Assembly (NCBI RefSeq): GCF_030531065.1
Contig: NZ_JAUNOQ010000001.1
Coordinates: forward strand, 186,001 to 250,000
Direction of reading: 5' to 3'
DNA length: 64,000 nt
From: Phascolarctobacterium sp.
GTDB taxonomy: Bacteria > Bacillota > Negativicutes > Acidaminococcales > Acidaminococcaceae
Part shown: positions 1 to 64,000 of the stretch, in pieces
How positions within the stretch are numbered: the stretch's first letter is position 1
Layout of the letters: each line of letters begins with the position of its first letter
Translations under genes and position numbers: made by a program
Notes under the pieces: model-generated
The model's database searches: none
What the model saw: only the letters and a program-made list of their open reading frames with translations
What the model was told of the DNA's origin: nothing

Positions 1-964
1 CGGCGGCAATCTGGCGACGAACGCGGGCGGCAACAAGGCCGTGCGCTACGGCGTGACCCGCAACCAGGTTTACGGGCTGGAAATGGTAACGCCGACAGGC
101 GAAATCGTCGAGGTGGGCGCGCGTTTGAAAAAATGCAGCACCGGCTATTGCATGGAGCAGCTCGTGATGGGCAGCGAGGGTACGCTGGGCATTATTACCA
201 AGGCTACCTTAAAATTACAGCCCCTGCCGCCGTACCGTTTCGACCTTTTGGCCGTTTTCGACGACCCCATGAAGGCGCTGGACGTAGTGCCCAGAATTAT
301 GCAGGCCGGGTTGAACCCCACCAGCATGGAATACATGGATAATTCCTATGTGCGAGCTACCGCTGATTTTATTGAGTTTAAGGGAGCGCCCCATTACGAG
401 GACGGCATTTACGTTATCATCACCGTGGAAACCTTTACGGAGGACGAGCTGGACAGCAAGATGGAGCAGCTTAACGATTTGTGCGAGGAAGCCGGCGCTG
501 TGGACGTGCTGGAGGCCGACGACCGCATCTGGGCGATGCGCCGCAACTGTCAGGAATCCATCAGCCTGGTAAGCAAGGTTTCCCTGACGGACGACGTGGT
601 AGTGCCGGTGGATAAGATTGCCACAACGATAAAAGAGATTATGCATATTGGCTCCAAGTATCCCTTCCCCATCCCCGTAAAGATTAACGCGCATATTGGC
701 GACGGCAATCTGCATATCGTACTGTGCAAATGCGATATGAGCGACGAGGAATGGGAAAGCACGGTACACGCCTTCCACGAGGAGGTTTACGCCTATGCCT
801 ACGCGCAGGGCGGCCGCCTGGCAGGCGAGCATGGCATTGGCGCTAAGAAGCTGAATTATATGGAGGAATTTACTCCCGCAGGCGAGCTGGAGCTGATGCG
901 CAAGATTAAACGCGCCTGGGACCCCAACAATATTCTTAATCCCGGCAAGGTATTTAACGCTTAA
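1..964 (+). CDS. FAD-linked oxidase, GlcD/D-2-hydroxyacid dehydrogenase family (5' end outside window)
   Basis: The frame is open from base 2 to the stop at 962-964, so only the C-terminal two thirds of a VAO/PCMH-type flavoprotein is present; the GTG at 41 is internal. Visible are the FAD-domain segment GGNLATNAGGNKA, the C-terminal metal site AHIGDGNLH and the GEHGIGAKK motif that in this family carries the Glu/His of the active site. The family oxidises 2-hydroxyacids (glycolate, D-lactate, D-2-hydroxyglutarate) with electrons going to an acceptor protein or quinone. It is the first of three tandem paralogues on one strand and is closest to the second. Substrate cannot be read from the sequence. 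Confidence 0.93.
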   Translation, partial: GGNLATNAGGNKAVRYGVTRNQVYGLEMVTPTGEIVEVGARLKKCSTGYCMEQLVMGSEGTLGIITKATLKLQPLPPYRFDLLAVFDDPMKALDVVPRIMQAGLNPTSMEYMDNSYVRATADFIEFKGAPHYEDGIYVIITVETFTEDELDSKMEQLNDLCEEAGAVDVLEADDRIWAMRRNCQESISLVSKVSLTDDVVVPVDKIATTIKEIMHIGSKYPFPIPVKINAHIGDGNLHIVLCKCDMSDEEWESTVHAFHEEVYAYAYAQGGRLAGEHGIGAKKLNYMEEFTPAGELELMRKIKRAWDPNNILNPGKVFNA

Positions 965-1022
965 AGTCAGAGGGCGTAAGCTGCTGAGCATTGAAGCAGG
1001 CTGAAATCGAGGGGAATTTTTT

Positions 1023-2423
1023 ATGGCTAAATATAATACTGTTTCCGAAGAATTTTTAGAGGAGCTGCGAGCCGCCATAGGCGCTGAGCATGTGCGTACC
1101 GACGCGGCTACGCTGGATACCTATAAAACAGACGAGGAAAAGGACGAGCGCTGCTTTCACCTGCCGGACGTGGTAATTGCTCCCGCCGACGCGCAGGAAA
1201 TCGCCGCTGTGGTGAAGCTGTGCAATAAATATCTGGTGCCGTTGACAGTACGCGGCGGCGGTACGGGCATTACCGATGGCGCTATCGCGGTGTGCGGCGG
1301 CGCGGTGCTGCTCATGGAACGGCTCAATAAAATTATCGAGCTTAATAAAGAAGGCATGTACCTGGTGGCGCAGGCCGGCGTGCGCACGATAGATATCCAG
1401 AAGGCCGCCAACGAGCAGGGCTTTTTGTACGCAGGCGACCCCTGCAGCGCCGAAAGCTGTCAGATTGGCGGCAATCTGGCTACTAACGCCGGAGGCAATA
1501 AGGCCGTGCGCTACGGCGTGACGCGCAACCAGGTTTACGCGGTGCAGATCGTGACGCCGACGGGTGAAATCGTGGATTTGGGGGCGCCGCTGAAAAAGTG
1601 CAGCACGGGCTACTGCATGGAGCAGCTGGTCATCGGCAGCGAGGGCACGCTGGGCATTATCACGCAGGTGACGCTGAAGCTGCAGCCACTGCCGCCCTAC
1701 CGCCTGGATTTGTTGGCCGTGTTTACCGATCCGGTGCAGGCCATGAGCGTGGTGCCGAAAATTATTAAGGCGGGTATTAACCCCACCAGCATCGAGTATA
1801 TGGATAACGCCAACGTGCGCACTACGTCCCGCTTTCTGGAGTTTTCCGGCGCGCCTCACGCCGACGAGGGCATTTACGTTATCGTAACGGTGGAAACCTT
1901 TAACGAGGACGAGCTGGATATGAAGATGGAACAGCTGGACGCAATCTGCGAGGAATGCGGCGCGATAGACGTGCTGGAGGCCGACGACCGCATTTGGGCT
2001 ATGCGCCGCAACTGCCTGGAGTCGGTAAGTCTGATCAGCAAGGTCTGCACTACGGACGACGTGGTCGTGCCCGTGGACGAGATGAGCGATATGGTAAAAT
2101 TCATTATTGCAACGGTGAGGAAATATCCTTTCCCGCTGCGCATCAACGCGCATATCGGCGACGGCAATCTGCATATCGTGCTGTGCAAGATGGATTTAAG
2201 CGACGAGGAGTGGGAAAGCAATCTGCGCCGCTTTACGCAGGAGGTTTATACCTACGCTTACGCTCACGGCGGGCGTTTGGCGGGCGAGCATGGCATCGGC
2301 GCGAAGAAACGCGAATTTCTTGAGGAATTTACTCCCGCAGGCGAGCTGGAGCTGATGCGTAAAATCAAGCGCGCCTGGGACCCCAATCTGATTTTAAATC
2401 CGGGCAAGGTGTTCAACGCCTGA
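1023..2423 (+). CDS. FAD-linked oxidase, GlcD family, paralogue 2
   Basis: A complete 466-residue flavoprotein, the usual length for GlcD/D-lactate dehydrogenase homologues. The N-terminal PCMH FAD-binding domain shows the pyrophosphate loop RGGGTGITDGA near residue 80 and GGNLATNAGGNKAVRYG near 150. The C-terminal FAD-oxidase domain has AHIGDGNLH and GEHGIGAKK. The ATG is preceded by GAGGGGAATTTTTT. The gap to the preceding paralogue is 58 bp without an obvious terminator, so co-transcription is likely. No Fe-S (GlcF/LutA) or Etf subunit gene lies within the window, so its electron acceptor is unknown. Confidence 0.95.
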   Translation: MAKYNTVSEEFLEELRAAIGAEHVRTDAATLDTYKTDEEKDERCFHLPDVVIAPADAQEIAAVVKLCNKYLVPLTVRGGGTGITDGAIAVCGGAVLLMERLNKIIELNKEGMYLVAQAGVRTIDIQKAANEQGFLYAGDPCSAESCQIGGNLATNAGGNKAVRYGVTRNQVYAVQIVTPTGEIVDLGAPLKKCSTGYCMEQLVIGSEGTLGIITQVTLKLQPLPPYRLDLLAVFTDPVQAMSVVPKIIKAGINPTSIEYMDNANVRTTSRFLEFSGAPHADEGIYVIVTVETFNEDELDMKMEQLDAICEECGAIDVLEADDRIWAMRRNCLESVSLISKVCTTDDVVVPVDEMSDMVKFIIATVRKYPFPLRINAHIGDGNLHIVLCKMDLSDEEWESNLRRFTQEVYTYAYAHGGRLAGEHGIGAKKREFLEEFTPAGELELMRKIKRAWDPNLILNPGKVFNA

Positions 2424-2508
2424 AGGAAGGTTTATGTGCGGCGCGGAATTGCGGGCCGTGGTAATATAAGTAGTACAGTAGTATAGAAGCAAAGGAGAAG
2501 TTAAATTT

Positions 2509-3906
2509 ATGACCAAGTATAATCCCGTAACAGAAGAAGTCCTAGAGGCCTTGCGCGCCGCTGTGGGCGCAGAATACGTTAAGACCGATGCGGAAACGCT
2601 GGAGCGCTATAAAACCGACGAGGAGCCGGACCCGCATTACCATCATCTGCCGGAGGTTGTAGTACTGCCGGGCAGCACGGAAGAGGTTGCCGCCGTGATG
2701 AAAATCGCCAATAAATATCTGGTGCCCGTAACGCCGCGCAGCGCGGGCACCAGCGTATCCTGCGGCGCTATCGCCGTGTGCGGCGGTATTGTGCTGCTGA
2801 TGGAGCGCATGGATAAGATTATCGAAATGAACGCCGACGCTATGTACATGGTAGTGGAGGCAGGCGCGCGTACCGTGGAGATTCAGCAAACGGCTAACGA
2901 AGCCGGCCTGTTGTATGCCGGCGACCCCTGCAGCGCCGACAGCTGCTTAATCGGCGGCAATATTGCGACCAACGCCGGCGGCAATAAGGCCGTGCGCTAC
3001 GGCACTACGCGCCATCAGGTGTATTCCGTGGAGGTAGTTACGCCGACGGGCGAGATTGTGGAGCTGGGCAGCCGTTTGAAAAAATGCAGCACGGGCTACT
3101 GCCTGGAGCAGCTCATCATGGGCAGCGAGGGTACGCTGGGCGTCATTACCAAGGCTACGCTGAAGTTGCTGCCGCTGTGCCCCTACCGTTTGGATATTCT
3201 GGCCGTGTTTACCGACGTGGCCAAGGCTGTGGATTTAGTGCCTAATCTGATTAAGGCCGGTTTGAACCCCACCAGCGTGGAATTTATGGACAACGGCTTC
3301 GTGCGCGCGGCCAGCGATTACGCCGAACTGCGCCTGCCCCATTATGAGGACGGCAGCTATGTTATCGTAACGGTAGAAACCTTTAACGAGGACGAGCTGG
3401 ATATGAAGATGGAGCAGCTGGACGAAATCTGTACTGCCTGCGGCGCTACCGACGTGGTGGAAGCCGACGAGCGCGTGTGGAAGGTACGCCGCAGCTGTCT
3501 GGAAGGCTCCAAGGCCTTGAGCAAGGTTTCCACCTCCGACGATCTGGTAGTGCCGGTGGATAAAATTGCCGACTGCCTGAATCATTTGATGGAGGTGTCC
3601 AGGCAATATTCCTTCAAATGTATGTGCCTGGCGCATGCAGGCGACGGCAATCTGCATTTCAATATCCTGAAAATGGATTTAAGCGACGAGGAATGGGAAA
3701 AGCAGGTTAGCGAATTCCACAGCATTTGCTACGCTTACGTTTACAGCCTGGGCGGTCGTTTATCCGGCGAGCATGGCATCGGCGCTAAAAAGATTGCGGC
3801 CATGGAAAAATACTGCAACCCTGTGGAAATGTCCATCATGAAAACTATTAAAAAGGCTATGGACCCCAATAATATACTGAATCCCGGCAAGCTGCTGAAC
3901 GCTTAA
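2509..3906 (+). CDS. FAD-linked oxidase, GlcD family, paralogue 3
   Basis: A 465-residue third tandem copy with the same two-domain layout. It is more diverged: the pyrophosphate loop reads PRSAGTSVSCGA instead of RGGGTGITDGA, the C-terminal metal site is LAHAGDGNLHFNI, and the tail is GRLSGEHGIGAKK. An AAGGAGAAG ribosome binding site precedes the ATG. A strong hairpin terminator follows at 3925-3959 and closes the array. The differences around the FAD and substrate loops suggest a different 2-hydroxyacid preference from copies 1 and 2, but this is inference. Confidence 0.95.
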   Translation: MTKYNPVTEEVLEALRAAVGAEYVKTDAETLERYKTDEEPDPHYHHLPEVVVLPGSTEEVAAVMKIANKYLVPVTPRSAGTSVSCGAIAVCGGIVLLMERMDKIIEMNADAMYMVVEAGARTVEIQQTANEAGLLYAGDPCSADSCLIGGNIATNAGGNKAVRYGTTRHQVYSVEVVTPTGEIVELGSRLKKCSTGYCLEQLIMGSEGTLGVITKATLKLLPLCPYRLDILAVFTDVAKAVDLVPNLIKAGLNPTSVEFMDNGFVRAASDYAELRLPHYEDGSYVIVTVETFNEDELDMKMEQLDEICTACGATDVVEADERVWKVRRSCLEGSKALSKVSTSDDLVVPVDKIADCLNHLMEVSRQYSFKCMCLAHAGDGNLHFNILKMDLSDEEWEKQVSEFHSICYAYVYSLGGRLSGEHGIGAKKIAAMEKYCNPVEMSIMKTIKKAMDPNNILNPGKLLNA

Positions 3907-3924
3907 AGCGGCAGGCTTGTTATG

Positions 3925-3959
3925 ACGGCGCGTTTTGGCAGCAAAGCGCGCCGTTTTTA
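3925..3959 (+). terminator. Intrinsic terminator of the oxidase array
   Basis: Stem ACGGCGCG (3925-3932) pairs with CGCGCCGT (3947-3954) and is followed by a T run. It lies 19 bases after the third oxidase stop codon. Confidence 0.88.
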
Positions 3960-4081
3960 TGCCTGCATAAAGTATAAAGACTTTCTGGCAATTATTTTTG
4001 CAGGGGCATACTATATTTTCCTCTGCTTGCGTTTCAATAGGATATCTTTAAAAAAATTATCACATTAGGCAGATACAAGGC

Positions 4082-4110
4082 TTGTTTATGACAGAAAGAA
4101 GTGTTATAAT
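4082..4110 (+). promoter_or_regulatory. Sigma-A type promoter for the XRE regulator
   Basis: TTGTTT (4082-4087), a 17-bp spacer and a perfect TATAAT (4105-4110), placed about 65 bp upstream of the ATG of the small regulator. Confidence 0.65.
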
Positions 4111-4177
4111 GCTAACAGGTATTTACATAACGTCAGAAAATATTATTATATATAAATTAAGGAAAGGGTGTATGTGA

Positions 4178-4483
4178 ATGACGGAGGATTATAACAAGCT
4201 CATAGGTACTCGCGTAAAAATGCTGCGCGTCACCAAAAACATTTCTCAAACGGAGCTTGCCAAGAAAATTGGCGTTACCCAAACCCATTTAAGCAATATT
4301 GAAAACGGTCGCGCCGGTCTGACGATTCCCAATCTGATTAAGCTGCATGAAGCGCTGGAATGCACTATCAGCAGCTTTTTTGTGGACATTGAGGGAACGG
4401 TTGAGGAGCCCAAAAAGGAAGAAGTTACTCTGGCCGATTTAACCGAGCTGTTGCTGTTGCTGAAAAAGAATAAAGGTAACTGA
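4178..4483 (+). CDS. XRE-family transcriptional regulator
   Basis: A 101-residue protein whose residues 8-65 form a Cro/C1-type helix-turn-helix: GTRVKMLRVTKNISQTELA, then QTHLSNIENGRAGLTIPNL as the recognition part. The remaining tail is acidic then leucine and lysine rich (TELLLLLKKNKGN). No ligand or peptidase domain is present. The gene is monocistronic, with its own promoter upstream and a terminator right after it. A role in controlling the neighbouring oxidases or the stress protein is possible but nothing in the sequence proves it. Confidence 0.9.
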   Translation: MTEDYNKLIGTRVKMLRVTKNISQTELAKKIGVTQTHLSNIENGRAGLTIPNLIKLHEALECTISSFFVDIEGTVEEPKKEEVTLADLTELLLLLKKNKGN

Positions 4484-4498
4484 TAAGTTGCTCTTTCT

Positions 4499-4528
4499 GC
4501 AGGGACCCATGCGGCCCCTGCTTTTTTT
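4499..4528 (+). terminator. Intrinsic terminator after the XRE gene
   Basis: GCAGGG (4499-4504) pairs with CCCTGC (4516-4521) and is followed by seven T residues. Confidence 0.82.
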
Positions 4529-4616
4529 GCAGCAAATTATAATTCTCCGCGGCAGGAATTTTACATTTTATGGCGAAATTTACCTATTATATATTTCTAT
4601 TTAAAGGAGCAGATAA

Positions 4617-5462
4617 ATGAGTACATTCACCAAGGTTCTGCTGGCCACGGATCTGTCCCCGCAGGCCGATAAGCTGACTGAGTGTCTGTTTAGCTTGTGC
4701 CCCGATACGGAAACGGAAGTGGTTTTGGCGCACGTCTTTGAAGATGACGACGACGCCGACCCCGACGGTAGCAGCTATAAAAAAGCGCGCAGCCGTCTGG
4801 AAGGGTATAAAAACGATATAGAGCAAGCAGGCTATGAAGATATTTCCATCGTTACGCCGTCCGGTGAAACAGCTCCGGCTTTGGCTGCCTTAGCCGAAGA
4901 ATGCGAAGCCGATTTGCTGTTGGTAGCCTCGCACCGCAAGGGCTTTCTTAAACGCGCCCTGATGGGCAGCACGACCTATGAGCTGGCCAGAGCGGCAAAT
5001 CTTCCTTTGCTGATAAATAAGGACGAGGAGGACGAGACGACAGGCAATTTGCTGGAGACCGTGCTGTTGCCTACGGATTTTTCGCGTAAATCACTGGAGG
5101 GCCTGAATATTATCCGCAGCCTGCGCGAATTTGTGGGCAGGGTGATTTTTGTCCACGTTATAGAGCATAGTCGCAGTAAGCGGGATTATAAAGAAAAATA
5201 CGGCAGCGCTATGCTGTTTTTGCAGGAGCTGGTGGACGAAATGAAAATTTTCGGCATCGACGCCGATTACCGCATCGCCCATGGCGTGGCTTCTAAAAAA
5301 ATAGCGGCCATTTGTGAGCGCGATAATGTCAGCTTGATTATGCTGGCGAAAACCGGAGCCGATATGACCAGCGGCGACGATTTAGGCAGCACGTCGGAAA
5401 ACGTGGTGCTTAATTCGGATTGCGCGGTCATGCTCTTACCTGCCGAGGACAACGACGATTGA
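4617..5462 (+). CDS. Tandem universal stress protein (UspA family)
   Basis: A 281-residue protein built of two UspA folds. Domain 1 starts TKVLLATDLSPQADKL and ends near residue 138 with RALMGSTTYELARAANLPLL, which contains the G-x9-G(S/T) type nucleotide loop. Domain 2 starts ETVLLPTDFSRKSLEGL and ends with GSTSENVVLNSDCAVMLLP. Universal stress proteins are soluble and often bind ATP; tandem forms are common. AAAGGAG precedes the ATG. The gene stands alone between two terminators. The specific stress that induces it cannot be inferred. Confidence 0.93.
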   Translation: MSTFTKVLLATDLSPQADKLTECLFSLCPDTETEVVLAHVFEDDDDADPDGSSYKKARSRLEGYKNDIEQAGYEDISIVTPSGETAPALAALAEECEADLLLVASHRKGFLKRALMGSTTYELARAANLPLLINKDEEDETTGNLLETVLLPTDFSRKSLEGLNIIRSLREFVGRVIFVHVIEHSRSKRDYKEKYGSAMLFLQELVDEMKIFGIDADYRIAHGVASKKIAAICERDNVSLIMLAKTGADMTSGDDLGSTSENVVLNSDCAVMLLPAEDNDD

Positions 5463-5510
5463 CAGGGCGCGGTGAAATTGTCAGTTTGAAGTTATATATA
5501 GCTCGTTAAA

Positions 5511-5541
5511 AAGCGGCGTCCGTAAGGGCGGCCGCTTTTGC
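5511..5541 (+). terminator. Intrinsic terminator after the stress protein gene
   Basis: AAGCGGC (5511-5517) pairs with GCCGCTT (5531-5537), followed by TTTG. It lies about 50 bases past the stop codon. Confidence 0.75.
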
Positions 5542-5608
5542 TTGCTTTACTGCCGCTGCCTGCGCTGAATATTCGGCGGTAAAATATAAAATTTTTTACA
5601 GAAAGTTA

Positions 5609-5637
5609 TTGACTTTAACGCTTAAAATCAGTATAAT
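5609..5637 (+). promoter_or_regulatory. Strong promoter of the tRNA-Ser / SRP RNA unit
   Basis: TTGACT (5609-5614), a 17-bp spacer and TATAAT (5632-5637). It is the only good promoter seen upstream of the tRNA and the SRP RNA. Confidence 0.85.
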
Positions 5638-5708
5638 AATATACGCAGTTGTGCTACTGCGCGCGCCGTTAAAGGCGCAAATTGAAAATGGTTTAAGTTT
5701 TCAACCTT

Positions 5709-5798
5709 GGAGAGATGACCGAGTGGTTGAAGGTGCACGCCTGGAAAGCGTGTGTACGGGATACCGTACCGAGGGTTCGAATCCCTCTCTCTCCGCCA
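5709..5798 (+). tRNA. tRNA-Ser (anticodon GGA), CCA encoded
   Basis: A 90-nt class II tRNA. The acceptor arm GGAGAGA (5709-5715) pairs with TCTCTCC (5788-5794), followed by discriminator G and encoded CCA. The anticodon loop CTGGAAA is closed by CACGC/GCGTG, giving anticodon GGA. A long variable arm (around TACGGGATACCGTA) and the T arm GAGGG-TTCGAAT-CCCTC are present, as expected of serine tRNAs. Confidence 0.97.
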
Positions 5799-5807
5799 CT
5801 AAATCGG

Positions 5808-5827
5808 CCGCCAATAGCGGTTTTTTT
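5808..5827 (+). terminator. Weak hairpin with T7 tract between tRNA-Ser and SRP RNA
   Basis: CCGC (5808-5811) pairs with GCGG (5817-5820) and is followed by seven T residues. The stem is only four base pairs, so it may terminate part of the transcripts while the rest read into the SRP RNA, which has no room for its own promoter. Confidence 0.5.
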
Positions 5828-5840
5828 ATTGCTTCTCTGT

Positions 5841-5956
5841 GGGACCGTAAATTTGGGTCCTGCGCAATGGGAGCCTGTGAACCAGGTCAGGTCCGGAAGG
5901 AAGCAGCCTTAAGCGGATACTTTCATGTGCCGCGGGGGCGCCCGGATTTGCGGCCC
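5841..5956 (+). ncRNA. ffs: Bacterial small signal recognition particle RNA (4.5S type)
   Basis: The universal SRP helix 8 core CAGGTCCGGAAGGAAGCAGC is present around 5888-5907. The long rod closes with GGGACCGTAAATTTGGGT at 5841-5858 pairing with the segment at 5939-5956 through Watson-Crick and G-U pairs. The RNA is about 115 nt and lacks an Alu domain, since the tRNA gene lies directly upstream. The RNA binds Ffh and directs membrane protein targeting. In B. subtilis the scr gene also follows a tRNA-Ser, but the dnaX gene expected next is not found here. Confidence 0.94.
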
Positions 5957-5971
5957 TACAGGGAAGTAAGC

Positions 5972-5999
5972 AGCGTCGAGCGAAAGCTCGGCGCTTTTT
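5972..5999 (+). terminator. Terminator of SRP RNA
   Basis: GCGTCGAG, loop CGAAAG region and CTCGGCGC form a strong stem followed by TTTTTG, about 15 bases beyond the closing helix of the SRP RNA. Confidence 0.85.
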
Positions 6000-6000
6000 G

Positions 6001-6274
6001 CGTTTAGGAGAAGATTTCCCTGCATTGAGGAGCGTTACCTGCTTGCCTACAGCCTGGCTTGCGCAGCTTTGGGCATGACTTCGCTTTTGCTTGTTGCAGG
6101 GTTAGGTAACTGCGTAAAAATTTGCCGTCCTTTTTGTATGGAAGGACTGCTAAAGCCGGGTAGAACCGAGGGCAAGAGCGGGCGCGGGAGCGCCCGGATT
6201 AAGACGGGCGTGGGTTTAGAACGAACCTTACATAAATTTTGCTAATTTTTGCGATAAGTCTAACTAATTTACTC
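6001..6274 (+). other. Non-coding stretch with several hairpins, unassigned
   Basis: No convincing coding frame on either strand. A long-range pairing of GTTACCT (near 6035) with AGGTAAC (near 6104) encloses about 60 bases. It is followed by GTCCTT/AAGGAC (near 6128-6149) and a perfect GGGCGC-GGGA-GCGCCC hairpin (near 6179-6196). None of the conserved signatures of RNase P RNA, tmRNA or a known riboswitch were found. It may be a degenerate or lineage-specific structured RNA, or intergenic filler. Confidence 0.35.
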
Positions 6275-6302
6275 TTGCCGGGGGGGACAAGTGTGGTATA
6301 AT
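6275..6302 (+). promoter_or_regulatory. Extended -10 promoter of porin 1
   Basis: TTGCCG (6275-6280), a 16-bp spacer and TATAAT (6297-6302) preceded by TGG, i.e. an extended -10. The predicted start near 6309 gives a leader of about 300 nt. Confidence 0.72.
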
Positions 6303-6308
6303 GTATCC

Positions 6309-6611
6309 AAAGCAAGGTGCGGACGTGAGAGATTGCTCTGTCAGGGGTGGCAGAGAGTTAAAAAAGTCCGCTGCGAGTTATACTCTTTCCTTGCTGTTAA
6401 ATTTGGCAGGATTGGAAGCCTACCAATCCTGCTAGATTGATTATAAAGCGCCATCTGCTTCCACCCCAACCTCACCCCGTTTATAAATTGTCTGCAAGGC
6501 AGAACTCAACCCGTAAAGCATGAGGAAACAAGGCAACTCATATCGAGCGGCGAGACGAAGCTTTAAGGACATTTTATAAAAATAAAATAATCCTTAGAGG
6601 AGGAAAACAAA
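6309..6611 (+). promoter_or_regulatory. Long structured 5' leader of porin 1
   Basis: From the 5' end: AGCAAGG/CCTTGCT (6311-6317 with 6389-6395) encloses GCGGAC/GTCCGC (6319-6324 with 6366-6371). Within these lies CAGGGGTGG (6342-6350). Next comes a perfect 10-bp hairpin (6406-6415 with 6423-6432) without a T tract, then CCACCCC (6461-6467), which can pair with GGGGTGG. Last is TGAGGAAACAAGGCAACTCA (6521-6540), which recurs in the leader of porin 2. AGAGGAGG precedes the ATG. The function is unknown; candidates are an mRNA stability element, a small-RNA target or an undescribed cis-regulatory RNA. Confidence 0.55.
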
Positions 6612-7838
6612 ATGAAAAAATCCTTAGTACTCGCAATGGCTATGGCATTGGGCGTAACCGCATCCGCTTACGCAGCCAATCCGTTCTCCGACGTTCCGGC
6701 CGGCCACTGGGCATATGACAGCGTAAACAAGCTGGCTGCAGCAGGCGTAATCGACGGCTACGGCGACGCTACCTTCGGCGGCGACAAGCTGATGACCCGT
6801 TATGAAATGGCGCAAATCGTAGCCAAAGCTATGGCTAAAGGCGCTAACGTAGATAAGCTGGCCGCTGAATTTGCTGACGAGCTGGATACTCTGGGCGTTC
6901 GCGTTGCTAACCTGGAAAAGAAAGCTGACAACGTAAAGATTGCTGGTCAGGTTCGTTTGAGCTATCGTGATTCTGATCAAGGCAAGCACAACGGTCGTCT
7001 GCGTACCCGTTTGTTTGTAAAAGGCGCTGTCAACGATGACTGGACTTATACCGCTCGTATTGAGAACAACCAATACTTTGACGAGTCCGATGAAACCAAA
7101 CATAGCAAAGGCAACAATCCGAATGCTGGCGACGAAGATACGAAGCTCAACTGGGCTTTCGTTTCCGGTCGTGTAGGTGGCATTATGGTTGACGCTGGCC
7201 GTCAGGATATTAAAATGCATACTGGTACTGTAGTCGATGAAACTTTCGATGCTGCTAAGATTTCCTACGGCAAAGACGTTAAATTGACTGGCGTTGTTGC
7301 TAAAGCGGCTGGCAGTGGTTCTTGGGATAATGGCACTATGGAAGAAGGCGACAGAATGTATGTTGCCGACGTAACCGCTAAATTGGGCGTTGTTGACGGC
7401 TATGTAACCTATTACAAGGCTGATACTGCTAACGACGATGAAATTATAGTAGTTGGCGCTTCCGCTAAGATTGCTAAAGATTTGAAATTAACCGCAGAAT
7501 ATTTGAACGGCGACGCTCAAAGCGGTAAGGACGACAATGGCTATATGGTAGGCTTGGCTTATGGCGGCGCTAAAGCTGCAAAAGCTGGTAGCTGGGGCTT
7601 GTATGCTAACTACTATGACCAACCGATTGCAACCATGCTGGAGCATACTGTAGACGGCTATGCTTATATGCCTACTGGTTTCATGACAACTGGCGACGGT
7701 TTCCAAGGTTATGAAATTGGCGCTAACTACACCGCTGCAAAGAACATTGTATTGGGCGTAAAATACTATGATTTGGAAGCACGCGAAGGCAGCGCTGACG
7801 ACCAAACCATCTGGACTGAAGTAGTATTCAGCTTCTAA
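6612..7838 (+). CDS. SLH-domain outer-membrane porin (porin 1)
   Basis: A 408-residue precursor. Residues 1-21 form a signal peptide ending in SAYA. An SLH domain follows (residues 24-75, containing DVPAGHWAYDSVNKLAAAGV and TRYEMAQIVAKAM), then a short coiled coil (ELDTLGVRVANLEKKADN). The rest, from about residue 113, is an alternating beta-strand barrel ending in VVFSF with a terminal Phe. This is the Negativicutes pattern in which the SLH domain tethers the outer-membrane protein to polyamine-modified peptidoglycan while the barrel forms a pore. Its first 110 residues nearly match the second porin on the minus strand. It is followed by a strong terminator. Confidence 0.95.
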   Translation: MKKSLVLAMAMALGVTASAYAANPFSDVPAGHWAYDSVNKLAAAGVIDGYGDATFGGDKLMTRYEMAQIVAKAMAKGANVDKLAAEFADELDTLGVRVANLEKKADNVKIAGQVRLSYRDSDQGKHNGRLRTRLFVKGAVNDDWTYTARIENNQYFDESDETKHSKGNNPNAGDEDTKLNWAFVSGRVGGIMVDAGRQDIKMHTGTVVDETFDAAKISYGKDVKLTGVVAKAAGSGSWDNGTMEEGDRMYVADVTAKLGVVDGYVTYYKADTANDDEIIVVGASAKIAKDLKLTAEYLNGDAQSGKDDNGYMVGLAYGGAKAAKAGSWGLYANYYDQPIATMLEHTVDGYAYMPTGFMTTGDGFQGYEIGANYTAAKNIVLGVKYYDLEAREGSADDQTIWTEVVFSF

Positions 7839-7871
7839 TCCAAGAGCAAATTAATACTTCTCAAAAATTTA

Positions 7872-7896
7872 GGGACGGCTGCGGCCGTCCCTTTTT
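7872..7896 (+). terminator. Terminator of porin 1
   Basis: GGGACGGC (7872-7879) pairs with GCCGTCCC (7884-7891) around a TGCG loop, followed by TTTTT. Confidence 0.93.
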
Positions 7897-7912
7897 ATAT
7901 GCTGTAAACGCG

Positions 7913-7946
7913 AACTGCCGCATTATAAAGGCACGGCAGTTTTTTA
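7913..7946 (+). terminator. Second hairpin with T tract downstream of porin 1
   Basis: AACTGCCG (7913-7920) pairs with CGGCAGTT (7934-7941), followed by TTTTAT. It is probably a backup terminator insulating the toxin promoter that starts 25 bp further on. Confidence 0.7.
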
Positions 7947-7970
7947 TATAAAAATGTTTTTGCGAAATAC

Positions 7971-7999
7971 TTTACGGTTTTGCGTACGTATGTTATAAT
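7971..7999 (+). promoter_or_regulatory. Promoter of the small hydrophobic toxin-like peptide
   Basis: TTTACG (7971-7976), a 17-bp spacer and TATAAT (7994-7999). The predicted start near 8006 leaves a leader of about 58 nt before the ATG. Confidence 0.65.
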
Positions 8000-8063
8000 A
8001 TGGTGTAAGAGATGGCTTGGTATGTTGGTTTTATCCTACTCCCTAAGGACAGGGGGTGATACT

Positions 8064-8141
8064 ATGACGGTTTCAGAAGCATTATCTTTAATGATAAGTT
8101 TTGCGACCTTAGTGGTACTCATTCTATCGTTCCGTAAGTAG
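8064..8141 (+). CDS. 25-residue hydrophobic peptide, type I toxin candidate (holin-like/TxpA-like)
   Basis: The ORF reads MTVSEALSLMISFATLVVLI followed by LSFRK and stop. It has a strong ribosome binding site (AGGGGGTGAT) five bases before the ATG. It shows the shape of Firmicute holin-like type I toxins: a short polar start with the conserved-looking AL-SLMI-F segment, one transmembrane helix and a basic tail. An oppositely oriented promoter and terminator beyond its 3' end predict an antisense RNA, as in txpA/ratA. The family assignment rests on pattern only; overproduction toxicity is inferred. It was too short for standard ORF calling. Confidence 0.72.
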   Translation: MTVSEALSLMISFATLVVLILSFRK

Positions 8142-8145
8142 TATG

Positions 8146-8230
8146 AAAAAAACCGCTTAACGGTAAGCGGCTCTTTTCCAATAGTTATTAAAATTGAGGA
8201 GAAGCCGACTTTCCGATACCAGCTATCTCT
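8146..8230 (-). ncRNA. Predicted antisense RNA (antitoxin) to the small toxin mRNA 3' end
   Basis: On the minus strand a near-consensus promoter (8237-8265) should start transcription near 8230. A perfect hairpin CCGCTT/AAGCGG (8153-8170) followed by seven U residues should stop it near 8146. The resulting RNA of about 85 nt is complementary to the 3' untranslated region of the toxin mRNA, beginning just after its stop codon, the geometry seen for RatA and similar antitoxins. No ORF with a ribosome binding site is seen in it. Confidence 0.68.
8153..8170. terminator. Bidirectional hairpin shared by toxin mRNA and antisense RNA
   Basis: CCGCTT (8153-8158) pairs with AAGCGG (8165-8170). On the minus strand it is followed by seven T residues; on the plus strand by CTCTTTTCC. 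Confidence 0.8.
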
Positions 8231-8236
8231 TTTATT

Positions 8237-8265
8237 ATTATAAGCTCAAAAATAAAAATAGTCAA
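8237..8265 (-). promoter_or_regulatory. Near-consensus promoter of the antisense RNA
   Basis: Read on the minus strand: TTGACT (8260-8265), exactly 17 bp, TATAAT (8237-8242). No minus-strand gene lies directly downstream, which argues for a small RNA. Confidence 0.85.
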
Positions 8266-8323
8266 CACATCGAAATTTGTTTTGTGCTTGCTGCGACAGC
8301 TGCTTATAGCTCATAAGCGACCT

Positions 8324-8351
8324 AAAAACCGGGGATACGGCCTCGGTTTTT
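8324..8351 (-). terminator. Terminator of the tcdA-DUF523 operon
   Basis: AAAAACCG (8324-8331) pairs with CGGTTTTT (8344-8351). On the minus strand the stem ends in a T run, 37 bases after the DUF523 stop codon. Confidence 0.82.
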
Positions 8352-8387
8352 ATTTTTGTGTGCTGCTGCCGCTAAAGTTTCGCAATT

Positions 8388-8867
8388 TTAGCCGTTAGCT
8401 AACAGCTTTTGCAGCAGTTCTGCCGTTACGTCTTCTTCAGAATAAATCTTTACGCCCTTCTGCGCCAGCAGGGCTGCCGTAACGCCCATGCCGGTGATGC
8501 GGCGGCCCTGGAAGCTGCCGTCGTAAACGGCGCTGCTGCCGCAGGAGGGACTGCGCTGCTTTAAAATGGCGGCGGTAATATTATAGCGCCGGCAAACTTT
8601 GGCGCAGAGCTGCGCTCCCCGCTGAAAGGCGTCGGTTACGTCCTCGCCCTGGTCGTTGACGACGCGGGCACAGCCGCACCAGACGTCGCGCCCCGTACCG
8701 CCGCTGATTTCAGCAGGAGGGCGGGGCGTGGGCAGTCCGCCTGCCGCTTCGGGGCAGAAGGGCAGCAGCTGGCCGCTGGCGGCGTAGGGCAAAAGCAGGC
8801 TGCATAAATTGCCGTCGCCCTTATAGCGGACGGGCAGGTTTAAAAGACAGGCGCTGACTAAAATCAT
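8388..8867 (-). CDS. DUF523 family protein (YbbK-like)
   Basis: A 159-residue protein starting MILVSACLLNLPVRYKGDGN, the typical DUF523 opening with its cysteine, followed by FCPEAAGGLPTPRPPAEI and the conserved LKQRSPSCGSSAVYDG segment. Many family members carry these conserved cysteines, but no reaction is established. Its start codon overlaps the stop of tcdA by four bases (ATGA), so the two are translationally coupled. It sits at the end of a minus-strand unit and is closed by a terminator. Confidence 0.9.
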   Translation of the reverse strand: MILVSACLLNLPVRYKGDGNLCSLLLPYAASGQLLPFCPEAAGGLPTPRPPAEISGGTGRDVWCGCARVVNDQGEDVTDAFQRGAQLCAKVCRRYNITAAILKQRSPSCGSSAVYDGSFQGRRITGMGVTAALLAQKGVKIYSEEDVTAELLQKLLANG

Positions 8868-9613
8868 GCATGTGCTCCTTGGCTGCCGCAGGGCCAGCCG
8901 ATTAAATCCTTGACTACCTCGGAGGCGATAATCAGCCCTGCTGCCGAGGGGGTGAAGGCCGTGCTGCCGGGCAGGGCGCGCCGCCTAGGGGCTTCTGCGA
9001 CGCATGCGCCGTCCGAGTCGACTGGCTGCAGGGGCTGCTCGGTGGAATATACAACCTTGAGGTCTTTTACGCCGCGTTTTTTCATGGCCTGACGCATGAC
9101 GCGGGCCAGCGGGTCTACCGATGTTTTATAGATATCGGCTACCTGAAAAAGAGCGGGATTCATTTTATTACCTGCGCCCATACTGCTGATAACGGGCACA
9201 TTGGCCGCTTTGGCCGCCATGACGATGGCAATTTTGGCGGCGACGGTGTCCACGGCGTCCACTACATAATCGTATTGGGAAAAATCAAACTGCTCCTGAT
9301 TTTCAGGCAGAAAGAAGCATTGACAGGGGTGGACGTCAATGCGGGGGTTGATGCTGCGCAGGCGTTCGGCCATCGCCGTTACCTTGGGCTGGCCGATGGT
9401 GGCGTAGGTAGCGATAATCTGCCGGTTGAGATTGGTCAGCGCGACCGTATCGTTATCCACTAAGGTGAAGCGGCCGACGCCGCTGCGGGCCAGGGCTTCG
9501 ACTGCGTAGCCGCCGACGCCGCCGACGCCGAAAACGGCTACGTGGGCTGCGTGCAGCCTTTGCAGGGCCTGGCTGCCGATAAGTAGCTCTGTGCGCGAAA
9601 ATTGGTTAAGCAT
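8864..9613 (-). CDS. tcdA: tRNA threonylcarbamoyladenosine dehydratase (TcdA/CsdL, E1-like)
   Basis: A 249-residue ThiF/MoeB/E1-superfamily protein. It has the adenylate-binding glycine loop FGVGGVGGYAVEALARSGVG, the nucleotide-contact segment LVDNDTVALTNLNRQ, and the later DAVDTVAAKIAIV strand. The C-terminal part, SSMGAGNKMNPALFQVADI, is characteristic of the TcdA branch rather than ThiF or MoeB. TcdA cyclises t6A37 to ct6A in tRNAs reading ANN codons using ATP. The Sua5 homologue at 41-42 kb makes the precursor for t6A. RBS and ATG lie just after the lipoprotein gene stop. Confidence 0.9.
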   Translation of the reverse strand: MLNQFSRTELLIGSQALQRLHAAHVAVFGVGGVGGYAVEALARSGVGRFTLVDNDTVALTNLNRQIIATYATIGQPKVTAMAERLRSINPRIDVHPCQCFFLPENQEQFDFSQYDYVVDAVDTVAAKIAIVMAAKAANVPVISSMGAGNKMNPALFQVADIYKTSVDPLARVMRQAMKKRGVKDLKVVYSTEQPLQPVDSDGACVAEAPRRRALPGSTAFTPSAAGLIIASEVVKDLIGWPCGSQGAHA

Positions 9614-9634
9614 AATATCTCCTCATTTTCTGTT

Positions 9635-10522
9635 TCAGTTGGCTAAATAAATATCCGTCGCTGTTCCGGCCGGCAAGTCTGCCGGTTTATTATCCGATAT
9701 TACGGTTACGTTGCTGCCGTTGATTGCGCTGATGCTGCCGCCGAAGGAGGCGCCGGCTGCTTTCAGCGTAACCTTTTGACCAACGGTCAGCGCTTTAGCT
9801 TCGGCAGCGCTGACATCAAAGCTGATTTGGCAGCTTTCGACAGCCGTTAGCTCTAAAATAGCTTCGCCTTGGCGAACAGAGTCGTTATTGGCGGCTTGCA
9901 ATTGAGTGACTATGCCCGTACAGGGACTGCTTGCTTCGTTGGCCTGCTGCCTGGCTGTGGCCTGAGCCTGCTGCCGCTTGAGCTGCTCCAGCAGCTTTTG
10001 CTGCGCGGCGATGGCTTGGGGCGAAGCCGGTTGGCTGCTTACTGCCGCCTGGCTGGCGGCTTGAAAGCTGGCGCTGGCCTGCTGCAGCTCGGCTTGGGCG
10101 GCCTGCGCCTGCTGCCGCGATACGGCTCCCTGCGCCAGCAAGCTGTTCATTTTAGCGGCTTTTTGCTGCGCTTCGGCCAGTTTAGCCTGCGCTGAGGCCA
10201 GATTGCCCGGAGGAGCAGCGTTGACTGAGCTTTGCTCCAAACGGTTTAATTCGGCGGCGGCTTTGGCGGTTTGCTCCGCCAGCTGCTTAACCTGAGCGTC
10301 CAGCTGTGGGTCGCTGATGGCGAACAGGGGCTGGCCTTTACTGATGCGTTCGCCCTTTTCGGTAATCAGGCCGATAATCTGGCCGGAGGCGGGTGATTTG
10401 ACCTCATAGGAGGGGATGGACAGCGGGGCGCTGCCGATTTTTTTGCTTTGTCCGCTGTTGCTGCAGCCGCTTAGCAATAAGGCTGTAAGCAGTAGCGTCA
10501 GGAAAAGTTTGCAGTAACGCAT
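9635..10522 (-). CDS. HlyD/RND-type membrane-fusion lipoprotein
   Basis: A 295-residue precursor with a lipoprotein signal and lipobox LLSGC at residues 16-20. A split biotinyl-lipoyl-like half follows (SPASGQIIGLITEKGERISK) with its partner half near residues 200-225 (SSPCTGIVTQLQAANNDSVR). Between them lies a long Ala/Gln-rich coiled-coil hairpin (about residues 75-195). This is the periplasmic adaptor layout of efflux systems. No inner-membrane pump or outer-membrane channel gene is adjacent, so its partner must be encoded elsewhere. It is the first gene of the unit with tcdA and DUF523. Confidence 0.85.
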   Translation of the reverse strand: MRYCKLFLTLLLTALLLSGCSNSGQSKKIGSAPLSIPSYEVKSPASGQIIGLITEKGERISKGQPLFAISDPQLDAQVKQLAEQTAKAAAELNRLEQSSVNAAPPGNLASAQAKLAEAQQKAAKMNSLLAQGAVSRQQAQAAQAELQQASASFQAASQAAVSSQPASPQAIAAQQKLLEQLKRQQAQATARQQANEASSPCTGIVTQLQAANNDSVRQGEAILELTAVESCQISFDVSAAEAKALTVGQKVTLKAAGASFGGSISAINGSNVTVISDNKPADLPAGTATDIYLAN

Positions 10523-10694
10523 GGGGATTTATCTTCGCTTTCATATAATATTTCTACATTATCCATTATATCCTAAAAATTTATCTTGTGTGTGAATTTT
10601 TACTGTGCGTCTGAAAGCGTGGCGTACATTTTACATTCTTGCCGTGCTTCACAAAATCTTTGTATAAAAAGTAACAAAAAGTTTTCAGTTGGGC

Positions 10695-10723
10695 ATTACA
10701 AATTGGCGAAAATCGGGTATAAT
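10695..10723 (+). promoter_or_regulatory. Promoter of the radical SAM gene
   Basis: ATTACA (10695-10700), a 17-bp spacer and TATAAT (10718-10723). The leader that follows contains a GCGACG/CGTCGC hairpin flanked by CAGG/CCTG (about 10760-10799). The rest of the 333-bp gap 10523-10855 shows nothing else definable except a minus-strand TATAAT at 10565-10570, probably for the lipoprotein gene. Confidence 0.6.
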
Positions 10724-10855
10724 ATAATTAAAAGTGTACTATACTTAACATTATATACAGGCGCTGCGACGCTACGCTTTCATTCGTCGCGGCCTGTGCG
10801 ATCTAATTACTGGCGCCGTATAGGTCGTGAAAATTTTTATTCAAGCGAGGTAAAT

Positions 10856-11755
10856 ATGTTTTTCGATTCTTATGATACACCAGTATTCAGACCTCCCAGC
10901 GAGGCAAGTAGTTTTATTTTGCGCGTTACCAGGGGCTGCGCCCACAATAAATGCACCTATTGCAATATGTACCGCGGCGTGCCCTTTCAAATATTAAAGG
11001 ATGAGGAAATATCACGGCAGATAGCCTTGGCCGCTTATTATGGCAAGGACAAGGTGCGCCGCGTCTTTTTGGCGGACGGCGACGCTTTGGTGCTGCCTAC
11101 GGCTAAGCTGCTGAAAATTTTGCAGGTTCTGCGGGAGCGGTTCCCTAAATTGCAGCGCGTGGCCAGCTATGCCGCGCCTAAGGATATTCTGCGCAAGAGC
11201 GAGGAGGAGCTGCGCCAGCTCAAGGAAGCGGGCCTGCAGCTTTTGTACTACGGCATGGAAACGGGCGACGACGTAACGCTGAAGGCTGTGAATAAGGGCG
11301 TAAATGCCGAGGAGGCCATCGAGGCGGGTCGCCGCGTTACTGCCAGCGGCATGAAGCTGTCGCTGATGGTAATCCTGGGCCTGGCAGGCGTGGAGGGCAG
11401 CGCCCGTCACGCTTTGGCAACGGCTGAGGCCATCAATATTATTCAGCCCACGCATTTAAGCGCTTTGTGCCTGATGTTGTACCGCGGCAGCGAGCTGTTG
11501 GAGCAGTTCGAGGCGGGGCAGTTCAATCCCTTGTCCCCGGCAGGCCTGATGCAGGAGCTGCATTTAATGCTGGAGCATATCGACCTGCCTGCTGATAAGC
11601 ACTGCCTGTTCCGCAGCAACCACGTTTCTAATTACGTGCAGCTGGCGGGTACGCTGCCCAGAGATAAGCAGCGCCTGCTGCGGCAGGTAGAGGTAAGCGT
11701 GGAGCATTTAAGCAAGCTGAAAAGCTGGGACGTTTACAATAATACGGAATACTAA
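10856..11755 (+). CDS. Radical SAM protein (Elp3/MiaB/NifB-like core)
   Basis: The protein is 299 residues from the ATG at 10856, which has GCGAGG upstream. An in-frame extension back to 10586 would run through the promoter and leader hairpin and is rejected. Residues 23-35 hold TRGCAHNKCTYCN, the cysteine triplet for the [4Fe-4S]-SAM cluster, here spaced C-x4-C-x2-C. The TIM-barrel part includes FLADGDALVLPT and YYGMETGDD, a glycine-rich SAM-contact pattern. The spacing and length match a Firmicute family often annotated as HemN/coproporphyrinogen-like, but the substrate is unknown. The NlpC/P60 gene follows after 23 bp. Confidence 0.88.
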   Translation: MFFDSYDTPVFRPPSEASSFILRVTRGCAHNKCTYCNMYRGVPFQILKDEEISRQIALAAYYGKDKVRRVFLADGDALVLPTAKLLKILQVLRERFPKLQRVASYAAPKDILRKSEEELRQLKEAGLQLLYYGMETGDDVTLKAVNKGVNAEEAIEAGRRVTASGMKLSLMVILGLAGVEGSARHALATAEAINIIQPTHLSALCLMLYRGSELLEQFEAGQFNPLSPAGLMQELHLMLEHIDLPADKHCLFRSNHVSNYVQLAGTLPRDKQRLLRQVEVSVEHLSKLKSWDVYNNTEY

Positions 11756-11778
11756 GCAAGCTGAAAAAGGTGATGAGG

Positions 11779-12492
11779 ATGGGCAAAAGGCTGACTGCCC
11801 TGCTGACGCTGCTGGCGCTGATTTGCTGGCTGCCGTTGTCGGCGGAGGCCAAAAAGAAAACTGCCAAACAGACGCCTGCGGTTAAGAGCAGTGCGCAGCA
11901 AAGCGACTGGCGCGTGAAGGTAGCGCAGCAAAAGCTGCAGGCCCTGGGGCTGTCTGAGGAAAAGCCTTCGGGACGCATGACCGACGCTACCAAGACGGCG
12001 CTGAAAAAATTTCAGCAGCAGCACAAGCTGAAGGCCAGCGGCGCGTTGGACGATAAAACTTATCGCAAGCTGACCTGGGAGGCCTTTGCCAAGGAAGGGA
12101 TAACTAACGTCAAGGGCTCGGAAATAGTCAAGCAGGCTGCGAAATATAAGGGCGTGCCTTATAAATTCGGCGGCGTGACTGCTAAAGGCTTCGATTGTTC
12201 CGGCTATGTGCAGTATGTATTTAAAAACTGCCGCGCCGGCCTGCCGCGAGCGGCGGACGAGCAGGTGCTGCAGGGCGTTTTTGTGACGCAGAAGCAGCTG
12301 CGGCCGGGAGATCTGGTGTTCTTCACAACCTACGCGGCGGGAGCGTCCCATGTGGGCATTTACGCCGGGAAGAACCAGTTCTGGAGCGCCACCTCGTCCA
12401 AGGGAGTAATGCTTTGCTCTTTGCAGGATAGCTATTGGAAGACGCGTTATTATGGAGCACGCCGGGTTTTGGTAAGCAACGGCGAAGTATAA
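11779..12492 (+). CDS. NlpC/P60 cell-wall hydrolase with peptidoglycan-binding domain
   Basis: 237 residues from ATG 11779, which has AAAAAGG eight bases upstream; GTG 11770 and ATG 11773 are alternatives. The signal peptide runs to about residue 23 (PLSAEA). A PG_binding_1 three-helix domain follows (DWRVKVAQQKLQALGLSEEK to ALDDKTYRKL), then an NlpC/P60 papain-like domain. That domain holds the catalytic Cys in FDCSGYVQYVF and His in ASHVGIYAG. The enzyme should cleave gamma-D-Glu-diamino acid bonds in peptidoglycan stems in the periplasm. It is probably transcribed with the upstream radical SAM gene. Confidence 0.92.
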   Translation: MGKRLTALLTLLALICWLPLSAEAKKKTAKQTPAVKSSAQQSDWRVKVAQQKLQALGLSEEKPSGRMTDATKTALKKFQQQHKLKASGALDDKTYRKLTWEAFAKEGITNVKGSEIVKQAAKYKGVPYKFGGVTAKGFDCSGYVQYVFKNCRAGLPRAADEQVLQGVFVTQKQLRPGDLVFFTTYAAGASHVGIYAGKNQFWSATSSKGVMLCSLQDSYWKTRYYGARRVLVSNGEV

Positions 12493-12536
12493 GGGTAAAA
12501 AATTGACTGCTGTAAGCAGATGGGGGAGGATTTTTT

Positions 12537-14417
12537 ATGATTCGCGAAAGACGTAATAAGGAAAAGCTCGCTTCGTACTATAAGAAGTTTATGGACGAGG
12601 GGATTGTCGATCCCAACGTGCATCCCTGGGTTGCAGAAAGCTGGCAGCGCTGCCGCGCTATGCGCCTGCCTCACGAGACGATGCCCAAGATCAACAAGCT
12701 GAGCCGCGAGGAAATTGCCGAGCATCAAAAGACGCACGAGTTTATTGTGAAATATGTGGACGGCCTGTACGAGCAGAGCAAGCAGCATTTCAATATTCAT
12801 AATCTGAGTATGCTGCTGATCGACGAAAACGGCTACGTTATTAAAAATTACGCTATGCCCTTCTTCCAGCGCATTATCGAAGACATTCAGGGGATGCGCG
12901 TCCTGGAGGAGGATGTGGGCACCTCTAGCATCAGTGTGGCCCGCGAGCATAACGTGCCCTTTCTGATGTTCGGGCCGGAAATGTGGATTAAGGACAGCCA
13001 TTCCGGCGACGCCTGCAGCGCACCTATCTGCGTTAACGGTAAGATACGCTACATCATTTCCTTCTTTTCGCTGGATCAGAACGATCTGCCCTACGATTTG
13101 CTTTTGAGCCTGCTGCTGACCATGAAATATTCCATCGAGCAGCATCTGGCGATGCTGGAATCCTGGACCATCAACCAGATTATGATGGAGCAGCTGCCGG
13201 TAACGGTGTATTGGCTGGGCAAGGACGGCAGCGTTAAATATTGCAATAAAAACGGTCAGAAGCGCTTGGACGGGCATGAGCATTTGGAAGACGTTTTCCT
13301 GAATTACGAGCATATCCCCATTAAAAAGGCGCTGAAAGGCGTGGCTACCCAGCGCCGGGAAATTACCTGGATTACGCAGGACAGAACTTACGAGGACATC
13401 ACCACGGTTATGCCTATTAAGGTGGGCAGCGAGGTGGAAAGCGCGCTGGTGCTGTCCATGTCCATCGAGGATTTGAAGACCACTATCGCTCACGCTACGG
13501 GCTACAGCAGCCGCTACAGTTTGTACAGCATGGTGGGCGAGACTGCGGAATTTTTGGCCTTGCAGCATAAGGCCAGCCGCGTGGCCCGCACCGACCACAA
13601 TATTTTATTGCAGGGCGAGCCGGGCACGGGCAAGCAGCGTCTGGCTCACGGCATTCATCAGGCCAGCCCCCGCGCCGCTGCGCCGTTGATCGCTGTGAAA
13701 TGCCATAACGCGCCGCTGGAAGAGCTGGAAGTGGAATTTTTCGGCAGCAGCGACGGTGACCAGCAGTCGGCAGGCAAGCTGGAGCTGGCCATGGGCGGCA
13801 CGCTGTTCCTGGACGAGGTAGAGAAGCTGCCCCTGGAAATGGGCGATAAGCTGGCGGAGGCGCTGACCCACGGTTTGCCGCCTAAGAAAAAGGGGGAGAA
13901 GCCCCGCGTCTTTGACGTGCGCGTGATTGCCGCCTGCGATTCCAATCTCAAGCGTTTGGCTGATAAGGGCTTGTTCTCCCGCAAGCTGTACGAGCTGGTG
14001 CTGGATACTACCATGCGCGTGCCGCCGCTGCGCGAGCGCGGCAAGGATATCGAGGTTATCGCCGGTCATATTCTGGTGGAAATGTCGGCGCAGCATAATC
14101 TGCCGCAGAAGCGTTTGTCGCCGGAGGCCGTTTCTTTGCTGCTGAGCTGCAGCTGGCCCGGCAATATCAAGCAGCTGCAGGGCGTCATCGAGCAGGCTTT
14201 CTTCCATACTCCCGGCAGTATTATCGAAGCGGAAAACATTAAGCTGCCCGGCGATAAGACCATGGAGCGCTCTTGGAAATATGATAAAGAAGCTTTTATC
14301 GCCGCCTGGAAATCTGCCGGCGGCAATATCAGCAAGCTGGCTAATATGCTGGACGTCAGCCGCGTCACCTTGTACCGGTATCTGAAAAAATACGGCTTAG
14401 GCCCGAAAACAAAATAA
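12537..14417 (+). CDS. AcoR/DhaR-like AAA+ Fis-family regulator lacking the GAFTGA loop
   Basis: 626 residues. The N-terminus (VAESWQRCRAMRLPHE) and the following GAF-like part are typical of AcoR/DhaR activators, and a PAS-like region starts near VTVYWLGKDGSVKYCN. The AAA+ core has Walker A GEPGTGKQRLA, Walker B GGTLFLDEVEKLP and the arginine region VPPLRERGKDIEVIA. The C-terminal Fis-type helix-turn-helix is NISKLANMLDVSRVTLYRYL. The segment expected to carry the sigma-54-contacting GAFTGA loop instead reads FFGSSDGDQQSAGKLELA. This suggests it does not remodel sigma-54 holoenzyme. Targets are unknown. Confidence 0.92.
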   Translation: MIRERRNKEKLASYYKKFMDEGIVDPNVHPWVAESWQRCRAMRLPHETMPKINKLSREEIAEHQKTHEFIVKYVDGLYEQSKQHFNIHNLSMLLIDENGYVIKNYAMPFFQRIIEDIQGMRVLEEDVGTSSISVAREHNVPFLMFGPEMWIKDSHSGDACSAPICVNGKIRYIISFFSLDQNDLPYDLLLSLLLTMKYSIEQHLAMLESWTINQIMMEQLPVTVYWLGKDGSVKYCNKNGQKRLDGHEHLEDVFLNYEHIPIKKALKGVATQRREITWITQDRTYEDITTVMPIKVGSEVESALVLSMSIEDLKTTIAHATGYSSRYSLYSMVGETAEFLALQHKASRVARTDHNILLQGEPGTGKQRLAHGIHQASPRAAAPLIAVKCHNAPLEELEVEFFGSSDGDQQSAGKLELAMGGTLFLDEVEKLPLEMGDKLAEALTHGLPPKKKGEKPRVFDVRVIAACDSNLKRLADKGLFSRKLYELVLDTTMRVPPLRERGKDIEVIAGHILVEMSAQHNLPQKRLSPEAVSLLLSCSWPGNIKQLQGVIEQAFFHTPGSIIEAENIKLPGDKTMERSWKYDKEAFIAAWKSAGGNISKLANMLDVSRVTLYRYLKKYGLGPKTK

Positions 14418-14434
14418 AGCGTCGAAATAAAAAG

Positions 14435-14462
14435 CCGCAGGGATTTTTGCCCTGCGGTTTTT
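14435..14462 (+). terminator. Terminator after the AAA+ regulator
   Basis: CCGCAGGG (14435-14442) pairs with CCCTGCGG (14450-14457), followed by TTTTT. Confidence 0.92.
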
Positions 14463-14545
14463 GCTTGCAAGCGTTCGATATAATGTTTGTAAATTTTTTT
14501 AAAAAATATAATAAGCTGTTTTGTTGCCGTCGCCGCATAAAATTT

Positions 14546-14574
14546 TTGACTAATAAGTCGAAACGTATTATAAT
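14546..14574 (+). promoter_or_regulatory. Promoter of the M23 peptidase gene
   Basis: TTGACT (14546-14551), 17 bp, TATAAT (14569-14574), about 85 bp before the ATG. The leader shows no further feature. Confidence 0.85.
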
Positions 14575-14657
14575 AATAACGTTATTGCTGGTATTAAACG
14601 CTGGACGTGACTTAGAGCAAAGTAAAATATAATTATTAAGATACGAGGAGTGCGGAA

Positions 14658-16082
14658 ATGTTAGAGCAGCTGGAACGATGGGTTATTTCAACTACGAATA
14701 TGTTTAACGATAAGTTAAAGCAGTACGCGGGCATCGTCGCCGCTAAAGCAGAGTTTTGTTGGCAAGCGGTTTTAGAAAAGCTGAGCCTTATGCTGGCTGA
14801 CGGCAAAAAGCGCGCGGTGCAAGCCGGCGTTGCAGCGCGCTGTACAACGCGGGAATGCGTTAAAGAGACGGAAGGTAAAGCTGTTGCCAGCGCTGAAAAA
14901 ATTGCGGCGCTTGTTAAGACGCGCGCCCATAGGGCGAAAGCGCAAGCCAAGATGCAGGCTTGTATAGCGGCGTTTAAAATAAAAAGTCGCGCCGAAGTTT
15001 TACTAAGCGAAGTAAAAGCGTATGCGCAAAGTAAAGCCGCAGTTGCTAAAGCCTACGCGCAAAAGTGCGCGGCTATGGCTAAAGCCTGCGCCCAAAGCGC
15101 GGCTGCCGTTGCGAAAGGTTATGCCGTAAGCGTAATCGAGCGCGTCCAGAATAAATACAGAATGTGGAAAAGAATGTGGCGCTGCAATCAGCACTTTACC
15201 TTTTGGCTGATTCCGGCGGACGGACAGCATATCGCGAAAACTCACGTTAAAAAAAGCCATTTGAAATATGCTGTGACCGGCATAGCCGCTTTCTTGGTAA
15301 CGGTTTCCGTGACTATCGGCGTGTTGGCGCATTTTGCTATTCAAAACGAAGCGCAGAAGCAGGAACTGGCGGAATATAAGGCAACTAAACAGGCTCAGGA
15401 AAAAACTATTCAGGAGCTGCAGAAGATGGCGGAAAATAATCAAAAGCAGCTGGCATATTTGTCAAAGCTGGAAGATAAAGTGCGCCAGGAAATGGAAAAG
15501 AACGGCGCGCAGCTGCCGCCTAAGAGCGATATTTCCGCTTATGCCGGTAAGGGCGGCCCTACGCTGGGCGACAGCAGCCCCATGGGCTACATGCTGGAGC
15601 AGGAAAAGAATATTCATAACGAAGCCAACGCTAAAAAGGCCGATTTAGAGAATCTTATCAGCGCTTTGGAAAACGAAAATTATCGCCGGGAAATGACGCC
15701 CAGCGTGTGGCCTACCAGCGGCGGTTATATTTCCTCGGCCTTCGGCGGCCGCGCTAATCCTTTCGACGGTTATAGCAGGGACTGGCATCCCGGTATTGAT
15801 ATCGCTATCGACTACGGCGCGCCGGTTTATGCCAGCGCAGCCGGTTATGTGCAGCAGGCAGGCTGGTACGGCGGTTATGGCCGCTACGTGCGCTTGAGCC
15901 ATGATTTTGGTTATGTGACCGCCTATGGACACATGAGCAGCATCGAGGTCAGCGCGGGGCAGTATGTGCAGAAGGGCGAGATTATCGGCTATGTGGGCAG
16001 CAGCGGCTACAGCACCGGCCCGCATCTGCATTTTGAAGTAATTCGCTATGGCGAACAAATCAATCCTTCAAGACTGATGTAG
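14658..16082 (+). CDS. Membrane-anchored M23 (LytM) endopeptidase with Ala/Lys-rich repeat extension
   Basis: 474 residues. Residues 1-175 are an Ala/Lys-rich helical extension. Inside it residues 120-152 are three tandem 11-residue repeats: KAYAQSKAAVA, KAYAQKCAAMA, KACAQSAAAVA. One transmembrane helix follows at about 204-228, then a coiled coil to about 280. The C-terminal LytM domain has zinc-site motifs WHPGIDIAIDYG and GPHLHFEVI, with active-site region YVTAYGHMSS. The metalloprotease domain should lie outside the inner membrane and the repeats in the cytoplasm. GAGGAG precedes the ATG. The extension is not usual for M23 proteins. Confidence 0.92.
   Translation: MLEQLERWVISTTNMFNDKLKQYAGIVAAKAEFCWQAVLEKLSLMLADGKKRAVQAGVAARCTTRECVKETEGKAVASAEKIAALVKTRAHRAKAQAKMQACIAAFKIKSRAEVLLSEVKAYAQSKAAVAKAYAQKCAAMAKACAQSAAAVAKGYAVSVIERVQNKYRMWKRMWRCNQHFTFWLIPADGQHIAKTHVKKSHLKYAVTGIAAFLVTVSVTIGVLAHFAIQNEAQKQELAEYKATKQAQEKTIQELQKMAENNQKQLAYLSKLEDKVRQEMEKNGAQLPPKSDISAYAGKGGPTLGDSSPMGYMLEQEKNIHNEANAKKADLENLISALENENYRREMTPSVWPTSGGYISSAFGGRANPFDGYSRDWHPGIDIAIDYGAPVYASAAGYVQQAGWYGGYGRYVRLSHDFGYVTAYGHMSSIEVSAGQYVQKGEIIGYVGSSGYSTGPHLHFEVIRYGEQINPSRLM
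15015..15113 (+). repeat. Three 33-bp in-frame repeats coding 11-residue helical repeats
   Basis: Codons 120-152 of the M23 gene encode three consecutive 11-residue units starting K-A-(Y/C)-A-Q. A fourth, decayed unit (KGYAVSV) follows. An 11-residue (hendecad) period is typical of long amphipathic or coiled-coil helices. Confidence 0.75.
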
Positions 16083-16101
16083 TTTTATAGAGAAGCAAAT
16101 A

Positions 16102-16147
16102 AGCTGTCAGAGCTTTATCCACAGGATAGAGTTCCGACAGCTTTTTG
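16102..16147 (+). terminator. Terminator of the M23 gene
   Basis: AGCTGTC (16102-16108) pairs with GACAGCT (16136-16142), with an inner TATCC/GGATA pair, followed by TTTTT. The remainder of the gap to 16314 shows no gene. Confidence 0.8.
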
Positions 16148-16314
16148 TTTAGGCGCGTTAGCGAGGTTTACTTGCTTTAACGCTTTATTATTGTTGCGCT
16201 TGGTACCCGAAACTAAAACAGGGGCAAGCTAGAGAGAGTGAAAATTTTTGCACAGTAAAAGCTTGCTGGGGGTCACACCACTTAGCGTTCAGGGCTTTTG
16301 CTTATTTAAGAGGC

Positions 16315-17385
16315 TTATTCGTTGACCTTGTACCAGAAGGGACGCAGGAAGTGCAGGTAGCAGACCTCGTCTACTTCGGGGCCGGGGTCGCGGCGGCCGA
16401 TTTGCACGCGAACCTCCTGATCGCCGATCTTGATGAGATAGTCGACAATTTCGCCCAGAAAGGCCTTGCGCATTACCTGACCACGCACGCCGTTGGGGTC
16501 GCTTGCGTTGGTAAAGCGGATTTCCGTCGGACGGCTGGCAAGGTTGAAGGTTTCCTCGCCCTTCATGCGGTCGGGCACGATGAGGCCGGAGGGCAGCGCA
16601 TGGTCAGAGCCTTGAATGAAGGCTTTGCCGTCCTGCCAGTGTACGTCGGTGAAGCTGGATACGCCGATAAAGCTGAAAACAAATTTATTGGTCGGATTAT
16701 TGTAGACGTTCAGCGGCGTATCGATTTGCTGCATTACGCCCAGCTTCATAACCAGAATACGGTCGGACAGCGCCATAGCTTCGGACTGGTCATGGGTTAC
16801 GTAAATAATGGAGAAGCCGTATTTGCGCTGTAAGTCCTTGATTTCAAAGCGCATTTCCTCGCGCAAGTGCGGGTCTAGGGAGGACAGGGGTTCGTCCAGC
16901 AGCATTACGTCCGGGTTAATAGCCAGCGCACGGGCCAGAGCTACGCGCTGCTTGCCGCCGCCGGAAAGGTCTGCGGGGCTGTCGTTGGCCGATTTGAGCA
17001 GGTTGGTGGCTGTCAGCGCGTCCTTGGTGCGCTGCTCGATTTCTGCGTTGGGCAGCTTGCGCAGGCGCAGGGGGAAGGCCACGTTTTCATAAACGCTCAT
17101 GTGGGGCCATACGGCGAAGGCCTGGAACACCATGCCGAAGTTGCGGTTTTCAGGCGGCGTATAGTGACGCTTTTTGGGGGAGGAAAGCAGGCGGTCGCCT
17201 ACCCATACCTCGCCGTCGGACAAATCCTCAAAGCCTGCTACCATGCGCAGCGTGGTGGTTTTGCCGCAGCCGGAGGGACCCAGCATGGAAAAGCATTCAC
17301 CCTTACCGATTTCGATATTCAGATTATCGACAGCGGTAACGTCGCCAAATTTTTTCGTAACATTGATTAAACGGATATATGACAT
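16315..17385 (-). CDS. ABC importer ATPase 2 (FbpC/PotA/PhnT-like)
   Basis: 356 residues with a complete nucleotide-binding domain: Walker A GPSGCGKT near residue 37, Q-loop FGMVFQAFAVWPHM, signature DLSGGGKQRVALARAL, Walker B MLLDEPLSSLD and H-loop IYVTHD. A C-terminal TOBE region follows from about residue 240. It is the last gene of the receptor-ATPase-permease-ATPase unit, five bases after the permease stop codon. It differs clearly from the other ATPase of the operon, so the transporter may use an ATPase heterodimer. Ferric iron, thiamine, phosphonate or polyamine substrates are all possible for this subfamily. Confidence 0.92.
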   Translation of the reverse strand: MSYIRLINVTKKFGDVTAVDNLNIEIGKGECFSMLGPSGCGKTTTLRMVAGFEDLSDGEVWVGDRLLSSPKKRHYTPPENRNFGMVFQAFAVWPHMSVYENVAFPLRLRKLPNAEIEQRTKDALTATNLLKSANDSPADLSGGGKQRVALARALAINPDVMLLDEPLSSLDPHLREEMRFEIKDLQRKYGFSIIYVTHDQSEAMALSDRILVMKLGVMQQIDTPLNVYNNPTNKFVFSFIGVSSFTDVHWQDGKAFIQGSDHALPSGLIVPDRMKGEETFNLASRPTEIRFTNASDPNGVRGQVMRKAFLGEIVDYLIKIGDQEVRVQIGRRDPGPEVDEVCYLHFLRPFWYKVNE

Positions 17386-17390
17386 GACGA

Positions 17391-19088
17391 TTACTCACTC
17401 GCTTTCTTGGTAAGATGATTGATGAGCATTTGACCCAAAACAATGAGAATCAGGGCGATACCTGCAAGCGCGGTGGACATTACTGTCTCGCCGTCTTCAT
17501 TCAGGGTGTAGATAGCTACGCCGATAGTTCTGGTAGTAGGAGCGTACAGCATGATGGATACTGTCAGCTCGCGCAGAGCCGGCAGGAAGATCAGGAAGAA
17601 GGCGCTGATCATGCCGGGACGTACCAATGGGATAACGATATCCTTCAGGGATTGCCACATGCTGGCGCCGCAGGAACGGGATGCTTCCATCAGGGAGTCA
17701 TGCACCTGTTCCAGCGCGGCGGAGTTAGCCTTTAAGGAGAAGGCCATGTAGCGGGCGATGTAAGATACCAGAATAATCCAGACGGTGTTGTATAAATTGA
17801 TGCCGAATTGGCCGCTCCAGGCAAGAATTACGCCCAGTGCGATAACGGAACCCGGTACGGAGAACGGCAGCATGCCCAGAAATTCCAGAATGCCTTTGCC
17901 GCGTACCTTCATTTTTACGATAACATAGGAGATCATAACGCCGGCGAACATGGTAATGAAAGCGGCGGCCAGACCTAAAGTAACGCTGTTGAAGATAGCG
18001 TCGCGGGTAACGTCATATTCAAAGAGAATGTATTTGTAGTTGTCCAGGGACAGGTTTTCCCAGGTCAAGGGCAGACCGTAGGTTTCTACGCCGCCGACCA
18101 TAAAGATGATGACCGTGGGCAGCAGAATGGTAAAGGCGATGTACGCCAGGCAGAAGAACAGCAGCGGGTAACGCAGGCCGCGCAGCTTGAGCTCCATAGG
18201 ACGGAAGCTTTTGCCGCCGATGATCTGATAGTGGCCCTTGCTGAGAATCTTTTGCTGCGCCCAGATGATGGCGGCAGCGGATACGATAAGTACGGTGGCC
18301 AGTACGGTACCGGTACGGATGGATTCAAAGCTGCCTGCGCTTTGGTGAATTTTTTCGTAAATCAGCGTCGGGATATTATAAATACCCTGCTCGATACCCA
18401 ATACGGCTACAGTGCCGAAATGAGCCATGGAGTACAGCATAATCAGCAGCGCGCCGGACATAATGGAAGGCATAACCAAAGGAATGGTTATCTTGCGGGT
18501 GATGGTGAAAAGGCCGGCGCCGGAAATACGCGCGGATTCTTCCAGCGTGGGGTCCATACGCTCCAAAGCGCCGCATACCTGAATGAATACGAAGGGGAAC
18601 AGGTACATAACCTCTACGCAGCTGATGCCATGATAGGTGTAAATATCAAAAAGCGGCTCGGCGGTGTTGAAGGTAGCCATAAACCATTTGTTGATATAGC
18701 CGGAATGAGGCGACAGCAGCATTTTCCAGGCTAATGCGCCGATGAAGGAGGGCAGCATAAAAGGTACCAGGAAAAGGCTCTTCATAAAGGTTTTATACGG
18801 CAGGTCGGTACGAGTTACCAGCCAGGCAAAGAAGGTGCCGACAATAGTACTGCCGATGGTGGTCATGCTGGCGATAATCAGAGAGTTGATCAGCGCCTGG
18901 AAGGTTTCGGGTTCGGTCAGGACATTGTAGAAGTCCAGACTGTTGAATTTGCCGTCGATGAAGAAGGCGTTGAATAAAATCAAGAGTACGGGCCAGGCTA
19001 CGAAGATGACCAGTATTGCGATGGAAATGAACAGAATCAGCTGGGCAATACCAAAGCCGCTGTCCTTTTTGATGGTATTTTTAGCCAT
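17391..19088 (-). CDS. ABC importer permease, fused two-module (FbpB-like)
   Basis: 565 residues from ATG 19088, which is preceded by GGAGGTGGAGG and overlaps the upstream stop (TAATG). About twelve transmembrane helices fall in two homologous halves. Each half contains an EAA-type cytoplasmic loop: LEESARISGAGLFTITRKI in the first and SLMEASRSCGASMWQSLKDI in the second. A single chain therefore supplies the whole membrane pore, as in FbpB-like permeases. An upstream-extended ORF start would lie within the preceding gene and is rejected. Confidence 0.93.
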   Translation of the reverse strand: MAKNTIKKDSGFGIAQLILFISIAILVIFVAWPVLLILFNAFFIDGKFNSLDFYNVLTEPETFQALINSLIIASMTTIGSTIVGTFFAWLVTRTDLPYKTFMKSLFLVPFMLPSFIGALAWKMLLSPHSGYINKWFMATFNTAEPLFDIYTYHGISCVEVMYLFPFVFIQVCGALERMDPTLEESARISGAGLFTITRKITIPLVMPSIMSGALLIMLYSMAHFGTVAVLGIEQGIYNIPTLIYEKIHQSAGSFESIRTGTVLATVLIVSAAAIIWAQQKILSKGHYQIIGGKSFRPMELKLRGLRYPLLFFCLAYIAFTILLPTVIIFMVGGVETYGLPLTWENLSLDNYKYILFEYDVTRDAIFNSVTLGLAAAFITMFAGVMISYVIVKMKVRGKGILEFLGMLPFSVPGSVIALGVILAWSGQFGINLYNTVWIILVSYIARYMAFSLKANSAALEQVHDSLMEASRSCGASMWQSLKDIVIPLVRPGMISAFFLIFLPALRELTVSIMLYAPTTRTIGVAIYTLNEDGETVMSTALAGIALILIVLGQMLINHLTKKASE

Positions 19089-20179
19089 TATTCCTCCACC
19101 TCCTTGAGCTGTTCGGCGTCGAACCAATGCAGTGCCTTAAAGGTAATGTAGCATTCTTCGCCTTCTTTAAACATTAAATTATTATTGATAGCGGTGTGGG
19201 TTTCCAGTTCCGTGCGCAGGGTTTCGCCGTCGATTTCGATCATGTAGTCCATGGTAGCGCCAAGGAAGTTGGCGCGACGGATGATGCCCTTCAAGCCGGG
19301 GCCTTCGCGGTGAATATCTACGTCGGAGGGACGGAAGCCTGCTACCCAGCTGGCAGCGCCGCCCTGCGGTTTCTCCCAGGGGATGGGCTGACTGCCGCTG
19401 CCTACGAGATAATCGCCGCCCTTTTGGGTAACGTGCAGGAAGTTGGCGATGCCCATAAATTTAAAGACGAAGAGGTCGACAGGCTGCTCGAAAATTTCGT
19501 AGGGCGTGCCAATCTGACGGATATTGCCTTTGGTATCCATAATCGCCATGCGGTCGGAAATTGCCAGAGCTACCTCTTGGTCGTGAGTTACGAACATAAC
19601 GGTGATGCCGAAGCGTTTTTGCAGCGCCTTGATTTCAAAACGCATTTCTTCGCGCAGGTTGGCGTCCAGGTTGGAAAGAGGCTCGTCCAGCAGCATTACG
19701 GACGGGTCTGCTACTAACGCGCGGGCCAGGGCCACGCGTTGCTGCTGGCCGCCGCTCAGCTCGGAGGGCAGGCGCTTGTCCAGACCCTTCATGCCCACGA
19801 TGTCGATCATTTTCATAACCAGCTCGTTAATTTCGTCTTTGGGGCGCTTTTCCATTTTTAAGGGATAAGCGATATTTTCAAAAACAGTCATGTGGGGCCA
19901 AACGGCATAGTCCTGAAAAACGATGCCCAGGCCGCGGCGTTCCGGCGGAATATATTCGCCGGTAGCATTGTCGCTGACAACGGTGTTGTCGATGCAGATC
20001 CTGCCCTCGTCGGGAACATCGTGCCCTGCGATCATGCGGATGAGTACGGTTTTGCCGCAGCCGGACGGCCCCAGCAGGGTAAAGCACTCGCCCCGCTTGA
20101 CTTCGAGGTTAAGGTTGTTGTGTACCTGGTGTGCAGCGTAGCTTTTGCATACGCCTTCAACCGTAATAATGTTTTCCAT
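19088..20179 (-). CDS. ABC importer ATPase 1 (FbpC/PotA-like)
   Basis: 363 residues: Walker A GPSGCGKTVLIRMIAG, signature ELSGGQQQRVALARAL, Walker B VMLLDEPLSNLD, H-loop MFVTHDQEVALAIS and a TOBE-like C-terminal region. Its stop codon overlaps the permease start by one base. It lies downstream of a strong terminator that separates it from the receptor gene, so it is probably expressed by partial read-through at a lower level than the receptor. Confidence 0.93.
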   Translation of the reverse strand: MENIITVEGVCKSYAAHQVHNNLNLEVKRGECFTLLGPSGCGKTVLIRMIAGHDVPDEGRICIDNTVVSDNATGEYIPPERRGLGIVFQDYAVWPHMTVFENIAYPLKMEKRPKDEINELVMKMIDIVGMKGLDKRLPSELSGGQQQRVALARALVADPSVMLLDEPLSNLDANLREEMRFEIKALQKRFGITVMFVTHDQEVALAISDRMAIMDTKGNIRQIGTPYEIFEQPVDLFVFKFMGIANFLHVTQKGGDYLVGSGSQPIPWEKPQGGAASWVAGFRPSDVDIHREGPGLKGIIRRANFLGATMDYMIEIDGETLRTELETHTAINNNLMFKEGEECYITFKALHWFDAEQLKEVEE

Positions 20180-20242
20180 AAGTCAAATAACCTCCCGAAA
20201 ATTTTGCGCAATGCAGAAGTTTACGGTGCCAATAATAAATTA

Positions 20243-20275
20243 CAAAAACGGCAGAACGGGAAAGCCCGTTCTGCC
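20243..20275 (-). terminator. Intra-operon terminator between receptor and transporter genes
   Basis: Perfect 11-bp stem GGCAGAACGGG (20250-20260) with CCCGTTCTGCC (20265-20275), loop of four, followed on the minus strand by GTTTTTG. Its place after the receptor gene fits the usual excess of binding protein over membrane components. Confidence 0.9.
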
Positions 20276-20331
20276 ATTGAGTTAAAGCTTAGATAAATGA
20301 TCGCTGTTAAAGCAATAATTACAATAACAGA

Positions 20332-21366
20332 TTATTTTTTAACTTGCATCAGTTCGGTGAAGTCTTTAACGATCTTTTCTTTGCTGTCGATGATCTCATG
20401 GTAATTTACTTTAATACCTTTTTCCAGAGCGGCTTTAGGAGAAGGCAGCTGGTATTTAGGATCGATTTTTACATCTTCACGAACGGGGATGGTGCCTTGG
20501 TTAGCAACCAGCTGTTGAGCTTCCTGACCCAGCAGGTAATCAACAAATTTTTGCGCTGCTTCCATCTTGGTGGAATCCTTGAAAATAGCAACCGGAGAAG
20601 GAACTACCAGAAGTTCAGGCGGATAGCACATTTGGATATGCGCGCCTTTAGCGATCTTAGCGTTGGTAATGTAGTCTACTGCCAAAGATGCAGCCAATTC
20701 GCCGGAAGCGGTATCGTCGATAACCTGACCGGAGCCTTTGCCTACGCGAGCGCCGTTAGCCTTCAGATCCTTAAAGAAGTCGGGACCGAATTGCTTTTGC
20801 AGCAGAGCGATGGACATGTAAGCGGTACCGGAAAGAGCGGGGTTAGCAACTGCGAAGCCGTTCTTGTATTCAGGCTTTTTCAAGTCGGCCCATTGGGTCG
20901 GAGCAGTTTTGATTTTATCGGTGTTGATAATGATACCCAGGGTGCCCAGACGAGCAGCGTGGAAGGAGCCGTCGTAATCGTCGAAGGGGTTAACGATTTC
21001 TTTGAAAACGGGGCTCTTGTAGGTAGCCAGAATGCCTTCCTGCTTCATTTTGTAGAAGTCGGGAACCTCGCTGGTCCAGATAACGTCAGCCAGAATCTTG
21101 CCGCTTTGACGTTCTGCGGCGATTTTAGCCATCAGCTTGCCTGCGCCTGCGGATTGATAGTCAACGTCGATGTTGGGGTTTTTCTTTTTGAAGCCTTCAA
21201 CGATACCTTTAATGAGGGATTCCTTCATCGAGGTGTAGATGATAAGCTTTTGCGTGCCCTCAGGAGCAGCCGCTTTCTTTTCGCCGCCGCCACCGCCGCA
21301 GCCAGCCATCAGCATGGTTACGAGTACTACGAGCAGCATTGCCCAGATACTGGTCTTTTTTAACAT
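20332..21366 (-). CDS. ABC importer substrate-binding lipoprotein (ferric/phosphonate/thiamine-type)
   Basis: 344 residues with a lipoprotein signal (LMAGC at residues 19-23, then a glycine run) and a type II periplasmic-binding fold opening LIIYTSMKESLIKGIVEGF. Further family segments are SAGAGKLMAKIAAERQSGK, DVIWTSEVPDFYKMKQEGIL and AVANPALSGTAYMSIALLQ. The family binds ferric iron, 2-aminoethylphosphonate, thiamine or organic anions. The double-tyrosine iron motif seen in FbpA is not evident, so iron should not be assumed. AAGGAGG lies before the ATG. It is the first gene of the import operon. Confidence 0.9.
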   Translation of the reverse strand: MLKKTSIWAMLLVVLVTMLMAGCGGGGGEKKAAAPEGTQKLIIYTSMKESLIKGIVEGFKKKNPNIDVDYQSAGAGKLMAKIAAERQSGKILADVIWTSEVPDFYKMKQEGILATYKSPVFKEIVNPFDDYDGSFHAARLGTLGIIINTDKIKTAPTQWADLKKPEYKNGFAVANPALSGTAYMSIALLQKQFGPDFFKDLKANGARVGKGSGQVIDDTASGELAASLAVDYITNAKIAKGAHIQMCYPPELLVVPSPVAIFKDSTKMEAAQKFVDYLLGQEAQQLVANQGTIPVREDVKIDPKYQLPSPKAALEKGIKVNYHEIIDSKEKIVKDFTELMQVKK

Positions 21367-21425
21367 GAATAAAACCTCCTTGAGTGTACCGGCTGTGGGT
21401 GGTGCCGGCCGTCTTGCAATACTGT

Positions 21426-21458
21426 AAAATAAACTGCTTTAAGAGGACAGTTTATTTT
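21426..21458. promoter_or_regulatory. Perfect 11-bp inverted repeat upstream of the receptor gene
   Basis: AAAATAAACTG (21426-21436), an 11-base spacer, and CAGTTTATTTT (21448-21458). It lies about 60 bp upstream of the receptor start, between a possible TTGCAA/TAAATT promoter and a second GC-rich hairpin (ACCGGC/GCCGGC) near the ribosome binding site. It could be a repressor operator or a leader hairpin with a weak U tract. Confidence 0.6.
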
Positions 21459-21622
21459 GCAGGTTTCTCTTACTTAAATTTAACATAAATTTTACAAACT
21501 TGCAAGACAATACGGCGATTTTGTGTAGTTTTTTTAATTAAAGCTGCGGAAAGCAGTGTACTCTGCTTGAGCAAGCTGTCTTATAATTTAAAATATTGTA
21601 CTACTCATTACGGCAAGACGTA

Positions 21623-21841
21623 TCAAAGGCGGATAAAGCTTAACGGCGTTACGTTAATTGCCATTAACCCGTGCTTGCCGCGGGTTATTTGATAGCAGAC
21701 ATGCTGACCGTCATGCAGCGAACGATATCCTTGCTTTTGAATGGCCGAAAAATGCACAAATACGTCGGGTCCTTTACCGCGTTCAATAAATCCGAACCCT
21801 TTGCGGGGATCAAACCATTTTACTTTGCCAATAATAACCAT
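21623..21841 (-). CDS. Cold-shock domain protein (Csp family)
   Basis: 72 residues from ATG 21841, which has AGGAG seven bases upstream; the in-frame GTG at 21850 lacks spacing for it. The sequence opens [20 protein letters not shown], containing the RNP1-like KGFGFIE motif. [10 protein letters not shown], the RNP2 motif, follows. This single OB-fold RNA/ssDNA-binding protein probably acts as an RNA chaperone. The C-terminus ([13 protein letters not shown]) is slightly longer and less typical than in CspA. It stands alone on the minus strand, divergent from trmB. Confidence 0.92.
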
Positions 21842-21900
21842 ATGATTCACTCCTGTACAAATAATGATAGGACTTGCAGCTGCGATAAGTCGCTGAGATG

Positions 21901-21929
21901 ATTATAACCGAAGGCAGAATAAATTGCAA
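21901..21929 (-). promoter_or_regulatory. Promoter of the cold-shock gene
   Basis: Minus strand: TTGCAA (21924-21929), 17 bp, TATAAT (21901-21906), giving a leader of about 50 nt. Confidence 0.8.
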
Positions 21930-22108
21930 GCAAAATTCTGAAAATTATAATTATTAAAATAATTTCGCCGAAACTGCGTGACGAAGTTTTGCGAATATCT
22001 GAAGAAGAGGAATACAAGATTGGGAAAATGTTGTATAATATAAAAGGCTGCCGTACAATTGCCGGAGCAGCTTTTACAATCTTATTACTTTAATGTGAGG
22101 TAGACTGA

Positions 22109-22747
22109 ATGCGTTTGAGAAAGAAACCCTGGATTGAAGAAGCAATGAAGGATGTGCAGGGCGAGTATGTCTTTATGCACGATATCGATAAGTTTAAAGG
22201 GCATTGGCAGGAAATTTTTCCCGGCAAGCGTTTGTGTTTGGAAATTGGCTGCGGCAAGGGCCGTTTTACCATTGGCATGGCGCAGCTGTATCCTGATAAA
22301 GCTTTTATCGGCATTGAAACGCAGCATGATATCGCTTATTACCCGGCTAAGGCTGCTAAGGATAATAAGCTGGATAATGTGCGCATTATCTGTGCCAACG
22401 CCGAAAATTTGCTGGATTGGTTTGAGTCAGGCGAAATTAAGGAGCTGTATCTGAATTTCAGCGACCCTTGGCCTAAGGCGCGCCACGCTAAACGCCGCCT
22501 GACTCATCGCAGCTTTTTAGCGAAGTACCGGCAGCTTTTGGGCAAGGGCGGGCATCTGCGTTTTAAAACGGATAACCGCGGGCTGTTTGACTTTTCCGTA
22601 GAGGAATTTAAGGAATTTGGCTTGGAAATCGTAGCGCTGAGCTACGACCTGCATCATTCGGAATATGATAATCCGGTGCAGACAGAATATGAGCAGAAGT
22701 TCAGCGCGTTGGGAACGCCCATCAATTTCTGTGAGGTAGTTTTTTAA
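22109..22747 (+). CDS. trmB: tRNA (guanine-N7-)-methyltransferase
   Basis: 212 residues, the usual TrmB length. The Rossmann SAM-binding motif LCLEIGCGKGRFTIGMA, the conserved FIGIETQHDIAYY and the catalytic-region LNFSDPWPKARHAKRRLTH (with the NFSDPWPK signature) are all present. It methylates G46 in tRNA variable loops. A TATAAT at 22034-22039 and a hairpin with GCTGC/GCAGC arms precede it. ftsW follows after 12 bp, suggesting one transcript through the PBP gene. Confidence 0.96.
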   Translation: MRLRKKPWIEEAMKDVQGEYVFMHDIDKFKGHWQEIFPGKRLCLEIGCGKGRFTIGMAQLYPDKAFIGIETQHDIAYYPAKAAKDNKLDNVRIICANAENLLDWFESGEIKELYLNFSDPWPKARHAKRRLTHRSFLAKYRQLLGKGGHLRFKTDNRGLFDFSVEEFKEFGLEIVALSYDLHHSEYDNPVQTEYEQKFSALGTPINFCEVVF

Positions 22748-22759
22748 ATAGGTTTCGCT

Positions 22760-23962
22760 ATGAAGACAAGCTTTTTAAGGTTTTGGAAAAATCCCGTGCA
22801 GCTTATTTATATGGTGATGGCAATTTTATTGGTCATTGGCGGCATCAATGTGTTCAGCGCCAGCTATGTTATGGCGCAGGACATGTTTGGCAGCGGTTGG
22901 TACTATTTATTGCGTTACTTTATTTTTGCCGGCTTGGGGTTGCTGGCTATGAATATTGTCCGGCGGGTGGGCTATAAAATCTGGCTGCATAAATACCTGC
23001 TGTGGGGCGCTTTCCTGGTGGTTTTCGTGATGCTGCTGGTGGTCGATTTGCTGGACGTATCTACTAAGGGCGCGTCCCGCTGGTTGTATTTGGGACCGTT
23101 TTCCGTGCAGCCGTCGGAATTTGCCAAGCTGATAATTATTATGCTGGCGGCTAAATATCTGGGCAGAATGCTGCGCCGAGGCGAGCGGGTCAGCTTTTTG
23201 GCTCCCGGAGATCATCGTTTGGTGCTGGCTGCCACTGTTACTTATGCGGCTTTGGTTTACAAGCAGCCGGATTTGGGTACGGCGGCTATTATCTGCGGTT
23301 TGATGTTTGGCGTGTATATGATTGCCGGAATACCGGGCTGGCAGGTGCTGCTGGTGCTGGGCGGCGGTTCGTTGGGCGCGGTGATAGCGACGCTGGCTTC
23401 GCCTTACCGTCTGGAGCGCGTTAAGGTGTGGTTCGACCCCTGGCTGGATCAGGCGGGCGCAGGCTATCAGATGGTGCAGTCGCTTCTGGCTATCGGCAGC
23501 GGTAATTTGATAGGCACGCATTGGGGGCACGGCGCCGGTAAGTTCTTTTATCTGCCGGAGGCTCATACGGATTTTGCTTTCGCTATTTTTTGCCAGGAAA
23601 ACGGCTTTTTTGGCGCTATGCTTTTAATGCTGCTGTTCGGCCTTTTAGGTTACGCCTTTTGTACGATTACCTGCAGTACGCGGGATAAGCAGGGCTTTTT
23701 ACTGGCCGGAGGCGTTACCTTTTTGATTGTGGGCCAGGCGGTGGCTAATATGGCGATGGTTTGCGGTATTTTACCTGTTATCGGCGTGCCGTTGATTTTC
23801 ATCAGCTATGGCGGCAGCTCCATGATGCTGTCCATGGCGGCCATTGGCCTGCTGCTTTCCGTTTATGACGAAGAGGTCAGGCGGGCCGAGACGGACGCTT
23901 TGCCGCCGGAGGAACGACGCGACGGCTTGCGCGTGGTGCGGAATGAGAGGTGGCGGACGTGA
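22760..23962 (+). CDS. ftsW: SEDS-family peptidoglycan glycosyltransferase (FtsW-like)
   Basis: 400 residues with about ten transmembrane helices. SEDS landmarks are SRWLYLGPFSVQPSEFAKL, the KQPDLGTA motif, and PEAHTDFAFAIFCQENGF containing the conserved extracellular acidic region. The C-terminal GVPLIFISYGGSSMM is typical of FtsW. The protein polymerises glycan strands from lipid II at the division septum with a class B PBP. The following gene is exactly such a PBP, overlapping by four bases. The pair lies outside a dcw cluster in this window. Confidence 0.92.
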   Translation: MKTSFLRFWKNPVQLIYMVMAILLVIGGINVFSASYVMAQDMFGSGWYYLLRYFIFAGLGLLAMNIVRRVGYKIWLHKYLLWGAFLVVFVMLLVVDLLDVSTKGASRWLYLGPFSVQPSEFAKLIIIMLAAKYLGRMLRRGERVSFLAPGDHRLVLAATVTYAALVYKQPDLGTAAIICGLMFGVYMIAGIPGWQVLLVLGGGSLGAVIATLASPYRLERVKVWFDPWLDQAGAGYQMVQSLLAIGSGNLIGTHWGHGAGKFFYLPEAHTDFAFAIFCQENGFFGAMLLMLLFGLLGYAFCTITCSTRDKQGFLLAGGVTFLIVGQAVANMAMVCGILPVIGVPLIFISYGGSSMMLSMAAIGLLLSVYDEEVRRAETDALPPEERRDGLRVVRNERWRT

Positions 23963-25989
23963 GCAGGTTTACCTTATACGATGGGCGTAAGCGCTTCAGT
24001 ATTGTGTGCTTGCTGCTGACGGTCGTTTTTGTCGGCGTAGCGCTGCGGTTGGCCTGGCTGCAAATCGTGCGTGCCAGAGATTTAAGCCAGATGTCCCAAT
24101 TGCAGTTGACTGCGGATTTGGTGCAGAAGCACCCCCGCGGACGTATTGTGGACAGGGACGGCGAGGAGCTGGCGGTCAGCATTATGACGGGTTCCTTGTA
24201 TGCGGACCCTGAGGGCATGGTGGACAGCCCTGAAAGCGCCAAGCAGAAGCCGCAGCGGGACGTGCGGCGCATCAGCGCCGATTTGCTGGCGCCGGTGCTG
24301 CATATGGATGCTGACGGCTTGTATAAAACATTTGCTGGCGGCGGTCGTTTCGTATGGCTGAAGCGCACTATGGAGCCTAAAGAAGTGGAGCAGGTGCGCA
24401 AGCTGATTAAGGATAATAAGCTGCCGGGGCTGCACTTTTTGGAGGAAAGCAAGCGCTATTACACTAAAAAGCGGACGGCAGCGCAGATTTTGGGCTTTAT
24501 TGGTACGGACGACGTTGGCTTGAGCGGTATCGAATACCAGCTGAACGACGTATTGAAGGGAAAGGATACCAAATATTCCCTGATGGTGGACGCGGCGGGG
24601 CAGCAGATTTTGGGCAGCTTGCTCAATGATGATGCGCAGACTGTGAAAAAGCCAAAGGAGCAGCTGCCGACAGTGTATTTGACATTGGACAGCAAGATGC
24701 AGTACGTGCTGGAGGACGCCATGGACGACGCCATCAGCCGGACTAAGGCCAGAGGAGCCGCCGCTATCATTATGGACCCCTATACCGGCGAAATATTGGG
24801 CATGGCCAGCAGGCCAACCTTTGACCCTAATAATTTTGGCAAATATAATCCCGATACCTGGAATAATAAGGCCATTTCCATGATTTACGAGCCGGGCTCG
24901 GTCTTTAAGCCCATCGTAGGCTGCATGGGCCTGACGGAAGGCATTATTACGCCGGATACTATTTTTCAGGACGACGGCAGCATCCGTATTGCCGACCGCG
25001 TAATTCACAACTGGGACGGCGAAGGTATGGGGCCGGTGCCGTTTGCTACTATTATCAAATTTTCCATCAATACCGGTATGGTGCAGCTGGGCATGCAGCT
25101 GGGGGCCGACCGTTTGATAAGCTATGCGAAAAAGTTTGGCTTCGGCTCGCCTACGGGCATCGATTTGCCGGGCGAGGAATACGGTATTTTGTATGACCCG
25201 AAAATGATGTACGAGCCGGACGTGGCGACGATGGCTATCGGTCAGGGCGTGGCCGTAACGCCGATACAGGTGTTGCGGGCGATTTGCGCTATTGCCAACG
25301 GCGGCGAGCTGCTACAGCCATATATTGTGAAAAAAATCGTCGCTCCCGACGGAACCGTTATCAGCGAGGGTCAGAAGCATGTGGTGCGTAACGTCATTAC
25401 GCCGCAGGTAGCCCGGCAGATGCGCGATATGATGGAAAAAGTAGTCAGCGAGGGCGGCGGCAAACCGGCGGCTATTAAGGGCTACCGCATTGCCGGCAAA
25501 ACCGGTACGGCCGAAAAGCTGGCCGAGGGCGGCGGCTATGCCGCGGGCCAGTACATAGCTTCCTTTGTGGGTTTTGTGCCGGCGGATAAGCCTATGTACG
25601 CTATGCTGGTTATGTTGGATACGCCGCAGGGCGCTTTTTATGGCTCCCAGGTCAGCGCGCCTATTTTCCGCGATACTTTGCAGCAGATTTTGGTCGCCAA
25701 GGGTATTCAGCCGGCCAGCAGCGAGGGCCTGCCGTCTTTTGAAGAAATGAACGCCGTAGGCGCTAAGGAGACTGCTAAGCAGCGTCCTGCGCCGCAGATA
25801 CAGCTTTTGCCTGACGGCAAGATTAAGCTGCCGGACTTCAGCGGCATCGATATGCGTTTAGCCGCCGAGCTTTTACAGCAGGGCCGTTTGCGCATGAAGC
25901 CCTATGGCAGCGGGCACGCATATCAGCAGCGGCCTGAGCCGGGTACGGAGGTCGGCGAGGGCGCTACTGTAGAGATTTGGTTCAGGTAG
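23959..25989 (+). CDS. Class B penicillin-binding protein with C-terminal PASTA domain (FtsI/SpoVD-like)
   Basis: 676 residues from GTG 23959 (GTGA overlap with the ftsW stop, GAGAGGTGG upstream); GTG 23950 is an alternative. An N-terminal membrane anchor is followed by the dimerisation domain (PRGRIVDRDGEELAVS). The transpeptidase domain carries EPGSVFKPIVG (SxxK serine), FSINTGM (SxN) and AGKTGTAEK (KTG). A single PASTA-like module closes the protein (KLPDFSGIDMRLAAELLQQ). With FtsW it should form the septal peptidoglycan synthase. Assignment as FtsI rather than an elongation PBP rests on the FtsW pairing. Confidence 0.93.
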   Translation: MSRFTLYDGRKRFSIVCLLLTVVFVGVALRLAWLQIVRARDLSQMSQLQLTADLVQKHPRGRIVDRDGEELAVSIMTGSLYADPEGMVDSPESAKQKPQRDVRRISADLLAPVLHMDADGLYKTFAGGGRFVWLKRTMEPKEVEQVRKLIKDNKLPGLHFLEESKRYYTKKRTAAQILGFIGTDDVGLSGIEYQLNDVLKGKDTKYSLMVDAAGQQILGSLLNDDAQTVKKPKEQLPTVYLTLDSKMQYVLEDAMDDAISRTKARGAAAIIMDPYTGEILGMASRPTFDPNNFGKYNPDTWNNKAISMIYEPGSVFKPIVGCMGLTEGIITPDTIFQDDGSIRIADRVIHNWDGEGMGPVPFATIIKFSINTGMVQLGMQLGADRLISYAKKFGFGSPTGIDLPGEEYGILYDPKMMYEPDVATMAIGQGVAVTPIQVLRAICAIANGGELLQPYIVKKIVAPDGTVISEGQKHVVRNVITPQVARQMRDMMEKVVSEGGGKPAAIKGYRIAGKTGTAEKLAEGGGYAAGQYIASFVGFVPADKPMYAMLVMLDTPQGAFYGSQVSAPIFRDTLQQILVAKGIQPASSEGLPSFEEMNAVGAKETAKQRPAPQIQLLPDGKIKLPDFSGIDMRLAAELLQQGRLRMKPYGSGHAYQQRPEPGTEVGEGATVEIWFR

Positions 25990-26043
25990 GCATTGGGCGG
26001 CTGGTGTAATACAAAGATAGCGCAGCTATGATTAAAAAATATT

Positions 26044-26093
26044 TTCTCCCTGCAGCGCCTTTTCTAGCAGGAAAATGCGCTTTGTGGGGAGAA
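26044..26093 (+). promoter_or_regulatory. Leader hairpin upstream of fhs
   Basis: TTCTCCC (26044-26050) pairs with GGGAGAA (26087-26093), with an inner GCGC/GCGC pair and a TTTTC/GAAAA arm. It is about 50 bp before fhs. It lacks the consensus of the known tetrahydrofolate riboswitch and has only a short T run (GAATTTT) after it, so it could be a weak terminator of the PBP unit or an attenuator. Confidence 0.45.
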
Positions 26094-26145
26094 TTTTACA
26101 AGATAACCCGTTTTCCCAGACTATTTGCTTTGGAGGAGGTAAATT

Positions 26146-27816
26146 ATGTTATCAGATATTGAAATTGCTCAACAAGCGAAAATGCAAAAAATAACTGATG
26201 TGGCTGCCAAGCTGGGCATTAGCGAGGACGATATTGAATTATACGGCCGTTATAAGGCCAAGCTGTCCATGGACCTTATCCGCCGCGTAGAGGATAGGCC
26301 TGCCGGTAAGCTGATTTTAGTTACCGCTATTACGCCGACGCCTGCGGGCGAGGGCAAGTCCACTACTACCGTAGGCTTGGCCCAGGGCCTGCACAAGATT
26401 GGCAAAAAGGTTATCGTTGCGCTGCGCGAGCCTTCTTTAGGCCCCTGCATGGGCGTTAAGGGCGGCGCTGCCGGCGGCGGCTATTCTCAGGTAGTGCCTA
26501 TGGAGGATATTAACCTGCACTTTACCGGCGATTTTCACGCCATTACCTCCGCGCATATGCTGCTGGCCGCTATGCTGGATAATCACATTCAGCAGGGCAA
26601 CGCGCTGAATATCGACCCGCGCCGCATTGTGTGGAAGCGCGTTGTGGATATGAACGACCGCGAGCTGCGCAATATTGTTGTGGGCTTGGGCGGCAAGGCT
26701 CACGGCGTGCCGCGCCAGGATGGCTTTGATATTACCGTGGCCTCCGAGGTCATGGCTATTTTGTGCCTGGCCAGCAGCCTGCACGATTTGAAAGAGCGCT
26801 TGAGCAAAATTATCGTGGCCTATGATTACAGCGGCAACCCCGTTACCGCAGGGCAGATTAAGGCCCACGGCGCTATGGCGGCGCTGCTCAAGGACGCAGT
26901 TAAGCCTAATTTGGTACAGACGCTGGAGAACGTGCCGGCGATTATTCACGGCGGCCCCTTCGCCAATATCGCTCATGGCTGCAATAGCGTTATGGCAACC
27001 AAAACCTGTATGAAGCTGGCCGATTACACTATTACGGAAGCGGGCTTCGGCGCTGATTTGGGCGCGGAAAAATTCTTTGATATTAAGTGCCGTTACGCCG
27101 GGCTCAAGCCGGACGCCGCAGTAATCGTGGCTACGGTGCGCGCTTTGAAGATGCACGGCGGCGTGCCCAAAACCGAACTCAAGACTCCTAATGTAGAGGC
27201 TGTCAAAAAGGGCTTGTGCAACCTGGAAAAGCATATCGAAAACGTCAAGAAATTTGGCGTGCCAGCAGTTGTAGCTATCAATATTTTTGCCCAGGATACG
27301 CCGGAAGAACTGGAAGCAGTACGCGAGCATTGCGCCAAGCATGGCGTTAATGTAGCGCTGTCCGACGTTTTCGCCCGTGGCGGCGAAGGCGGCGTAGAGC
27401 TGGCCCGTGAGGTAGTCACTCTGGCTGAAAGCGGTAAGGCGGACTTCAAGCCTATCTACGAGCTGGATATTTCTTTGAAGGCTAAAATTGAAACTATCGC
27501 TAAGGATATTTACGGTGCTGACGGCGTTAACTACAGCAAGGAAGCGGACAAGGCTTTGCAGGAATTTGAAAGCCTGGGCTATGGCAAACTGCCAGTCTGC
27601 ATGGCTAAGACCCAGTATTCCTTCTCCGACGACCCGTCGCTGCTCGGACGTCCCAGCGGCTTTACCATTACCATTAAAAACTGCCGTATTGCCGCAGGCG
27701 CAGGCTTTGTCGTAGTTTTGACCGGCGATATTATGACCATGCCAGGCCTGCCCAAGGTTCCTGCCGCCGAAAAGATCGACGTCAGCGACGAGGGCGTTAT
27801 CAGCGGCCTGTTTTAA
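26146..27816 (+). CDS. fhs: Formate-tetrahydrofolate ligase
   Basis: 556 residues, the standard length. The ATP-binding loop [18 protein letters not shown], then [19 protein letters not shown] and [18 protein letters not shown] are family signatures. [20 protein letters not shown] is also conserved. The enzyme joins formate to THF with ATP to give 10-formyl-THF for purines and fMet, and in anaerobes for one-carbon flow. GGAGGAGG lies seven bases before the ATG. The folD homologue starts 24 bp downstream. Confidence 0.97.
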
Positions 27817-27840
27817 GCTATAATTTGAGGTGAAAAACGC

Positions 27841-28671
27841 ATGGAAACTATTATTATGAGGGGTAAGCCTGTGGCGGACGCTTACAGGCAGGGCGTTGCC
27901 GCAAAGATTGCCGCCGCTAAGCAGCGCGGACTGCTGGTGACCATTGCCATTATTGTAGTGGGTGACGATCCTGCGTCCCACGTTTATAAGGACAGGCTGG
28001 TAAAGCTTATTGAAAGCCTGGGCGGCGCGGCTAAGGTTATTCGTCTGCCGCAGGATTCTACAGAAGAATACGTGATCGGCGTTATTAAAAAGCTGAACCG
28101 CAATCGTTATGTGACCGGCATTTTGCCCATGATGCCCATGCCTGAGCATATCAACAGCGAAAATGTGGGCGCGGCCGTATCGCCGAATAAAGATGTGGAC
28201 TGCCTGAACCCGCAGAACGTAGGCAATGTTTTTATGGGGCGCAGCCCTTGGGCGGCTTGCACTCCTCGCGCCTGCATGGCGACGCTGGAGCATTACGGTA
28301 TTGAGCTGGAGGGTAAAAGCGTTATCGTGATTGGCCGCAGCAATGTAGTAGGCAAGCCTGTGGCTATGCTGCTGTTGAAAAAGAACGCTACCGTCACTAT
28401 TTGCCATTCACGCACGCGCAATCTGCCGGAGCTGCTGCAGCAGGCGGACGTTATTGTGGCCGCTGTGGGCAAGCCCTGCTTTGTAAAGCCGGAAATGGTT
28501 AAGGAGGGCGTGGTCATTGTGGATGTGGGCATTAACGCTGTGGACGGCAAGCTGGTAGGCGACGTCGACCCTGCCGTAGCCAATAAGGCCGCCGCATTTA
28601 CGCCCGTGCCCGGAGGGATTGGCGTAGTCAGCAATATGATGGTTATGGATTGCCTGACCCGCAATGTTTAA
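27841..28671 (+). CDS. folD: FolD-like methylene-THF dehydrogenase/cyclohydrolase, divergent active site
   Basis: 276 residues with both FolD domains: the N-terminal catalytic part and a C-terminal Rossmann part (VIGRSNVVGKPVAMLLL, TICHSRT, VAVGKP, IVDVGIN, TPVPGGIG). The canonical catalytic segment Y-x3-K (lysine 54 in E. coli FolD) reads YKDRLVK, with Leu at the lysine position. The canonical GILVQLPLP glutamine segment reads GILPMMPMP. The following KDVD aspartates remain. Its position after fhs supports a folate role; loss of the Lys and Gln suggests reduced or absent cyclohydrolase activity, which is inference. Confidence 0.88.
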   Translation: METIIMRGKPVADAYRQGVAAKIAAAKQRGLLVTIAIIVVGDDPASHVYKDRLVKLIESLGGAAKVIRLPQDSTEEYVIGVIKKLNRNRYVTGILPMMPMPEHINSENVGAAVSPNKDVDCLNPQNVGNVFMGRSPWAACTPRACMATLEHYGIELEGKSVIVIGRSNVVGKPVAMLLLKKNATVTICHSRTRNLPELLQQADVIVAAVGKPCFVKPEMVKEGVVIVDVGINAVDGKLVGDVDPAVANKAAAFTPVPGGIGVVSNMMVMDCLTRNV

Positions 28672-28680
28672 AGGCAAATT

Positions 28681-29103
28681 ATGAAATATTTTTGGTTGTT
28701 ATTGGCTTTGGCTATGACCTGCTTGATCTTCTTTAATTCGGCCCAACCCATGATGATTTCTGGTAAGCTGAGCGGCTGGGCGGCGCAGGTAGTTTATTCT
28801 GCAAGCGACGTACTGCAGCTGCATTTATCTGGTAATGTGGAGCACACCATACGCAAGCTGGCGCATTTTTGCGAATTTGCCATATTGGCGTGGTTATGGT
28901 GTCAAACTTTTGCGTATTTTCATGTTGGCAATCGTACGGCTAACGGTTATGTGTTGCTGCTTTGCCTGCTGACGGCTGTAATCGACGAATATGTTCAACT
29001 GTCCAGCATGGGCCGCAGCAGTCAGGTCAGCGATGTGTTGCTGGATTTCAGCGGCTCCTTCTGCATGTGGCTGGGATATAGAATATGGCAGTGGAGTAAA
29101 TAA
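28681..29103 (+). CDS. VanZ-like membrane protein
   Basis: 140 residues with about four hydrophobic helices. The VanZ family pattern is visible: IFFNSAQP near the first helix, RKLAHFCEFAILAWLW in the middle and IDEYVQL followed by GRSSQVSDVLLDFSG near the end. VanZ itself gives low-level teicoplanin resistance, but most homologues have no known function and this one lies in no resistance cluster. It starts nine bases after folD and ends before a terminator, so it is the last gene of the fhs unit. Confidence 0.88.
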   Translation: MKYFWLLLALAMTCLIFFNSAQPMMISGKLSGWAAQVVYSASDVLQLHLSGNVEHTIRKLAHFCEFAILAWLWCQTFAYFHVGNRTANGYVLLLCLLTAVIDEYVQLSSMGRSSQVSDVLLDFSGSFCMWLGYRIWQWSK

Positions 29104-29123
29104 GTATAAGGATAAAACGCTAA

Positions 29124-29153
29124 GCCCTCGAGGATTTTTCTTGAGGGCTTTTG
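29124..29153 (+). terminator. Terminator after the VanZ-like gene
   Basis: GCCCTCGAG pairs with CTTGAGGGC (29141-29149 for the distal arm, one G-U pair), followed by TTTTG. Confidence 0.87.
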
Positions 29154-29211
29154 TCAGTTGCGGGAGTTTGTTTTGTGTTGAAGCGAAAATGACAGTGTGC
29201 TGGCTAAACAA

Positions 29212-29240
29212 TTGACAAGTTAAATTTTGAAGTATATACT
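29212..29240 (+). promoter_or_regulatory. Consensus promoter of the RelBE-type module
   Basis: TTGACA (29212-29217), exactly 17 bp, TATACT (29235-29240). It is one of the best promoters in the window and overlaps the operator repeats. Confidence 0.88.
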
Positions 29241-29260
29241 ATACATACAATATATACTAT
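29233..29260. promoter_or_regulatory. Operator-like direct repeats of the toxin-antitoxin module
   Basis: TATATACTAT occurs at 29233-29242 and again at 29251-29260, an 18-bp period. The first copy covers the -10 box, and AGTATATACT (29231-29240) is a perfect palindrome. Ribbon-helix-helix antitoxins typically bind such short paired sites to autoregulate. Confidence 0.7.
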
Positions 29261-29285
29261 ATGCACTATGGAAAGGATTGATATT

Positions 29286-29570
29286 ATGACAGCTATTGCA
29301 TTACGTAAAAGTATCACTATTCCTGAGGAAGAAAATCGTATTATTATGGATTATTCTAAAAAAGTTGGCAAGAGCTTTTCCGAAGTACTACGGATTGCAG
29401 CTATAGAGTACATCCGCAAAGAGGAAGAGCAGGGGCTGAAGGCTTTTTTAGATGCGCATTGTGATTATGTAGATGAAGAGGAACAGAAAGAACTGGAACA
29501 ATTGATAGCTGATACTGATATCAATGATGAGGGCAAGGAGATAGCTATAAATGAATTGCTACGTGGTTAA
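29286..29570 (+). CDS. Ribbon-helix-helix antitoxin (RelB/DUF6290-like)
   Basis: 94 residues from ATG 29286, preceded by GGAAAGGA; the ATG at 29268 has no ribosome binding site. The N-terminal ALRKSITIPEEENRIIMDYS is the beta-strand and first helix of a ribbon-helix-helix fold, with SFSEVLRIAAIEYIRKEE as the second helix. The acidic C-terminal half (DEEEQKELEQLIADTD) should wrap and neutralise the toxin. The gene overlaps the toxin start by 20 bases. The codon usage is AT-rich compared with flanking genes, suggesting acquisition. Confidence 0.88.
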   Translation: MTAIALRKSITIPEEENRIIMDYSKKVGKSFSEVLRIAAIEYIRKEEEQGLKAFLDAHCDYVDEEEQKELEQLIADTDINDEGKEIAINELLRG

Positions 29571-29823
29571 ATATAAATCTCCTGCTGAAAAATTTATCAG
29601 AAAAAATAAAGCCGTAGGCATACGTTTTTTGAAAGCTTTTGACGATTTATCCAAAGATTATATAGCAAGTTTTAGTACTTACGATATAAAAAAGATGAAA
29701 AGTTCCATGAATAATTTGTATCGTTTGCGTATCGGTAAGTACAGAGCAATTTTTCAGATTAAAAATAATGAACTTATTATATTAGTGTTCGATATAGATA
29801 GCAGAGGCGATATTTATAAATAA
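29551..29823 (+). CDS. RelE/ParE-family toxin
   Basis: A 90-residue basic protein: VKYKSPAEKFIRKNKAVG at the N-terminus, and the RelE-like core LYRLRIGKYRAIFQIKNNEL followed by ILVFDIDSRGDIYK. The arginine pattern R-L-R-x-G-x-Y-R and the terminal R-G-D-I-Y match RelE/YafQ-type mRNA interferases. It overlaps the antitoxin reading frame, so the two are translationally coupled. Whether it cuts ribosome-bound mRNA or targets gyrase (ParE) cannot be decided from sequence. Confidence 0.88.
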   Translation: MNCYVVKYKSPAEKFIRKNKAVGIRFLKAFDDLSKDYIASFSTYDIKKMKSSMNNLYRLRIGKYRAIFQIKNNELIILVFDIDSRGDIYK

Positions 29824-29862
29824 GCCTTTTAAGAAAATAGTATTTATGTGCCAAGCAAAAAC

Positions 29863-31252
29863 GGTTCTCTAACAAATCTTGGGGTTTAGGTCCAAAACCT
29901 AGATTCCAGGATTTGTTCTTTTTTGTAAAAAAATAAAGCATAAAAGCGCAAAATCCTGTAAAATATAAGGTGACTAAACTAATATAATACGGAAGGAGTC
30001 TGCGCTCATATTATGCTTCAAGACAATTATAACCAAAATAATCCTCTTTTTAAAGGGGTTATTCTAAAAAGTTTTCAAGAAATTCAAGACGAAAACAACA
30101 AAAGCCATTTCGAGGCTTGTATTGATATGCCCGTAAAGGCTCATCGTTGCCCTCACTGTGGCTGTATTACGAACAAAATTAAAGATTACAGGACTCAAAT
30201 ATTTAAGGATGCCGACATATTTGGGAATACGGTCTTTATCCATCTAAAAAAGCGCCGTTATTTTTGTAGCCATTGTCATAAAAGCTTTACGGAAGAAAAC
30301 CCTTTAATTCAAAGGTATAGGCATTTCAGCAGCCGGTTTTATACGCTTGTATATAAAGAATTTCAAAGCGTCCAGTCCTTTACGGCTATAGCTGCAAGAT
30401 TTAAAGTGTCAGCTACCAGTATAGCAAGATGGTTTGCGCATATTGCTTATCCTCATCCAAAGCTACCGGAATACTTCAGCATAGACGAGTTTAAAGGGAA
30501 TGCTGGAGGTGAAAAATTTCAGTGTAATATTTCAGATCCCGTTAAACGAAAAGTTATAGATATCCTGCCATCACGGGACACAACTGACCTTTCAGAGCAT
30601 TTCTTACAGTATACGAAAGAAGACCGAAATAATGTTAAGGGAATTGTTATGGATTTGAGTAAGATATTCAGGTCTATAGCGCATACTTTGTTCCCTAATG
30701 CTATAATAATAGCAGACAAGTTCCACGTTATGAGGATAGTAACCAATAGCCTGGAAAAGGTCAGACGGCGCATACAGAAAGAGTTTCGCGCTGTTAAGCG
30801 TAAATGGTTCAAGAAGAGTAAGAAAATACTGCTCAAGAAAGAAGCCAAGCTTAATGAAGAAGAAAGAGCTACCCTGAACCGTATGCTTAACTCCTCGAAA
30901 GAGCTGGAACATGCGTACATTTTAAAGGAGAATTTTTACAAAGTAATAGAATCCAAGACAAAAGAAGAAGCCATGCAAGCTTTGGCTACATGGCTGAGTT
31001 ATGTCGACTACCTGAAAGTACCGGAATTTGAGCATTGTATTCAGACTTTTACCGACTGGCGACAAGAAATCGCTAATATGGCTGGTAGCAACCTTTCCAA
31101 TGGCTTTATCGAAGGTACCAACAATAAGATAAAGGTCTTGAAACGCATTAGCTACGGAGTCCAGAATTTCGAAAGGTTCAGGAATCGAATTCTTTACTTA
31201 TGTTCATAAAAAAACGCAACATGGACAAACCAAAAGTGTTAGACTTAGATCC
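29863..31252 (+). mobile_element. ISL3-like insertion sequence (approximate borders)
   Basis: The element is about 1.39 kb around one transposase gene. The proposed left end begins GGTTCTCTAACAAATCTTGG at 29863. The reverse complement of the right end begins GGATCTAAGTCTAACACTTT at 31252. The two ends share interrupted matches (CTAACA, TTGG, GTTT, GTCCA), so they are imperfect inverted repeats. The 8-base flanks (GCAAAAAC and TTTCTATG) do not match, so no target duplication is seen and borders may be off by some bases. Confidence 0.6.
30013..31209 (+). CDS. ISL3-family transposase
   Basis: 398 residues, full length. The N-terminal zinc-finger-like part contains HRCPHCGC and RRYFCSHCHKSF, followed by a helix-turn-helix region (QSFTAIAARFKVSATSIARW). 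The DDE catalytic domain includes FSIDEFKG, VKGIVMDLSKIFRS, IIADKFHVMRIV and the C-terminal LSNGFIEGTNNKIKVLKRIS carrying the Glu. No frameshift is visible, so the enzyme may be active. GGAAGGAG lies 18 bases before the ATG. Confidence 0.95.
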   Translation: MLQDNYNQNNPLFKGVILKSFQEIQDENNKSHFEACIDMPVKAHRCPHCGCITNKIKDYRTQIFKDADIFGNTVFIHLKKRRYFCSHCHKSFTEENPLIQRYRHFSSRFYTLVYKEFQSVQSFTAIAARFKVSATSIARWFAHIAYPHPKLPEYFSIDEFKGNAGGEKFQCNISDPVKRKVIDILPSRDTTDLSEHFLQYTKEDRNNVKGIVMDLSKIFRSIAHTLFPNAIIIADKFHVMRIVTNSLEKVRRRIQKEFRAVKRKWFKKSKKILLKKEAKLNEEERATLNRMLNSSKELEHAYILKENFYKVIESKTKEEAMQALATWLSYVDYLKVPEFEHCIQTFTDWRQEIANMAGSNLSNGFIEGTNNKIKVLKRISYGVQNFERFRNRILYLCS

Positions 31253-31370
31253 TTTCTATGAAATCTTAATTGTAAAAAATAGAAAAAATAAAAAGGATAA
31301 AGTTATTGCTCGCATAACTAATGATGAAAAAGAAGTCATTAAAGGTTATACTATAAAATTTATATGGTAA
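31221..31370 (+). CDS. Short AT-rich ORF, possibly the 3' remnant of a gene cut by the IS
   Basis: An open frame of 49 codons starting at ATG 31221 (MDKPKVLDLDPFYEILIVKN). It ends with TIKFIW and its stop codon abuts the stop of the opposing DUF2188 gene. No good ribosome binding site is present. The first ten codons lie within the predicted right end of the insertion sequence, so the true N-terminus may have been replaced. No family is recognised. Confidence 0.35.
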   Translation: MDKPKVLDLDPFYEILIVKNRKNKKDKVIARITNDEKEVIKGYTIKFIW

Positions 31371-31610
31371 TTATCCTTTAATATTTCTAGGATCATTTTC
31401 TTTTCCATAACTATGTTTTAATCTTATTTTGCCATTTCTTGCTTGTAAGGAAATTTCTCCACCATCTGGATTTTCTTTTGCTTTTTTTCTGGCTTGTTCA
31501 AAAGCTTCCTTTTGTAGTTTATATGTTCCTATAATTTTTTTACTATTACAATCAGTAATTTTCCAAATTTTTTCTTCGGTCACAGGACCAACAACAAATT
31601 CTTTTTTCAC
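31371..31610 (-). CDS. DUF2188-like small protein
   Basis: 79 residues from GTG 31610, with AGGAG eight bases upstream. The pattern W-K-I-x-D followed by KEAFEQARKKAKENPDG, GEISLQARNGKIRLKHSYG matches DUF2188, where a beta-alpha-beta unit ends in G-K-I-x-x-x-x-S-Y-G. Function is unknown. It is AT-rich and neighbours the insertion sequence, consistent with an acquired segment. Confidence 0.7.
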   Translation of the reverse strand: MKKEFVVGPVTEEKIWKITDCNSKKIIGTYKLQKEAFEQARKKAKENPDGGEISLQARNGKIRLKHSYGKENDPRNIKG

Positions 31611-31774
31611 TTTTAATCTCCTATCTATAAGTTATTTTTAACTTAGATTATAAAACGCACTTTTTATTTTTGTAAAGAGAAAAGTCAATAACTTTGTCAG
31701 AGATAAGAAAATAAGGGGGGCTGCTAACTTCTTATATATAAAAAAGTTAACAACCCCAACATTTGTTGGAGAAC

Positions 31775-31819
31775 CGCAAAAACTCCCGCCGCGCGGGTAG
31801 CGCAAGGCGGGAGTTTTTG
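31775..31819. terminator. Bidirectional terminator with perfect 15-bp stem
   Basis: GCAAAAACTCCCGCC (31775-31789) and GGCGGGAGTTTTTGC (31805-31819) are exact inverted repeats. The A/T ends give U runs in both directions. It separates the AT-rich island from the minus-strand gene at 31902. Confidence 0.9.
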
Positions 31820-31901
31820 CTTAAAAGGATGTTGGGTGATGAAAAAGAAGAGTGAAAATTTAGCGTCTGGAGAACGCTTATCGAAATAAAAGATAATTTG
31901 C

Positions 31902-32450
31902 TTATTTAGCACGCAGGCAGCGGTCTGCTTCTACGCGCACGGCTTTGCCCCATTCTTCGTGTACCAAATCCCAACGGCTGGAAAACACTTCGGGGATGAG
32001 GTCGGCGTTATAAATCCGGTGTTTATAGTAAGCGCCGTTAATGCGGTTATACGCTACGGCGTAGCCTTGAATATCCATTTTCAATTTATCTTCTTCGCTG
32101 GTGCGCACCGCTTCGTAATCTAAAGCGTCCAGCTGCATGGCGATGACGATATCCACGTCGCCGTCCCTGGCGATTTTGGCTAAGGCCGCTTCGTTGGGAA
32201 CGTTCTTGCTAATGCTTGCGGCTTCGATAGCGGCGTTCAGCTTATCGTTGTCCTCCAGCACGAAGCCTTTTTTGGAATTTATCACGTTTAGCGCTTCTTT
32301 AAAATAAATTTGCCCGGCTAAGTCGTCGCCCTGCACGTTATTGATGAGCGGGAGTAAAGCGACGCTCGCCGCTTCGGTGGCGCTAAAGGCGGGCACGGAT
32401 AACAGGATTGCCATTACTGCGAGCAGCAGGCAGCGGATAATTTTTTTCAT
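31902..32450 (-). CDS. Periplasmic protein of unknown function
   Basis: 182 residues with a signal peptide (to about residue 27, ending SATEA). The mature part begins VALLPLINNVQGDDLAGQI, a strand-loop-helix pattern reminiscent of the TolB-N/LpoB/CsgG type fold. It continues with KGFVLEDNDKLNAAIEAASI and GDVDIVIAMQLDAL, then a more variable end. The fold comparison is a guess from pattern only. GGAGG lies before the ATG. It is downstream of porin 2, separated from it by the porin terminator, and might be a cell-envelope accessory protein. Confidence 0.75.
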   Translation of the reverse strand: MKKIIRCLLLAVMAILLSVPAFSATEAASVALLPLINNVQGDDLAGQIYFKEALNVINSKKGFVLEDNDKLNAAIEAASISKNVPNEAALAKIARDGDVDIVIAMQLDALDYEAVRTSEEDKLKMDIQGYAVAYNRINGAYYKHRIYNADLIPEVFSSRWDLVHEEWGKAVRVEADRCLRAK

Positions 32451-32486
32451 AACTAACCTCCGTTGCTTTCAGCTATTTTATAAAAA

Positions 32487-32516
32487 ACAGGACAGCATAA
32501 GCCGTCCTGTTTTTTT
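32487..32516 (-). terminator. Terminator of porin 2
   Basis: ACAGGAC (32487-32493) pairs with GTCCTGT (32504-32510), with T runs on both strands. It lies 28 bases after the minus-strand porin stop codon. Confidence 0.88.
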
Positions 32517-32537
32517 ATTAACTTATGCAAGTCAATC

Positions 32538-33755
32538 TTAGAAAGTGAAGTTCAGTTGGCCGTAAATGGTTTGGTTATCCTTGCTGCCTTCTTTACCTTC
32601 CAGATCGTACCATTTAACTGCAGCAACGATGTTCTTAGCTACGGTGTAATCAACGCCGATGCCATAGCCTTCGAAACCTTCGGAATCCAGACCGAAATCA
32701 TAATCAGCTTCGAAAGTAGGAGCTACATAAGTGCCGACTGCCATATCGTAGTACTTAGCCCATACGCCCCAGCTGTTGACTTGAGAAGCTTTAGCGCCCC
32801 GATATTTTAAGCCGACCATAAAACCGTCGTCGTCGCAATCGTTCTTGTCGTAATCGGACATCAGATAGGTGCCGTCCAATTTCAAATCCTTGACAACCGG
32901 TACGACAAAGCCTACGCCCCACAGTTCGTTATCATCTTCTAAGCTACCTTGGTCTTCAAATTTGTAGTAGCCGACCTTAGCGTCCCATACGCCGATCTTA
33001 GCGCCTAATTGCGCGTAGTACATATCTTCGCAGTTATTTTCCCATTTATCGGTTTTACTGGTATCGGAGCCTTTGCCGTAGCCGACGGTCAGGTTGATAT
33101 CCTTGCCGTAGGACAGTTGTACGCCGTCCATACGGTCATCGTAAATCATAGCGTCGTAGAAGTCGGAGAAATGGTAACGACCTGCCTGCACCTTAACGCC
33201 GCCGATTCTACCGTTTACGTAAGCGCGTTGGAATTTAGTATCTTCGTCGCCGTTGTCGTTGTGAAGATCTTGGATATTTTCGATCATACCAGTGTAGGTC
33301 CAGTTGTCGTTTACTTGGCCGTTAATCCAGATACGGGAACGCAGTTTGGTTGCATCTTTATCCATACTTTTACCGGTGTCTACTTCGTTATCGTAGCCCC
33401 AATAACGCAGACGGAACTCACCGGTAATTTTTACGTTGTCGGCTTTCTTTTCCAAATTAGCTACGCGTACGCCCAAGGTGTCCAGCTCGTCGGCAAATTC
33501 TGCAGCCAGCTTGTCTACGTTGGCGCCTTTGGCCATTGCCTTAGCAACGATTTGCGCCATTTCATAACGGGTCATCAGCTTGTCGCCGCCGAAAGCGCCG
33601 TCGGCATAGCCGTCGATAACGCCTGCTGCAGCCAGCTTGTTAACGCTGTCGTAAGCCCAGTGGCCGGCCGGAACGTCGGAGAACGGATTTGCAGCGTAAG
33701 CGGATGCGGTTACGCCCAATGCCATTGCCATAGCCAGTACTAAAGATTTTTTCAT
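32538..33755 (-). CDS. SLH-domain outer-membrane porin (porin 2)
   Basis: 405 residues. The signal peptide, SLH domain and coiled coil (residues 1-110) match porin 1 almost residue for residue, while many codons differ synonymously. After KADNVKI the barrel diverges (GEFRLRYWGYDN versus GQVRLSYRDSDQ) and ends in QLNFTF with a terminal Phe. The pattern suggests strong selection on the wall-anchoring part and freedom in the pore. AGGGAGG precedes the ATG. It has its own long leader with elements shared with porin 1. Confidence 0.95.
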   Translation of the reverse strand: MKKSLVLAMAMALGVTASAYAANPFSDVPAGHWAYDSVNKLAAAGVIDGYADGAFGGDKLMTRYEMAQIVAKAMAKGANVDKLAAEFADELDTLGVRVANLEKKADNVKITGEFRLRYWGYDNEVDTGKSMDKDATKLRSRIWINGQVNDNWTYTGMIENIQDLHNDNGDEDTKFQRAYVNGRIGGVKVQAGRYHFSDFYDAMIYDDRMDGVQLSYGKDINLTVGYGKGSDTSKTDKWENNCEDMYYAQLGAKIGVWDAKVGYYKFEDQGSLEDDNELWGVGFVVPVVKDLKLDGTYLMSDYDKNDCDDDGFMVGLKYRGAKASQVNSWGVWAKYYDMAVGTYVAPTFEADYDFGLDSEGFEGYGIGVDYTVAKNIVAAVKWYDLEGKEGSKDNQTIYGQLNFTF

Positions 33756-34010
33756 TTTGTTTTCCTCCCTTAGGAAATATATTTTATAAGCGCCTTAGGG
33801 AAGCTGGGCTTGCCGAAAGCTTGTCTGAGTTGCCTTGTTTCCTCATCCTGTTTCGCCAAACTTTCGCCGCCGCGCGGGCGTTTATAACGCTACACGGCGA
33901 AGGGTTTGTTAGGACGTTCAAACCCTTCGATAATAAAAAGGCTACTCGCCGCTAAAGTTTATAAACCCCACCCCTGAGGTAAATCCTTCGCTTTACCGCC
34001 TCTTTACTAT
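33756..34010 (-). promoter_or_regulatory. Long structured 5' leader of porin 2
   Basis: A minus-strand leader of about 255 nt. In order it contains a GGTAAA/TTTACC hairpin directly before CAGGGGTGG (plus-strand 33968-33976), a perfect 10-bp hairpin CGAAGGGTTT/AAACCCTTCG (33920-33929 with 33898-33907), and TATAAACGCC. TGAGGAAACAAGGCAACTCA follows (33826-33845), identical to the porin 1 leader, and then the ribosome binding site. The order of elements matches porin 1 although most of the sequence differs. The rest of the gap to 34178 holds only the promoter. Confidence 0.55.
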
Positions 34011-34016
34011 GTCTCC

Positions 34017-34045
34017 ATTATAATTTATTGCTAAGTTTTTAACAA
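34017..34045 (-). promoter_or_regulatory. Promoter of porin 2
   Basis: Minus strand: TTGTTA (34040-34045), 17 bp, TATAAT (34017-34022), with a start expected near 34010. Confidence 0.8.
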
Positions 34046-34178
34046 TTCCGGTTGCTTATGCTGAAATTAGCGCAACTAATGGATAAGCGTAATATGAATT
34101 ATAAAAGCGAAATCCCGGAATAATTTAAGCGGCGGGCTGCAGCTTGAATTTTTCCGGGATTAGCGGCGCGATATGGAT

Positions 34179-35114
34179 TTATGGTTGCTCGGCGTCGGGC
34201 TTGCCTGTCAGTACGTCGCGATAAGCGTCGCCAAACTTTTGCATGATCGGCTTTAATAATTTCATATCGGCATTTTTATTCCAAAAGGCGTAATATTCAA
34301 AGCGAATTGGCGCGCCGTTATTGTAAAGCTGCGTCAAACGCGTAAATTTGCCGAGAAAGTTGCAAATACCGCCGTTGCTGGTGATGGGCATAAAGCCTTC
34401 GTTATTGATAATCATGGCTAAGGCCGAAGGGATGTCCTTGGCTATTAAAAAGCTGCCGTTAAAATTAAGAATCCGGCGGTAAAATAATTTTTCCTGCTCT
34501 AACGAATCTCTATCGGCGATTAAGATGCAGGGCATATTTTTGATAGAAGTTACTTCAATAAAGTTAGTACAAGAGGGGGGGACGAGAGTATTTTGTAAAG
34601 AGATGGCGACAAGACAGTTTACCGATTCAATGTGATGGCAGCAAAATTTTTTTAGCTCGTCTTCGCTGCGTAGATCGTTAATAGCTATGTCCAGCTCTCC
34701 TGCCAGCAATTTGTTCATCAGCGCGTCGTGTTCTCCGTAAGTGATATTGATGGCAATATCCTGATTTTCTGGCAGTAAGGTTTTTAAAACGTGGGACATA
34801 ATCGCTACATTGTAATTACTGCGGCAGCCAATCCTTAGCCTTGACTCTTGCCGGCGCTCCAGCTGATATAAATTGTTTTTAAGGTTTTCTGTTTCTTGGA
34901 CGATGGCTTTAGCCTTCTGATAAAAAAATTCTCCAGCTGGCGTAAGGGCGAAACGGCGGTTGCTGCGCAAAATGAGCTCCGTGCCCAGTTCGTCCTCCAA
35001 GGCTTTGACCTGCTGGGAAATTGCGGATTGCGAAATAAAACATTGCTCCGCAGCTTCGCTAAAGCTTTTACAGTCGGCCACAGCTAAAAAGTATTTCATT
35101 TGGCGTAATAACAT
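34179..35114 (-). CDS. LysR-family transcriptional regulator
   Basis: 311 residues. The N-terminal winged helix-turn-helix is complete: LRQMKYFLAVADCKSFSEAA, QCFISQSAISQQVKALEDEL, then LTPAGEFFYQKAKAIVQE and a linker helix. From about residue 90 a type II periplasmic-binding-like effector domain follows (LRIGCRSNYNVAIMSHVLKT). The ligand is unknown. No divergent target gene abuts it; the tRNA-Gly gene is upstream on the same strand and porin 2 is downstream. Confidence 0.94.
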   Translation of the reverse strand: MLLRQMKYFLAVADCKSFSEAAEQCFISQSAISQQVKALEDELGTELILRSNRRFALTPAGEFFYQKAKAIVQETENLKNNLYQLERRQESRLRIGCRSNYNVAIMSHVLKTLLPENQDIAINITYGEHDALMNKLLAGELDIAINDLRSEDELKKFCCHHIESVNCLVAISLQNTLVPPSCTNFIEVTSIKNMPCILIADRDSLEQEKLFYRRILNFNGSFLIAKDIPSALAMIINNEGFMPITSNGGICNFLGKFTRLTQLYNNGAPIRFEYYAFWNKNADMKLLKPIMQKFGDAYRDVLTGKPDAEQP

Positions 35115-35350
35115 AATTTAGTACCACCTTATACAAAAAATATAACACCTTCCATTCATCTTTTCCTCTCTTATCTTAATATTTTATACAAAAAATTCGC
35201 GGCGGGCAAATTAGAATGAATAATAGTATATATTAGCGCAAGTGATAGAAAAATTTGAAATTGGCTTATGCACTAGCCAAGAGCAGTTTTGTCGTTTGCT
35301 TCTTGTTGTGCCCATCAAATAATAGCTTTTTGTGGCAGGGAAAAAGAAAC

Positions 35351-35372
35351 ACCCGGCAAATGCTTGCCGGGC
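35351..35372 (-). terminator. Terminator of tRNA-Gly
   Basis: Minus strand CCCGGCAA, loop GCA, TTGCCGGG, followed by TGTTTCTTTTT, about 11 bases after the CCA end. Confidence 0.87.
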
Positions 35373-35382
35373 TGGATTTCTT

Positions 35383-35457
35383 TGGAGCGGGTAACGAGAC
35401 TCGAACTCGCGACACATAGCTTGGGAAGCTATTGTTCTACCACTGAACTATACCCGC
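35383..35457 (-). tRNA. tRNA-Gly (anticodon CCC), CCA encoded
   Basis: On the minus strand the acceptor GCGGGTA (35451-35457) pairs with TACCCGC (35387-35393), followed by discriminator T and CCA. The D arm is GTTC...GAAC. The anticodon loop TTCCCAA is closed by ATAGC/GCTAT, giving anticodon CCC. The T arm is GCGAG-TTCGAGT-CTCGT with a terminal G-U pair. Confidence 0.97.
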
Positions 35458-35503
35458 GTATAAAGTTGAGTACAAAACAAATCAGCTTATTTTGTACTTT
35501 TCT

Positions 35504-35532
35504 ATTATATACTAAAATGGTATGGCTGGCAA
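35504..35532 (-). promoter_or_regulatory. Promoter of tRNA-Gly
   Basis: Minus strand TTGCCA (35527-35532), 17 bp, TATAAT (35504-35509). An 8-bp inverted repeat GTACAAAA/TTTTGTAC (35470-35497) lies in the short leader before the tRNA. Confidence 0.8.
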
Positions 35533-35630
35533 GCATTTTGCTGTGGCGCGGCTACTATTTTAAATATGCCGGAGCAAAAAAATTTATGAAAAAAATTTCC
35601 GCATACTGTATACAAAATACAAAACTGTGG

Positions 35631-35636
35631 TATAAT
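35631..35636 (+). promoter_or_regulatory. Extended -10 of the 22-residue ORF
   Basis: TATAAT preceded by TGG (extended -10). No clear -35 is seen at 16-18 bp. The leader to the small ORF is about 73 nt. Confidence 0.55.
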
Positions 35637-35715
35637 ATGGATAGATAAAAAAGCAGATAGCTTGAAAGGGCTGCTGCAAATAAAGAAAATGCATTATGCG
35701 TGGAGGTGAAGTACT

Positions 35716-35784
35716 ATGTTCAGCGCAATAGGTGTTAGCTTAGTATTTTTGTTTGCTTTGACTGTAATGTGCATTTTTGAATAA
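35716..35784 (+). CDS. 22-residue hydrophobic peptide
   Basis: The ORF reads MFSAIGVSLVFLFALTVMCI followed by FE and stop, with TGGAGGTGAA as a strong ribosome binding site six bases before the ATG. It has its own extended -10 promoter and a strong terminator 16 bases after the stop, so it forms a complete tiny gene. It resembles the 25-residue peptide at 8064 in size, single-helix character and start context. No antisense promoter was found next to it, so a toxin role is less supported. Small membrane regulatory peptides are an alternative. Confidence 0.55.
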   Translation: MFSAIGVSLVFLFALTVMCIFE

Positions 35785-35799
35785 TATGAGGGTAACTAA

Positions 35800-35831
35800 A
35801 CACCTCTGGCCTTACGACCAGAGGTGTTTTT
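35800..35831 (+). terminator. Terminator of the 22-residue ORF (may also serve DUF554)
   Basis: ACACCTCTGG (35800-35809) pairs perfectly with CCAGAGGTGT (35818-35827), followed by TTTT. On the minus strand it follows the DUF554 gene by about 20 bases with a weaker T run. Confidence 0.9.
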
Positions 35832-35846
35832 CGTTGCAATAAAGTC

Positions 35847-36536
35847 CTAGACGCCGAACAGTAAATGCATCAGCCCATAAAAAACCGGCGGCACCAGAAG
35901 CGAGGGCAGCATATTCAGCGTTTTGCAGTCGCGAATCTGCAAAATCCCCAGGCCGGAGCTCATAAGGAAAATGCCGCCCAAAACGGAAATTTCTCCCATC
36001 AGAGCCGGAGTCATATAGGGCGCGATAAAACCGGCGAAAAGATAGATACTGCCCTGCCAGCAGAATAGTACCAGCGCCGCTATCGCGATGCCGATGCCAT
36101 AAGCGGAGGAAAGAATGATAGAGGATACGAAGTCCAGCGTCGCGTTGGTGAAAAGATAGGTGTTATTGCCGTTCAGGCGGCTTTCGATGGGCCCTAAAAT
36201 GGACAGCGTGCCGATGCAGAACAGCAGAATAGCGGTGGACAGGCCTTCGGCCAGGCGCGAGCCGCCTTTAGCCTTTTCCAGCAGCTTATGGAAATAGCCG
36301 TCAATATCCAAATAAGTGCCGATGATGGTGCCGATGGCAATGCTGGCGATAAAAAGCACAGGGTACGTTACCTTAGGTATATTGCCGACGAAAGCGTTGA
36401 CGCCTAGGCCGACGGTGGCCAGACCCAGACCGTCGAAAAGCGCCGTTTTGTAATTTTCTTTTATGCCGCGGCTGACAAAGCTGCCGACGATGGAACCGGT
36501 CAGGATGCAGCCGACGTTGACGATAGTACCTAACAT
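35847..36536 (-). CDS. DUF554 family membrane protein
   Basis: 229 residues from ATG 36536, chosen because MLGTIVNVGCILTGSIVG is the usual opening of this family; a GTG at 36557 is in frame but has no better ribosome binding site. The protein has about six to seven hydrophobic segments with glycine-rich turns (GLATVGLGVNAF, LSTAILLFCIGTLSILGPI, GGIFLMSSGLGILQI). The family is found widely in Firmicutes and may be a small-molecule transporter, without demonstrated substrate. It stands alone and divergent from the DUF3298 gene. Confidence 0.88.
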   Translation of the reverse strand: MLGTIVNVGCILTGSIVGSFVSRGIKENYKTALFDGLGLATVGLGVNAFVGNIPKVTYPVLFIASIAIGTIIGTYLDIDGYFHKLLEKAKGGSRLAEGLSTAILLFCIGTLSILGPIESRLNGNNTYLFTNATLDFVSSIILSSAYGIGIAIAALVLFCWQGSIYLFAGFIAPYMTPALMGEISVLGGIFLMSSGLGILQIRDCKTLNMLPSLLVPPVFYGLMHLLFGV

Positions 36537-36658
36537 TTGTTTTTCATCTCGCTTCACAAAAAATTCTCTAAAGACACGTAAAAGTTGCTTTACTTATACT
36601 ATATTATTTTATACTATGATTATAGAAATTTCAAACCCAGATGAGGAGGCGATTAATT

Positions 36659-37273
36659 GTGTTGAAAAAATTTTTGCTGCCCTTGGCGCTTTGTCTGACC
36701 GTTACGGCTACGGGGTTTGCCGCAGTGCAGGAAAAAACGCTGACGGGCGACCGTTATCAGCTGACCTATCCTGTTTTTACTTTTGAAAACGGTAGGGCGG
36801 CGAAGAAGGTTAATAAGGAAATTAAACAGATGGTGAAGGATACCCGCAGTCTGTTGAAGGACCCGGTATATCAATCTGTGGCTACAATTTACAAGGTGGT
36901 ACAGGAAACTGACCAGTATGTAGTACTGACCTTTACCAGCTACAATTATACCGGCGGCGCCCACGGTATGTATTATACCAAGGGCTTGGTTTACGATAAG
37001 GCTACGGGCGAGGCGCTGCCCTACACGCATTTTGCCAAGGCGGTGGACGCGGCGCAGCTGAAGCGGGGGATTGCCGACGGCAGCTATAAGGTTTTCTGTT
37101 CAGATTTGCTGACTACCAGCACCGCTCCGTTTTTAAATGACATTGAGAATTTTCAAGTCAGCGAGAATTACGTCATCGGTGAGGACGGGCATGTATATTT
37201 AATGTACCAACCCTATGAGCTGGATTGTTATGCAGCGGGCGTGACCTATGTGCAGCTGCCTTTAAATAAATAG
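36659..37273 (+). CDS. Secreted DUF3298/DUF4163 protein
   Basis: 204 residues from GTG 36659, which has AGGAGG nine bases upstream; an ATG at 36641 would place that ribosome binding site inside the gene. The signal peptide is LLPLALCLTVTATGFA. The N-terminal DUF4163-like part (TYPVFTFENGRAAKKVNKEI) is followed by the DUF3298 part, with FTSYNYTGGAHGMYYTKGLV containing its conserved G-G-A-H. It ends AAGVTYVQLPL. Relatives form extracytoplasmic domains of anti-sigma factors such as RsiV, but no sigma factor is adjacent here. It is probably periplasmic. Confidence 0.88.
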   Translation: MLKKFLLPLALCLTVTATGFAAVQEKTLTGDRYQLTYPVFTFENGRAAKKVNKEIKQMVKDTRSLLKDPVYQSVATIYKVVQETDQYVVLTFTSYNYTGGAHGMYYTKGLVYDKATGEALPYTHFAKAVDAAQLKRGIADGSYKVFCSDLLTTSTAPFLNDIENFQVSENYVIGEDGHVYLMYQPYELDCYAAGVTYVQLPLNK

Positions 37274-37445
37274 TTGTGAGGAAAACGTCGCTGGAAAGCG
37301 GCGTTTTCGCTTTAGGCCGAAAGCTTAAATTTGGGCAGATAAAAACGCATCGTTCCTTGAAAACAGTAGGTGTTCAAGCCGCTGTCAGAAAGGGGAACGA
37401 TGCGTTTTTGGCAAATTACGCTAACATTTTTATTTTTCGGATCTT

Positions 37446-37901
37446 CTATTTATGCCAGCATTCGATTTCGATGCCGGAAGCCTGCATCATATCCTCCGCC
37501 AGCTTATCGGGATAAGGATTGGCGTAGACGATACGTTTGATGCCGGCGTTGATGAGTATTTTGGTGCAGACTACGCAGGGCTGATGGGTGCAGTACAGCG
37601 TGCCGCCGTTGACGGATACGCCGTGATAGGCGGCCTGCACAACTGCGTTCTGCTCGGCGTGAATACCGCGGCACAGCTCGTGCATTTGTCCTGAGGGCAC
37701 GTTGAGCTTTTCCCGCAGGCAGCCGACGACGGCGCAATGAGGCAGGCTTTTGGGCGTACCGTTATAGCCGGTGGCGACGATTTGCTTGTTTTTAACGATA
37801 ACCGCGCCCACGCTGCGGCGCAGGCAGGTAGATCTTTTGCTGACTACCTGCGCTATTTCCATGAAATACTCATCCCAGTCGGGCCTTTTTTGCTGTTCCA
37901 T
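37446..37901 (-). CDS. dCMP deaminase (ComEB-like)
   Basis: 151 residues from ATG 37901, which overlaps the upp stop by one base (TAATG). The zinc-dependent cytidine deaminase core is intact: [18 protein letters not shown] carries the His-Ala-Glu motif and [17 protein letters not shown] the two zinc cysteines. The N-terminal [20 protein letters not shown] is typical of dCMP deaminases, which make dUMP for thymidylate synthesis. A longer frame reading back into upp is a shadow. Confidence 0.93.
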
Positions 37902-38521
37902 TATACGGTACCAAAGATGCGGTCGCCTGCGTCGCCCAAACCGGGAACGATGTAGCCGTGTTCGTTGAGATGATCGTCCAGCGCGGCGGCGTAGATTTTC
38001 ACGTCGGGATGAGCGGCGTTCAAGCGCTCCACGCCTTCGGGGGCGGCGACTAAGCACATAAAGCAGATATTTTTCAGACCGCGCTTTTTTAGCTGGTCCA
38101 CAGCAGCTACAGCGCTGCCGCCCGTTGCCAGCATCGGATCGACCACGATGGTGTAAGCGTCTAAATCCTTGGGCAGCTTGCAGTAATATTCCATAGGCTG
38201 CAAGGTGGTTTCGTTGCGGCTCATGCCGATATGCCCCACGTTGGCCTCCGGCAGCACGGTGAGCACACCCTCCATAAAGCCCAGCCCGGCGCGCAGAATG
38301 GGAATCAGGTTGACGGTGCCGTGGATTTTTTTGCCGCTGGTTTCGCACAGGGGCGTGGTTACGCGGCAGTCGTCCATGGGAATATTATGAGCGGCTTCAA
38401 AGGTCAGCAGCATCGCTACCTCGCCGATGGTGCGGCGAAAGGTGGCGCAATCGGTGTTGATATCGCGCAGGACGGTCATTTTAGCCTGCAAAAGCGGGTG
38501 GTTTACAACTGTGATCTGCAT
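37901..38521 (-). CDS. upp: Uracil phosphoribosyltransferase
   Basis: 206 residues, standard length. The PRPP-binding loop [16 protein letters not shown], the segment [16 protein letters not shown] and the C-terminal uracil-binding [16 protein letters not shown] are diagnostic. It converts uracil and PRPP to UMP. It is coupled to the downstream dCMP deaminase gene and lies 32 bp after glyA, a common Firmicute order. Confidence 0.97.
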
Positions 38522-38553
38522 AAAATAATACCTCTCTTACAATAAATTACCGG

Positions 38554-39807
38554 TTATTTGATATTGGGATACATGGGATATTTAGCGCACAGGGCGGCTA
38601 CGCGGCGCGCAGCTTCCGCCTGCTTTGCTGCGTTCTGTGGGTCGTTGAGCACCAGACCCATGATGGCGGCCACTTCCTTGAAATCTTCTTCTTTAAAGCC
38701 GCGGGTCGTGGCTGCGGGCGTGCCCAAACGAATGCCACTGGTGACAAAGGGGCTGGCCGGGTCAAAGGGAATGGTGTTCTTGTTGCAGGTAATGCCGATG
38801 GCGTCCAGCAGATGCTCTGCCTCCTTGCCGGTGAGGTTTTTATTGCGCACGTCCACCAGAATCAAATGGTTGTCGGTGCCGCCGGAAACCAGACGGAAGC
38901 CTTCGGCTTTTAAGCCCTCGGCGAAAGCCTTGGCGTTTTTAATAATATTTTCCTGGTATTCCTTAAATTCAGGCTTCAGCGCTTCGCCAAAGGCTACGGC
39001 TTTGGCGGCGATAATGTGCATCAGCGGGCCGCCCTGCAAGCCGGGGAAAACTGCCTTATTGATTTTTTTCGCATACTCTTCATTATTGGTCAGGATAATG
39101 CCGCCGCGAGGTCCGCGCAGAGTTTTGTGGGTGGTGGTGGTAACGAAGTCTGCGTAGGGAACCGGGGACGGATGCAGTCCTGCGGCTACCAGGCCGGCGA
39201 TATGCGCCATATCTACCAGCAGCAAAGCGCCGTTGGCGTGAGCGATATCAGCAATGCGCTTGAAGTCGATGATGCGCGGGTAAGCGCTGGCGCCGGCAAC
39301 GATAAGCTTGGGATGATGCTCCTTAGCCAATTTATCGATGTTGTCGTAATCGATAAGCTCGCTTTCCGGGTCTACGCCGTAATGAACTACATTATAATAG
39401 CTGCCGGAAATATTTACCGGGGAGCCATGGGATAAATGGCCGCCCTGGGACAGGTCCATACCCATCATGGTGTCGCCTGGTTTGAGGAAGGCGAAGTAAA
39501 TGGTCATATTGGTGCTGGCGCCGCAATGGGGCTGCACGTTGGCGAATTTTGCGCCAAAAAGCTTTTTCGCACGTTCAATGGCCAGGGTTTCTACCTTATC
39601 TACATATTCGCAGCCGCCGTAATAGCGGTGACCGGGGTAGCCCTCGGCATATTTGTTGGTCAGAATGGTGCCCATAGCCTCCATTACTGCGGGAGTAACG
39701 AAGTTTTCCGAGGCGATGAGTTCAATTTTGTTGCGCTGGCGGTTCAGCTCCTCATGGATAATACCGTCCAGCTCCGGGTCGACTACGGCAAGCTTTTCGA
39801 GATTCAT
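38554..39807 (-). CDS. glyA: Serine hydroxymethyltransferase
   Basis: 417 residues. [32 protein letters not shown] and the pyridoxal-phosphate lysine site [13 protein letters not shown] are all present, as is the C-terminal [14 protein letters not shown]. It interconverts serine plus THF with glycine plus methylene-THF, feeding the fhs/folD branch encoded at 26-29 kb. AGGAGGGA precedes the ATG. Confidence 0.98.
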
Positions 39808-39875
39808 AATGTTTAAGTCCCTCCTAAAAATAAAACAGATGAGCCTTTTTGCTGCTTATGCCTGCAGCCGCACAA

Positions 39876-40448
39876 TCAGCGGCGGTTGTCAGGATAGCAG
39901 GCTCTGGGGCCGCCTACTAAGGGCGGTCTTGTTTTGGCGGCAGTCAGTACCGCTTCGCCAATTTTTTTATATTGCAAACGTACCGGTACGGCCACCCGTT
40001 TCAGGTGCATACCGATAAGCGTCTGACCAATATCCAATCCCAAATGGGCGGCGACGGCTTCAACCATCACCGGATCGGCAAAATTTTCATAAGCTGCCGT
40101 ACCCATAGCTCCGCCGGCGTGCGGCATGGGACGTACTGTAACCTCGCTGAGGTTATAGCGTTCTGCCGTGGGGCGGTCGACTACCAGGGAACGGTTCAAA
40201 TGCTCGCAGCACTGTACGGCTAAGCGCAAGCCGTGGGCGTCGCACACGGCCTTGAGGGCTTTAAACATGGCTACGGCAATTTGGCTGCTGCCGCCGGTGC
40301 CAATTTTTTGTCCCAACACTTCGCTGGTGCTGCAGCCCAGTACAAAAATTTGACCGGGGCGCGTTTGGGCGGCGGCAATAAGCTCCTCTGCCGCGGCAGT
40401 GAGCTCTTGTACGATATTCTGCGTTAATGCGTCAATTTCCATAACCAT
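39876..40448 (-). CDS. TIGR01440/DUF436 family protein (YwlG-like)
   Basis: 190 residues. It shows the family segments FVLGCSTSEVLGQKIGTGGS, HLNRSLVVDR, VRPMPHAGGAMGTAAYENF and HPGLDIGQTLIGMHLK-like text near residue 150. No reaction is known. In B. subtilis ywlG lies between rpiB (ywlF) and glyA, the same neighbours as here, so orthology is supported by context as well as sequence. Confidence 0.92.
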   Translation of the reverse strand: MVMEIDALTQNIVQELTAAAEELIAAAQTRPGQIFVLGCSTSEVLGQKIGTGGSSQIAVAMFKALKAVCDAHGLRLAVQCCEHLNRSLVVDRPTAERYNLSEVTVRPMPHAGGAMGTAAYENFADPVMVEAVAAHLGLDIGQTLIGMHLKRVAVPVRLQYKKIGEAVLTAAKTRPPLVGGPRACYPDNRR

Positions 40449-40521
40449 TTATCTCCTAAGCAGCGTTTTGGTAAAGCAGTATAGCATATCGCTTTCAGGT
40501 ATGCGCTGCGCTTTGCTGATT

Positions 40522-40965
40522 TTATTTTTCTAAGGCCATGATTTTGTCCACGCGGCGCTGGTGACGGCCGCCGGCAAATTCCGTGGTCAGCCAGGTGTCG
40601 GTAATCATTTCGGCCAGACCCACGCCTGTGGTGCGTTCGCCCATGCACAGCACGTTGGCGTTATTATGCTCGCGGCTCATTTTAGCGGAAAAAACGTCGG
40701 CGCATAAAGCTGCGCGGATGCCGTGGCATTTATTGGCGGCGATGGAAATACCGATGCCGGTGCCGCAGATTAAAATACCGCGTTCGGCTCCGCTGGCGCC
40801 GCTGGTAATGTCCTGGCACAGCTTAGCGGCGAAGTCAGGATAATCTACGGACTCTTCGCCGTAGGTGCCGTGGTCTACAACCTCGATGCCCTTGTCCTGC
40901 AAATATTTTTTGATATGCTCCTTGAGATGAAAGCCGCCGTGGTCGCAGGCGATTGCAATTTTCAT
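40522..40965 (-). CDS. rpiB: Ribose-5-phosphate isomerase B
   Basis: 147 residues from ATG 40965, with GGAGGG seven bases upstream; the longer in-frame start is rejected. MKIAIACDHGGFHLKEHI, ERGILICGTGIGISIAANK and the NNANVLCMGERTTG segment are typical RpiB features, including the catalytic cysteine in CGTGIG. It interconverts ribose 5-phosphate and ribulose 5-phosphate. The order rpiB-ywlG-glyA-upp is the Firmicute standard. Confidence 0.95.
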   Translation of the reverse strand: MKIAIACDHGGFHLKEHIKKYLQDKGIEVVDHGTYGEESVDYPDFAAKLCQDITSGASGAERGILICGTGIGISIAANKCHGIRAALCADVFSAKMSREHNNANVLCMGERTTGVGLAEMITDTWLTTEFAGGRHQRRVDKIMALEK

Positions 40966-41026
40966 AACGCATCCCTCCGTAATACGCTCCACGCCGCACG
41001 TAGCGGCGGGTAGCTATTTCTTGATT

Positions 41027-42124
41027 TTATTGTATCATAAATTCCGGCAAATGTTTATCGTTTTTTAGATGCAGCGCGCCATTTTCCAGCGTCACAATTT
41101 GATAACCGGCCGCTTTGCGCAAACGGTTCATAATCGCCAGGCCCAAGCCTTCCTCGCTGACTCCGGCTGCTAAAATCACGTCGGGGCGGGTGCGGTCGAA
41201 GTCGCGCAGCAGGTAGAATAAGTCGCCTGCCAGCCGTTCTAGGCTGTCGCCCCAGCTGGATAAAAGCAGCTTGTCGTGGGCGGGGATTTTTTGCGCCAGC
41301 TCCGCGCCGCATAGCACGCCTACCTTGAGCCCGGCGGCCAGCGCCCGGGCCGTCAGCTGGGGAAGCAGGCCGACGGCTTCGCCTTCCAGCAAATAGACCG
41401 GTTCTTTCGGCGCGTAGTGACGGTATTTCATGCCGGGGGCTTTGGGCTTAAAGTTTTTATCGCCCTGCAAAGCCGGATCAATTTCTACTGCGCCTAAGGC
41501 TTCCGTCAGCATTTCGTAGGTTACGCCGCCCGGCCGGCAGATGGTGGGGACGGGCGAGGTAGTATCCACTACGGTGGATTCCAAGCCGATGCCGCAGCTG
41601 CCGCCGTCCAGCACAGCCGCAACCTTGCCCTGCATATCCTCCAGCACATCCTGGGCGTTGGTGGGGCTGGGCCTGCCGCTGATATTGGCCGAAGGAGCGG
41701 CGATGGGGCAGCCGCAGGCTTTAATAAAATCCTGCGCTAATTTATTGGAAGGAAAGCGCACTGCTACCGTGGGCAGCCCGGCGCTGACGGCGTCGGGCAC
41801 GACAGCGGCTTTTTCTACGATTAAGGTCAACGGGCCGGGCCAGAATTTTTCCATGAGCTTGCGGGCGTTGGCGTTGAGCCCCGTGGTCAGCGGCAAAATA
41901 TCCTCCTGACGGGCGATGTGCAGAATCAAGGGATTGTCGTTGGGGCGTCCCTTAGCGGCGAAAATTTTTGCCACTGCCGTTGGGTTCAGTCCGTCCGCGC
42001 CCAGACCGTAGACTGTTTCCGTGGGAAAGGCTACGACTTCGCCCTGTTTAATCAGCCGTGCGGCGCGGGTATTTATTTCCTGATTATCAGAGCTCTTTTG
42101 TAATTTCCAGTAAAAGGTCTGCAT
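41027..42124 (-). CDS. Threonylcarbamoyl-AMP synthase, Sua5 type
   Basis: 365 residues from ATG 42124, which overlaps the prmC end by 38 bases; a longer start would run deep into prmC. The N-terminal YrdC-like domain has VVAFPTETVYGLGADG, FAAKGRPNDNPLILHI and CPIAAPSANISGRPSPTN. The C-terminal Sua5 domain begins after a linker containing PGMKYRHYAPKEPV. The protein makes threonylcarbamoyl-AMP for t6A37 in tRNA. TcdA at 8.9-9.6 kb would act later on the same nucleotide. Confidence 0.95.
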   Translation of the reverse strand: MQTFYWKLQKSSDNQEINTRAARLIKQGEVVAFPTETVYGLGADGLNPTAVAKIFAAKGRPNDNPLILHIARQEDILPLTTGLNANARKLMEKFWPGPLTLIVEKAAVVPDAVSAGLPTVAVRFPSNKLAQDFIKACGCPIAAPSANISGRPSPTNAQDVLEDMQGKVAAVLDGGSCGIGLESTVVDTTSPVPTICRPGGVTYEMLTEALGAVEIDPALQGDKNFKPKAPGMKYRHYAPKEPVYLLEGEAVGLLPQLTARALAAGLKVGVLCGAELAQKIPAHDKLLLSSWGDSLERLAGDLFYLLRDFDRTRPDVILAAGVSEEGLGLAIMNRLRKAAGYQIVTLENGALHLKNDKHLPEFMIQ

Positions 42125-43031
42125 ATTTTTTTTCGTCTCCTTCCTGGGGCTGCGCTTTGGCTTTGACGGCAAAAACCATGCGCTCGATTCCGGCGTAATC
42201 GCGGCGGACGGCGGTTTGGGCAAAGCCTGCGTCCAGACAAAGCTTCTGTACCGCCTGCGCCTGATTGATGCCGACCTCGAAGGCCAGCAGTCCTTCGTCC
42301 GCTAAATGAGCGGGGGCTTCCCGAACAATGCGCCGGTAAAAATCCAAACCGTCGGCGCCGCCGTCCAGCGCGCTGCGAGGCTCCTGCTGCACGTCCTTGT
42401 CCAGCCTGGCAATGTCGGCTGCAGGAATGTAGGGCGGGTTGGACACGATAATGTCGAATTTTTTTTCTAAGGGCAGTTTGCTGAAAACGTCGCTGCGCAC
42501 AAAGCCGATGCGGTCGCTGACGCCGATGCGGCCGGCGTTTTCCCTGGCTACGATGAGCGCGTCCACGCTGATATCCACGCCCACGCCCTTGGCCCGGGGC
42601 AGATAGTCCAGCAGCGATACGATGATCGCGCCGCTGCCAGTGCCGATATCCAAAAGCTTGGCGTCGCCGTCGGGACGCAGGATATTGGCGGCTTTGACGA
42701 CGCTTTCCACCAGCAGCTCGGTTTCCGGGCGCGGAACGAGGGTGGCGGGCGTAACCTTAAAGCTGTTGCGCATAAAGTTTTTTTCGCCCAGAATGTAGGC
42801 CAGCGGTTCAAAATTGCCCCGCCGCTGCACATATTGTCGGTAGGTGGATAGCTCGTCCTCGTTCAAAGGACGCTCAAAATCCACATAGAGGGTGATGCGC
42901 TGGCACTTTAAGACAGCACAAAGCAGTACCTCGGCATCCAGACGTGGGTTTTCCACGCCTTTAGCTTCGAAGTACTGCTTCGTCCAGTTTATAATTTTCA
43001 TGATCGTCCAAACAGTTTCAGACTTGCTCAT
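42087..43031 (-). CDS. prmC: Release factor glutamine methyltransferase
   Basis: 314 residues. The SAM-binding motif KLLDIGTGSGAIIVSLL and the diagnostic IIVSNPPYIPAADIARL, with the NPPY catalytic motif, identify PrmC. It methylates the glutamine of the GGQ motif in release factors. It starts one base after the prfA stop region (TAAAATG), with AGGTG eight bases before the ATG, so it is coupled to its own substrate gene. Confidence 0.96.
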   Translation of the reverse strand: MSKSETVWTIMKIINWTKQYFEAKGVENPRLDAEVLLCAVLKCQRITLYVDFERPLNEDELSTYRQYVQRRGNFEPLAYILGEKNFMRNSFKVTPATLVPRPETELLVESVVKAANILRPDGDAKLLDIGTGSGAIIVSLLDYLPRAKGVGVDISVDALIVARENAGRIGVSDRIGFVRSDVFSKLPLEKKFDIIVSNPPYIPAADIARLDKDVQQEPRSALDGGADGLDFYRRIVREAPAHLADEGLLAFEVGINQAQAVQKLCLDAGFAQTAVRRDYAGIERMVFAVKAKAQPQEGDEKKYADLLLEITKEL

Positions 43032-43032
43032 T

Positions 43033-44100
43033 TTATTTCACCTGTCGTAATTGCTCGCTCTGCTTGGCTGTGATGAGCGCGTCCAGCAGTTCGTCTAAAT
43101 CGCCGTTGACGATGGCGTCCAATTTGTGTAGCGTTAGGCCGATGCGATGGTCGGTGACGCGCCCCTGGGGATAATTGTAAGTGCGGATGCGCTCCGAACG
43201 GTCGCCTGTGCCAACCTGGCTTTTGCGGTCCTCGGCGGTGGCGGCGCGCTGTTCCTCCTGAGCCTTTTCCAAAATGCGGGCGCGCAGAACCCGCAGGCAT
43301 TTCTCACGGTTTTTCAGCTGGGATTTTTCATCCTGACATTGAGCCACGATACCGGTAGGAATGTGAGTCATACGCACGGCGGATTCCGTTTTGTTTACGT
43401 ATTGGCCGCCTGCGCCGCCTGCGCGATAAGTATCAATGCGCAGGTCTGCGGGGTTAATTTCCACGTCCACTTCCTCGGCTTCGGGCAGCACGGCTACCGT
43501 AACGGTGGAGGTGTGTACGCGGCCCTGGGATTCGGTTTCGGGAACGCGCTGTACGCGGTGTACGCCGCTTTCAAATTTCATACGGCTGTAAACGCTGTCG
43601 CCGTTGATTTGGAAAACGACTTCCTTAAAGCCGCCCAGCTCCGTAGGGCTGGAATCCATAACCTCAACGTGCCAGCCGCGGGTTTCGGCATAGCGCAGGT
43701 ACATACGGAACAAGACGCCTGCGAACAACGCCGCTTCCTCGCCGCCTGCGCCGCCGCGAATTTCTACGATAACATTTTTTTCGTCGTTGGGGTCGGAGGG
43801 CAGCAGCAGGATTGTCAGGCGCTGCTCGTATTCCTCCAGCTGCGGCTTAAGCTCCTTCAGCTCGTCTTTAGCCATTTCTGTGAGTTCGTCGTCTTCGTTG
43901 GCCTTGAGAATTTCCTCTGCTTCGTCGCGTGACTGGCACATAGCGCGGTACTCGCGGTAAGCGGTGACGATGGGCTCCAGCTTGGCGTGAGCTTTAGTTG
44001 CTTTTTGCCAGTTGGTTTGGTCGGCGATGACGTCGGGATCGCTGATTTTGGCTTCTAAATCTAGGTATCTATCTTCGATCGACTGTAACTTATCTAACAT
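43033..44100 (-). CDS. prfA: Peptide chain release factor 1
   Basis: 355 residues, the usual length. The GGQ motif lies in [20 protein letters not shown] near residue 230. The stop-codon recognition region and the C-terminal KEKCLRVL-type helix ([20 protein letters not shown]) are intact. It ends translation at UAA and UAG. It is first in the unit with prmC and sua5. Confidence 0.98.
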
Positions 44101-44233
44101 TGAATCCTATCTCCTACATTAAAAATATCTTAGTGTGGGGAATTTTGTATATTCTGTTTGGAGGCGTAAGAATCGCCTTTAGGCGAGGCGGCTGGCGAGC
44201 GCAGCCGGGAGCCAACAACGAAGCATAAAGCGA

Positions 44234-45136
44234 TTATCGCGCCTCCTGCTCTATTATTTCTTCAGGAGGCAGCACAGCTTTAAGCGATGCGATTGCTACT
44301 TCGATCTGGCTGTCGTCCGGCTGGCGCGTCGTCAGCTTTTGCAGTAGCAGCCCCGGCATAATAGCCATGTGAACCAAACGGTTATCCGCATGGGCTCCGG
44401 CGAAGCGGATAAGCTCATAGCTGACGCCGGCAATCACCGGCATCAGCACAATGCGGGAAGCAATGCGCTCCAGCAGGCTGGGCCAGCCTAGGAAGGTGAA
44501 GATGAACATGCTGATCAGCATAACAATCATCAAAAAATTAGTGCCGCAGCGAGGGTGCAGCGTGCTGAAGGGGCGCACATTTTCCACCACCAGCGGCAGA
44601 CCGGCTTCATAGGTGTAGATGGTTTTATGCTCCGCACCGTGGTACTGGAATACGCGCTGAATATCCTTCATCGAGGAAATGCCAGCAATATAGCTTAAAA
44701 AGATAACCATGCGCAGCACGCCCTCCGCAAGATTAAGCAGCATGGGGTCGTCGGTCAGCGCATGCAGAAAACGCATGGACCATGTGGGAATGACGATGAA
44801 CAGACCGATAGCCAAAGCCACAGAAGTAGCGATGGTAATAGCCATTTCCTTGCCAGTCAGCTGCTCGTCCTCGTCGCCGGACACCTGAGCGGAATAGGCC
44901 AAGGCCTTCATACCGTCGTACAATGATTCAAATAAAGCAATAACGCCGCGCAGCAGCGGTTTTTTCAAAATCGGATATTTATCGCGCAGGCTGTTGACAG
45001 GATTTACGTCCACAACGATTTCGCCGTTGGGCTGGCGCACTGCCACGGCTACCTTGTCCGTGCCGCGCATCATCACGCCCTCGATAACGGCCTGTCCGCC
45101 TACATTGGGCTTTTTACAGCAATCTTTCGTGCTCAT
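44234..45136 (-). CDS. DUF1385 membrane protein
   Basis: 300 residues. Opening NVGGQAVIEGVMMRGTDKVA and later YHGAEHKTIYTYEAG and HPRCGTNFLMIVMLIS are the hallmark segments of DUF1385, which also carries about four to five transmembrane helices. Function is unknown. In many Firmicutes it lies between rpmE and prfA, as here. The 133-bp gap to prfA contains GC-rich short repeats but no clear terminator. Confidence 0.93.
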   Translation of the reverse strand: MSTKDCCKKPNVGGQAVIEGVMMRGTDKVAVAVRQPNGEIVVDVNPVNSLRDKYPILKKPLLRGVIALFESLYDGMKALAYSAQVSGDEDEQLTGKEMAITIATSVALAIGLFIVIPTWSMRFLHALTDDPMLLNLAEGVLRMVIFLSYIAGISSMKDIQRVFQYHGAEHKTIYTYEAGLPLVVENVRPFSTLHPRCGTNFLMIVMLISMFIFTFLGWPSLLERIASRIVLMPVIAGVSYELIRFAGAHADNRLVHMAIMPGLLLQKLTTRQPDDSQIEVAIASLKAVLPPEEIIEQEAR

Positions 45137-45170
45137 AGTGAATTTGCTCCCTATTTTTCAGGAAAATAAA

Positions 45171-45206
45171 TACAGCAGAGCGACGGTTAAACGTAACTCT
45201 GCTGTA
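45171..45206 (-). terminator. Hairpin after rpmE
   Basis: TACAGCAGAG (45171-45180) pairs with CTCTGCTGTA (45197-45206). On the minus strand it is followed by TTTATTTTC, ten bases after the rpmE stop codon. Confidence 0.8.
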
Positions 45207-45216
45207 AGTATAAAGA

Positions 45217-45420
45217 TTATTGTTCTTTGTTGTAGCGTTTGTTGAATTTTTCAATACGACCGCGAGCAGCAACGTTACGTTGTTGACCAGTGAAGAATGG
45301 ATGGCATTTAGAGCAAACATCCACGCGAATCTCTTTTTTAGTGCTGCCGGTTACAAAGCTGGCGCCGCAGGCACAGGTTGCAGTAACTTCACCGTATTTC
45401 GGATGAATCTTTTCTTTCAT
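45217..45420 (-). CDS. rpmE: Ribosomal protein L31
   Basis: 67 residues: [20 protein letters not shown] then [20 protein letters not shown]. The cysteines C-x-C and C-x-x-C make this the zinc-binding type A form of L31. It belongs to the large ribosomal subunit. It has its own terminator and lies upstream of DUF1385. Confidence 0.98.
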
Positions 45421-45536
45421 TCTTTACACCTCACTTTACTATAGAACATTATTGTCATCATCGTTAGATATTAACACTAAATGATTGTATCACATAGCGG
45501 CGCAATGCGCAAGTGATTTTTTTATGAAGGCCAGAC

Positions 45537-46991
45537 TTAATCTTCCTTATAATTTTCGGCGTTGTCGTAAAGTGCGGCAACCTCTTTGCTGGGCTCTTGG
45601 CCGAGCAGAGAGACAAGCGCTGCCGCAACCAGGCCGCCGACGAAACCGGGAATGATTTCATAAATGCCGGTAGAGGAAAACAGTATCAGCCAAGCTATAT
45701 CCACGAGAGCGCCGACTACGATGCCTGCTACAGCGCCGTGGAAGGTGAAGCGCTTCCAGAACAGGCTCAGCAAAATTGCGGGGCCGAAGGCTGCGCCGAA
45801 TACGCCCCAGGCGTTGGAAACCAGCGCCATGATGGAACCGGCGTTAGGGTTGGAGGCGATAAGCAGGGCGATGAAAGCGATACCGAGAACGACAAAGCGT
45901 CCGGCCCACAGCATTTCCTTGTCCGTAGCCTTATTCTTACGCAGTACGGGCTTGTACACGTCGCTGGCAAAGGAGGAGGCCGCGGCCAGCAGCTGGCTGT
46001 CGGCGCTACTCATAGATGCCGCCAGTACGGCGGAAAGCAGCACGCCGGAAATCAGCGCCGGGAAGATGCTGCGCACCATGGCGATGAAAACTAAGGAATT
46101 CTTATTGATTTCTTCGTCCATGCCTAAATACATACGGCCGACAACGCCGACCATGGTAGCGAAGAAAAGAATCAGCGCAGTCCAGGAAATACCGATAATA
46201 GCGGATTTTTTCATTTCCTTCTGCGAGCCTAGGGACATAAAGCGAATAATGATGTGAGGCATGCCAAAATAACCCAAGCCCCAACCCAGACCGGAAACGA
46301 TGTCCGTCCATTTAGCGGTGGGATTCCAGTATTCCGTCGGAATGTGGGATACGGCGGAGGCGTCGACCAGAGACGCGGCAAAGATAGGCGCAATGAGCAG
46401 CGAGCCCAAAATCAGCAATCCCTGGTAAAAGTCGGTCCAGCAGACGGCTGAAAAGCCGCCCAAGAAGGTGTAGCTGATGATAATGAAGGCTGCCAGATAC
46501 ATTGCAATGGAAGAATCCATGCCGATAACGGTATTGAACAGCGTACCGCAGGCTTTAATGCTGGAAGCAGCGTAAATGGTGTAGGCTACCAGAAAAACTA
46601 TGGCGCAGACTACCTGCAGCAGATTGGACTTAGATAAAAAGCGGTTGGTGAGATATTGGGGCACGGTGATGGAATCGTTGGCCACGATGGAAAAGCGGCG
46701 CAGACGCGGCGCTTCATAAATCCAGCTCAGGGTGTAGCCGATGAGCAGGCCAACGCCAATCCAGATTTGACCCATGCCCAAGGCATAGATAGAGGTGGGC
46801 AGGCCCATGAGCACCCAGGCGCTCATATCGGAGGCGCCTGCGGAAAGAGCCGTTACCCACGGCCCCATTTGACGACCGCCTAAGAAATAGGTTTTTTCGC
46901 CGCCGTTGCGGTCTTTAAAGAAAAACCAGACGCCAATGGATAGCATAAAGATTAAATAGACGATAAAGACTATCATCTCAATATAATTCAT
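45537..46991 (-). CDS. putP: Sodium/proline symporter (PutP, SSS family)
   Basis: 484 residues from ATG 46991, with GGAGGGG seven bases upstream. About thirteen transmembrane helices. PutP-specific text includes TYFLGGRQMGPWVTALSAGA SDMS-type residues near position 50 and AASMSSADSQLLAAASSFA near 330, which hold sodium-site serines, plus the WGVFGAAFGPAILLSLFWKR segment. It imports proline with sodium. It is monocistronic; no proline-catabolic gene is adjacent. Confidence 0.94.
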   Translation of the reverse strand: MNYIEMIVFIVYLIFMLSIGVWFFFKDRNGGEKTYFLGGRQMGPWVTALSAGASDMSAWVLMGLPTSIYALGMGQIWIGVGLLIGYTLSWIYEAPRLRRFSIVANDSITVPQYLTNRFLSKSNLLQVVCAIVFLVAYTIYAASSIKACGTLFNTVIGMDSSIAMYLAAFIIISYTFLGGFSAVCWTDFYQGLLILGSLLIAPIFAASLVDASAVSHIPTEYWNPTAKWTDIVSGLGWGLGYFGMPHIIIRFMSLGSQKEMKKSAIIGISWTALILFFATMVGVVGRMYLGMDEEINKNSLVFIAMVRSIFPALISGVLLSAVLAASMSSADSQLLAAASSFASDVYKPVLRKNKATDKEMLWAGRFVVLGIAFIALLIASNPNAGSIMALVSNAWGVFGAAFGPAILLSLFWKRFTFHGAVAGIVVGALVDIAWLILFSSTGIYEIIPGFVGGLVAAALVSLLGQEPSKEVAALYDNAENYKED

Positions 46992-47131
46992 AATAACCCC
47001 TCCAAAATACAATAGATACTTACATTATATATGCAAAAAGCTTCATATACAAGGGCAGCAGAAAAAAATACGGAAAAATAGCCACTCTGACTTTTTATAT
47101 TTTGGATTTTTGAATGATTTTACGAGTTTTC

Positions 47132-47160
47132 TTGACGCAATCTGACGCCTGTTATATAAT
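47132..47160 (+). promoter_or_regulatory. Promoter of the DUF1934-argS unit
   Basis: TTGACG (47132-47137), 17 bp, TATAAT (47155-47160). The leader of about 130 nt holds a CCTTTCG/CGAAAAGG hairpin (near 47232-47266), too short and without the consensus for a T-box. The rest of the 307-bp gap after putP shows nothing else. Confidence 0.82.
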
Positions 47161-47298
47161 ATTGAAGAATATAGAAGTCTTTTTTAGTGCAGGGAAAACG
47201 CATTAGATTGACAAAAATCTTTTAGGGCTTGCTGCCTTTCGATCATAAAGCTGGAACGAAAAGGCTGCAGGCTCTAGTCGTGTTTACGGAGAATTTAG

Positions 47299-47733
47299 AT
47301 GCAGGCGGTAAAAATTCGTATTCTAAGTACAACTAAAGAAGCCGGCAGCACGGCGCAGTCCATCGAGCAGCGTTACAAGGGGACGATGACGTATAAAAAC
47401 GGCAAGTACTATGTGATGTACAAGGAGGACGCTCAGTCGGGGCTGGAGGGAACCAAAACCACGGTGAAATGGAATCAGGAGCGCGTTATTATTCTGCGCA
47501 ACGGTACGGTGGAGCACCGTCAGGAGTTTTGCCGTGGCTATTTGGACAGAAGCGTTTATAAAACTCCCTATCTGACCATTCCTCTGACTACGGAAACGAG
47601 CTATTTATACACTTATTTCCGGGAAGGCGTTTGGCGTCTGGAGGTAGAATATACATTATATCATGGGGACGCCCCCTATGGCGAAATGCAGATTTTAATT
47701 GAAATTGAGGAGGATACAGAGGTTGGACATTAA
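47299..47733 (+). CDS. DUF1934 family beta-barrel protein (YwiB-like)
   Basis: 144 residues of mostly beta-strand pattern: VKIRILSTTKEAGSTAQSIE, RYKGTMTYKNGKYYVMYKE, TKTTVKWNQERVIILRNGTV and YGEMQILIEIEEDT. It matches DUF1934, a calycin-like small protein of unknown function. In B. subtilis ywiB precedes argS exactly as here. Its end overlaps the argS start region by 11 bases, suggesting translational coupling. Confidence 0.92.
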   Translation: MQAVKIRILSTTKEAGSTAQSIEQRYKGTMTYKNGKYYVMYKEDAQSGLEGTKTTVKWNQERVIILRNGTVEHRQEFCRGYLDRSVYKTPYLTIPLTTETSYLYTYFREGVWRLEVEYTLYHGDAPYGEMQILIEIEEDTEVGH

Positions 47734-49387
47734 GAATATTTTGGCTGCCGCTATTAAGGCTGCCGCTAAGAAAGCTATTGCCGACGGCAAGCTGAAGGAG
47801 GGCGCTTTGCCGGAGGTGCTGCTGGAGGTGCCGCCGCAGAAGGAGTTCGGCGATTTTGCCACTAATTTCGCAATGCAGTCCGCCCGCAGCCTGAAATGCA
47901 ATCCGCGCATGATTGCGCAGGCCGTTATCGATAATCTGGACTGCGCTTATATTGCTAAAACGGAAATTGCCGGTCCCGGCTTTATCAATTTTTATCTCAA
48001 ACAGGACTGGATGTACGATATGCTGGCGAAAATTATCGCCGAGGGTGAAAATTACGGCAATCTGGTCAGCGACTGCAAGGAAAAAATTCAGCTGGAATAT
48101 GTCAGCGCCAACCCGACGGGCCCGCTGCACGTGGGCCATGGCCGCGGCGCGGCTGTGGGCAGCGCCTTGGCCAACCTGATGAAGGCTGCCGGTTACGACG
48201 TGACCCGCGAATATTATATTAACGACGCCGGCAATCAAATCAATAATCTGGCTGAGTCCGTCAACGCCCGCTATTTGGAGCAGCTGGGCCAGACGGTGGA
48301 ATTTCCCGAAAACGGCTACCACGGCTACGATATTGTGGAAACGGCTCAGCGCATCGTAAAAAAATACGGCGATAAATTTTTACAGATGGACGAAGGCGAA
48401 CGCTTGCAGCAGTTCCGCACTATTGCGTTGAAGGAAAAGCTGGCGGCGCTGAAGGAGGACCTGGCTGCCTTTAACGTGGAGTTTGACGTTTGGTTCAGCG
48501 AGCAGAGCCTGCACGACGCCGACGCTATCCATAAGGCCTGCGATTTGCTGCGCGAACGCGGCTATCTTTACGAAAAGGACGGCGCTTTGTGGCTGAACGC
48601 TACGGAGCACGGCGACGATAAGGACCGCGTAGTTATTCGCGATAACGGCGTGCCTACTTATTTTGCAGCGGATATCGCTTATCACCGCAATAAATTCGAG
48701 CGCGGCTTCGACCGCGTAATCAATCTGTGGGGCGCGGATCATCACGGCTACATCGCCCGCATGAAGGCCGCCGTGGGAGCTTTAGGATACAAGCCGGAGC
48801 AGCTGGAGGTGCTGATTCTGCAAATGGTCAGCCTGTACCGTAACGGCGAGCTGGTGAAAATGTCCAAGCGTACCGGTCAGAGCGTTACCTTGAACGAGCT
48901 TATCGAAGAGGTTGGCACCGACGCGGCCCGCTTCTTCTTTACCATGCGTTCCATCGACAGCCAGCTGGATTTCGATATGACTCTGGCTACGGAAAAGAGC
49001 AACGAGAACCCCGTTTACTATATCCAATACGCTCACGCCCGCATTTGCAGCATTATGCGTCAGCTGGAGGAAGCCGGCATTGAAATTGCCGCTGCGGATA
49101 AGCTGCGGTTGTCAGTCTTGCAGGAAAAGGAAGAGCTGGAGCTGATTAAAAAGCTGGGCGAATATCCTGAAATGCTGCAAAGAGCGGCCCGCGACCGCGC
49201 CGTACACAATGTAGCCCATTATGTACACGAGCTGGCAGGCTTGTTCCATTCCTTCTATAATCAGTGCCGCATTTTGGGCGTGGACAGCGATTTGCAGCAG
49301 GCCCGCATTGCTCTGGTTATTGCGGTGGGACATGTTATTCGTCACGCGCTGGGGATATTGGGGGTATCCGCACCTGAACATATGTAA
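47723..49387 (+). CDS. argS: Arginyl-tRNA synthetase
   Basis: 554 residues from TTG 47723, with GAGGAGG nine bases upstream; an in-frame TTG at 47699 lacks one. The class I motifs are ANPTGPLHVGHGRGAAVG (HIGH equivalent HVGH) and LVKMSKRTGQSVTL (KMSKR). The N-terminal additional domain and the C-terminal DALR anticodon domain (AHARICSIMRQLEEAG onwards) are complete. It charges tRNA-Arg. Confidence 0.97.
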   Translation: MDIKNILAAAIKAAAKKAIADGKLKEGALPEVLLEVPPQKEFGDFATNFAMQSARSLKCNPRMIAQAVIDNLDCAYIAKTEIAGPGFINFYLKQDWMYDMLAKIIAEGENYGNLVSDCKEKIQLEYVSANPTGPLHVGHGRGAAVGSALANLMKAAGYDVTREYYINDAGNQINNLAESVNARYLEQLGQTVEFPENGYHGYDIVETAQRIVKKYGDKFLQMDEGERLQQFRTIALKEKLAALKEDLAAFNVEFDVWFSEQSLHDADAIHKACDLLRERGYLYEKDGALWLNATEHGDDKDRVVIRDNGVPTYFAADIAYHRNKFERGFDRVINLWGADHHGYIARMKAAVGALGYKPEQLEVLILQMVSLYRNGELVKMSKRTGQSVTLNELIEEVGTDAARFFFTMRSIDSQLDFDMTLATEKSNENPVYYIQYAHARICSIMRQLEEAGIEIAAADKLRLSVLQEKEELELIKKLGEYPEMLQRAARDRAVHNVAHYVHELAGLFHSFYNQCRILGVDSDLQQARIALVIAVGHVIRHALGILGVSAPEHM

Positions 49388-49505
49388 TGCTATTGGCTGA
49401 ATATAAGGCGTCATATGCTTCGTCAGGGCGGGCTAGGAGTATTTGCGATACGCCGTCGCCGCCCTTCCTCGCCTCTAACGCCTTCTATCCAGCCTTAAGG
49501 TTTGA

Positions 49506-51179
<1,674 letters not shown>

Positions 51180-51190
51180 GACTTTAAGGC

Positions 51191-51224
51191 GGCAGGCTGC
51201 TTACTGAGCGGCCTGCCTGTTTTA
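51191..51224 (+). terminator. Terminator after pyrG
   Basis: GGCAGGC (51191-51197) pairs with GCCTGCC (51211-51217), followed by TGTTTTAT. Confidence 0.75.
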
Positions 51225-51247
51225 TCGGCGGCATAAAGGAGGTTGCT

Positions 51248-52198
51248 ATGCTCAAGAAAATTTTTATCAGCGCGGTGCTGCTGTTGGCGGTGCTTAGCTT
51301 TGTGGTGTCGCTGCTCAAGGGCAATAATAATAATGAAAAGAGCGTGACGGTGCCCGACAGAGTGGCCGTTATCGACATTGAGGGTACTATTATCAGCGGC
51401 GGCGACAGCCGCGATACGCTTTTTAATCAGACTGCGGGCGTTACCAGCGGCAGTTTGATGCGTCAGATTCGCGAGGCTGCAGCCGACGACAGCGTAAAGG
51501 CTTTGGTGCTGCGCATTGATAGCGGCGGCGGCAGCGCTACGGCGGCCGAGGAGGTGGGCCGGGAGCTGATGCGCTTCAAAAGCAATACCAAAAAGCCCAT
51601 TGTAGCGACTATGGGCAATACCGGGGCCAGCGCGGCTTATTGGATTGCAGCCTGCGCCAGCGATAAGGTGTACGCCAACGCTACGACTTTAACCGGCAGC
51701 ATTGGCGTGTACATGCCTTATATGAATACGGAGGAGCTGTTTAAAAAGATCGGTATTACCAGCGATAAGATTAAGAGCGGGCCCTATAAGGATATTATGA
51801 GCAGCGACCGTCCTATGACAGAGGAGGAAAAGGCCATTCTGCAAAGTATTGTCAACGAAATTTACGAGCAGTTTGTGGCTACGGTAGCTGTGGGCCGCCA
51901 AATGGAGCAGAGCAAGGTACGGCAGCTGGCCGACGGCCGCGTTTATACCGGTCAGCAGGCGAAAAATCTGGGGCTGGTGGACGAGATAGGCGATTATTAC
52001 GACGCTTTGGCCGCGGCTGGCGAATTGGGCGGCATTAAACCGGGCAGCGACGGCCTGCCTGCCGTTAAAGAACGCGCTAAGCAGCAGCCGTGGGAATTTT
52101 TGCTGAGCGCTCAGATTGCCAATATGATTAAAGGAGAGCTGCTGCAGCAGCTGCAAAGCAGCCTGCAGCCCGGCGCGGCGCCTGCCGTTGTGAGGTGA
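51248..52198 (+). CDS. sppA: Signal peptide peptidase SppA
   Basis: 316 residues with one N-terminal membrane helix (FISAVLLLAVLSFVVSLLK). The Ser-Lys peptidase core shows RIDSGGGSATAAEEVG, MGNTGASAAYWIAACASDKV with the serine nucleophile, TTLTGSIGV, and DKIKSGPYKDI with the lysine. Length fits the short form common in Firmicutes. It degrades residual signal peptides in the membrane. AAAGGAGG precedes the ATG, and the Yip1 gene follows after six bases. Confidence 0.95.
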   Translation: MLKKIFISAVLLLAVLSFVVSLLKGNNNNEKSVTVPDRVAVIDIEGTIISGGDSRDTLFNQTAGVTSGSLMRQIREAAADDSVKALVLRIDSGGGSATAAEEVGRELMRFKSNTKKPIVATMGNTGASAAYWIAACASDKVYANATTLTGSIGVYMPYMNTEELFKKIGITSDKIKSGPYKDIMSSDRPMTEEEKAILQSIVNEIYEQFVATVAVGRQMEQSKVRQLADGRVYTGQQAKNLGLVDEIGDYYDALAAAGELGGIKPGSDGLPAVKERAKQQPWEFLLSAQIANMIKGELLQQLQSSLQPGAAPAVVR

Positions 52199-52204
52199 TG
52201 AGCT

Positions 52205-52768
52205 ATGAGGCGCAAAACCTTCGACGTGCTTTTTGAACCGGGAGCGGGGCTGGGAGCGCTGGTCAAGCAGCCCTGCCTGTGGCGCAGCGCGTTTTATTTT
52301 ACCATCAGCGTGGGCTTTTTCACCGGCGTGGTAACTAATTGCTGGCTGCTGGAGCAGCCGCTGCAGGTGCGCTTTGCCATTATACTGGCGACTGTTTTGA
52401 TTATGGCGACGGCTTTATCGTTATACGGCTTCTTGTTGCACGGCATTATGGAAACCTTCGGCGCTTTGGCCGGCGACCCGGTGGGCTTGATTTGCCTTTT
52501 GGGTTATACCACTCTGCCCTTTTTGCTGCTGACGCCGGGAGCGTTGCTGGCAGGCAAGCTGGGGCTGGGAGGCTTGCCGCTGCTGGGGGTCATCGTTTTA
52601 GTGGGCTTTATCTGGATGTTGTACCTGTTGGTGCGCACTTTGGAGGCTGTTTATCTTATCGACTGCTTCCGCTCTCTGGTGGCGCTGCTGTTCAGCCTGC
52701 TTTTAATGTATATCGTTTTCGTGCTGCCCTGGCAGCTTTTGGTAAAGCTGATAACTTACGGCTGGTAA
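52205..52768 (+). CDS. Yip1-domain membrane protein
   Basis: 187 residues with about five hydrophobic helices. The Yip1-like pattern is visible in FEPGAGLGALVKQPCLWRSA at the N-terminus and LICLLGYTTLPFLLLTPGAL in the middle. Bacterial Yip1 proteins have no defined function. GAGGTGATGAGCT lies just before the ATG. It is co-transcribed with sppA. Confidence 0.82.
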   Translation: MRRKTFDVLFEPGAGLGALVKQPCLWRSAFYFTISVGFFTGVVTNCWLLEQPLQVRFAIILATVLIMATALSLYGFLLHGIMETFGALAGDPVGLICLLGYTTLPFLLLTPGALLAGKLGLGGLPLLGVIVLVGFIWMLYLLVRTLEAVYLIDCFRSLVALLFSLLLMYIVFVLPWQLLVKLITYGW

Positions 52769-52880
52769 AAGGGATTTGATTTTCTTATTGCTAAAACAGT
52801 CTGAAAGTGTCATAATTAAAGAGTAAATATCTGATAATTTTCACGTATATTGTGCAAAAATATTAAGGAGTGATGTAAGG

Positions 52881-53843
52881 ATGAACAGAGAGCTTTCTAT
52901 GGAATTTGTACGCGTTACCGAGGCTGCCGCCATTGCCTGCGGCCGTTTGGTAGGCAGGGGCGACAAGAACGGCGCCGACGGTTTGGCGGTTGACGCTATG
53001 CGCGCCGCTTTTGATACCGTAAATATTAACGGTACCGTAGTTATCGGCGAAGGCGAAATGGACGAAGCGCCGATGCTGTATATCGGCGAAGAGGTGGGCG
53101 CAGGCGGTCCGGCTGTGGATATTGCCGTTGACCCGGTGGAAGGAACTAATCTGGTGGCTAAAGGCCAGCCCGGCGCTATCGCAGTTATTGCTATCGCTCC
53201 CCGCGGTTGTCTGCTGCACGCCCCCGATATGTACATGGATAAAATTGCCGTTGGCCCCCGCGCTAAGGGCTGCATCAATATTGACGCGCCTATTTCCGAA
53301 AATCTGGAGCGCGTAGCTAAGGCTATGGAACGTAAGGTTGCCGATTTGAACGTAGTGCTGCTGGACCGCGAGCGTCATTATCCGCTGATGGAGGAAATCA
53401 GAAAAGCCGGCGCACGTATTTCCCTGATTACCGACGGTGACGTTAACCCCATCGTGGAGTGCTGCATCGAAGGCAGCGGCATCCATATGTATGTGGGCAA
53501 GGGCGGCGCTCCCGAAGGCGTTTTGGGCGCGGCAGCCGTAAAATGCCTGGGCGGCGATATGCAGGCCCGCCTGTGCCCTGAGGACGACGCGCAGGTACAG
53601 CGCTGCCTGAAGATGGGCATTGCCGACGTTAATAAGGTTTTGACCTTGGACGATTTGGTAAAGGGCGACGATTGCATGTTTACCGCGACGGCTATTACCA
53701 ATTGCAATATGCTGCACGGTCTGCGTTATTTTGCCGACGGCGTGCGTACCCATACTATTTCCGCCCGCTATAAAACCGGTACGGTTCGCTTTGTGGACGC
53801 AATCCACAGCCTGGACCGCAAGGTATTGGCGGTAAAACTGTAA
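52881..53843 (+). CDS. glpX: Fructose-1,6-bisphosphatase class II
   Basis: 320 residues, standard length. Metal and substrate segments are VVIGEGEMDEAPMLYIGEEV, VDIAVDPVEGTNLVAKG and SLITDGDVNPIVECC, followed by the GGAPEGVLGAAAVKCLGGD loop. It hydrolyses fructose-1,6-bisphosphate in gluconeogenesis. It is preceded by AAGGAG. An inverted repeat GGACTGA/TCAGTCC (about 53869-53915) follows before mfd. Confidence 0.96.
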   Translation: MNRELSMEFVRVTEAAAIACGRLVGRGDKNGADGLAVDAMRAAFDTVNINGTVVIGEGEMDEAPMLYIGEEVGAGGPAVDIAVDPVEGTNLVAKGQPGAIAVIAIAPRGCLLHAPDMYMDKIAVGPRAKGCINIDAPISENLERVAKAMERKVADLNVVLLDRERHYPLMEEIRKAGARISLITDGDVNPIVECCIEGSGIHMYVGKGGAPEGVLGAAAVKCLGGDMQARLCPEDDAQVQRCLKMGIADVNKVLTLDDLVKGDDCMFTATAITNCNMLHGLRYFADGVRTHTISARYKTGTVRFVDAIHSLDRKVLAVKL

Positions 53844-53939
53844 TTTGTTTATTTGTAGGGACTGACGGCAGGCCGGCCTTGCTGCGCGCGGCGGGGGACT
53901 TGCCTCAGTCCTCAGTTTTCTTTAGAATTTTTAAGACTT

Positions 53940-56900
53940 ATGGATAATATTTTACTTAAACAGGTAGCCGCCGTGCGCGAGGTGCGGCAGGCAGCCCTTT
54001 ATCATTTGGACAAACAGGCCTGTATTTTAACCGGGTTGGCGCAAAGCTGCAAGCCGGTCTTTTTTGCTGCCGTGGATAAGCTTCTGGGCGAGCGCGGCAG
54101 CCTGGCCTTCATTACGGCGTCCCGTGAGGAAATTCGCGCTTATCGCCGGGAGCTGAATTATTTTTATCCCGATCTGCCCATGCAGGAGCTGTATCCCGTC
54201 AGCCTGCCGAGGGTGCAGGCCGATACCCAAAGCCTGGAGCTGCAGGCCGGGCGCGCGGCGGCGCTGCGCTTTTTGCAGGGCGAGGAGCGGGGCATAGTTT
54301 TTATTACTGCGGAAGCCTTGCAGCAGAAGCAGCTGCGGCCGTCGGCGCAAAGTAATAAGGAACTGCGGCTGGCAGTGGGCGAAGCCCACGAGCAGAAGGA
54401 TGTGGTCGCGGCGCTGCTGGAGCTGGGCTACGAGCGCACCGACCAGGTGGACGCCATCGGTCAGTTCTGCCTGCGCGGCGATATTCTGGATATTTTTCCT
54501 ATTAACAGCAGTGCGCCGGTGCGTGTGGAATGGTTTGATAACGAGCTGGACGCTATGCGCAGCTTTGACGTTAATAACCAGCGCAGCATCAAAACGCTGG
54601 AAAATATTAAAATTGCGGCGCTGGCTGCGGCTTTGGACGATGTGTACGAGGCTTCGGTGCTGGATTACTGTGCGGCGCGGACGCTTGTGGTTGTGGATGA
54701 ACCGGCGCGAACCTTTGAAATGCTGGATAAGCTGGATAAGGAAAACAAGGCCGACGCCGCCGAGCTGTTTACTAAGGACGAACTGCTGGAGCAGCTGAGC
54801 CGGAGCAATGTGCAGCTGGCCTCCGCGCTGTCCCACAGCTATTTGTCCCAGCTGCCGGCGCTGAATATTCCCGTGCGGGCCGTGGCTCCCTATAATAAAA
54901 ATACCGGTCGCCTGGTTGAAGATTTGACAGGCTGGCTGGCCAGCGGTATTACGCCTATCGTGATGCTGTCCGGCAGCGTTAAAGCCCGTGGCTTTGCGGA
55001 AAATCTGCATAATTACGGCTTGCAGGGACTTTATGTACAGCTGGATTTGAAGCCGGGCAAGGTTAACGTGATGAACGGCGAGCTGAATCATGGCTTCCGC
55101 TTTTGGGATACTAACTGGCTGCTGCTGACGGAAAACGATATTTTCGGTATGCAGAAGCGCAAGCGGCTGCACAGCAAGCATCAGGGACAGCAGCTGGAAT
55201 ATTTTTCGGATATTAAGGTCGGGGATTATGTCGTACATAAGCACCACGGTATCGGCCGCTACATCGGCGTGGAAAACGTGGAGGTCGGCGGCGTACACCG
55301 CGACTATCTGCTGCTGGCTTACGCCGGGGACGATAAGCTGTATGTGCCGGTGGACCAGGTAGGCCTGCTGCATAAATATGTTGGCGCCGAGGGCGCTGTG
55401 CCGCGCTTGTCCAAGATGGGCGGCAGCGATTGGAAGCGCACTACCTCCAAGGCGGCCAAGGCTATTACGGAGCTGGCGGAGGAGTTGCTGCGGGTGTACG
55501 CCCAGCGGCAGATCGTGCAGGGCTTTGCCTTTAGCCCGGATACGCCGTTGCAAAAGGAATTTGAGGACGAATTTCCCTATGAGGAAACTCCCGACCAGCT
55601 TAAGGCTATTGCCGAGATTAAGGCCGATATGGAAAAGCCCCAGCCCATGGAACGGCTGCTGTGCGGCGACGTTGGCTATGGCAAAACGGAGGTGGCGCTG
55701 CGCGCCGCCTTTAAAGCCGTGGTGGACGGCAAGCAGGTGGCGGTGATGGTGCCGACCACGGTGCTGGCCCAGCAGCATTTTTTAACCTTTAAGGAACGGC
55801 TGCGTAATTTTGGCGTGACTGTGGAAATGCTGAACCGTTTTTGCAGCGCCAAGGAGCAAAAACGCATTTTGCAGAATTTAGAGGACGGGCGCGTCGATAT
55901 TTTAATCGGGACGCACCGCCTTTTGCAGGCCGACGTGCATTTCCCCAATCTGGGGCTGCTGATTATCGACGAGGAGCAGCGCTTTGGCGTGGCGCAGAAG
56001 GAAAAAATTAAAAAGTGGCGCACGGGCATTGATGTGCTGACGCTGTCGGCAACGCCCATTCCCCGCACACTGCACCTGGCTTTGGTTAAGGGACGCGATA
56101 TGAGCGTTATCGAGTCGCCGCCGGAGGATCGCCTGCCGGTGGAAACCTATGTCAGCGAATATAACGACGGTATGATTAAGGAGGCTATCGAGCGCGAGCT
56201 GCGGCGCGGCGGACGCATTTATTATATTCATAACCGGGTCAGCGGCTTGGAAGCTATCGCTACGCGCCTGCGCCGTCTGGTGCCGGGCGTGAGCATAAAA
56301 ATAGCTCACGGCCAGATGAACGAGGACGCGCTGGAGGACGCTATGATAACCTTCTACGAGGGCGGCTGCGATATTTTGCTTTGTACCACCATCGTGGAAA
56401 ACGGCTTGGACGTACCGCTGGCTAATACGATTATTATCGACGGGGCGGAAAACTTTGGCCTGTCCCAACTGTACCAGATGCGGGGGCGCGTGGGCCGCAG
56501 CTCTCGTCTGGCTTACGCTTATTTCGTTTACAAGCCCAATAAGGCTCTGAGCGAAATCGCGGAAAAGCGGCTGCAGGCTATCCGCGATTTTACGGAGCTG
56601 GGCGCGGGCTTTAAGATTGCCATGCGCGATTTGGAAATCCGCGGCGCAGGCAATCTTCTGGGGCCGCAGCAGCACGGGCATATCGTTGGCATAGGCTTTG
56701 CCGCCTATTGCGAAATGCTGGAGCAAACTATCGAGCGCCTGCAGAGCGGCAAGGTTGCGGCGCAGGAGCCGGAGCCGGTGCTGGAAATTCCCGCCGAGGC
56801 TTATATCCCCGATTCCTATATTGCCGACCCGCGCTATAAAATGGAGCTGTACCGCCGCTTTGCCGAAATGGCCTACAGCGAGCGGGACGATTTAATGGAC

Positions 56901-57227
56901 GAGCTTATCGACCGCTTCGGCAATCCGCCGCCGGAGGTGGAAACCCTGTGGCGCTTGTCGTCGCTGAAGGGCTTGTGCCGTTTGATGCGTGTGCGCGGCA
57001 TCAATGTGCGGCAGGGAACCATCCGCATTACCTTCGCGCCGAAGGCTCAGGTGGATCCGGAGGCTTTTATGAAGCTTATCGATTCGCATAAAAAGACAAT
57101 GACTTTTAAAAGCGGCGAGGAATCGCAGCTGATTTACCGCACCGGAAGTATGCAGGAGCAGCCCCTGTCGTGGCTGGAGCGCACGTTGCCGCTGCTGGCT
57201 CTGGGTAATAAATTCAATAAGAAATAA
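53940..57227 (+). CDS. mfd: Transcription-repair coupling factor
   Basis: 1095 residues. It has a UvrB-like N-terminal part (AFITASREEIRAYRRELNYF), the RNA-polymerase-interacting CarD-like domain (VGDYVVHKHHGIGRYIGVE) and the SF2 translocase core. Core motifs are LLCGDVGYGKTEVALRAAFK (Walker A), LGLLIIDEEQRFGVAQKEKI (DEEQ) and TLSATPIPRTLHLALVKGRD. A TRCF C-terminal domain follows. It removes stalled RNA polymerase and recruits UvrA. No clear Shine-Dalgarno sequence precedes ATG 53940, which is odd for this window. It opens the mfd-to-ftsH block. Confidence 0.97.
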   Translation: MDNILLKQVAAVREVRQAALYHLDKQACILTGLAQSCKPVFFAAVDKLLGERGSLAFITASREEIRAYRRELNYFYPDLPMQELYPVSLPRVQADTQSLELQAGRAAALRFLQGEERGIVFITAEALQQKQLRPSAQSNKELRLAVGEAHEQKDVVAALLELGYERTDQVDAIGQFCLRGDILDIFPINSSAPVRVEWFDNELDAMRSFDVNNQRSIKTLENIKIAALAAALDDVYEASVLDYCAARTLVVVDEPARTFEMLDKLDKENKADAAELFTKDELLEQLSRSNVQLASALSHSYLSQLPALNIPVRAVAPYNKNTGRLVEDLTGWLASGITPIVMLSGSVKARGFAENLHNYGLQGLYVQLDLKPGKVNVMNGELNHGFRFWDTNWLLLTENDIFGMQKRKRLHSKHQGQQLEYFSDIKVGDYVVHKHHGIGRYIGVENVEVGGVHRDYLLLAYAGDDKLYVPVDQVGLLHKYVGAEGAVPRLSKMGGSDWKRTTSKAAKAITELAEELLRVYAQRQIVQGFAFSPDTPLQKEFEDEFPYEETPDQLKAIAEIKADMEKPQPMERLLCGDVGYGKTEVALRAAFKAVVDGKQVAVMVPTTVLAQQHFLTFKERLRNFGVTVEMLNRFCSAKEQKRILQNLEDGRVDILIGTHRLLQADVHFPNLGLLIIDEEQRFGVAQKEKIKKWRTGIDVLTLSATPIPRTLHLALVKGRDMSVIESPPEDRLPVETYVSEYNDGMIKEAIERELRRGGRIYYIHNRVSGLEAIATRLRRLVPGVSIKIAHGQMNEDALEDAMITFYEGGCDILLCTTIVENGLDVPLANTIIIDGAENFGLSQLYQMRGRVGRSSRLAYAYFVYKPNKALSEIAEKRLQAIRDFTELGAGFKIAMRDLEIRGAGNLLGPQQHGHIVGIGFAAYCEMLEQTIERLQSGKVAAQEPEPVLEIPAEAYIPDSYIADPRYKMELYRRFAEMAYSERDDLMDELIDRFGNPPPEVETLWRLSSLKGLCRLMRVRGINVRQGTIRITFAPKAQVDPEAFMKLIDSHKKTMTFKSGEESQLIYRTGSMQEQPLSWLERTLPLLALGNKFNKK

Positions 57228-57245
57228 ATTTGGAGGTGAAAGCAG

Positions 57246-58802
57246 GTGAGTAAGGATAAATTTTTGCGCGGCGCGATGATTCTGACCATGGCCGGACTGA
57301 TGGTCAAGGTTATCGGCTCCGTCAACCGCATCCTGCTTTCCCGGCTTTTAGGCGGCGAGGGCATCGGCCTTTACCAGATGGCCTATCCCGTGTACCTGCT
57401 GTTGCTGTCCGTTTCCTCCGCCGGTGTTCCGGTGGCTATATCCATTATTGTGTCCGGCTATTTGGCGCGGGGCGATTACAATAGCGTGCGCCGTGTTTTC
57501 CGTTTGTCGCTGAAAATGATGGCGGGCGTTGGCCTGGCGCTGGCGCTGGCGCTGCTGCTGACGGCTGGTTGGCTGGTGGACGCCGGCGTGCTGCGGGACG
57601 GGCGCGCCTATTACGCGCTGCTGGCTTTAACGCCGTCCATCTTTTTTGCGTCGCTTTTAGCCAGCTTCCGCGGCTTTTTCCAAGGGCATCAGCTGATGAC
57701 GCCGCCTGCGGTTTCGCAGATTTTAGAGCAGTTTGTCCGCGTGACGACCATGGTAGCGCTGGCTTATATGCTGCTGCCTTACGGCTTGGAATACGCCGCT
57801 GCCGGAGCTGCCTTCGGCGCGCTGCCCGGCAGCCTGACAGGCCTGGCGGTGCTGGGCTATTTTTACCGCCGTTACCGCAGTATGTGGCAGGCTGCGCCGC
57901 AGGTAAGTGCGGAAGGCGGCGGTCAGGAAAGCGCTGCGCGTATTTTAAAGCGCCTGCTGCTGCTGGCGCTGCCGGTATCCTGCGCCAATATTCTGGTGCC
58001 GGTGACCAGCAGTATCGACGTTTTGCTGGTGCCGCGCTATTTGATTGACAGCGGCTTTACGGTGGAGCAGTCCACAACCTTATTCGGCTATTTGGCAGGT
58101 ATGGCCCAGCCTTTGCTGTTGATGGCGACCATTCCCACTATGTCGCTGGCTACCAGCCTGGTGCCGGCGGTGGCGGAAGCCTTTACTTTGCAGAGGCGTG
58201 ATATTATCGAGCAGAAGGCGGCCACGGCCATGAAGCTGTGCTGTCTGCTGACGGTGCCTGCCGCCGTGGGCATGAGCGTTTTGGCCGAGCCCATCAGCCG
58301 CCTTTTATACGGTACGGGCAAGGCCGCGCCTGCCATTATGCATTCGGGCCCGGCAATCTGGCTGCTGGGCATGCAGCAGGTGACTACGGGAATTTTGCAG
58401 GGTATGGGTCACAGCAGCCTGCCCATGCTGAATATGCTGCTGGGCATTGGGGCGAAGCTGATTGCCGTGTGCCAGCTGACCAACGCGGCTTATAATATCG
58501 CGGGAGCGGCCTGGGCCACCAATATCAATTTTGGCTTAACGGCGGCGCTGAACATTTTTATGCTGCGTTATTACAAAATAAATTTTTATTGGTATAATAT
58601 AGGAAAAATCCTGCTGGCGTCCGCTTGTATGGGAGCCGTCGCCTGGCAGAGCCACGGGCTGCTGTTGACGGCCGTTGGCCGGACGGGGGCGGCAGTGGGC
58701 GCTATGCTTTGCGCCGCGCTGTTTTATGCCGCGCTGCTGCCGCTTTTGGGTGTGGTGACTAAAGACGAGCTGCGGCAGCTGCCGCTGTTGAAAAAATTTT
58801 AA
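57246..58802 (+). CDS. SpoVB/MurJ-like polysaccharide flippase (MATE/MVF superfamily)
   Basis: 518 residues with about fourteen transmembrane helices. It opens FLRGAMILTMAGLMVKVIGS and continues LSRLLGGEGIGLYQMAYPVY, the usual SpoVB/YkvU/MurJ-type start. GTG start with GGAGGTG eight bases upstream. In B. subtilis spoVB occupies the same place between mfd and mazG. In this apparently non-sporulating lineage it is more likely a lipid-linked peptidoglycan precursor or exopolysaccharide flippase. Confidence 0.92.
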   Translation: MSKDKFLRGAMILTMAGLMVKVIGSVNRILLSRLLGGEGIGLYQMAYPVYLLLLSVSSAGVPVAISIIVSGYLARGDYNSVRRVFRLSLKMMAGVGLALALALLLTAGWLVDAGVLRDGRAYYALLALTPSIFFASLLASFRGFFQGHQLMTPPAVSQILEQFVRVTTMVALAYMLLPYGLEYAAAGAAFGALPGSLTGLAVLGYFYRRYRSMWQAAPQVSAEGGGQESAARILKRLLLLALPVSCANILVPVTSSIDVLLVPRYLIDSGFTVEQSTTLFGYLAGMAQPLLLMATIPTMSLATSLVPAVAEAFTLQRRDIIEQKAATAMKLCCLLTVPAAVGMSVLAEPISRLLYGTGKAAPAIMHSGPAIWLLGMQQVTTGILQGMGHSSLPMLNMLLGIGAKLIAVCQLTNAAYNIAGAAWATNINFGLTAALNIFMLRYYKINFYWYNIGKILLASACMGAVAWQSHGLLLTAVGRTGAAVGAMLCAALFYAALLPLLGVVTKDELRQLPLLKKF

Positions 58803-58841
58803 AGTAAACTGCACAAGGCTTATTGAGAAAGAAGGCGTAAT

Positions 58842-60383
58842 ATGGGAACGATTACTATTGTCGGTCTGGGACCCGGAGCCGCAGGCCATATGTCCGTGGA
58901 AACCATGGAGCTGCTGCAAAGCTGTCCGCAGGTAATTCTGCGCACGGCAGTGCATCCTACGGTCAGCGAGCTGCAGAAGCAGAACGTGGCCTACAGCTCC
59001 TGCGACGATTTGTACGAGCAGGGCTCGTCCTTTGAGGAGGTTTACGCCGGCGTAACGCAAAGAGTGCTGGCGGCTGCGGCCAAGGGCGACGTGGTTTACG
59101 CCGTGCCGGGCAGTCCGTTGGTGGCTGAAAAAACCGTGGTGCTGCTGCGCCAGGCTGCCGGGGAGCGGGGCGTTAAGCTCATTATTAAGCCCTCCATGAG
59201 CTTTTTGGATTTGGCTTATGTGGAGCTGGGTATCGACCCTATCGCGGGCCTGCGCATTATCGACGCGCAGGACTTCGGCGCGATCGGCGAGGCGGGGGCC
59301 TACCCGCTGATGATCACTCAGGTGTACAGCCAGCTGGTGGCCAGCGATTTAAAAATCGCGCTGATGGATAATTTAAACGACGATTACGAAATTTATTTCC
59401 TGCGCAATTTGGGCCTTCCGGATGAGGAATGCCGCAAGGTAAAATTGTTTGAGCTGGACCGTCAGCCCCATATCGACCATTTGACCAGCGTGTATGTGCC
59501 GCCTGAAACTTTTGCCGGCGAGCTGCAGTCCTTTGGGGAAGAGGAGGAAGACGCGGCGGCCGACGAGCTGGGCGGCGTTGATGAAGCTTTAGTGACGACA
59601 GCCGGTTTTGATGATGTGGATATTCAACCGTTGGTGGACGTGATGCGTACACTGCGCGAGCCGGGCGGCTGCCCTTGGGACAGGGAGCAGACCCACGCTT
59701 CCATCCGCAGCAATATGATCGAAGAGGTTTACGAATATCTGGAGGCTGTGGACGCCGACGATACGGACGGTATGCGCGAGGAACTGGGCGACGTGCTGAT
59801 GCAGATCGTTTTTCATGCGCGTATGGCCGAGGAAGCGGGACGCTTTGATTTGCAGGACGTTATCGACGAGGTGGTGGATAAGCTGATTCGCCGCCATCCC
59901 CATGTGTTTGGGGAAACCAAGGTGCAGGGCGTGGGCGATGTGCTGCGCAACTGGGAGACTATTAAAAAAGAAGAAAAAGCCGAGCGTAAGCATGTTCTGG
60001 ACGGCGTTACCCAGGGACTGCCGGCGCTGCTGCGGGCTTATAAATTGCAGGGCAAGGCCGCCAAGGTGGGCTTCGACTGGCCGGACAGCGAGGGCGTATG
60101 GGCCAAGGTGCAGGAGGAGCTGGGCGAGCTGCGGGAGGCTTTAGCCAACGGCGACGCGCAGGCAGCGGAAAACGAGCTGGGCGACGTGCTTTTCGCGGTG
60201 GTAAATTATGCGCGCCATAATAGGATTGAGCCGGAAGTTGCTCTGAACGGCACCAATAACCGTTTCGCCAACCGCTTCAATTATGTGGAGCGGCAGGTAG
60301 AGGCCAGTGGCCGTCCGTGGAGAGAATTTACGCTGGACGAGTTAGATAAGTTTTGGGAAGAAGCGAAGAAAAGCGAAAAATAA
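58842..60383 (+). CDS. mazG: YabN-type fusion: tetrapyrrole methylase-like + MazG nucleotide pyrophosphohydrolase
   Basis: 513 residues. Residues 1-230 are a SAM-dependent tetrapyrrole methylase-like domain (GTITIVGLGPGAAGHMSVE, VYAVPGSPLVAEKTV). From about residue 265 come two MazG modules: PGGCPWDREQTHASIRSNMI, with the EEVYE and EELGDVLMQIVFHA metal motifs, and a second ENELGDVLFAVVNYAR near the end. MazG removes noncanonical NTPs. The fused form is the standard Firmicute version at this locus; the methylase part has no assigned substrate. Confidence 0.95.
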   Translation: MGTITIVGLGPGAAGHMSVETMELLQSCPQVILRTAVHPTVSELQKQNVAYSSCDDLYEQGSSFEEVYAGVTQRVLAAAAKGDVVYAVPGSPLVAEKTVVLLRQAAGERGVKLIIKPSMSFLDLAYVELGIDPIAGLRIIDAQDFGAIGEAGAYPLMITQVYSQLVASDLKIALMDNLNDDYEIYFLRNLGLPDEECRKVKLFELDRQPHIDHLTSVYVPPETFAGELQSFGEEEEDAAADELGGVDEALVTTAGFDDVDIQPLVDVMRTLREPGGCPWDREQTHASIRSNMIEEVYEYLEAVDADDTDGMREELGDVLMQIVFHARMAEEAGRFDLQDVIDEVVDKLIRRHPHVFGETKVQGVGDVLRNWETIKKEEKAERKHVLDGVTQGLPALLRAYKLQGKAAKVGFDWPDSEGVWAKVQEELGELREALANGDAQAAENELGDVLFAVVNYARHNRIEPEVALNGTNNRFANRFNYVERQVEASGRPWREFTLDELDKFWEEAKKSEK

Positions 60384-60435
60384 GCTGTGCCTGGGGATAA
60401 ATTGTCTTCAAAATAGGAAAAATTTGAAAACGCAC

Positions 60436-60464
60436 TTGCAGGAAAAAGCGTTAGAGTGTATACT
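60436..60464 (+). promoter_or_regulatory. Possible promoter of the HU gene
   Basis: TTGCAG (60436-60441), 17 bp, TATACT (60459-60464), leaving a leader of about 70 nt. Confidence 0.5.
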
Positions 60465-60538
60465 ATTGCTAGTCAGTATGAGCCTCAGGCTCTGAACGCA
60501 AGCATGCAGCAAGATAATGACTGAAGGAGGATGATTTC

Positions 60539-60817
60539 ATGAATAAGACTGAACTAATCGCCGCTGTTGCCGAAAAAGCAGGCTTAACCAAAAAAGATGT
60601 AGAAAAGGCTATCACCGCTACTTTAGAAACCGTAAAAGAAGAAGTAGCTAAAGGTGGCAAGGTACAGGTTGTCGGCTTCGGCACCTTTGAAGCTCGCGCT
60701 CGCAAGGAACGCATGGGCAAGAATCCGCAAACCGGCAAAGCAGTTGAAATTCCGGCTGCTACCGTTCCGGCTTTCAAAGCTGGCAAGGCTTTCAAGGATG
60801 TTGTAAACGCAAAATAA
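60539..60817 (+). CDS. hup: DNA-binding protein HU
   Basis: 92 residues, with MNKTELIAAVAEKAGLTKKD, VQVVGFGTFEARARKERMGK and NPQTGKAVEIPAATVPAFKA. The beta-arm motif G-R-x-P-Q-T-G variant (GKNPQTGK) inserts into the DNA minor groove. It is a nucleoid-compacting histone-like dimer. AAGGAGGATG precedes the ATG. Codon use is strongly biased, as for highly expressed genes. Confidence 0.98.
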   Translation: MNKTELIAAVAEKAGLTKKDVEKAITATLETVKEEVAKGGKVQVVGFGTFEARARKERMGKNPQTGKAVEIPAATVPAFKAGKAFKDVVNAK

Positions 60818-60830
60818 TTTGCGTTGAAAT

Positions 60831-60866
60831 AATGCCCGGCTTAGAGAAAGTCGGGCATTAAGTTTT
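60831..60866 (+). terminator. Terminator after hup
   Basis: AATGCCCG (60831-60838) pairs with CGGGCATT (60852-60859), followed by AAGTTTTTG. Confidence 0.75.
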
Positions 60867-60891
60867 TGAGCCGTCGCTCAGGAGGTGGCTG

Positions 60892-61203
60892 ATGAGCAGG
60901 ATTAGGAGAAGAAGACGCAGAACCAGTGCTTTCAAGCTGTTTATGCTGCTCGTGCTCATCGTATGCGCCGCAGTAGTGGGCAGGCAGGAATACAGCATTT
61001 ATCAAATCAAGCGGGAACAGGCGGCGACGCAGCAGCGCATCGATTCCCTGAAGCAGCAAAAGGCTGCGCTGGAGCAGGAGCGTAAGCGCCTGGACGACCC
61101 TCGTTATATCGAAAAGCTGGCTCGCGAGGACTATAATATGGTGGGTAAAAACGAAGTTCCTCTCTTTATCGTGGAGGAGCAGAAGCAAGCAGAACAGAAG
61201 TAA
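60892..61203 (+). CDS. divIC: Septum formation initiator (DivIC/FtsB family)
   Basis: 103 residues. A basic N-terminus (MSRIRRRRRRTSAFK), one transmembrane helix (FMLLVLIVCAAVVG) and a coiled coil (KREQAATQQRIDSLKQQKAA) are followed by the DivIC-type DDPRYIEKLAREDYNMV. It joins the FtsL/DivIB division complex on the outer face of the inner membrane. In B. subtilis yabO, yabP and yabQ lie between hup and divIC; here they are missing. Confidence 0.92.
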   Translation: MSRIRRRRRRTSAFKLFMLLVLIVCAAVVGRQEYSIYQIKREQAATQQRIDSLKQQKAALEQERKRLDDPRYIEKLAREDYNMVGKNEVPLFIVEEQKQAEQK

Positions 61204-61225
61204 TAATTTTGTTCTGCTTTTTTTG
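61188..61225 (+). terminator. Terminator overlapping the divIC end
   Basis: AGCAGAAC (61188-61195, inside the last codons) pairs with GTTCTGCT (61211-61218), followed by TTTTTTTG. Confidence 0.82.
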
Positions 61226-61255
61226 TTGACACTATTATTTTTTAAAGAGTATAAT
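61226..61255 (+). promoter_or_regulatory. Promoter of the S1-domain gene
   Basis: TTGACA (61226-61231), 18 bp, TATAAT (61250-61255), directly after the preceding terminator. Confidence 0.85.
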
Positions 61256-61296
61256 ACAATAGTATCAAAGAATTTTTAAGGGGGATTTTTTTCTCG

Positions 61297-61743
61297 ATGT
61301 CACTTGAAGTAGGTGCAATTGTAGAGGGTGAAGTCACTGGCATCACCAACTTTGGCGCTTTTGTCCAATTACCGGAGGGCAAAGTGGGCCTGATTCATAT
61401 TTCCGAGGTTTCCAATGTTTACGTCAAGGATGTGCATGACTTTTTAAAGGAACACGACAAAGTAAAGGTTAAGGTGCTGACCATTGACGAACGCGGTAAG
61501 ATCGGACTGTCCATTAAGCAGCTGACGCCGCCGCCTGCGCCGCAGCCCAAGCCTCAGCGTCCGCAGAATGAAAACCGTGAACGTCGTGGCGGTATGCGCC
61601 AGCAGAACGCGCGTCCGTTGTCACCGCTTTCTTTTGAGGATAAATTGTCGAAATTTTTAAAGGACAGCGACGACCGTATGCTGGATCTCAAACGTAATAC
61701 CGAATCTAAACGCGGTGGTCGTGGCGCCAGACGTGAAAGATAA
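61297..61743 (+). CDS. S1 RNA-binding domain protein (YabR-like)
   Basis: 148 residues. The N-terminal S1 domain (EVGAIVEGEVTGITNFGAFV, GKVGLIHISEVSNVYVKD, VKVLTIDERGKIGLSIKQL) is followed by a basic, disordered tail rich in Pro, Arg and Gly (NRERRGGMRQQNARPLS, then KRGGRGARRER). YabR of B. subtilis sits at the same position after divIC and shares this layout. It probably binds RNA or ribosomes; the precise role is unknown. Confidence 0.93.
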   Translation: MSLEVGAIVEGEVTGITNFGAFVQLPEGKVGLIHISEVSNVYVKDVHDFLKEHDKVKVKVLTIDERGKIGLSIKQLTPPPAPQPKPQRPQNENRERRGGMRQQNARPLSPLSFEDKLSKFLKDSDDRMLDLKRNTESKRGGRGARRER

Positions 61744-61819
61744 TTGTTGGCGGACATAGGGCACTCTCTGGGGTGCCCTTTCTTTGCGCACAGCCAGACG
61801 CAGTGAGGAGGGAAGCTGC

Positions 61820-62833
61820 TTGAAAAAAATACATCCCTTGGTGTTTAGGCTGCACCGGACGCTGCAAAAATTTTTGCGGCGGGACGGGCATTATCTTTTA
61901 GCTGTCAGCGGCGGCGCGGACAGCATGGCTTTGGCCTGCGCCTGCGCTGTTTTGCAAAGCGAAGGCTGGGGCCGTTACAGCGTGTGCCATGTGGAGCACG
62001 GCCTGCGCGGGCAGGAAGCGCTGGAGGACATGGCCTGGGTACAGCAGTTCTGCGTTCGGCGATGTTTGCCCTGCTGCGTGCGTCATGTGGACGTACTTGC
62101 TGAGGCTACCTCTCTGCATCTGTCCGTAGAGGCGGCGGCCAGAAGCCTGCGGTACGGCGCGCTGCGGGAGGTGCTGGCGCAAACGGGCGCGGAGGCTATA
62201 GTCACGGCTCACAACAGCGACGACCAGGCGGAAACGGTGCTGCTGCGCTTGCTGCGCGGCGCGGGTACCGGGGGCCTGGGGGGCATCCGACATGTAACTT
62301 CTTTGGCAATAAGGCCGTTCTTGGACTTTAGCCACGAACAGCTTATGGAATATTGCCGCCTGCAGGGCGTAGCCTATTGCCACGACAGCAGCAACGACGA
62401 CCTGCGTTATACGCGCAACCGCGTGCGGCATCAGTTGTTGCCGCTGCTGGAGCAGGATTTTAACTGCGAGGTGCGCACGGCGCTGACGCGGACGGCGCGG
62501 CTGTTACAGGAGGATGAAGACTTTTTGGCGCGGGCTGCGGATGAACTTTATAAAGCCTGCCTGGCGCAGGACGAGGACGCGCAGGCGCGTTTGCTGGCGG
62601 AGCCGCTTATTCAGGCGGAGTCTGCTTTGCGCAAGCGGGCGCTACGGCGCGCTTATTTTGCCGTTGCGGGGCGCGAGCTGGATTATGAGCGCACGGAAGC
62701 GCTGGATAAATTGCTACTGACCAAACGCGGCGGCAGCGTTTTGCAGTTGCCGGGCGGCGTGCAGGCCGTGTATCGCGACAAAAGCCTCGCGTTTACTAAT
62801 GTAAAAATAATTAAGCAGGATAAAATACTTTAA
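61820..62833 (+). CDS. tilS: tRNA(Ile)-lysidine synthase
   Basis: 337 residues from TTG 61820, with GAGGAGGGAAG upstream; a longer start at 61784 is rejected because the ribosome binding site would be internal. The PP-loop LLAVSGGADSMALACACAV binds ATP, followed by VCHVEHGLRGQEALED and TAHNSDDQAETVLLRLLRGAG. A C-terminal part is present but short of the longest TilS forms. It converts C34 of tRNA-Ile to lysidine so that it reads AUA. hpt follows after 13 bases. Confidence 0.94.
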   Translation: MKKIHPLVFRLHRTLQKFLRRDGHYLLAVSGGADSMALACACAVLQSEGWGRYSVCHVEHGLRGQEALEDMAWVQQFCVRRCLPCCVRHVDVLAEATSLHLSVEAAARSLRYGALREVLAQTGAEAIVTAHNSDDQAETVLLRLLRGAGTGGLGGIRHVTSLAIRPFLDFSHEQLMEYCRLQGVAYCHDSSNDDLRYTRNRVRHQLLPLLEQDFNCEVRTALTRTARLLQEDEDFLARAADELYKACLAQDEDAQARLLAEPLIQAESALRKRALRRAYFAVAGRELDYERTEALDKLLLTKRGGSVLQLPGGVQAVYRDKSLAFTNVKIIKQDKIL

Positions 62834-62846
62834 GGAGTTTTAAAAC

Positions 62847-63389
62847 ATGCATGACGATATTAAAACTATTTTGCTGACCCAAGAACAGATTGCCGCCCGC
62901 GTGCAGGAAATGGGACGTCAGATTACCGAGGACTATCAGGGGCGGGAGCTGATTGTAGTCGTGCTGCTGAAAGGAGCGGCCTGGTTCGCTACCGATTTGA
63001 CCAGGGCTATAGATATGCCGGTGCGCGTTGATTTTATGGTAGCTTCTTCCTACGGCAACGGCACCAGCACCAGCGGCAATGTTAAGGTTAAGCTGGATAT
63101 CAGCGAAAATATTGCGGGTAAGGACGTGCTTTTGGTAGACGACATTATTGATAGCGGAGTTACCTTCGCGGCTATCGGCGCTATGCTGCGCCAATGCAAA
63201 CCAGCTACGTTGAAAACCGTAGCGCTGTGCGATAAGGCGGAACGCCGCGTCAACGGGTTGGAGGCCGATTACGTGGGCTTTAAAATCCCCGACGAATTTG
63301 TAGTAGGATACGGCCTGGATTACGCCGGTGATTACCGTAACCTGCCCTATATCGGCGTGTTGAAGCCTGCGGTTTACGCCAGAAAATAA
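62847..63389 (+). CDS. hpt: Hypoxanthine phosphoribosyltransferase
   Basis: 180 residues. The PRPP loop KDVLLVDDIIDSGVTFAAIG and the N-terminal LTQEQIAARVQEMGRQITED identify HPRT. DYVGFKIPDEFVVGYGLDYA carries the purine-binding part. It salvages hypoxanthine and guanine to IMP and GMP. AAGGAG lies nine bases before the ATG. The order tilS-hpt-ftsH is almost universal in Firmicutes. Confidence 0.97.
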   Translation: MHDDIKTILLTQEQIAARVQEMGRQITEDYQGRELIVVVLLKGAAWFATDLTRAIDMPVRVDFMVASSYGNGTSTSGNVKVKLDISENIAGKDVLLVDDIIDSGVTFAAIGAMLRQCKPATLKTVALCDKAERRVNGLEADYVGFKIPDEFVVGYGLDYAGDYRNLPYIGVLKPAVYARK

Positions 63390-63471
63390 AAAGCCTGCGA
63401 AAATAGTTGCTTGATTATGCTTCCTATAATATAATAAAATATTATCGGTTAAGTGGAAGGAGGATACGTGC

Positions 63472-64000
63472 TTGAATAAATTTTTTAAGAACGTACTTTT
63501 TTATCTGCTGATAATCATGGTAATCATCTGGATGTTTGATTTCTATAACGAAAAAGGCGTGAAGCCTGCGGATATAAGCTATACCAGCTTCCTGCAGCAT
63601 GTGCAGCAGGAGGAAATCAAGCAGGTCAAGATAGTTGATAATGTTATCAGCGGCAAATTAAAGGATGGCCAGGAATTTTCTACGGTTGCGCCTAACGACA
63701 GCAAGCTGGTGGAAAAGCTGGAAGCCAAGAATGTGGATATTAAAGCCGAGCTGCCGCCGCAGCCACCATGGTGGATGAGCATTTTGAGCAGCCTGCTGCC
63801 CATGCTGATCATCGTCGGCCTGTGGTTCATGATGATGAACCAGAGTGGAGCCGGAGGCGGCAAGGTGATGAATTTTGGCAAGAGCCGCGCCCGCCGTTAC
63901 GACGAGGATAAGGTAAAGATTACCTTTAAGGATGTGGCGGGAGCCGAAGAAGCCAAGCAGGAGCTTGAAGAAGTAGTAGAATTTTTAAAGAGCCCGCAGA
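63472..64000 (+). CDS. ftsH: ATP-dependent zinc metalloprotease FtsH (N-terminal part, cut by window edge)
   Basis: Starts at TTG 63472 with GGAAGGAGGA about seven bases upstream and stays open to the window end (176 codons). The first membrane helix is VLFYLLIIMVIIWMFDF. A periplasmic domain begins ISYTSFLQHVQQEEIKQVKI. The second helix is ILSSLLPMLIIVGLWFMMM. The AAA+ part begins VKITFKDVAGAEEAKQELEE, diagnostic for FtsH. The ATPase and zinc sites lie beyond the window. It degrades membrane and regulatory proteins. Confidence 0.96.
   Translation, partial: MNKFFKNVLFYLLIIMVIIWMFDFYNEKGVKPADISYTSFLQHVQQEEIKQVKIVDNVISGKLKDGQEFSTVAPNDSKLVEKLEAKNVDIKAELPPQPPWWMSILSSLLPMLIIVGLWFMMMNQSGAGGGKVMNFGKSRARRYDEDKVKITFKDVAGAEEAKQELEEVVEFLKSPQ

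Follow-up and report, generated by a model that had tools for sequence, protein, structure and literature searches.

Conserved RNA domains in the leaders of OmpM-type porin genes of Phascolarctobacterium and their relatives in other bacteria

The leaders of two distant porin genes in a 64,000-nucleotide stretch of Phascolarctobacterium DNA (the window) contain two conserved RNA domains, a 5′ domain (Domain I) and a 3′ hairpin, and both domains show compensatory change. The observation is real and strong: the proposal in the initial annotation that a selected, cis-acting RNA structure lies on porin mRNAs is strongly supported by many matches at SLH-porin genes with covarying stems. The 3′ hairpin ranges over several phyla, being common in Negativicutes and rarer in other Bacillota and two further phyla, and it probably controls the amount of porin that is made. 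Domain I is found in at least three Acidaminococcaceae genera and appears to be new and undescribed. A porin-linked RNA module that several phyla have in common, and whose loop is also that of cyanobacterial Yfr2, where it is conserved but unexplained, could serve as bait for a common regulator; if vertically inherited, the module would also be relevant to the question of an ancestral outer membrane in Firmicutes.

Architecture of the two leaders

The window belongs to a 2.37-Mb Phascolarctobacterium genome (Acidaminococcaceae, Negativicutes). Porins 1 and 2 each have an SLH domain at the N-terminus and are similar over nearly their full length to the solved chains 8bys and 8bym, annotated as 'S-layer homology domain-containing protein'. 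In diderm Firmicutes, OmpM-type porins serve in outer membrane tethering and nutrient uptake; the literature searched held no study of their leaders or regulation. A predicted sigma-70-like promoter precedes each gene, with TATAAT boxes at 6297-6302 (+) and 34022-34017 (-), and thereby gives leaders of about 300 nt (porin 1) and 255 nt (porin 2), the lengths originally proposed. A tRNA gene (5709-5795) and a small SRP RNA gene (5851-5950) lie close upstream of porin 1. Porin 2 has an ISL3-family transposase gene downstream (30013-31209) and a LysR-type regulator gene upstream on its own strand (34179-35114).

Table 1. Features of the two porin loci (window coordinates).
Feature	Position	Strand	Detail
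Porin 1	6612..7838	+	OmpM type: SLH domain plus barrel
Predicted promoter, porin 1	6275..6302	+	TTGCCG - 16 nt - TATAAT; consensus match only
Domain I, leader 1	6309..6395	+	
Domain I P1, leader 1	6311-6317/6389-6395	+	AGCAAGG/CCTTGCT
Domain I P2, leader 1	6319-6324/6366-6371	+	GCGGAC/GTCCGC
Domain I P3 hairpin, leader 1	loop at 6341-6350	+	loop TCAGGGGTGG
Domain I GCGAGT strand, leader 1	6373-6378	+	
Perfect hairpin between domains, leader 1	6406..6432	+	10 bp, GCAGGATTGG/CCAATCCTGC
Arm A, leader 1	6480..6492	+	TTTATAAATTGTC
3′ hairpin, leader 1 (20-mer)	6521..6540	+	ATGAG/CTCAT stem; 12-nt loop GAAACAAGGCAA at 6525-6536
Competing hairpin, leader 1	6561..6603	+	arm B with 6591-6599; predicted fold
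Porin 2	32538..33755	-	OmpM type: SLH domain plus barrel
Predicted promoter, porin 2	34017..34045	-	TTGTTA - 17 nt - TATAAT; consensus match only
Domain I, leader 2	33931..34010	-	CAGGGGTGG at 33976-33968
Perfect hairpin between domains, leader 2	33898..33929	-	11 bp, CGAAGGGTTTG/CAAACCCTTCG
3′ hairpin, leader 2	33826..33845	-	20-mer identical to leader 1
RBS AGGGAGG, porin 2	33764..33770	-	predicted paired

All elements of the shared architecture that the initial annotation had described were located in both leaders (Table 1), including the identical 20-mer and the perfect hairpins with different arms. The elements are thus present as described, but they belong to two separate domains, the 5′ domain occurring in few genera and the 3′ domain in several phyla. 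Between the domains, TATAAAGCGCC at 6442-6452 of leader 1 has TATAAACGCC as its counterpart in leader 2. Arm A can pair at 12 of 13 positions with arm B (6567-6580), closing a long stem around the 3′ hairpin of leader 1, and the RBS of porin 1 (GAGGAGG, 6597-6603) lies partly inside the predicted competing hairpin.

Domain I is laid out as P1, P2, a AAGGAUUU-like internal loop and P3, which is capped by the loop UCAGGGGUGG; a strand reading GCGAGUA separates P2 from P1. The stretch CAGGGGTGG, at 6342-6350 (+) in leader 1, recurs at a similar position in relatives (leaders L041, L046, L049 and L069). A covariance model built from three leaders (R2) added two instances from genus g2, each ahead of an SLH-porin gene that also has the 3′ hairpin; R2 matches in genus g13, none of them at a recognised porin leader, are probably due to chance. 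Among seven aligned Domain I sequences, 20 of 23 pairs show two-sided changes, 89% of cells are paired (43-57% for slid pairs) and covariation is 0.75 (0.07-0.17 for slid pairs), figures that are inflated because the alignment was fitted to R2. Compensatory change in P2 is nevertheless visible by eye, as GCGGAC/GUCCGC, GAUGAAGC/GCUUCAUC and GUAUAGC/GCUAUAC. No Rfam 15 family matched Domain I at its gathering score.

A long-range pairing of GGGGTGG with CCACCCC had been pointed out in leader 1. Among the leaders compared, CCACCCC occurs without CAGGGGTGG in L006 and L018, and CAGGGGTGG without CCACCCC in L003, L041, L046 and L049; since each half occurs alone, we rejected this pairing as a general feature. 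In L006, L018 and L024, a C-rich stretch (CCACCCC or CACCCC) stands just before the TATNAAATTTCT stretch, again without CAGGGGTGG, and may have a separate role.

The 3′ hairpin in its own and other genomes

In its general form, the 3′ hairpin presents a 12-nt loop, GAAACNNGGNNA, on 3 bp, often followed by a bulge and a long variable stem; the window copies carry the loop GAAACAAGGCAA with GAG/CUC as closing pairs. The 20-mer or near variants of it occur in eight copies in the Phascolarctobacterium genome, all on OmpM porin leaders and one truncated by a contig end; 8 of the 10 OmpM porins are preceded by the hairpin. Together with its recurrence in other classes and phyla, this places the likeness of the two leaders beyond chance. 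The two OmpM porins lacking the hairpin end at 110606 and 107812 on the minus strand of contig C21. Their leaders (L144 and L145) are of a different, short kind common to both, ATTTCTGTTAAGAA ... CTTAATAGT ... GATTGCGAT, which may be a second leader type.

The 16-mer core was present in 28 of 61 genomes (the own genome and relatives), with a nearly silent reversed control. Scanning 84,980 species for the exact 19-mer returned 37 stretches, every one upstream of an SLH-porin or similar exported protein, or of its first codons at a contig end; at two Limnochordales loci the exported protein begins about 190-215 nt downstream. Acidaminococcaceae predominate among these stretches, which also come from Anaerovibrio, Selenomonadaceae and Veillonellales MAGs, Abditibacteriota, Riflebacteria and Limnochordales. 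Some of the sources are MAGs whose labels may be wrong: a MAG labelled Acholeplasmataceae has an Acidaminococcaceae-type porin.

The covariance-model search of Negativicutes that the initial annotation had suggested yielded many further matches upstream of SLH-porin genes, with covarying stems. In Negativicutes, the model (R1), built on 55 dereplicated sequences and 37 gap-free columns, had matches in 177 of 380 genomes at E 0.01, including 108 of 234 good genomes and 54 of 102 genera. In the phylum to which the Abditibacteriota genome belongs, 4 of 151 genomes matched; the corresponding counts were 4 of 40 for the phylum of a Riflebacteria genome and 12 of 73 for the class that includes a Limnochordales genome. 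At E 0.001, nine of 299 Bacillota genomes matched, namely the window's genome and eight from outside Negativicutes (one previously known), and all eight of the latter matches precede SLH-porins or exported proteins without SLH. Inspection of the downstream DNA at 71 R1 loci, about 20 of them lower-scoring, revealed an SLH-porin or another signal-peptide protein next in nearly all; a few run into contig ends, and a single locus (L181) clearly has neither kind of protein downstream. Three of the non-SLH downstream proteins received no identification from Pfam or NCBIfam, so 'porin-like' for these three refers to signal peptide, length and sequence style, features from which we infer a barrel; an AlphaFold prediction for a non-SLH downstream protein from a two-sequence alignment was uninformative (pLDDT 27.5). 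The hairpin was not found at SLH-type porins of three cyanobacterial plasmids, at SLH genes of three Deinococcota plasmids or at two porin-like genes on Negativicutes plasmids.

Structural conservation was assessed in the flanks, which hold the only structural information because the core had been picked by sequence. Flank pairs were formed in 80.5% of cells, compared with 34-49% for slid pairs, and flank covariation was 0.28, compared with 0.07-0.12. The arms beyond the core stay complementary without sequence conservation (mean z -3.7 in Acidaminococcaceae and -2.6 in others), although the leader sequences are related and p-values are therefore not independent. In predicted folds of 99 leaders, the loop was unpaired (median 0.99) and the stem stable (median 0.97). 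The end of the loop lies 33-103 nt upstream of the start codon.

Relation to described RNAs

The suggestion that the leader RNA is undescribed appears to hold for Domain I; the 3′ hairpin has counterparts in the literature. It is probably the SLH motif, a likeness of description rather than of compared consensus sequences. That motif was reported as a riboswitch candidate (Stav et al. 2019, PMC6429828); of its 80 examples, which come from Synergistaceae, Clostridia and Negativicutes, about 60% lie upstream of SLH-domain genes, and c-di-GMP was suggested as the ligand. As in that description of a cis-regulatory RNA, our hairpin lies upstream of SLH-domain genes in Negativicutes and other Bacillota; here, in contrast, several hundred sites are found, nearly all at porin-like genes, and further phyla are included. 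The passages on the motif in Stav et al. draw no link to Yfr2, and the motif is absent from the main texts of two similar surveys published later.

When Rfam was searched permissively, the hairpin matched Cyano-1 (RF01701), whose consensus, uugUGUGUGAGGAGu...gggGUGGAAACAAGGAAACACUccc, we infer to be that of the cyanobacterial sRNA Yfr2. Six matches were found in the whole Phascolarctobacterium genome, all at hairpin-bearing porin leaders and far below the family cut-off; hairpins scored 15-26 bits (best 25.7, own genome 24.3) against a gathering score of 41. Voss et al. (2009, PMC2662882) described Yfr2 as having a central loop of 12 nt, a bulge at position -4 and a 5′ end that is both conserved and unpaired. 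Reverse-complementing the primers of that study gives TTGTGTGTGAGGAG as the 5′ end of Yfr2a and the loops GAAACATGGCAA in Yfr2a and GAAACAAGGAAA in Yfr2b and c, and both loop variants are also present among the leaders (L011 and L033). Compared by sequence, the 3′ hairpin closely resembles the Yfr2 hairpin: a 12-nt loop (GAAACAAGGAAA or GAAACAUGGCAA) sits on a 3-bp stem, often a bulge, and a long variable stem, and the loop GAAACNNGGNAA is present in porin leaders. The single-nucleotide bulge three pairs below the loop fits one leader group; in other leaders an A faces two bases, and neither window copy is bulged. Yfr2 is a separate small transcript, listed as not cis-regulatory under the name Cyano-1 (Weinberg et al. 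2010, PMC2864571), whereas the porin hairpin lies in cis on the mRNA. Yfr2 also has a 5′ UGUGUGAGGAG stretch complementary to Yfr1, and this unpaired stretch was unmatched in the Cyano-1 alignments of three leaders. Yfr2 binds Yfr1, which targets porin mRNAs (PMC6778093, PMC6974561). Either common descent or convergence on one binding site would account for the likeness. The work on the 3′ hairpin extends and connects elements known in the literature under two unconnected names.

A search of plasmids with the Yfr2 consensus gave only chance-level matches of 19-20 nt. All three SLH-type porins on cyanobacterial plasmids (L103, L104 and L105) have GTGTGAG close before the start codon, which by eye would fit pairing with Yfr1.

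Possible modes of action

Our best explanation, held tentatively and at a little under even odds, is that the leaders act in cis, that a trans-acting factor reads the hairpin and that competition between folds sets porin translation. The 3′ hairpin with its loop GAAACNNGGNNA would be a module recognised by a conserved trans-acting factor, most likely an RNA-binding protein. With the factor bound, the long stem would be favoured over another fold in which the RBS is hidden; the balance of stem and RBS-hiding fold would then set translation. Yfr2, bearing the same module, could compete for this factor in cyanobacteria, and the larger Domain I would add a further input in some Acidaminococcaceae. 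A trans-acting factor, probably a protein, is favoured by a loop that is invariant between variable arms, by its placement ahead of the RBS and by its presence on an sRNA as well. The explanation draws on the near-exclusive association with porin-like genes over several phyla, on stem covariation with arm complementarity in the absence of sequence conservation, and on the same loop and similar stem in the Cyano-1 consensus and Yfr2. The factor, the switch and the functional link to Yfr2 are putative. A wider reading, which we consider rather doubtful, joins one ancient RNA recognition module of outer-membrane biogenesis with an independent new structured RNA, Domain I. On the porin mRNAs of diderm Firmicutes and of two other phyla the module would act in cis, on cyanobacterial Yfr2 in trans, and one conserved factor would read it in both settings; Domain I would be stacked on it in Acidaminococcaceae.

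Predicted folds bear on the switch differently inside and outside the window's family. Outside Acidaminococcaceae, predicted RBS accessibility was 0.37 with the 5′ arm, 0.21 without it and 0.24 when shuffled (21 leaders up and 5 down, n = 44 related leaders); in L033, CCUUCUUAGG can pair with the RBS region CCUAAGGAGG, and its CCUU likewise belongs to the long stem's 3′ strand. In Acidaminococcaceae, a different competing hairpin is predicted to cover part of the RBS, and the 5′ arm had no effect on predicted accessibility (0.34 with and 0.37 without); an RBS-accessibility switch is therefore not demonstrated for the window's own genes.

The arrangement would work like CsrA/RsmA leaders with decoy sRNAs, in which a loop with GG is found on both a leader and an abundant sRNA. 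CsrA binding needs GGA (ANGGA in a loop). Most of the hairpin loops read GGC and lack ANGGA, and no csrA gene was found in the Phascolarctobacterium genome by a search that was positive in E. coli and B. subtilis, so CsrA/RsmA binding is unlikely and was rejected.

The main rival to a trans-acting factor, above all for Domain I, is a small-molecule riboswitch in which a metabolite or ion, bound by the loop or by Domain I, governs translation. The SLH motif was published as such a candidate on SLH genes (Stav et al. 2019, PMC6429828), the complexity of Domain I, with its conserved unpaired stretches, is riboswitch-like, and folds are predicted to compete at the RBS. The widespread part, however, is just one hairpin, about 25 nt long, a ligand switch is harder to reconcile with a loop shared with the abundant sRNA Yfr2, and the associated genes suggest no metabolite; overall, we regard a riboswitch as rather unlikely.

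Porins are classic sRNA targets, and the exposed, invariant loop could be kissed by a trans-acting sRNA; Yfr1 indeed acts on cyanobacterial porins (PMC6778093, PMC6974561). Against this stands the lack, on both strands of the Phascolarctobacterium genome, of an exact complement of the full 20-mer: with up to three mismatches allowed, all matches were sense copies at leaders except one with three mismatches. A loop invariant over phyla would moreover demand an equally conserved sRNA, of which we know none, and we consider this alternative improbable.

Marginally less probable still is an unregulated mRNA stabiliser or ribosome-standby element. Porins are abundant proteins and long stable stems lie near their RBS, but such an element would not need an invariant loop, and the hairpin is missing from 2 of the 10 porin leaders. 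Recent, functionless duplication of leader DNA, to which the near-identity of L001, L002 and L004 (porin N-termini 94-100% identical) might point, is very improbable, being already contradicted by the compensatory changes in both domains, by leaders 1 and 2 having mostly different bases with pairing kept, and by the recurrence of the hairpin beside diverged genes in other phyla. Contig C19 ends within leader copy L004 (C19:252089-252228) and a porin begins at base 60 of contig C8; the assembly probably breaks in the leader repeat, and this leader copy and porin may be one gene.
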